In this document: piece by piece, positions 1 through 22,080 of the stretch | How the letters are laid out: the number at the start of each line of letters is the position of its first letter | Position numbering within the stretch: position 1 is the first letter of the stretch | Virus record (IMG/VR): IMGVR_UViG_3300034355_000516 | Coordinates: 1-22,080 of that record | Origin: a virus | Reading direction: 5' to 3' (one strand) | Length of the DNA stretch: 22,080 nucleotides | Made by a program: the position numbers and the translations under genes | Notes under the pieces: model-generated | Databases searched by the model: none | Seen by the model: the letters and a program-made list of their open reading frames with translations, nothing else | Told to the model about the DNA's origin: nothing

Positions 1-2
1 GC

Positions 3-59
3 TGGGCTGCTGTTGATACAACGGAATCTCCCGGTTGGACAGTAATTTCTACTCAGTAG
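3..59 (+). CDS. C-terminal end of an upstream gene (partial)
   Basis: Reading from base 3, an open frame gives 18 residues ending in WTVISTQ and stops with TAG at 57-59. That stop overlaps the Shine-Dalgarno sequence AGGAGA (58-63) of the next gene, the tight spacing seen throughout the window. Another frame stays open only to TAA at 43-45. The fragment is too short to identify. The position before a tail-fibre-like gene suggests another virion protein, but this is inference from context. Confidence 0.45.
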   Translation, partial: WAAVDTTESPGWTVISTQ

Positions 60-68
60 GAGAATTAA

Positions 69-884
69 ATGGCAAACACATCGCTAATTGGACTAACCCT
101 CCCAGTACAAGGAACTCTATCCGGTAGCTGGGGTAATACGGTTAACAACGCGATCTCCCAGATTGTGGACGTTGCGGTAGCTGGTACACAGACAATTACA
201 ACTGATGCAGACATTAATTTGGCTGTTACAACAGGTACTGATTCAAGTACAGGTCTAACAGCCAATAGCTCTCAGTATGCGGTTCTTCTGTGTACTGGCG
301 CACGTACAGCACTGCGTTTTATTAATACTCCAAAGCAAAGTAAGACTTACGTTGTTATCAACGATACGACAGGTGGTTTTGCGGTAACAGTTCGTGGTGG
401 CCCTACAACCCCTACAACGGGCGTAACGGTAGCGGCTGGTACACGGGCAATCATTGCTTGGAATGGCTCTGACTTTGTTAATGTGGGCGGTGGCTCTGCT
501 GGTGGCTCTAACACACAGGTTCAGTTCAACAGTTCTGGCTCGTTTGGTGGTTCTGCTAACCTGACTTTTGACGGCACAACGCTGACAGCCAATGATCTAA
601 TTGACTCTTCGCTAACAGCCAACAAGCCTGTATTTACAAATGGCACTAAGAACCTAGTGTCTACTGGAACGCTTGGTGTGGATCAAGGCGGTACCGGCCT
701 TACTACTTTGACTGCTAACAACGTTATTCTAGGTAACGGAACATCAACACCAACTTTTGTAGCACCTAGCACAGCAGGTAATGTTTTGACTTCTAATGGC
801 ACAACGTGGGCATCCACTGCTCCGGCGGCTTCTGGTGCTACCAAGGGTCAGGCAATCGCTTTCTCAATCGTATTCGGTCTGTAA
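69..884 (+). CDS. Tail-fibre-like structural protein
   Basis: A 271-residue protein, rich in Thr, Ser, Gly and Asn and almost without Cys, which is typical of beta-rich phage tail fibres or tail-tip appendages. The second half has short motifs that recur in metagenomic phage fibre proteins, including LGVDQGGTGL at about 204-213 and a stretch with NGTSTPTF and GNVLTSNGTTW. These usually occur near the C-terminus of trimeric fibres, so trimerisation is an inference. No enzymatic motif is visible. The start ATG at 69 follows AGGAGA at 58-63 with good spacing. It is followed nine bases later by another small structural gene and then by the RCC1 propeller genes, so it probably belongs to the host-recognition part of the virion. 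Confidence 0.75.
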   Translation: MANTSLIGLTLPVQGTLSGSWGNTVNNAISQIVDVAVAGTQTITTDADINLAVTTGTDSSTGLTANSSQYAVLLCTGARTALRFINTPKQSKTYVVINDTTGGFAVTVRGGPTTPTTGVTVAAGTRAIIAWNGSDFVNVGGGSAGGSNTQVQFNSSGSFGGSANLTFDGTTLTANDLIDSSLTANKPVFTNGTKNLVSTGTLGVDQGGTGLTTLTANNVILGNGTSTPTFVAPSTAGNVLTSNGTTWASTAPAASGATKGQAIAFSIVFGL

Positions 885-893
885 GGAACTATC

Positions 894-1271
894 ATGGCAA
901 ATCCAAATATTGTTAACGTCACGACCCTAACGGGCAATACAACGTATCTAACACCCGGTAACACAACGGCTAACACTCTGCTATCTAACGCCGCATCTTC
1001 TGGTCTGGTCTACAAGATCAACCAGATCGTGTGTGCCAATGTAAACGGCTCAAGTGCTGTAAACGCAACGGTGGCTATTAACTCAGCCGCCGCTGGCGCA
1101 GGTACAAACTACCCAATCATCTCTACTATCTCAGTGCCAGCTAGTGCATCTGTGATCGCAGTAGATAAGACCACGGCGGTGTACCTGATGGAGAACTCAT
1201 CCATTGTGGTGACATCTGGTACATCTAGCGGTATCACTTACACGATCAGCTACGAGTCTATTGCTTCTTAA
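894..1271 (+). CDS. Small conserved phage structural protein
   Basis: A 125-residue protein dominated by Thr, Ser, Ala, Asn and Val, with no charged clusters, signal peptide or membrane segment. Its beta-prone composition and position between a fibre-like gene and the propeller genes argue for a virion or tail-tip component. The section INQIVCANVNGSSAVNATV (about 42-60) and the later SVIAVDKTTAVYLMENSSI resemble small proteins of aquatic phages usually called virion structural proteins, but I cannot name a family with certainty. The start at 894 has AAGGAA at 883-888 directly over the end of the preceding gene, nine bases upstream. Confidence 0.65.
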   Translation: MANPNIVNVTTLTGNTTYLTPGNTTANTLLSNAASSGLVYKINQIVCANVNGSSAVNATVAINSAAAGAGTNYPIISTISVPASASVIAVDKTTAVYLMENSSIVVTSGTSSGITYTISYESIAS

Positions 1272-1283
1272 GCGAGGAACAGT

Positions 1284-2432
1284 ATGTCTATAAGACAAAT
1301 GTTTCCGGGGAGTATTGTTAAGCCGGGGTTTAATCCTCTAGCGGCTCAAACGCCTTCGTACACATACTATTTGTATACTTGGGGACGTAATAATGATGGT
1401 CAATTGGGTCTTGGAAACACTACAAGTTATTCATCACCCAAGCAAGTTGGTTCACTGACTACGTGGTTAAACATTGCCAATGGTTATGCTTTTACATTAG
1501 CCACTAAGACTGATGGAACCTTATGGTCTTGGGGTACTGGAGCGCAAGGCCAATTGGGTTTAGGTAATACAACCAGTTATTCTTCTCCAAAACAAATTGG
1601 GGCTTTAACAAATTGGGCGAGCGTGGGGTGCGCTTCGCAAGCATCTTTTGCTGTTAAAACAGATGGCACTATATGGTCTTGGGGGGCAGGTGGTAGCGGT
1701 AAACTTGGACTTGGAAACACTACATCTTATTCTTCCCCAAAACAAATTGGCTCTCTTACAAACTGGTCAAAAGTAATTGGTGGAACACAATCGGGTTTTG
1801 CAATTAAGACTGACGGAACTTTATGGGCGTGGGGAGTTAATACCAATGGACTTTTGGGTTTAGGAGACACTGTAAGTAGATCATCTCCTGTGCAAGTTGG
1901 GGTTTTAACTAACTGGTTAAATCTTTCCGCTGGTTATTACAACACACTTGCCAGTAAAACTGACGGCACTCTGTGGTCTTGGGGTAGAGGTAGCTTTGGT
2001 TGTTTAGGTCTTGGAAACACAACCAACTACTCGTCACCAAAACAAATTGGTGCATTGACTTCATGGCTAAATGTTGCATCTGCTTATTTTGCTGGTTTTG
2101 CAATTAAAACAAATGGAACTGCTTGGGCTTGGGGGCAAAATAACGTTGGTCAATTGGGGCAGGGAAATACAACAAATTATTCTTCACCTATGCAAATAGG
2201 TGCTTTAACAAATTGGTCAACAATTTCATCTACACCTTCACTTGGAGGCTCATCAACAGCAGTTCTTGCAATCAAAACAGATGATACTTTGTGGGCATGG
2301 GGATCTAATGCACAAGGGCAATTAGGATCAGGAAATTTAATTGACAGATCATCTCCAGTGCAAGTAGGAGCCTTAAGCACTTGGGAGAGTGTTAAGTGTT
2401 TTGGGCAATTTGTAACAGCACTCGGATACTAA
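1284..2432 (+). CDS. RCC1-repeat seven-bladed propeller protein, type A (copy 1)
   Basis: A 382-residue protein made almost entirely of seven RCC1 repeats of about 50 residues, predicted to fold as one seven-bladed beta-propeller. Each blade has the pattern LW(S/A)WG, then GQLGLGNTT, then YSSPKQ(V/I)G, LTNW and KTDG. The N-terminus (about 1-28) is not repeat and contains KPGFNPL, shared with the gene at 5381; this is probably an attachment module. Blades 4 and 7 carry RSSPVQVG instead of YSSPKQ. RCC1 propellers bind proteins or ligands in cellular organisms; in this tail region a receptor-binding or decorating role is inferred. The start is supported by GAGGAA at 1274-1279. No membrane segment or catalytic motif is seen. 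Confidence 0.85.
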   Translation: MSIRQMFPGSIVKPGFNPLAAQTPSYTYYLYTWGRNNDGQLGLGNTTSYSSPKQVGSLTTWLNIANGYAFTLATKTDGTLWSWGTGAQGQLGLGNTTSYSSPKQIGALTNWASVGCASQASFAVKTDGTIWSWGAGGSGKLGLGNTTSYSSPKQIGSLTNWSKVIGGTQSGFAIKTDGTLWAWGVNTNGLLGLGDTVSRSSPVQVGVLTNWLNLSAGYYNTLASKTDGTLWSWGRGSFGCLGLGNTTNYSSPKQIGALTSWLNVASAYFAGFAIKTNGTAWAWGQNNVGQLGQGNTTNYSSPMQIGALTNWSTISSTPSLGGSSTAVLAIKTDDTLWAWGSNAQGQLGSGNLIDRSSPVQVGALSTWESVKCFGQFVTALGY

Positions 2433-2433
2433 T

Positions 2434-3615
2434 ATGCCAATAACATACCCCGGCGTTCAATACTCAGGCATCTGGACAATGCAACAGGTGAATGCCGCTA
2501 TTGCGGCTGGGACTTGGCCTTCACCGCCTGTGACGGGGCCTCGTTTGTTTTCATGGGGTGATAACAACCAAGGGGCGCTTGGGCTTGGTAATATAACTAA
2601 CTACTCCTCCCCTAAGCAAGTTGGTTCATTAACAGATTGGCTACAAATATGTGCTGGTGGTTATAACAATACATCTGCCGCCATTAAAACTGATGGTACT
2701 TTATGGACTTGGGGTTACAACGGAAATGGGCAACTTGGTCTTGGTAACACTACTAATTACTCAAGTCCAAAACAAGTTGGGGCTTTAACTGGTTGGACTC
2801 AAGTTTCTAGTGGTAGATTTAACATGACTGCCGCAATAAAAAGTAATGGAACGTTGTGGTTAATGGGCGCTGGCTCTTATGGACAATTAGGCTTAGGAAA
2901 TACAACTAGCTATTCCTCTCCAAAGCAACTTGGTGCGCTGACAAATTGGGCTTCTGTCTCTTGTGCTAATGCCGGGGTAAGAGCAATAAAAACTGATGGT
3001 ACGCTTTGGGCATGGGGTTATAACGTACTTGGCGCACTTGGAGATGGAACATTAACAAATCGTTCTTCCCCAGTTCAAATTGGTGCATTAACAACTTGGG
3101 CAAAAGTTGGTGCTGTTGGTAATTTTACACTTGCCATTACAACAAGTGGAGCTTTGTACGCTTGGGGTGGAAATAGTACAGGCTCTTTGGGTTTAGGCAA
3201 CACTACGTATTACTCTTCCCCTAAACAAGTTGGTTCATTAACTAATTGGGCTTATGTTGCTCCGGGAATGTCCTCCTCAATTGCTTTAAAAACTGATGGT
3301 ACGCTATGGGCTTGGGGATTAAATAGCAGTGGTCAACTTGGTTTTGGTAATCAGACAAACTACTCTTCTCCAAAACAAGTTGGCTCTTTAACTACTTGGT
3401 TAAAAATTGCTGGAACCTATACAAGTACTTATGCCATCACAACATCTGGAGCATTATATGCTTGGGGTTCTAATAATGTTGGTCAATTAGGTCTTGGAAA
3501 CATAACAGCATATTCATCGCCTAAACAAGTTGGCTCACTTACAACATGGACTACATTAAGTACATTTGGTGGTAATGCAAACAACATTTTGGCAATAGGT
3601 GTAAACACAGTATGA
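2434..3615 (+). CDS. RCC1-repeat seven-bladed propeller protein, type B (copy 1)
   Basis: A 393-residue protein with a different N-terminal module from its neighbour: about 40 residues containing GVQYSGIW and AAGTWP, shared with the gene at 6519. Seven RCC1 blades follow to the C-terminus. Blade 3 has LWLMG where the others have a WG ending, and blade 4 has the RSSPVQIG variant with a shortened GDGTLTN loop. Blades 4 and 6 end in TTSG instead of KTDG. The start ATG is one base after the preceding stop and has no strong Shine-Dalgarno sequence, so translation is probably coupled. It overlaps the sulfotransferase gene by ATGA. The likely role is a tail or appendage propeller paired with the type A protein. 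Confidence 0.85.
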   Translation: MPITYPGVQYSGIWTMQQVNAAIAAGTWPSPPVTGPRLFSWGDNNQGALGLGNITNYSSPKQVGSLTDWLQICAGGYNNTSAAIKTDGTLWTWGYNGNGQLGLGNTTNYSSPKQVGALTGWTQVSSGRFNMTAAIKSNGTLWLMGAGSYGQLGLGNTTSYSSPKQLGALTNWASVSCANAGVRAIKTDGTLWAWGYNVLGALGDGTLTNRSSPVQIGALTTWAKVGAVGNFTLAITTSGALYAWGGNSTGSLGLGNTTYYSSPKQVGSLTNWAYVAPGMSSSIALKTDGTLWAWGLNSSGQLGFGNQTNYSSPKQVGSLTTWLKIAGTYTSTYAITTSGALYAWGSNNVGQLGLGNITAYSSPKQVGSLTTWTTLSTFGGNANNILAIGVNTV

Positions 3616-5384
3616 ACAAAACACTGCACTTCCTCTCTGGCATTCCTCGTTCTGGCTCAACAGTCCTTGCGGCTATTTTGAACCAGAACCCAATGACTCA
3701 TGTATCCACCACATCTGGGCTTGTCCACGCCCTTGATGGCTTGGCTAATACATGGCACTCAGCGGGTCTTCTCAATGAGAACGACCCCACCAGAGAGAAA
3801 CTTGCACAAACCATGCGTGGGTGCATTGATGCGTTTTACGCTGATACAGACAAGCCTGTCATCATTGACAAGTCTCGTGGTTGGCCTATTCCCCAGATCA
3901 TGGGTGCTATGTCTCAGGTGATTGGTCGCCCATGCAAGGTGATCGCTACGGTTCGTCCTGTTCCTGACTGTATGGCTTCATTTGTCCGTGTGGCAAAGCC
4001 TGCTGATCTGGATGAGTTCATGTATTCAGGCCAGTTAGCTGACCACCTGAAAGCCGCTTACCTGTCTTTAGAAGCTGGCTACGCCGCCATGCCAGAGAAC
4101 TTCTTGATGGTTGAATACGACAAGCTGTTGGCTGATCCCCGCGCAGAACTTGCCCGTATCCATGAGTTCTTGGAACTGCCTGAATACGATTACGACTTCT
4201 CCAACATTGACGGCTCGTCAGTTAAAGAAGACGATGAGAATCTGCACGGCTACGCTGGTATGCACGATGTCAAGCCAGTCTTGGCTAAACAGCACAACGA
4301 CAAGTCCAAAGACCTGTTAAAGCACCACTACAACCAGTTTTGCCAGCCAGAGTTCTGGAGTGGTAATGCACGGACGATGCCTGAGTTGGATGACCTTGAT
4401 CTACAGGTAGCCGCAGGCAAGATGGGTGATTTTGCTGAAGGCTGGAGACTGTCTGAGAAGCTCCACGCAGAGCGTCCTAACGACCACCGTGCGGCTTATA
4501 ACCGTTCATGGTATCTACTCAAACAGGGTCAGATTGGTGAAGGCTACAAGCAGATGGATCGCGGTCGCTACTGCGGGATCATTGGTGAGCGCCGCCCAGA
4601 CACACCAGCCCCTGAGTGGGACGGTAAGACCAAAGGTACGATTCTCTTGTACTGCGACCACGGCTTGGGCGATCAGATTCACCAAGTGCGCTATGCCCGT
4701 GATCTAGTGGCTAGGGGTAATAAGGTAGTGGTCTGCTGCTCAGGTCAACTGGCTGGCCTGTTCTCAGGCATTGAAGGTGTATCCGCTGTTGTTCAAGTTG
4801 GTGCTGAGTTTGGCGTGTTCCACGACTTCTGGTGCTATGGTATGACAGCCCCTAACTACCTTGGTTATGAGATGTCAGACCTGCGCGGCGATGCTTACAT
4901 CACTAAGCCTACGACCATCAAAGGCCGTAAGAAACGCATCGGTATCCGCTGGCAGGGCAACAGTAAGTTTGAAGACGACCACAACAAACGCTTCCCCTAC
5001 GATTTGTTGTTTGCCGCAGTAAAAGATGCTGACGCAGAATTCATTTCTTTACAGCGTGATGAGGGTGCAGATGCTTGCCCAACATGGGTAAAACAAGTAC
5101 CATTAAACACATGGGCAGACACCCAAGCTGCGGTAGCAAGTTGTGATCTGGTGATCTCTTCTTGCACATCTGTCAGCCATTTGGCGGCGGCTATGGGCGT
5201 TGAGACTTGGGTAGTGATTCCAGTGATGGGCTACTACCTGTATGCGTTAGACGGCGACAAGACACCTTATTACGACACCATGACTTTATTCAGGCAAGAA
5301 GTATTTGGCGAATGGGAAGCTCCGTTTGAGAAGATCAAGGAGCGTTTAAACGCTAACCGTGCCGCACTGAGGAGCGTAGCGTGA
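3612..5384 (+). CDS. Sulfotransferase - TPR - GT9/GT41-like glycosyltransferase fusion
   Basis: A 590-residue fusion of two enzymes. Residues 1-245 look like a PAPS-dependent sulfotransferase: the 5'-phosphosulfate loop is IPRSGST (11-17), and R115 with S123 has the spacing of the 3'-phosphate-binding pair. Residues about 265-320 resemble one or two TPR helices (AERPNDHRAAYNRSWYLLKQ). Residues about 340-590 resemble the GT-B fold of TPR-linked glycosyltransferases related to heptosyltransferases (GT9) and O-GlcNAc-type enzymes, with EFISLQRDEG at about 476-485 and DLVISSCTSVSHLAAAMG at 512-529. It is cytoplasmic, with no signal peptide. It lies between two pairs of propeller genes and is joined to both sides by ATGA and GTGA overlaps. 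It is visibly richer in G+C than the propeller genes, suggesting separate origin. The acceptor is unknown. Confidence 0.82.
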   Translation: MNKTLHFLSGIPRSGSTVLAAILNQNPMTHVSTTSGLVHALDGLANTWHSAGLLNENDPTREKLAQTMRGCIDAFYADTDKPVIIDKSRGWPIPQIMGAMSQVIGRPCKVIATVRPVPDCMASFVRVAKPADLDEFMYSGQLADHLKAAYLSLEAGYAAMPENFLMVEYDKLLADPRAELARIHEFLELPEYDYDFSNIDGSSVKEDDENLHGYAGMHDVKPVLAKQHNDKSKDLLKHHYNQFCQPEFWSGNARTMPELDDLDLQVAAGKMGDFAEGWRLSEKLHAERPNDHRAAYNRSWYLLKQGQIGEGYKQMDRGRYCGIIGERRPDTPAPEWDGKTKGTILLYCDHGLGDQIHQVRYARDLVARGNKVVVCCSGQLAGLFSGIEGVSAVVQVGAEFGVFHDFWCYGMTAPNYLGYEMSDLRGDAYITKPTTIKGRKKRIGIRWQGNSKFEDDHNKRFPYDLLFAAVKDADAEFISLQRDEGADACPTWVKQVPLNTWADTQAAVASCDLVISSCTSVSHLAAAMGVETWVVIPVMGYYLYALDGDKTPYYDTMTLFRQEVFGEWEAPFEKIKERLNANRAALRSVA

Positions 5385-6514
5385 GCTTTAGATATGCCGC
5401 TGGGATAAACAAGCCGGGTTTTAATCCGCTTGGAACCCAGACGACCACTTACTTATATAACTTATTTAGCTGGGGAAACAACGCTAGTGGGCAACTTGGT
5501 TTAAATAACAACACTTATTATTCCAGTCCTAAACAAGTTGGCTCGTTAACTACTTGGTCAGCAATTTCTGGCGGCAATCAATATGTTGTAGCTATTCAAA
5601 CAAATGGAACATTGTGGTCGTGGGGTGAAAACGGAAATGGTCAGCTTGGTTTTGGAAACACAACAGCTTACTCTTCCCCAAAACAAGTTGGCTCGTTAAC
5701 TACTTGGTCAAAAGCAAGTGCTAATTTTCGGTCATCTTTGGCAATAAAAACAGATGGAACTTTATGGTCGTGGGGGTGGAACAATTTAGGTCAATTAGGT
5801 TTAGGCGACAGAACAGATCGTTCTTCACCCATTCAAATTGGAGCTTTAACAACTTGGGCGACAGTATCTAATTCACCATACAGTAAACTTAATTTTGCTA
5901 TTACAACATCCGGCGCACTTTGGGGTTGGGGTCAGAATGCCAATGGTCAGTTAGGTTTAGGAAATACAACTTCTTACTCATCTCCAAAACAAGTTGGTGC
6001 GCTAACAAATTGGCTAAAGGTGGCTGGTGGAGCATACTTTACCCTTGCTGTAAAAACTGATGGCACATTGTGGTCATGGGGAAATAGCGCCTATGGACAA
6101 TTAGGGTTAGGTAACACAACAGAATACAATTCACCTAAACAAGTTGGCGCTTTAACAAGTTGGTTAAATATTTCCGCAAATTATGGAAGTTCGTTTGCTG
6201 TTAAAACAGATGGGACTATTTGGGCGTGGGGTAGAAATACTTCTGGGCAACTTGGCTTGGGAAATACTACAGATCGCAATTCTCCCGTGCAAATTGGTGC
6301 GTTAGCAAATTGGTTAACTGTATCGACAAGTGGAACAACTCAAGGTGCAATGGCCATTAAAACAGATGGAACTTTATGGGGTTGGGGTGCTAATGGTGAT
6401 GGTCAACTAGGGAATGGGAATATAACTACAACATCAAGCCCGATACAAGTTGGCGCATCAACTACTTGGTCTAAAGTAACTAGTTTAAATGGCGCTACAG
6501 TGGCAATAGGATAA
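5381..6514 (+). CDS. RCC1-repeat seven-bladed propeller protein, type A (copy 2)
   Basis: A 377-residue protein with the same plan as the gene at 1284: a short N-terminal module with KPGFNPL (about 11-17), then seven RCC1 blades. Blades 3, 6 and 7 have SSPIQIG, NSPVQIG and SSPIQVG instead of SSPKQ. Blade 1 has LGLNNNTYYSSP. The start is GTG at 5381, overlapping the preceding stop as GTGA, with GAGGAG at 5369-5374 six bases upstream; no ATG fits this position. Blades 1 and 2 share a 30-base perfect repeat at the DNA level (see the repeat entry), which points to recent blade duplication or gene conversion. The role is inferred as a tail or appendage component. Confidence 0.85.
   Translation: MSFRYAAGINKPGFNPLGTQTTTYLYNLFSWGNNASGQLGLNNNTYYSSPKQVGSLTTWSAISGGNQYVVAIQTNGTLWSWGENGNGQLGFGNTTAYSSPKQVGSLTTWSKASANFRSSLAIKTDGTLWSWGWNNLGQLGLGDRTDRSSPIQIGALTTWATVSNSPYSKLNFAITTSGALWGWGQNANGQLGLGNTTSYSSPKQVGALTNWLKVAGGAYFTLAVKTDGTLWSWGNSAYGQLGLGNTTEYNSPKQVGALTSWLNISANYGSSFAVKTDGTIWAWGRNTSGQLGLGNTTDRNSPVQIGALANWLTVSTSGTTQGAMAIKTDGTLWGWGANGDGQLGNGNITTTSSPIQVGASTTWSKVTSLNGATVAIG
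5531..5710 (+). repeat. 30-base perfect direct repeat inside RCC1 blades 1 and 2
   Basis: The bases at 5531-5560 are repeated exactly at 5681-5710, 150 bases apart, which is one 50-residue blade. Both encode the KQVGSLTTWS part of a blade. The bases just before and just after differ between copies. Other blades in the window encode similar residues with many synonymous changes, so this exact stretch stands out as recent duplication or conversion. Confidence 0.85.
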
Positions 6515-6518
6515 CGTA

Positions 6519-7694
6519 ATGGCAACAGCACTCGTATCAGGCGTTCAATACTCAGGTATCTGGAACATCAGCAGTCAAGCCAATGCTAAGGCGGCGGGGA
6601 CTTGGCCTTTAGCGCCTGTGCCGGGTTTATATTCATGGGGTAGAAATACTGATGGTCAGCTTGGCTTAGGTAATACAACATCATATTCAAGTCCAAAACA
6701 AGTTGGCTCTTTAACAAACTGGGCTTCAATATCTACAAATTCTTATAGCGTACATACTTTAGCTGTTAAAACAGACGGTACGCTTTGGGCTTGGGGAAGT
6801 AATTCGTATGGTCAACTTGGATTAGGAAATGTAACTTATTATTCTTCCCCAAAACAAGTTGGCGCTTTGACTGCTTGGTTAAAAATAACTACTGCGTATG
6901 CCGCTAGTTTTTCTATAAAAACTGATGGGACATTGTGGTCATGGGGAAACAATACTTATGGTAAATTAGGATTAAATAACGAAACAAATTATTCAAGTCC
7001 AAAACAAATAGGCGCTTTGACTAATTGGTCAAATATTGCTGGTGGAAATTTTGGATGCATAGCCATTAAAACAGATGGAACTATTTGGACTTGGGGTTAT
7101 AACGCAGACGGCAGATTGGGGCTTGGTAATCTAACTAATTATTCTAGCCCCAAGCAAATTGGTGCATTAACTACTTGGTTAAAAGTTTTTTCTGGTTACT
7201 CTAGTGGTTTTGGAATCAATACAAGTGGGGCAATGTGGGGTTGGGGTAGAAATGGCGCTGGGCAACTAGGTTTGGGGGATGTCACTACCCGTTCATCTCC
7301 AGTTCAAATTGGAGCATTAACTACTTGGTCATCTGTTAGTAGTTCAGCGGGTGGAACATCTGCTAATGGATTTACTTTATCAACAAAAACAGACGGAACA
7401 TTATGGGGTTGGGGTATAAACGCCCATGGTCAACTAGGTTTAGGTAATACAACTCCATACTCCTCCCCAGTACAAGTTGGAAGTTTAACTACTTGGAGTT
7501 CTGTGGCGGGTGGTTCGTCTTCTACATTAGCAACTACTTCTGGCGGTGCTTTGTGGGCTTGGGGTCGAAATAACAATGGTCAATTAGGTCTAGGAAATAC
7601 AACCAATTATTCCTCACCAAAACAAGTAGGAAGCCTAACAAATTGGCTTACTATTGCTAGCGGCCCTTATTTCTGTATCGGTATTGCATCTTAA
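6519..7694 (+). CDS. RCC1-repeat seven-bladed propeller protein, type B (copy 2)
   Basis: A 391-residue protein with the type B N-terminal module (GVQYSGIW at about 8-15, then AAGTWP) followed by seven RCC1 blades. Blade 5 is the RSSPVQIG variant and has a longer loop (SSSAGGTSANG); blade 6 has YSSPVQ. Blades 4 and 6 have TSG or TSGG endings rather than KTDG. The start ATG lies four bases after the preceding stop, with AGGATA at about 6508-6513. It ends a block of four propeller genes; the next gene start downstream is interrupted by a homing endonuclease. Compared with the sulfotransferase gene, sampled lines are AT-rich (17 of 60 G+C at 6961-7020). Confidence 0.85.
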   Translation: MATALVSGVQYSGIWNISSQANAKAAGTWPLAPVPGLYSWGRNTDGQLGLGNTTSYSSPKQVGSLTNWASISTNSYSVHTLAVKTDGTLWAWGSNSYGQLGLGNVTYYSSPKQVGALTAWLKITTAYAASFSIKTDGTLWSWGNNTYGKLGLNNETNYSSPKQIGALTNWSNIAGGNFGCIAIKTDGTIWTWGYNADGRLGLGNLTNYSSPKQIGALTTWLKVFSGYSSGFGINTSGAMWGWGRNGAGQLGLGDVTTRSSPVQIGALTTWSSVSSSAGGTSANGFTLSTKTDGTLWGWGINAHGQLGLGNTTPYSSPVQVGSLTTWSSVAGGSSSTLATTSGGALWAWGRNNNGQLGLGNTTNYSSPKQVGSLTNWLTIASGPYFCIGIAS

Positions 7695-7724
7695 AAAATT
7701 AACATTTTTAACAAGGAGTCTTAA

Positions 7725-7775
7725 ATGACACATTATGTACAAGTCCTCAATGGTGAGGTCAAACAAGTGATATAA
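7725..7775 (+). pseudogene. 16-codon remnant or leader ORF copying the start of the gene at 8390
   Basis: After AAGGAG at 7713-7718, an ATG opens a 16-residue frame, [16 protein letters not shown], that stops at 7773-7775. The intact gene at 8390 begins MTHYVQVIGNEIKQVW, with 11 of 16 residues identical. The DNA matches at 30 of 48 bases, many differences being third-position or conservative, so the two copies come from diverged alleles and not from a recent copy event. The Shine-Dalgarno region upstream is also similar. The stop lies one base before the GTG of the endonuclease, so translating this short frame may feed ribosomes into it. It could be a broken 5' end left by endonuclease insertion or a functional coupling leader. 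Confidence 0.75.
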
Positions 7776-7776
7776 T
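7768..7776 (+). promoter_or_regulatory. Possible extended -10 promoter (TGATATAAT)
   Basis: The sequence at 7768-7776 is a perfect match to a bacterial sigma70 extended -10 element, TGnTATAAT. No good -35 hexamer is seen about 17 bases upstream, which extended -10 promoters can tolerate. A start site about seven bases downstream would fall at the ATG at 7783, giving a nearly leaderless endonuclease transcript. It spans the junction where the remnant ORF ends. It could also be chance in an AT-rich stretch. Confidence 0.35.
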
Positions 7777-8379
7777 GTGTGCATGGACGCACACTACTGT
7801 TACTACATTTACGCTTATCTACGGGATGACGGGACTCCTTATTACATAGGAAAAGGGAAAGGCAGGCGCTTACGAGCACCGCACAAGAAGAACATTGCCG
7901 TTCCCAAGAATCGTACAAGAATTGTTTTGATGGAATCTAATTTGTCGGAAGTTGGTGCACTGGCGTTGGAACGCAGATACATTGATTGGTACGGTAGAAA
8001 AGATATTGGCACAGGGATATTAAGAAATTTGACTGATGGTGGAGAAGGTCAGTCTGGGCGGGTTTTATCTGAAGACCACAAGGCAAAGATAAAAGCGTCA
8101 TTGATTAAGAATGCTTTTTGGATTGGCAAAATAGTTCCAGATGATGTGCGGCAAAAGATGTCGGTTGGAAGAACTGGAATGAAGTTATCCGAGGAGCATA
8201 AAAACAACATTCGTCAGTCTTTGCTTGGTAAAATTAAATCTGAAGAAACAAGGTTGAAGTTGAGCCAAGCAAACAAAGGCAAACCAAGCAACCGCAAGGG
8301 TGTTAAAGTTTCCGATGAAACAAGGCAACGAATGATTGAAGCTCGAAACAAAAGAGTTTTGAAAACTGTTAATTTTTAA
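7777..8379 (+). CDS. GIY-YIG homing endonuclease with NUMOD3 repeats
   Basis: A protein of 200 residues from GTG 7777, or 198 from ATG 7783. The N-terminal GIY-YIG nuclease domain has YIYAYL (10-15) and [10 protein letters not shown] (22-31), with the expected Arg at 30 or 31, Glu65 in [11 protein letters not shown] as the likely metal ligand, and RNLTDGGEG at 83-91. The C-terminal half holds three to four NUMOD3-type DNA-binding motifs of the form S(E/D)E(H/T)(K/R) followed by a Lys-rich helix. Such enzymes cut a specific target and spread by repair. There is no separate Shine-Dalgarno; expression may depend on coupling to the 16-codon frame or on the possible -10 element. Its stop overlaps the Shine-Dalgarno of the next gene. 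It sits between two versions of that gene's start. Confidence 0.88.
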
Positions 8380-8389
8380 GGAGTAAGTT

Positions 8390-8779
8390 ATGACACACTA
8401 TGTCCAAGTAATTGGGAACGAAATTAAACAAGTATGGGACACACCTCCCGCAGAAGGCGTAGGCAACAACGGCTGGCGCAACGCTGTCGAAGTTCGTCCT
8501 GCCATTCAAGCTGGTCGCCAAGGCTACACAGCCCACCGCTTTGACTTGAACGCTGACCCCGTGCAGATCATCTGGGACACCTACGAAATCTCCGTAGATG
8601 ACCGCAAAGGTGGCATGAAGTCTAACGCTGGCTTTGAGTTCCAGATGGTTGTGAACCAACAGGCTCGTAACCCTGCGACTTATGATGCCGCTGCCATTGA
8701 AACTGCTCGTCAGGCTATGGTTGCCAAGCAAGCCGCAATTGATGCCTGCACTACGCACGACCAGCTTGACGCTCTGTGA
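8390..8779 (+). CDS. Conserved phage protein, likely tail-associated; probable homing target gene
   Basis: A 129-residue soluble protein starting MTHYVQVIGNEIKQVWDTPP, with AAGGAG at 8378-8383 supporting the start. The C-terminal part is helical and Ala/Gln-rich (ARQAMVAKQAAIDACTTHDQL). I recognise the general type from aquatic phage tail regions, where it may assist tail-fibre assembly, but cannot assign a family. Its first 15 codons are duplicated in diverged form upstream of the endonuclease, so this gene is the probable homing target. It overlaps the methyltransferase gene by GTGA. Confidence 0.7.
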   Translation: MTHYVQVIGNEIKQVWDTPPAEGVGNNGWRNAVEVRPAIQAGRQGYTAHRFDLNADPVQIIWDTYEISVDDRKGGMKSNAGFEFQMVVNQQARNPATYDAAAIETARQAMVAKQAAIDACTTHDQLDAL

Positions 8780-9342
8780 AGCTCAATCTTGGCTGTGGAT
8801 ATAACAAGCTAGACGGCTACATCAATGTAGACCATGACCCTCTATGCAATCCTGATATGGTTGCAGACCTAGAGGGTACGCTCCCATTTGAAGACAGCAC
8901 GGTTGATGAGATCGTGTTGTCTCATGTGCTTGAGCATCTTGGGCAGGACACCAAGACATACCTCAATATCTGGCGCGAGTTCTATCGTGTGCTAAAAGAT
9001 GGTGGCAAGGTTCATATTGTCGTACCCCACCACAATCACGACAACTTTCACCACGACCCTACCCATGTTCGCAAAGTCACGCCTCTTGGGGTTGATATGT
9101 TCAGCCAAGAGAGAAACATGGAAACTATCCGCACTGGTGGTCAAGAGACTACGCTAGGGTTACAGGTAGGGATTGACATTGGTGTAACGGAAGTTGGCTA
9201 CGATCTGACCCCTTGGTTTCAACAGCATGTTGCAGGAAAACCACAGGATTGGGCAGAGCGTGAGTTGAATAAGTACAACAACACTTGTTTTCAGGTGAAA
9301 ATAAATGCCCAAGCATTTAAACCACCAAGGAGCAAAAGATGA
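8776..9342 (+). CDS. Class I SAM-dependent methyltransferase
   Basis: A 188-residue protein with a Rossmann-type methyltransferase core. Motif I is LNLGCGYNKLDGYINVD (3-19), an acidic residue ends strand 2 near D19, and LSHVLEHL at 48-55 is the post-II motif of Methyltransf_11-like enzymes. FYRVLKDGGKVHIVVP at about 69-84 is the usual strand 5 region. The His-rich stretch HHNHDNFHHDPTH (85-97) is notable. The start is GTG 8776, overlapping the preceding stop (GTGA). The family often modifies sugars, small molecules or proteins, and the acceptor cannot be told here. Being at the head of a sugar-nucleotide cassette, sugar methylation is a plausible inference. There is no sign of a DNA methyltransferase target domain. 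Confidence 0.8.
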   Translation: MKLNLGCGYNKLDGYINVDHDPLCNPDMVADLEGTLPFEDSTVDEIVLSHVLEHLGQDTKTYLNIWREFYRVLKDGGKVHIVVPHHNHDNFHHDPTHVRKVTPLGVDMFSQERNMETIRTGGQETTLGLQVGIDIGVTEVGYDLTPWFQQHVAGKPQDWAERELNKYNNTCFQVKINAQAFKPPRSKR

Positions 9343-10127
9343 AACGAATCTTAGTTATGGGTCTGCCCGGCGCAGGTAAGACCACCCTAGCCCAGCAAAT
9401 TCTTGACCACTTGCAAAACGAACGCAAGACAGTCATGTGGCTCAACGCCGATGATGTGCGTAAGAAATACAACGACTGGGACTTCTCCCACGAAGGCCGT
9501 ATTCGCCAGAGCCTACGGATGCGTGAGCTTGCTGACAGCTACGATGTGGACTATGTGATCTGCGACTTTGTTGCTCCCCTTGTAGAGATGCGTAACAACT
9601 TCAAAGCTGACTGGACTATCTGGGTTGACACCATTGACCAAGGTCGTTTTGAGGATACCAACAAGGTGTTCATTCCTCCGAAAGAATATGACTTCAGGAT
9701 CACTGAGCAAAAGTCTGAACAGTGGGGCGAGTTTGTTGCAGCGCATATCCTAGATGACCGCCGCCGTCCTGTATTTGACTGGCAAAAAGAGACAGTCCAG
9801 ATGCTTGGCAGATGGCAACCGTGGCATGCAGGCCACCGTAAGCTGTTTGAACGGGCATTGGCTAAGACTGGTCAGGTCGTTATCCAGATCAGAGACTGCC
9901 AAGGCTGGAACGGTTCTAACCCGTTTGCCGCCAATCAGGTTAAAGAGTTTATTAGCCGTGATCTAGACACTTTGTACCAAGGTCAGTACGAGGTTCAACT
10001 GGTTCCCAATATTGTCAACATTACCTACGGGCGCGATGTTGGATACAAGATTGAGCAGGAATCTTTTGACGATGCTACCCACGCTATCTCGGCAACCAAG
10101 ATACGCAAAGAGATGGGAATTGAATAA
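9339..10127 (+). CDS. Adenylylsulfate-kinase-like / nucleotidyltransferase fusion
   Basis: A 262-residue two-domain protein. The N-terminal half (1-140) is a P-loop kinase resembling APS kinase: Walker A GLPGAGKTT (8-16), then NADDVR (36-41, cf. DGDNVR in APS kinases), an Arg-rich segment at 54-62, and ICDFVAPLVEMR at 74-85. The C-terminal half (about 153-262) is a nucleotidyltransferase with GRWQPWHAGH (157-166), SNPF at 193-196 and ISATKIR (250-256), closer to NMN/phosphopantetheine adenylyltransferases than to ATP sulfurylase. If the first domain is a true APS kinase it would make PAPS, the donor for the sulfotransferase at 3612. The second domain's substrate is unknown. The start follows AAGGAG at 9327-9332 and overlaps the methyltransferase stop (ATGA). 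Confidence 0.8.
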   Translation: MKRILVMGLPGAGKTTLAQQILDHLQNERKTVMWLNADDVRKKYNDWDFSHEGRIRQSLRMRELADSYDVDYVICDFVAPLVEMRNNFKADWTIWVDTIDQGRFEDTNKVFIPPKEYDFRITEQKSEQWGEFVAAHILDDRRRPVFDWQKETVQMLGRWQPWHAGHRKLFERALAKTGQVVIQIRDCQGWNGSNPFAANQVKEFISRDLDTLYQGQYEVQLVPNIVNITYGRDVGYKIEQESFDDATHAISATKIRKEMGIE

Positions 10128-10344
10128 GTACCATGTGCGCTTTAACACCAAGCACAACGGCTCCGACTTGGTGTGGCGCATATTTGAAAATGGTGCTGAA
10201 CACCTCGCCTCCGATGTAAGAATCGTTGGTGAGACTTTCACGGAGTGTACTCACGAGCACGGCGAAACCAAGTGGAACATAGCCTGTAAAGGCAGACTGG
10301 TCTGGGTGGATAAAGTAGCTGTGATCGTGACAGACAAGGACTAG
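10120..10344 (+). CDS. Small conserved phage protein of unknown function
   Basis: About 74 residues if started at TTG 10120, or 69 from GTG 10135. The longer reading back to 10012 lies wholly inside the preceding gene and is unlikely. The sequence has YHVRFNTKHNGSDLVWRIF, then HLASDVRI and a C-terminal KVAVIV strand, suggesting a small beta-rich protein. I have seen this type of protein in aquatic phages beside sugar genes, but it has no function known to me. It overlaps the preceding gene by eight bases and ends two bases before the adenylyltransferase start. The start codon is uncertain because neither candidate has a strong Shine-Dalgarno sequence. Confidence 0.65.
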   Translation: MNKYHVRFNTKHNGSDLVWRIFENGAEHLASDVRIVGETFTECTHEHGETKWNIACKGRLVWVDKVAVIVTDKD

Positions 10345-10346
10345 GT

Positions 10347-10790
10347 ATGTTTAGTACGGTTGTCTTTACAAATGGGTGTTTTGATTTGCTTCACCGTGGG
10401 CATATTGAGTATTTAAAGGCATCTAAAGAACTGGGGACTAAGTTAATTGTTGGCCTAAACTCAGATGCTTCTGTTCAGAAACTAAAGCCCGGCAGACCTA
10501 TTAACAATCAGGATGATCGCAAAGCCGTGCTGCTGGCGCTTCGCTGGGTAGATGATGTAATCATCTTTGATGAGCCGACACCGCTCCAGTTAATTCACAG
10601 ATTAAAGCCTCACATCATTACAAAAGGTGGTGATTACAGACCTGAGCAGGTTGCTGGGTTCACTTTAGTCAAGCGGGTAGTTATCATCCCGTTTTTAGAT
10701 GGCTATTCATCAACAAGGATAATCAATGCAACTCAAGGGTATCGTAAACAAGGGCTGGGGGTCGGAGCTAATCTGGGCTACCAACGATAA
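10347..10790 (+). CDS. hldE (C-terminal domain): HldE-C-like (RfaE2) heptose-1-phosphate adenylyltransferase
   Basis: A 147-residue cytidylyltransferase-fold protein matching the C-terminal domain of HldE, which transfers AMP from ATP to D-glycero-beta-D-manno-heptose 1-phosphate. It has TNGCFDLLHRGH (8-19, with the HxGH site), VGLNSDASV and LKPGRPIN, a KGGDY segment, and IPFLDGYSSTRII near 114-127. The final 18 or so residues run past the usual end of the domain and overlap the cupin gene in another frame by 65 bases. AAGGA at 10336-10340 supports the start. In bacteria this domain is usually fused to the PfkB kinase; here the kinase is a separate downstream gene. The exact sugar substrate is inferred from family and neighbours. 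Confidence 0.85.
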   Translation: MFSTVVFTNGCFDLLHRGHIEYLKASKELGTKLIVGLNSDASVQKLKPGRPINNQDDRKAVLLALRWVDDVIIFDEPTPLQLIHRLKPHIITKGGDYRPEQVAGFTLVKRVVIIPFLDGYSSTRIINATQGYRKQGLGVGANLGYQR

Positions 10791-11079
10791 ATACTGCGGG
10801 AAGTTAATGACTTTCCGCAAGGGTGCTAAGTTTTCTATGCACTTCCACGCTGAGAAAGATGAGACTTGGCTAGTCCAAAGTGGTCTATTCAAGGTTATTT
10901 GGATTGACACCAAAGATGCCAGCCGCCATGAAAAGATACTCAACGTAGGGGATACATGGCACAACCCACCATTACTCCCTCACCAGCTAGTTTGCCTAGC
11001 AGCAGGTGTGATCTTGGAAGTCTCAACTGCTGATTCCGTAGAAGACAACTATCGAGTTGAGCCGGGAGACAGCCAATGA
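10726..11079 (+). CDS. Cupin-fold protein, mannose-6-phosphate-isomerase-like
   Basis: A 117-residue single-domain cupin. The first half is KGWGSELIWATNDKYCGKL (9-27), then MHFHAEKDETW (38-48) with candidate metal ligands H39, H41 and E46, and the second half has PPLLPHQL with H86. The C-terminus is EDNYRVEPGDSQ. These are features of small cupins found in polysaccharide and sugar-nucleotide loci. Activity could be isomerase, epimerase or only binding; I cannot choose. The ATG at 10726 is supported by AAGGAT at 10715-10720 and by the conserved N-terminal KGWG, so the 65-base overlap with the preceding gene is real. It overlaps the HAD gene by ATGA. Confidence 0.8.
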   Translation: MQLKGIVNKGWGSELIWATNDKYCGKLMTFRKGAKFSMHFHAEKDETWLVQSGLFKVIWIDTKDASRHEKILNVGDTWHNPPLLPHQLVCLAAGVILEVSTADSVEDNYRVEPGDSQ

Positions 11080-11384
11080 AATACATGGTTGATATTGACG
11101 GCACTATCTGTAACAGCCCATCTAGCAACTATTCAGAGTCAATGCCTATTGTGCAGCGCATTACTAAGATTAACGAGCTATTTGACCAAGGCAATGAGAT
11201 CCATTACTGGACTGCCCGGGGCGGCAATAGTGGTAAAGATTGGTCTGAATTTACTAAAGTACAACTTGCTTACTGGGGCTGCAAGTACACCACTTTAAAT
11301 TTCAACAAACCTACCTATGATATTTGGATAGATGACAAGGCAATAGAAGCGGAGGCTTACTTTGAACATTCTAGTAATTGGTGA
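11076..11384 (+). CDS. Small HAD-superfamily phosphatase-like protein
   Basis: A 102-residue cap-less HAD-like protein. Motif I is VDIDGT (5-10), with D6 the likely nucleophile and D8 the acid-base; WTARGG (45-50) supplies the motif II Thr; K61 or K78 may serve as motif III; and IDDKA (85-89) gives the acidic metal-binding residues. It is about half the length of GmhB, the heptose-1,7-bisphosphate phosphatase, and lacks an obvious zinc loop. Still, it sits between the kinase and adenylyltransferase genes of the same pathway, so it may supply that step. A more general sugar phosphatase is the alternative. GGGAG at 11064-11068 supports the start. It overlaps the kinase gene by 23 bases. Confidence 0.78.
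   Translation: MKYMVDIDGTICNSPSSNYSESMPIVQRITKINELFDQGNEIHYWTARGGNSGKDWSEFTKVQLAYWGCKYTTLNFNKPTYDIWIDDKAIEAEAYFEHSSNW
11351..11355 (+). promoter_or_regulatory. Shine-Dalgarno GGAGG selecting the TTG start at 11362
   Basis: GGAGG lies six bases before TTG 11362 and inside the end of the HAD gene. It is the strongest Shine-Dalgarno in this cassette, and together with the conserved N-terminus ILVIGDV it fixes the unusual TTG start. Confidence 0.75.
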
Positions 11385-12072
11385 TGTTTGTATAGATGAG
11401 TACAGATACGGTGAAATCCGGAGAGTAAATCCAGAATCCACTGCGCCGTTGTTGAACTTTGAGGATAGCGAAGAGAAGATGGGTATGGCGTTTAACGTAG
11501 CCCAGAATCTTAAGGCATTTGGGGCTAATGTCACCCTGTCCGTTAGTGAGGAGATCTCGCGCAAGATCAGGTACATAGACCGCAGGACGGGGGAACATCT
11601 ACTCAGAGTAGATCATGATGTGCGAGCCAAGCCATATAAAACCGGCAGTAAGTACTTTTTCGATGCCATAGTTATCTCTGACTATGATAAGGGTTTTATA
11701 ACTGACGAAGTTATCTGGAAGTTTCGTCAGAAGTTTCGTGGGCCAATCTACATGGATACCAAGAAGAAGAACTTGGCAGACTTTCCCGGCATTTACATCA
11801 AGATTAACCAGCGGGAACTGTACGAATCTACGTCTATCCCAGATCCAGAACATTTAATTGTTACCTACGGGGCTAAGGGATGTGGATATAAAGAATCACT
11901 CTACCCGGCTAAGGTGATAGAAGTTGTGGATGTTTGCGGGGCAGGGGACGTATTCCTAGCAGCTATGGTCTACAAGCATTTAGAAACTGGCGACATGGGC
12001 CAAGCTTTGCCGTTTGCCAATGAGAAAGCGGCAATATCTTGCCAGAGCATAGGGGCTGTATGCGTATCTTAA
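11362..12072 (+). CDS. hldE (N-terminal domain): HldE-N-like (RfaE1) PfkB-family heptose-7-phosphate kinase
   Basis: A 236-residue PfkB-family kinase resembling the N-terminal domain of HldE, which phosphorylates D-glycero-D-manno-heptose 7-phosphate at C1. It begins ILVIGDVCIDEYRYG (3-17), has FNVAQNLKAFGANVTL (44-59), ISDYDKGF at 105-112, and the catalytic anion-hole motif CGAGD (192-196) with D196 as the base. At 236 residues it is shorter than the roughly 310-320-residue domain, with apparent losses near 60-100 where the lid would lie. The start is TTG 11362, fixed by GGAGG at 11351-11355. It overlaps the HAD gene by 23 bases and the epimerase by 13. If the shortening removes substrate contacts, activity may be altered. 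Confidence 0.82.
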   Translation: MNILVIGDVCIDEYRYGEIRRVNPESTAPLLNFEDSEEKMGMAFNVAQNLKAFGANVTLSVSEEISRKIRYIDRRTGEHLLRVDHDVRAKPYKTGSKYFFDAIVISDYDKGFITDEVIWKFRQKFRGPIYMDTKKKNLADFPGIYIKINQRELYESTSIPDPEHLIVTYGAKGCGYKESLYPAKVIEVVDVCGAGDVFLAAMVYKHLETGDMGQALPFANEKAAISCQSIGAVCVS

Positions 12073-12815
12073 TTACTGGATACAAAGGGTTTATTGGCCA
12101 GAACATGGTCAAAGCCCTGTCAGATCACGACCTAGATCTGTGTGAATGGGGTGATGAGTATTCCCTCTATGGAATAGATAGGGTTATCCATCTGGGTGCC
12201 ATCTCAGATACGCGCTGTAATGACTGGGTGGCACTGCGTAAACAAAACGTAGGGTTTACTATTACTTTAATGGAACGGTGCCAGCTGTACAAAATCCCGC
12301 TTCAAATTGCATCTTCTGCCTCTGTGTACGGCCCAAACAATGCAACTTTTAAAGAGGATGACCCAGTAGTGCCGGCTAATCTTTATGCCGAATCAAAGCA
12401 TTTGATTGAACGGTACTTTCAAATGATGAGTCCTATATCTCCAGTTCAGATCTTTAGGTACTTTAACGTCTATGGCCCGCATGAGGATCACAAAGGGGAT
12501 CAGGCCTCGCCATTCCACAAGTTTCGCGAGCAAGCAAAGACGGGATGTATTAAAATCTTTGAAGGTAGTGAGGACTTTAAACGCGACTTTATTCATGTGG
12601 ATCGGGTCATTGATGTTCACAAGAAGTTCTTTAAGATCCCTGAGTCTGGAATATGGAATGTTGGGACTGGCCAGACTATGTCATTTGCGGATGTGGCTCG
12701 CTTGGCAGCAGATGAATTTTCAGCCAAAATAGAGATTATTCCGATGCCTATATTAAATGGGTATCAAAAATATACGTGTGCTGACATGACCAAACTGAAC
12801 AGGACGCTGAAATGA
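12060..12815 (+). CDS. hldD: HldD-like ADP-heptose 6-epimerase (extended SDR)
   Basis: A 251-residue NAD(P)-binding short-chain dehydrogenase of the sugar-nucleotide epimerase type. It has GYKGFIG (7-13) for dinucleotide binding, ASSASVYG (84-91), and the catalytic YAESK (Y109, K113). FRYFNVYGPHEDHKG (132-146), FEGSEDFKRDF (167-177) and the following HVDRV match ADP-L-glycero-D-manno-heptose 6-epimerase closely. It is about 60 residues shorter than bacterial HldD. ATG 12060 with AGGGG at 12051-12055 is preferred over TTG 12039, because the Rossmann strand begins right at RILITG. The reaction would turn ADP-D-glycero- into ADP-L-glycero-D-manno-heptose, the last step of the pathway. Confidence 0.85.
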   Translation: MRILITGYKGFIGQNMVKALSDHDLDLCEWGDEYSLYGIDRVIHLGAISDTRCNDWVALRKQNVGFTITLMERCQLYKIPLQIASSASVYGPNNATFKEDDPVVPANLYAESKHLIERYFQMMSPISPVQIFRYFNVYGPHEDHKGDQASPFHKFREQAKTGCIKIFEGSEDFKRDFIHVDRVIDVHKKFFKIPESGIWNVGTGQTMSFADVARLAADEFSAKIEIIPMPILNGYQKYTCADMTKLNRTLK

Positions 12816-12824
12816 AGGGCATTA

Positions 12825-13112
12825 ATGCGCTGGCTCATTCTGTTAATGCTGTTAGGGCTAGTTGGAGCCGTAGCCAAGAATGGATGCCATGTGCGCGAGT
12901 TCTATGGAATTGGTTACACAATCCACAACCCCACAGAACGGCATCTTCAAATGGTGCTGTGGTTAAAGAACAATGCGCCTTATTGCAAATCCGAAGACTA
13001 TGTGGTCATTTGGAACAACTTGCCTTCATGGGCGGGTACAGCGGATTCAGCAGAAACTAGAGGGCTAATACTTCGTGGATACAAAGATGCAGTTGATCGG
13101 GAAAAGAAGTGA
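12825..13112 (+). CDS. Small secreted phage protein of unknown function
   Basis: A 95-residue protein with an N-terminal hydrophobic segment LILLMLLGLVGAVA (about 4-17) preceded by Arg2, a likely signal peptide or anchor, with a possible cleavage after AVA. The mature part has CHVREFYGIGYTIHNPTERH, C-terminal WNNLPSWAGTADSAETRG and a helical end. Two Cys (21 and 54) could form a disulfide. It is a small protein type that I recall lying just before lysis genes in aquatic phages; no function is known to me. AAGGG at 12815-12819 supports ATG 12825. An overlapping frame from 12812 is not favoured because it lacks a plausible protein pattern. It overlaps the next gene by GTGA. Confidence 0.7.
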   Translation: MRWLILLMLLGLVGAVAKNGCHVREFYGIGYTIHNPTERHLQMVLWLKNNAPYCKSEDYVVIWNNLPSWAGTADSAETRGLILRGYKDAVDREKK

Positions 13113-13348
13113 AGATCAGTTACGACAAATGGTATCCGGTGGTGCAGCCAAACCCACCAATGCAGTCCAAGGTGTTTGCCAAACGGGTGGAACGTTTAGA
13201 CGCTGAGAGGGCGGTGCAGGCACAGATTGACCAGCAGGTGAAGAAGTTTCACCAATATGAGTATGAGATTTATGAATACAGGATGCGGCAGATCACAATA
13301 AACATTGACATCACAAACCTTAAACGCGAGATTGACAAACTTGTATGA
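13109..13348 (+). CDS. Small charged helical protein of unknown function
   Basis: A 79-residue protein starting at GTG 13109 by GTGA overlap. The N-terminus is KISYDKWYPVVQPNPP; from about 22 on it is strongly helical and charged (KRVERLDAERAVQAQIDQQ), with an Ile/Leu pattern in the last 20 residues that could form a coiled coil. No signal peptide or membrane segment is visible, so it is not an obvious spanin. It is conserved in position within the lysis region, and a partner of the neighbouring membrane proteins is possible, but this is inference only. Confidence 0.6.
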   Translation: MKISYDKWYPVVQPNPPMQSKVFAKRVERLDAERAVQAQIDQQVKKFHQYEYEIYEYRMRQITINIDITNLKREIDKLV

Positions 13349-13626
13349 CCAGAAAACCAACACAAACTCCAGTGAAACCTCAGATGGAGACAAAGGAAAA
13401 GCTGACGCTGTGGGTCACCCTCATGGTAAGCACAACCCTATGTATCTCCGTGTTGGCCATGGTGGTCAGCTTTATGCTGGGTCTGTGGGCCAAGGAAGTG
13501 GACAACGCAGAGATTTTCAAAATGATTTCACCCGCTTTTTCTACTCTTATCGGCGGCATGATTGGGTTCCTGTCTGGTATCAAACTCATGCAGAACGATG
13601 ACACTAAAAAGGATACAAAATGCTAG
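13345..13626 (+). CDS. Two-TM membrane protein, holin or antiholin candidate
   Basis: A 93-residue protein with two predicted membrane segments: about 22-48 (from LWVTLMVSTT to VSFMLGLW) and about 62-81 (SPAFSTLIGGMIGFLSGIKL). The tails are charged, and the C-terminus is short and Lys/Asp-rich (DDTKKDTK). Size, two segments and position just before the 3TM holin fit a second holin or antiholin. It could also be a general phage membrane protein. ATGA overlap with the preceding gene (13345-13348) fixes the start. It overlaps the holin gene by seven bases. Confidence 0.7.
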   Translation: MTRKPTQTPVKPQMETKEKLTLWVTLMVSTTLCISVLAMVVSFMLGLWAKEVDNAEIFKMISPAFSTLIGGMIGFLSGIKLMQNDDTKKDTKC

Positions 13627-14027
13627 GACTAGACGCACTTCTACAAGTTGGTGGTAAGCTGATTGACAAGTTAATTCCTGATCCAGAAGCCAAAGCCAAG
13701 GCGCAGCTTGAGCTGGCCAAGATGGCTCAAGACGGCGAGCTGGCTAAGTTGGCCAATGAAACCAAGTTATATGAGGTTGAGCAAGAGAATGTCACCAGAC
13801 GCACTGAAGCTGATATGTCCAGTGATTCTTGGCTGTCCAAGAACATACGCCCAATGACATTAATCTTTTTGTTGGTAGCCTATTCTGGCTTTGCGATTGC
13901 TTCTATCTTTGAACTTGAGACTCGCGGAGCTTACGTTGAGCTGCTCGGCCAGTGGGGAATGCTGGTAATGTCGTTTTACTTTGGTGGCCGAACTATGGAA
14001 AAAATTGCAGATAGGGTGAAGAAATGA
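13620..14027 (+). CDS. Holin of the 3TM (gene-transfer-agent-type) family
   Basis: A 135-residue protein resembling the HOL3TMs family, found in phages and gene-transfer agents. The N-terminal amphipathic region has LIDKLIPDPEAKAKAQLELAK (split over about 15-35) and a charged helix. SDSWLSKNIRPMTLIFLL (about 67-84) begins the first membrane segment, and LLGQWGMLVMSFYFGG (about 108-123) the second; both phrases are typical of the family. It would make membrane lesions that release or activate the endolysin. AAGGA at 13609-13613 supports the start. It sits directly before the M15 endolysin, joined by an ATGA overlap. Confidence 0.86.
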   Translation: MLGLDALLQVGGKLIDKLIPDPEAKAKAQLELAKMAQDGELAKLANETKLYEVEQENVTRRTEADMSSDSWLSKNIRPMTLIFLLVAYSGFAIASIFELETRGAYVELLGQWGMLVMSFYFGGRTMEKIADRVKK

Positions 14028-14452
14028 ATTTAACTGAACACTTTACACTTGAAGAACTAACCCACACTGACCACCGCCAGTTTGACAATATCCCAAATGA
14101 AGCCGAACTTGAAAACCTCAAACGTCTTGCGGCCTTCCTTGAGGAGGTCAAAACTGCCTTGGGCGGAAGACCAATTATGGTTAACTCAGCTTTTCGCAGT
14201 AAGCAAGTTAATGATGCTGTGGGTTCTAAAGATACTAGCCAGCATCGCATTGGTTGTGCTGTGGACATCAGAGTACCTCAACTAACACCAGATGAAGTAG
14301 TCAAAACCATCATTGCCTCTGGTTTACCTTACGACCAAGTGATACGTGAGTTTGATCGTTGGACGCATTTGAGCATTCCAAACGAGCCCAGCCGAGCACC
14401 TAGAAAACAAGCGTTAATCATCGACAAACAAGGCACTCGGCTGTATGCTTGA
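14024..14452 (+). CDS. M15-family peptidase endolysin
   Basis: A 142-residue zinc peptidase of the D-Ala-D-Ala carboxypeptidase type (Peptidase_M15_3), used by many phages to cut peptidoglycan cross-links. The conserved SAFRSKQVNDAVG (55-67), SQHRIGCAVDIRV (72-84) with zinc ligands H74 and D81, and the WTHLS motif (113-117) with H115 are visible. E109 or D111 in IREFDRW is the likely catalytic acid. It has no signal peptide, so release depends on the adjacent holin. The start overlaps the holin stop (ATGA). Length is that of the catalytic domain alone; there is no cell-wall-binding domain, as is usual for Gram-negative hosts. Confidence 0.88.
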   Translation: MNLTEHFTLEELTHTDHRQFDNIPNEAELENLKRLAAFLEEVKTALGGRPIMVNSAFRSKQVNDAVGSKDTSQHRIGCAVDIRVPQLTPDEVVKTIIASGLPYDQVIREFDRWTHLSIPNEPSRAPRKQALIIDKQGTRLYA

Positions 14453-14482
14453 TGCACACCCAAATTGATGGGAAAATAAGCT

Positions 14483-16570
14483 ATGGCACTTAAAAAACTT
14501 ATACTGAAACCGGGAGTTAACCGGGAGAACACCCGTTATACCAACGAAGGTGGCTGGTATGAGTCTGACAAAGTGCGGTTCCGCCAAGGCTCGCCTGAAA
14601 AGATTGGTGGCTGGGCACGTATATCTGCGTCTACATTCCAAGGTCTGTGCCGTTCCTTATGGAACTGGATCACGCTAGACAACTTAAACCTAATTGGTGT
14701 AGGCACTAACTTAAAGTTTTACCTTGAACTAGGTGGTGAGTACAACGATATTACGCCTATTCGCGCTTCGGCTATCCTAAGTAACCCGTTTGCCACAACT
14801 AACCTGCTTACCCTAGTTACAGTTACAGACGCAGCCCACGGCGCAATCACGGGTGACTTTGTAACGTTTAGCAACGTAGCTCCCGTAGGTGGCCTTGATT
14901 TAAACGGTGAGTATTCTATTACTTACGTTGATGCTAATACCTACACTATTACAGCTTCTAGCGCGGCTACTTCTACTGTAGCGGCTGGTGGTGGCTCGAC
15001 TGTTAATGCAATCTATCAAATCAACGTAGGCGATCCATACGAGATTCCACTGGCCGGCTGGGGTGCTGGTACGTGGGGCGCAGGAACTTGGGGATTTGGC
15101 GGTACATCTACCTCTGCTCTTCGTCTATGGAGCCAGAACAACTTTGGTGAAGACTTGGTTTATGGTTTCCGTGGTGGCCCAATCTACTACTGGGATGCTG
15201 GTTATGGCGTAGACGCTGCCTTAGCTTCAATTACCATAGCTTCTCCTGCGGTGGTCACTGCCGCTTATAGTTTGCCAAATGGTTCTCCAGTCATACTTAC
15301 AAACAGCGGGTATCCTGCTGCTTTGCCTACAGGTTTGTCTCCCGGAACCATTTACTACGTCATTAACTCTAGTGGCAATACATTTAACCTAGCAGCCACT
15401 GTTGGCGGCGCGGCTATTACCACGACAGGAACGCAGTCTGGTGATCACTACATCATGCCTAATGGTGTAGACATTGCAAGTTTGGCGGGTGCATCAGACT
15501 GCCCAATCATTCAGAACTTTGTATTTGTATCTGACATTAGTCGGTTTGTTTTTGCGTTTGGCTGTAATGATCTAGGATCTACCACACAAAATCCTATGTT
15601 GATTCGCTGGTCGGATCAGGAGTCTGTAGTTAACTGGACACCCTCTGCTACTAATCAGGCCGGTAGTGTTACGTTGTCTCACGGCTCAAGCATCGTAACT
15701 GCCATTCAAACCCGCCAAGAGATTTTGGTGTGGACTGATTCTGCCATTTATTCTCTCCAATACATTGGCCCGCCAGTGGTTTGGTCTAGCCAGTTGATGG
15801 GAGATAACATCTCTATCCTTGGTCAAAACGCAGCGGCTCAAGCTTCTGGTGTGGTGTACTGGATGGGTGTGGATAAGTTTTATCTGTACGATGGACGTTT
15901 GCAAACTTTGCCATGCGACCTTCGCCGGTACGTTTACCAAGACATTAACCTCCAGCAAAACCAACAGGTTTTTGCCAGTACAAACGAAGGCTTTAATGAA
16001 GTCTGGTGGTTCTATTGCTCGGCTGGCAGTTTAGTTGCCAACCGTTATGTGGTGTACAACTACCTTGAGAAAATCTGGTACTACGGCACTATGGAGCGCA
16101 CAGCTTGGCTTGATTCTGGCCTAAGAGACTTTCCTATTGCCGCTACGTACAACTACAACTTGGTCGATCAAGAGTTTGGCTTAGACAATAATGAGACAGG
16201 TACGCCCGCAGGTATTGAGGCTTACATCTCATCCTCAGAGTTTGACATTGAAGATGGCGAGCACTTTGGTTTTGTTTGGAGAATGCTGCCTGACTTAACG
16301 TTCTCAGGCTCAGACGCTTCTCCAACTCCGCAAGTTACGTACACTTTGTATCCTATGCAGAACTCAGGTTCTGGTACTGGCACGGCGGTAAACAAAGATG
16401 TAGATAAATTAACGGGCGCTCAGTACACAGTGACTGAAGGCTTTACAGGCCAAATTAATACCCGTGTGCGGGGCAGGCAGTTAATCTTGAAGGTTAGTTC
16501 AGACAACCTTGGAACAACATGGCAGTTGGGTGCTACCCGTATTGACATCAGACCGGACGGCAGACGATGA
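14483..16570 (+). CDS. Large virion protein, P22-gp10-like stabilisation/hub candidate
   Basis: A 695-residue protein. The N-terminus has LKPGVNRENTRYTNEGGWY and VRFRQGSPEKIGGW (within 8-47), and the middle has WGAGTWGAGTWGFGG followed by ALRLWSQNNFGEDLVYGFRG (about 190-230). The C-terminus has RGRQLILKVSSDN and WQLGATRIDIRP. These resemble the DNA stabilisation / neck proteins of P22-like and related podoviruses, built largely of beta-propeller sheets, though I cannot confirm this. Such proteins close the portal or form a tail hub. It follows the endolysin after 30 bases with no clear terminator, and overlaps the next gene by ATGA. Confidence 0.7.
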   Translation: MALKKLILKPGVNRENTRYTNEGGWYESDKVRFRQGSPEKIGGWARISASTFQGLCRSLWNWITLDNLNLIGVGTNLKFYLELGGEYNDITPIRASAILSNPFATTNLLTLVTVTDAAHGAITGDFVTFSNVAPVGGLDLNGEYSITYVDANTYTITASSAATSTVAAGGGSTVNAIYQINVGDPYEIPLAGWGAGTWGAGTWGFGGTSTSALRLWSQNNFGEDLVYGFRGGPIYYWDAGYGVDAALASITIASPAVVTAAYSLPNGSPVILTNSGYPAALPTGLSPGTIYYVINSSGNTFNLAATVGGAAITTTGTQSGDHYIMPNGVDIASLAGASDCPIIQNFVFVSDISRFVFAFGCNDLGSTTQNPMLIRWSDQESVVNWTPSATNQAGSVTLSHGSSIVTAIQTRQEILVWTDSAIYSLQYIGPPVVWSSQLMGDNISILGQNAAAQASGVVYWMGVDKFYLYDGRLQTLPCDLRRYVYQDINLQQNQQVFASTNEGFNEVWWFYCSAGSLVANRYVVYNYLEKIWYYGTMERTAWLDSGLRDFPIAATYNYNLVDQEFGLDNNETGTPAGIEAYISSSEFDIEDGEHFGFVWRMLPDLTFSGSDASPTPQVTYTLYPMQNSGSGTGTAVNKDVDKLTGAQYTVTEGFTGQINTRVRGRQLILKVSSDNLGTTWQLGATRIDIRPDGRR

Positions 16571-16914
16571 GCTTTCTTGTTACCACCGACTTTGAACTAA
16601 ACAAGGTAGCCGCGCCTAATCTGCCGTTGCCTCCAACGGAATACGACCGCGTGTATTTTGATCAGATGCTAAACATTTTGCGTCTGTATTTTAATAGGCT
16701 TGATGCTTTAACAACTCAGTTAATGACTTCTGGCGTAGTGCCTCCCTTGGTTAATTACACTGTGGCTACGCTACCCAGCGCGGTCACTTCTGGTAAGGGC
16801 GCAAGGTCTTTTGTAACAGATGCTTTAGGCCCAACGTTTGGGGCAACCGTGGTAACTGGCGGGGCAGTAGCTGTGCCCGTTTACTCAGATGGAACTAATT
16901 GGAAGGTCGGATGA
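16567..16914 (+). CDS. Small conserved phage structural protein
   Basis: A 115-residue protein. The N-terminal half is helical (YDRVYFDQMLNILRLYFNRLD, about 26-46) and the C-terminal half beta-rich, ending YSDGTNWKVG, a pattern often found at the C-terminus of phage tail or fibre modules. TVATLPSA, ARSFVTDA and FGATVVTGGAVAVPVYSDG are recognisable phrases. This suggests an adaptor or a tail-fibre network protein. It follows the hub-like protein with an ATGA overlap (16567-16570) and ends in ATGA with the next gene. I do not recognise a named family. Confidence 0.7.
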   Translation: MSFLVTTDFELNKVAAPNLPLPPTEYDRVYFDQMLNILRLYFNRLDALTTQLMTSGVVPPLVNYTVATLPSAVTSGKGARSFVTDALGPTFGATVVTGGAVAVPVYSDGTNWKVG

Positions 16915-19900
16915 TGCCAGTTGATTATTTTGCACAACAATTTGGAAAAGATGTATTTGAAGATACATCGCCTGCAACTCCAGCCCCCATACCTACACCC
17001 GTGGCAACTACACCAGCTCCTGTAGCGTTGCCTTCTCCAGCGCCGCCAGCAATGACGGTTAACGATCTGTACACGCAGTATCTTGGCCGAGCTCCTGATG
17101 AAGGCGGTCTTCAGTATTGGCAAGGTGCGTTTGGTACGGGCGTTGTAACACCAGAACAGCAAGCCAGCTTTATGCAAGCGGCTCAAGGAGAGCTGGCCAA
17201 TCGCTCTGTAACTGAACAACAGCAGTTAGCTCCCAACCTTGTAAACAATCAAACAGTAACCAACCTGTCTCCTCAAGGCGTTCAAAAACGAATTATTGAT
17301 GAGGAACAAAAGCGAGCTATAACTGAGGGTCGTAGCATTGTAAGTGACGGGATTGCATCTCTTCCGCCAAAACCAATAGACACAGGTGGAGAAGGTTTTA
17401 AAAATGATATTGACTTTTCCCATCACACGGTTGGAGGTATGTTTAGGCCTGTTGATTTAGGAAATGGAACGTTTAGAACTGCAAACGGAAGCCTCATTGA
17501 TAAAGAGGGCTACCCAGTTACAGATGTTGCTTCGTTATACCAACAGTACCTTGGCCGAGCCCCTGATTCACAGAGCGTAATAGATTATTGGAAGAAAGAG
17601 TTTGGTGATTCTTTAGACCCATCTGAAATTGCTAGATTTGAAGCTGCTGCAAACACTGAAAAAACCAATACAAAAGCAGTTAATGATTTGTATGCGTCTA
17701 TTGGCCGTACTGGAATGGGCACTGAAATCAACCAAATTGATCAAGGTGGGTTTGAATACTGGAATAAGATTGCCGGCTCTGGACTAACACCAGAACAACT
17801 AAAACAAAGATTTAACACGGAAGTTAACCAGTTTTTAATTGACAGGAAAGATGATCCCTATTCAAAATTTGTAGCGCCTACTTTTCTTAAGTCAATTACA
17901 GACACCATTGCTAAAGACACAACGCTGTCGGCTTTTGACAAGAACAACAAGATCTTTGAAACTGCTCAGTCTTATGGCATGGATGACGCCGCTATTGACA
18001 AAGCTTTTGGCAAAGAAGCTGCTGATGCATATCGTAAGGATTACGGCAGTCAGATTAAATCTTTTATTACAACCTCACTGGCCAAGGATGAGGGCACTAC
18101 ATTTGATGAAATAGCCACCATTAAGAATGAATCCCGGACTCGAGGTCTTGATGCGTCAGAAATAGCCAAGTACTCTGGTTTAAAAAAAGACGGGGTAGAT
18201 TCCCTGTTTGATGCTTACGACAAGGGTCTTGCTAACCTTGCCAAGGGTTTTGAGGAGGCTAAGACTAAGGCTGGTACAGACGCTACAGCCCTGTCCGAAG
18301 CTGAAGCCAACAAAGCCAAGACCATGCTGGCACTCCAAAGCCAGTACAAAGTCACAGATGAAGACCTTGCCAAAGCTGGAAACACCACAGTCAAGGCAGT
18401 CCAAGACTACTTAAACCCTGTTAAAGAAGCTCCAAAGACTCTTGAAGCTTTGATGAACGACACCAAAATGTCGGCGGCAGAGATCAGGGCAAAGATTGAA
18501 GAACTTAAAACCAACCCAGCCGTTGATGGAATTTACGGCGCGGCTTTGCAAAAGTTCAGCGAAAAGGCTGCTAAGGATTACTCTGGTTCATACGGCGGCA
18601 AGAACTACGAAAGCCTAAACCCTATTGCTGTTAGTACGGTTCTAGAACAGCTCAAAGCCCAGCAAGCCGCTGGCACAGCTCAGTACTACCAAGGTGGGGC
18701 TAGTGGGGGTAAGAAGGGCGGCTTTGGATCGTTGGATGCAATGACTGAAGACATGGCCAAGAACCTTGTTGCGGCTGGTATTACTGACATTCGCCAAGTT
18801 GGTGAAATTCCTGTTTATACGCCTGTAGAAGAAATGTATAAAACGTACAACGGGAAACAAATTCGCACCCAAACTGATGAGGACGGCAAAACTTCTAGTT
18901 ATATTTACGAGCCTACAGGGAAAATGGTAACGGGTAGTTATGGAGACGGCGGAGATTACGAATACCCTGAAATGCGTATGGTTGCGGTTCCCAAGGATGC
19001 AAAACTTGAATCTGTGTATGGTCTTTCTAAAGATGGTGGTGAGTATGGTAGCTACCTTGAACCAGTTGACTCATCAAAATTAACAAAAGATAAAAATGGA
19101 AAAATAGTTACCCAAACTAGCACAGCGGCTGGTAACAAAGTCACTGGTGAATTACTATCCAAGGCATCCAATTATGCCGAACGCACTGGTGGTAACTCTT
19201 GGTCTGGCACGTTCAGGGGTAAAGGCAACACCGGCTACAACGTCCAGTTTAAAGACGGCAACCCTATTTTTTATACAAGTGGCGCGTCTAGCAGTGATAT
19301 GGGGCAGCTTGCACCACTCTTGGCCGTAGCATCGTTCATTCCCGGTGTTGCACCATTTGCACAGGCCATTAATGCGCTTTATGCGGCAAGCGAAGGTAAC
19401 TGGAAGCAGGCTTTGTTAAGCGCGCTACCTGTGGGCGGAGAGATTGCAAAGACGCTTGGCGCTAGTGCAGGAACGTTGTCTAACATTGGTACGGCTTCTA
19501 AGATTGCCAACGTGGCAAATGCTATTGACAACAAAGATATTTTGGGTCTGGCCATGAGTGGCGCGGGTTTAGCTTCCGATAAGAATTTGTTTGGCCCAGA
19601 TGCGTTTAATCCTAGCGCAAATGTTGTTGGCAACTTATCAACCAAAGACTTATTGTCTGGCGCGTCTATTGCCAAGGCTATTGAAAACAAAGATCTGACA
19701 TCATTGGCAAATATTGGCGCCCAGATGTCTGGAAGCTCGGATGCCGTTACAGCTGCAAAAGGTTTGTCTTTGATAAAAGCTTTGGAGTCTAAGAACCCCA
19801 TGGCTGCTATTGCTCAAGTAGCTTCACAGTTGAACTTAAACAAAGACGTAATTGGTAAGGCCGGCGGGGGTCTTGCATCATTACCCGGCTTGATAAAGAA

Positions 19901-20033
19901 TGGTGGCAAGGATACACTTACAGATAAGACTGCCTTTGATGGGCTTGGTGGTAGCTTGGTGGCAAAATTGCTTAATCAGCAGCCTCCAGCAATCCGTGAA
20001 GCAATGTTGAAAAAAATGACACAAGCGGCTTAA
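16911..20033 (+). CDS. Large virion protein with DUF4214 motifs, possible internal/ejection protein
   Basis: About 1040 residues from ATG 16911, or 1039 from ATG 16914, which is better spaced (seven bases) from GGAAGG at 16901-16906. A Pro-rich linker spans about 22-47. Two DUF4214-like motifs, LYTQYLGRAPDEGGLQYW (53-70) and LYQQYLGRAPD (209-219), and a degenerate third (LYASIGR near 259) follow. The middle is a long helical, Lys/Glu/Ala-rich region. Near 790-830 is a hydrophobic stretch (LAPLLAVASFIPGVAPF), followed by Ala/Gly/Ser-rich repeats. Its size, helices and hydrophobic patch recall internal virion proteins ejected with DNA, but a tail role is also possible. DUF4214 has no assigned biochemistry. 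No enzyme motif was found. Confidence 0.72.
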   Translation: MMPVDYFAQQFGKDVFEDTSPATPAPIPTPVATTPAPVALPSPAPPAMTVNDLYTQYLGRAPDEGGLQYWQGAFGTGVVTPEQQASFMQAAQGELANRSVTEQQQLAPNLVNNQTVTNLSPQGVQKRIIDEEQKRAITEGRSIVSDGIASLPPKPIDTGGEGFKNDIDFSHHTVGGMFRPVDLGNGTFRTANGSLIDKEGYPVTDVASLYQQYLGRAPDSQSVIDYWKKEFGDSLDPSEIARFEAAANTEKTNTKAVNDLYASIGRTGMGTEINQIDQGGFEYWNKIAGSGLTPEQLKQRFNTEVNQFLIDRKDDPYSKFVAPTFLKSITDTIAKDTTLSAFDKNNKIFETAQSYGMDDAAIDKAFGKEAADAYRKDYGSQIKSFITTSLAKDEGTTFDEIATIKNESRTRGLDASEIAKYSGLKKDGVDSLFDAYDKGLANLAKGFEEAKTKAGTDATALSEAEANKAKTMLALQSQYKVTDEDLAKAGNTTVKAVQDYLNPVKEAPKTLEALMNDTKMSAAEIRAKIEELKTNPAVDGIYGAALQKFSEKAAKDYSGSYGGKNYESLNPIAVSTVLEQLKAQQAAGTAQYYQGGASGGKKGGFGSLDAMTEDMAKNLVAAGITDIRQVGEIPVYTPVEEMYKTYNGKQIRTQTDEDGKTSSYIYEPTGKMVTGSYGDGGDYEYPEMRMVAVPKDAKLESVYGLSKDGGEYGSYLEPVDSSKLTKDKNGKIVTQTSTAAGNKVTGELLSKASNYAERTGGNSWSGTFRGKGNTGYNVQFKDGNPIFYTSGASSSDMGQLAPLLAVASFIPGVAPFAQAINALYAASEGNWKQALLSALPVGGEIAKTLGASAGTLSNIGTASKIANVANAIDNKDILGLAMSGAGLASDKNLFGPDAFNPSANVVGNLSTKDLLSGASIAKAIENKDLTSLANIGAQMSGSSDAVTAAKGLSLIKALESKNPMAAIAQVASQLNLNKDVIGKAGGGLASLPGLIKNGGKDTLTDKTAFDGLGGSLVAKLLNQQPPAIREAMLKKMTQAA

Positions 20034-20034
20034 T

Positions 20035-20733
20035 ATGGATGAAGAATACAACTTTGACGATATGCTTGACAGCTACGGCGGTCAGGAAACAATGCCGTCT
20101 AATTTTGACTTTGGCAGTATGGACTTCACGCCCAACTTGCTTAACTTGCCCGACATGGCTCCGGTCAACTACGCCATGCCAACGGTTGATATGAGTCAAT
20201 ATAACTTTGGCTCTTTGGATGCAGGCCCAGCGGCCACACAGTTGTCCAGTGTAGATCAGGCTTACTTGAACCAGCTCAATGGAAGTATGCCGGCTCAAAA
20301 GGGCTTTATGGATTACGCCAAGGAGTATGGGCCTTATCTAATGTCGCCCAATCCTCTAGCAGCTATTTTGATTGATAAATTGTCTGGTGTTGTAGGTAAT
20401 GCTATTGGCGGCAAAGAAGGCCAGTTGGCTCAAACTGGAACGTCCAGCTTGTTAAGCGGGGCAACTCCCCAGCAAGCACTGATCAATACGGCACTGTCAG
20501 AAGCTGGCGGTAGGACGGCTGAAGGTATCTCAAGCTTACTGCCTAAGAGTGAGAACCCGTCACTGGTTGAAGAGTATTTAAGTAAGGCGGCTCCTAATGT
20601 GGGGGCTCAATTGGTAGCGGCGTTATTGACTGGTAACACAGGATCACTAGCACCAATGGTCAGAAATTCTTTGTTAGGTACCGGCAAGAACATGGCGGCT
20701 AACAGGGTGTTTGGCTCATTAACTGGAGATTGA
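20035..20733 (+). CDS. Virion-associated protein with acidic N-terminus
   Basis: A 232-residue protein. The first 70 residues are acidic and Met/Asn/Phe-rich with FDFGSMDF (24-31) and NFGSLDAGPAA (57-67), phrases that recur in the next gene. The middle has LAAILIDKLSGVVGNAIGG (about 110-128), mildly hydrophobic, and the C-terminal half is Ala/Ser/Leu-rich helix. No Shine-Dalgarno is visible; the ATG lies one base after the previous stop, so translation is probably coupled. I do not recognise a family; position and shared motifs with the next gene suggest both join the same structure. Confidence 0.65.
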   Translation: MDEEYNFDDMLDSYGGQETMPSNFDFGSMDFTPNLLNLPDMAPVNYAMPTVDMSQYNFGSLDAGPAATQLSSVDQAYLNQLNGSMPAQKGFMDYAKEYGPYLMSPNPLAAILIDKLSGVVGNAIGGKEGQLAQTGTSSLLSGATPQQALINTALSEAGGRTAEGISSLLPKSENPSLVEEYLSKAAPNVGAQLVAALLTGNTGSLAPMVRNSLLGTGKNMAANRVFGSLTGD

Positions 20734-20734
20734 T

Positions 20735-22080
20735 ATGGGTGACGAATTTGATTTTGGTAGCCTAGACGCTGGCGAGGGTGCTTTTGATATTTCCAGCTTT
20801 TTGGGCGGTGACAGTGGGATTGACTTTGGGTCTTTAGATGCTGGCCCCGGCGCCATGGATCTGTCCGGCCTTGAGGGCATTGACCTATCTGCTTTAGTGG
20901 GTGGCGATAGTGGGATTGACTTATCTGGCATAGATTTAGGCCCAGAAGCTTTTGATATTGCCAGCTTGTTGGGTGGTGATACAGAAGCGTTAAACCGTAG
21001 CCTTGGCTCAAAAAGAGTCAACCTTGATGAGTATGAAAGAAATCTCCTAGGCCCCGGTGACTTTGATCAAGCAGCTCCTCCAGCAAATATTGCAGAGCTT
21101 TTGACTTCAATGAACCCTAGTTCAGCTGAGAATCTTGCAGCTACAGACTTTAATGCTTTGTATAACGAAGGCTTAACGGATGAGCAAATTGCTAACCGTG
21201 AAAAGCAAATGGACTTTTACAAGGATAAAACCCAAGACTTTGGCGGCGCTGATGTCATGCAGTACTTTGACGAGTACGACAGGAACATGACCGACATCAT
21301 GCGAGACAAGGGCGGGTTTACCAGTCAGTGGCAAGATGTTGGCGGCAACAAGGTCATGATCAATGATGACCCGGTTGGCGGAAGTACAGCTACAGTTTAT
21401 AACCCAACCACTGAAAAAACATCGTATTTAAACGAAGCTCAGACCCAAGCGTTAATTGCTAACGGCACCCTTAATACCAAAGGTTCCGGTTACGTGGATG
21501 CAACGGGCGGCAAAGGCTATGTTCCCGGTGGCGGCAAAACTATTACCAATGCTGACGGCACAAAGACCGTTATCACTGGTGACGGAAAAGTTTTAAAAGT
21601 TGATAAAGACGGAACAGTCACTGATACTGGGAAGAAGGTTGACGTTAACGATAAAAGAATTGAAACAGATACCAAAAAAATTATTAAAGACGCAGTAACA
21701 ACTAAAACACCAACAACACCTAAAACACCAACTGGCAAAAAAGACAACAACAATATGCTCATGGCATTGTTGGCTTTGATGGCCATGATGAATAAGGGTG
21801 GCGGTGGCTCCAAGGGTTCAAGTGGGACAATCCCATCTTTACAGGCCAATCGTACACAACTTCCATACGGCCCAATATCTGGTTCACAGGCGCGTCCCGG
21901 AGCTGGTGGAACTACTTACTTCTCACCCACCACCTATACACAGCGAGCCGCTGGCGGTGGAATGATGTATGGCGGTGGTGGCATCTCTGATCTGGGTGGT
22001 TACTCAGATGGTGGACGTTTACTACGTGGCCCCGGTGACGGCGTATCAGATTCAATTCCTGCGACAATCGGTGGTAAACA
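20735..22080 (+). CDS. Low-complexity virion-associated protein (3' end outside window)
   Basis: At least 448 residues, open to the window end. GGAGA at 20725-20729 precedes ATG 20735 by five bases. Residues 5-82 contain three imperfect repeats (see repeat entry). A middle region (about 120-280) is mixed, with helices around QYFDEYDRNMTDIMRDKGG, then a Thr/Lys/Asp-rich stretch (about 270-335) and a short hydrophobic LMALLALMAMM near 344-354. The last part is Gly-rich, with MYGGGGISDLGGYSDGG and RGPGDGVSDSIPATIGG at the window edge. I recall a similar Gly-rich ending in other aquatic phage structural proteins, where more C-terminal sequence follows. Function is unknown. Confidence 0.7.
   Translation, partial: MGDEFDFGSLDAGEGAFDISSFLGGDSGIDFGSLDAGPGAMDLSGLEGIDLSALVGGDSGIDLSGIDLGPEAFDIASLLGGDTEALNRSLGSKRVNLDEYERNLLGPGDFDQAAPPANIAELLTSMNPSSAENLAATDFNALYNEGLTDEQIANREKQMDFYKDKTQDFGGADVMQYFDEYDRNMTDIMRDKGGFTSQWQDVGGNKVMINDDPVGGSTATVYNPTTEKTSYLNEAQTQALIANGTLNTKGSGYVDATGGKGYVPGGGKTITNADGTKTVITGDGKVLKVDKDGTVTDTGKKVDVNDKRIETDTKKIIKDAVTTKTPTTPKTPTGKKDNNNMLMALLALMAMMNKGGGGSKGSSGTIPSLQANRTQLPYGPISGSQARPGAGGTTYFSPTTYTQRAAGGGMMYGGGGISDLGGYSDGGRLLRGPGDGVSDSIPATIGGK
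20747..20980 (+). repeat. Three imperfect 24-32-residue repeats of the FGSLDAG type
   Basis: Residues 7-30, 31-62 and 63-86 of the protein starting at 20735 repeat the plan FGSLDAG, then DI(S/A)S or DLSG, then LGGD(S/T). The middle unit is longer by about eight residues (SGLEGIDL), as if a half-unit was duplicated. The last unit has replaced FGSLDAG by LSGIDLGP. The neighbouring protein (20035-20733) has a related NFGSLDAGPAA. Confidence 0.75.

Follow-up and report, generated by a model that had tools for sequence, protein, structure and literature searches.

The virus record IMGVR_UViG_3300034355_000516, which has 22,080 bases and is here called the window, contains a homing endonuclease gene inserted after base 2 of codon 15 (base 44) of a conserved phage gene encoding 129 aa. 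Behind the endonuclease lies a reworded copy of the severed gene start, and that copy is, as far as alignments of related loci tell, part of the moving unit and not a one-off local repair. We consider it likely that the whole is a mobile homing cassette that brings with it a cleavage-resistant repair of the 5′ end of its own target, although we infer both cleavage and resistance from sequence. The elements of the locus are as follows (window coordinates).

7713..7718, + strand: native Shine-Dalgarno sequence (SD) AAGGAG of the target gene, read directly; position and sequence are kept in endonuclease-free relatives
7725..7768, + strand: what remains of the native target gene start, codons 1-14 and two bases of the next, to the left of the break; 44/44 bases identical to contig L031
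7725..7775, + strand: 16-codon frame, ATG at 7725 and stop TAA at 7773-7775, read directly; possible leader
7769..8433, + strand: inserted unit of 665 bp (endonuclease, SD and restored 5′ end); excision yields an uninterrupted gene start
7783..8379, + strand: GIY-YIG/NUMOD3 homing endonuclease, 198 aa (Pfam, PHROG, predicted fold, dN versus dS)
8378..8383, + strand: SD that serves the restored gene and overlaps the stop codon of the endonuclease, read directly
8390..8433, + strand: restored start of the target gene, reworded; 14/44 bases unlike the native copy
8390..8779, + strand: target gene, 129 aa, in which a restored 5′ end is joined to the native body; viral contigs encode 77 relatives

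Anatomy of the interrupted gene

The original prediction described two gene starts alike at 11/16 residues and 30/48 bases, figures that we reproduced exactly; in the 44 nt that precede the break, 30/44 bases agree. Its placement of the insertion after about codon 15 can now be refined to the second base of that codon. Excising 7769-8433 leaves ...CAAACAAGT|ATGGGACACACC, which is the L031 sequence across the first 69 nt, and beyond the start the gene body of the window is closest to L001. The hybrid gene, with its ATG at 8390, begins MTHYVQVIGNEIKQVW.

The same anatomy recurs in other contigs. The 16-codon frame has its stop at the equal position in L003, L006, L008, L065 and L010; insertion point and length of the unit are matched in the first four of these, and L010 matches the point with a longer endonuclease. 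The endonuclease ORF of the window, ending with a TAA at 8379, could start at GTG 7777 or ATG 7783, and we take the latter as more likely because homologues have the corresponding ATG in common.

The junction at 7768-7776 creates TGATATAAT, an extended -10-like sequence built from recipient and cassette bases (TATAAT is formed at 7771-7776), with TGATATGAT as its counterpart in L006 and TAATATAAT in L010. A promoter and terminator scan returned no signal exceeding shuffles. Left of the insertion an I-TevI-like CNNNG cut motif (CAATG) can be seen by eye, too short to weigh.

Native and restored starts among relatives

Relatives of the target protein in viral contigs number 77, and the comparison covered 64 endonuclease-free loci whose ATG start is complete. 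All 64 have a single start and none carries two in tandem, so that the sequence checks named with the original prediction speak in its favour. The copy at 7725 fits them far better than the one at 8390: it shows 0/44 mismatches to L031 and one to each of L001, L018 and L049, whereas the 8390 copy is 3 bases away from L007/L009 and at least 9 from all other endonuclease-free alleles. The resemblance of the two starts is therefore real and not due to chance, the left copy being identical to an uninterrupted gene. Its 44/44 identity to an endonuclease-free allele, together with the lack of a second start in the 64 free relatives, marks the left, broken start by this comparison as the native one.

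This pattern holds beyond the window. Native-side copies differ from endonuclease-free alleles at 0-1/44 bases in 6/6 readable units, whereas the distances of restored copies to the nearest free allele are 3, 5, 7, 8, 9 and 11, never below 3; free alleles themselves mostly have a non-identical neighbour just one base away. The native starts of the units fall into four haplotypes (window and L065; L006 and L008; L003; L010) and the restored starts into three types, namely window, L002 and L003 (3-5 bases off the nearest free allele), L006, L008 and L065 (7-9), and L010 (11). The proposal that the 5′ end was restored from a diverged allele is accordingly plausible for the window type, where L007 comes within 3/44 differences, while the other two types, at 7-11 differences, have no visible source. 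L007 and L009, with a native leader and a start near the restored start of the window, could represent the source of that start or phages that have lost the unit.

Distribution and joint movement of the unit

Six further contigs hold the unit: L003, L006, L008, L065, L010 and, with its end only, L002. The endonuclease proteins are 91-95% identical to that of the window in L003, L006, L008 and L065 and 80% identical in L010. Scanning the viral collection twice with DNA patterns returned no further copies. The seven copies represent two endonuclease lineages, so unit counts are not phylogenetically independent. In each readable unit the insertion point is constant, after CAAGT, or after CAGGT in L010. 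Window-type insertions are in 5/5 cases found in start class CTCAATGGTGAGGTMAAACAAGT, a class that comprises 7/50 dereplicated free alleles, and the L010 unit sits in the GNEV start class. Such confinement to one allele class is an indirect hint of a putative site-specific cleavage of the uninterrupted allele.

A comparison of L008 and L065 separates the history of the unit from that of the gene. Their endonucleases are 98.3% identical (dS 0.06) and their restored starts differ at 1/44 bases, whereas their gene bodies are 79.7% identical (dS 1.3) and the upstream RCC1 genes are not alignable. With the unit at about 98% and the body at about 80% identity, endonuclease and restored start therefore appear to travel together. 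The L065 body is 97.7% identical to that of endonuclease-free L018, and the L010 body likewise to that of endonuclease-free L005. When the flanks are joined, L065 differs from L018 at 6 of 264 bases and L010 from L005 at 7 of 264, against 18 and 16 differences, respectively, for the restored genes. Judged from these alignments, endonuclease and restored 5′ end have moved jointly into different backgrounds.

One sample number, 3300032291, is common to L008, which has the unit, and L047, an empty allele of the target class.

Among 71 loci with the endonuclease or a relative, scanned for similar flanking peptides, only such units stood far above the null, except for one tRNA-array artefact, and none of the 71 carried a gene end at any other target. 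The artefact, L161, was rejected as a second case of flanking duplication, its similar peptides being tRNA paralogues in a tRNA array.

The endonuclease

The protein between the two starts had been called a GIY-YIG/NUMOD3 endonuclease, and domain searches bear this out. NUMOD3 DNA-binding motifs are matched by Pfam in two stretches (PF07460, 2.2e-14); Pfam gave no GIY-YIG match at E≤1, and this domain is recognised by motif, PHROG and structure comparison. The N-terminal part shows YIY...YYIG followed by Arg, a conserved Glu (E63) and Asn (N82), residues that are invariant in 7 homologues bar the first Ile. The PHROG match is 314, 'homing endonuclease' (1.1e-12), and a low-confidence model (pLDDT 59) has the GIY-YIG domains of PD-T4-3 and UvrC as its top structural matches (Z 4.8-5.9). 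Between the copies compared, dN is 0.004-0.038 and dS 0.06-0.41, a dN/dS of roughly 0.06-0.1, and by this measure the endonuclease is under purifying selection.

The two lineages differ at the C-terminus. The longer L010 protein (48-802) has a zinc-ribbon-like element, CPHC...WHFENC, followed by KFLRSKL; its ORF stops with ATGA across the restored ATG, and the bases equivalent to the SD are endonuclease code. The window-type ORF ends early without this element, and its last bases, TTTTGAAAACTGTTAATTTTTAAGGAG, are almost identical to L010 DNA but read in a different frame. In window-type units the restored gene draws its SD region from the bases left over from the lost C-terminal element. The SD of the restored gene probably once lay within endonuclease code, and from this we infer that endonuclease and restored start may long have been one unit.

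No confirmed relative of the endonuclease was found in bacterial genome contigs. Of the other endonucleases seen in full context, the nearest (48%) is located at 3001-3663 of L085, beside psbA in a probable cyanophage, and its twin L084 shows no flanking duplication. A related GIY-YIG/NUMOD3 endonuclease lies within the phage tRNA array of L161 (2486-2995).

A proposed model of homing with rescue

We propose that the endonuclease would cut uninterrupted target alleles near codon 15, with CTCAATGGTGAGGT-type uninterrupted DNA as the expected substrate of the window enzyme and the GNEV type as that of the L010 enzyme. The break would be repaired from a cassette-bearing genome, whose native-start left flank and gene-body right flank match the cut sides, and endonuclease and restored 5′ end would thereby be copied in together. 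The recipient's own start would remain behind as the 16-codon frame, and the cassette-borne ribosome-binding site and reworded first 15 codons would rebuild the full-length protein. Rewording would mostly keep the protein start while lowering the identity between the two copies, and the rebuilt gene would probably escape cutting as a result. Between genomes, the unit may also have been moved by ordinary homologous recombination.

Differences between native and restored starts are concentrated at gene bases 15-42, with the first eight bases spared, and the recognition site should therefore take in the stretch some 3-30 bases to the left of the insertion point. Window-type restored genes keep the CAAGT at the break and the site's right half unchanged, so that resistance, if present, must rest on the left half.

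The old start had been suggested to act as a coupling leader, and it may well do so, given that the anatomy fits. All readable units place the leader stop 7 nt upstream of the endonuclease ATG, which lacks an SD of its own, and we therefore think that the leader supplies endonuclease translation, probably by re-initiation.

A hypervariable start in empty alleles

Alleles that lack the endonuclease also vary in an uneven manner. Across 76 pairs of endonuclease-free alleles with bodies differing by no more than 6%, pairs that are not independent of one another, differences amount to 17.8% at bases 15-44, 26% at base 45, 0 at bases 46-48 and 1.9% at bases 49-132. The last left-hand difference falls at or before base 45 in 42/47 informative pairs. 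Single comparisons illustrate this in both directions: L023 and L027 are 99% identical in the body and 73% in the start, and L005 and L059 are 98% identical in the start and 71% in the body. By these counts the start of about 44 nt, hypervariable at about bases 11-45, exchanges as a separate piece whose edge is the insertion point. Such exchange fits repeated gain and loss of units or of resistant alleles, and ordinary recombination at the border of the variable RCC1 region would explain it as well.

A more far-reaching reading, which we offer tentatively and think somewhat doubtful, is a natural phage gene drive with a built-in resistant rescue, whose repeated gain and loss would have made the first 15 codons an exchangeable hypervariable patch. 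Loss of the unit by recombination between native and restored start would then leave a reworded, resistant allele, and new endonuclease types would follow with new rewordings.

The target gene and its surroundings

The restored target gene is an open frame with an SD, encodes a conserved protein and is predicted to be expressed. The 129-aa phage protein gives a confident model (pLDDT 93), for which Foldseek returned no credible solved structural relative (best E 1.9), and tblastn against cultured-phage records gave no match.

Upstream, at 1284-7694, four genes for RCC1-repeat proteins (1284, 2434, 5381 and 6519) surround a sulfotransferase gene (3612). The RCC1 genes adjoining the target differ between relatives, which suggests a fast-changing surface or receptor module, and the locus as a whole adjoins this very variable region, where exchange is common anyway. 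Immediately upstream of the target gene, L059 (about 4930-4971) and L060 (about 3864-3905) retain a leftover of some 11 codons of the sulfotransferase gene start (MNKTLHFLSGI, window 3612), fused to an RCC1-like tail; these broken starts apparently arose from recombination at short homology.

Alternative explanations

The strongest competitor to a self-mobile cassette is passive spread, in which the unit has no mobility of its own and is carried along by ordinary recombination of the variable, probably receptor-binding RCC1 module. In its favour, the unit-bearing loci compared do not have the same RCC1 genes upstream, and even where no endonuclease is present the first 44 nt are exchanged independently of the body. 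We nevertheless regard this as unlikely: the tract common to L008 and L065 starts in the 5′ leader and stops at the insertion point, with 22-32% identity on the RCC1 side (gapless alignment fails), 98% in the unit and 80% in the body; purifying selection maintains the endonuclease; and L010, in another start class and with an endonuclease 80% identical, has the same insertion point. An older tandem duplication of the gene or its start, with a free-standing endonuclease lodging later between the two and the first of them decaying, would account for two diverged starts and for a location between genes, where free-standing homing endonuclease genes often lie (PMC2988022). It is less probable still, as 0/64 endonuclease-free relatives have two starts, the native copy is broken at the identical base in every unit and undecayed up to there, and joining the flanks restores a single-copy gene.

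To two further explanations we give next to no credence. Were the endonuclease part of a group I intron or an intein, the two starts would be exon-like repeats, and a weak match to the group I intron endonuclease model TIGR01453 does exist, below cutoff; yet no Rfam intron match was obtained at E≤1 across 7500-8800, stop codons flank the endonuclease on both sides and the gene starts from an SD and ATG of its own, in agreement with the original prediction that neither intron nor intein is involved. Metagenomic contigs can mix alleles, and an assembly artefact could have joined two of them, but one constant junction and like anatomy in the window and five contigs of different sample numbers make such an origin hardly credible.

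Relation to known elements and implications

Homing elements are usually harmless through splicing, as introns and inteins, or through a position between genes. The strategy of carrying a gene end is already known from fungal mitochondria (PMC3630166; PMC7315562). Mobile endonuclease ORFs with duplicated gene ends occur in Allomyces atp6 and in Glomus atp6, atp9, cox2 and nad3, where the displaced native end is 91-98% identical to element-free relatives and the carried end 64-81% (PMC3630166). As in our unit, the endonuclease has entered a coding gene and is accompanied by a diverged copy of the displaced end that still conserves the protein; the fungal elements, however, are mitochondrial, carry the C-terminal end and are mostly LAGLIDADG, with GIY-YIG in atp9 (PMC3630166), whereas the phage unit carries a 5′ end with its own ribosome-binding site and is GIY-YIG. 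We see the likeness as one of design only, with the other gene end and mostly another nuclease family. Fungal mitochondrial introns with N-terminal duplications also carry an N-terminal copy of the interrupted gene, and exchange of gene starts through their gain and loss has been proposed; they are described as introns whose function is partly lost, with no known arrangement of ribosome-binding site and leader (PMC7315562).

Among phages, the free-standing seg and mob endonucleases of T4 make their cuts at a distance of hundreds to thousands of bp from the gene that encodes them (PMC2988022). They resemble the unit in placing a nuclease gene (GIY-YIG in seg) between phage frames without intron or intein and, in some T4 types, in apparent translational coupling (PMC2988022), but the unit sits inside its presumed target, after base 44. 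With mobE in Aeh1 nrdA and mobA in T4 gene 60, the host gene is split into two proteins and no gene end is carried (PMC2988022). HomeR, an engineered home-and-rescue system, is a synthetic Cas9 split drive in Drosophila that likewise inserts into its target while supplying the target's function (PMC7968924); the phage unit, by contrast, is natural and its drive activity putative. We found no earlier report of such a cassette in phages in the open-access literature.

Gene callers may misannotate or miss the leftover start. The phage unit seems to avoid harm by bringing along a reworded part of the gene that it breaks, a home-and-rescue logic within about 665 bp. Alleles with and without the cassette are at hand, as are three rewordings and a well-defined target class, so that both the presumed uncuttability of the rescue and the possible resistance of targets become testable.
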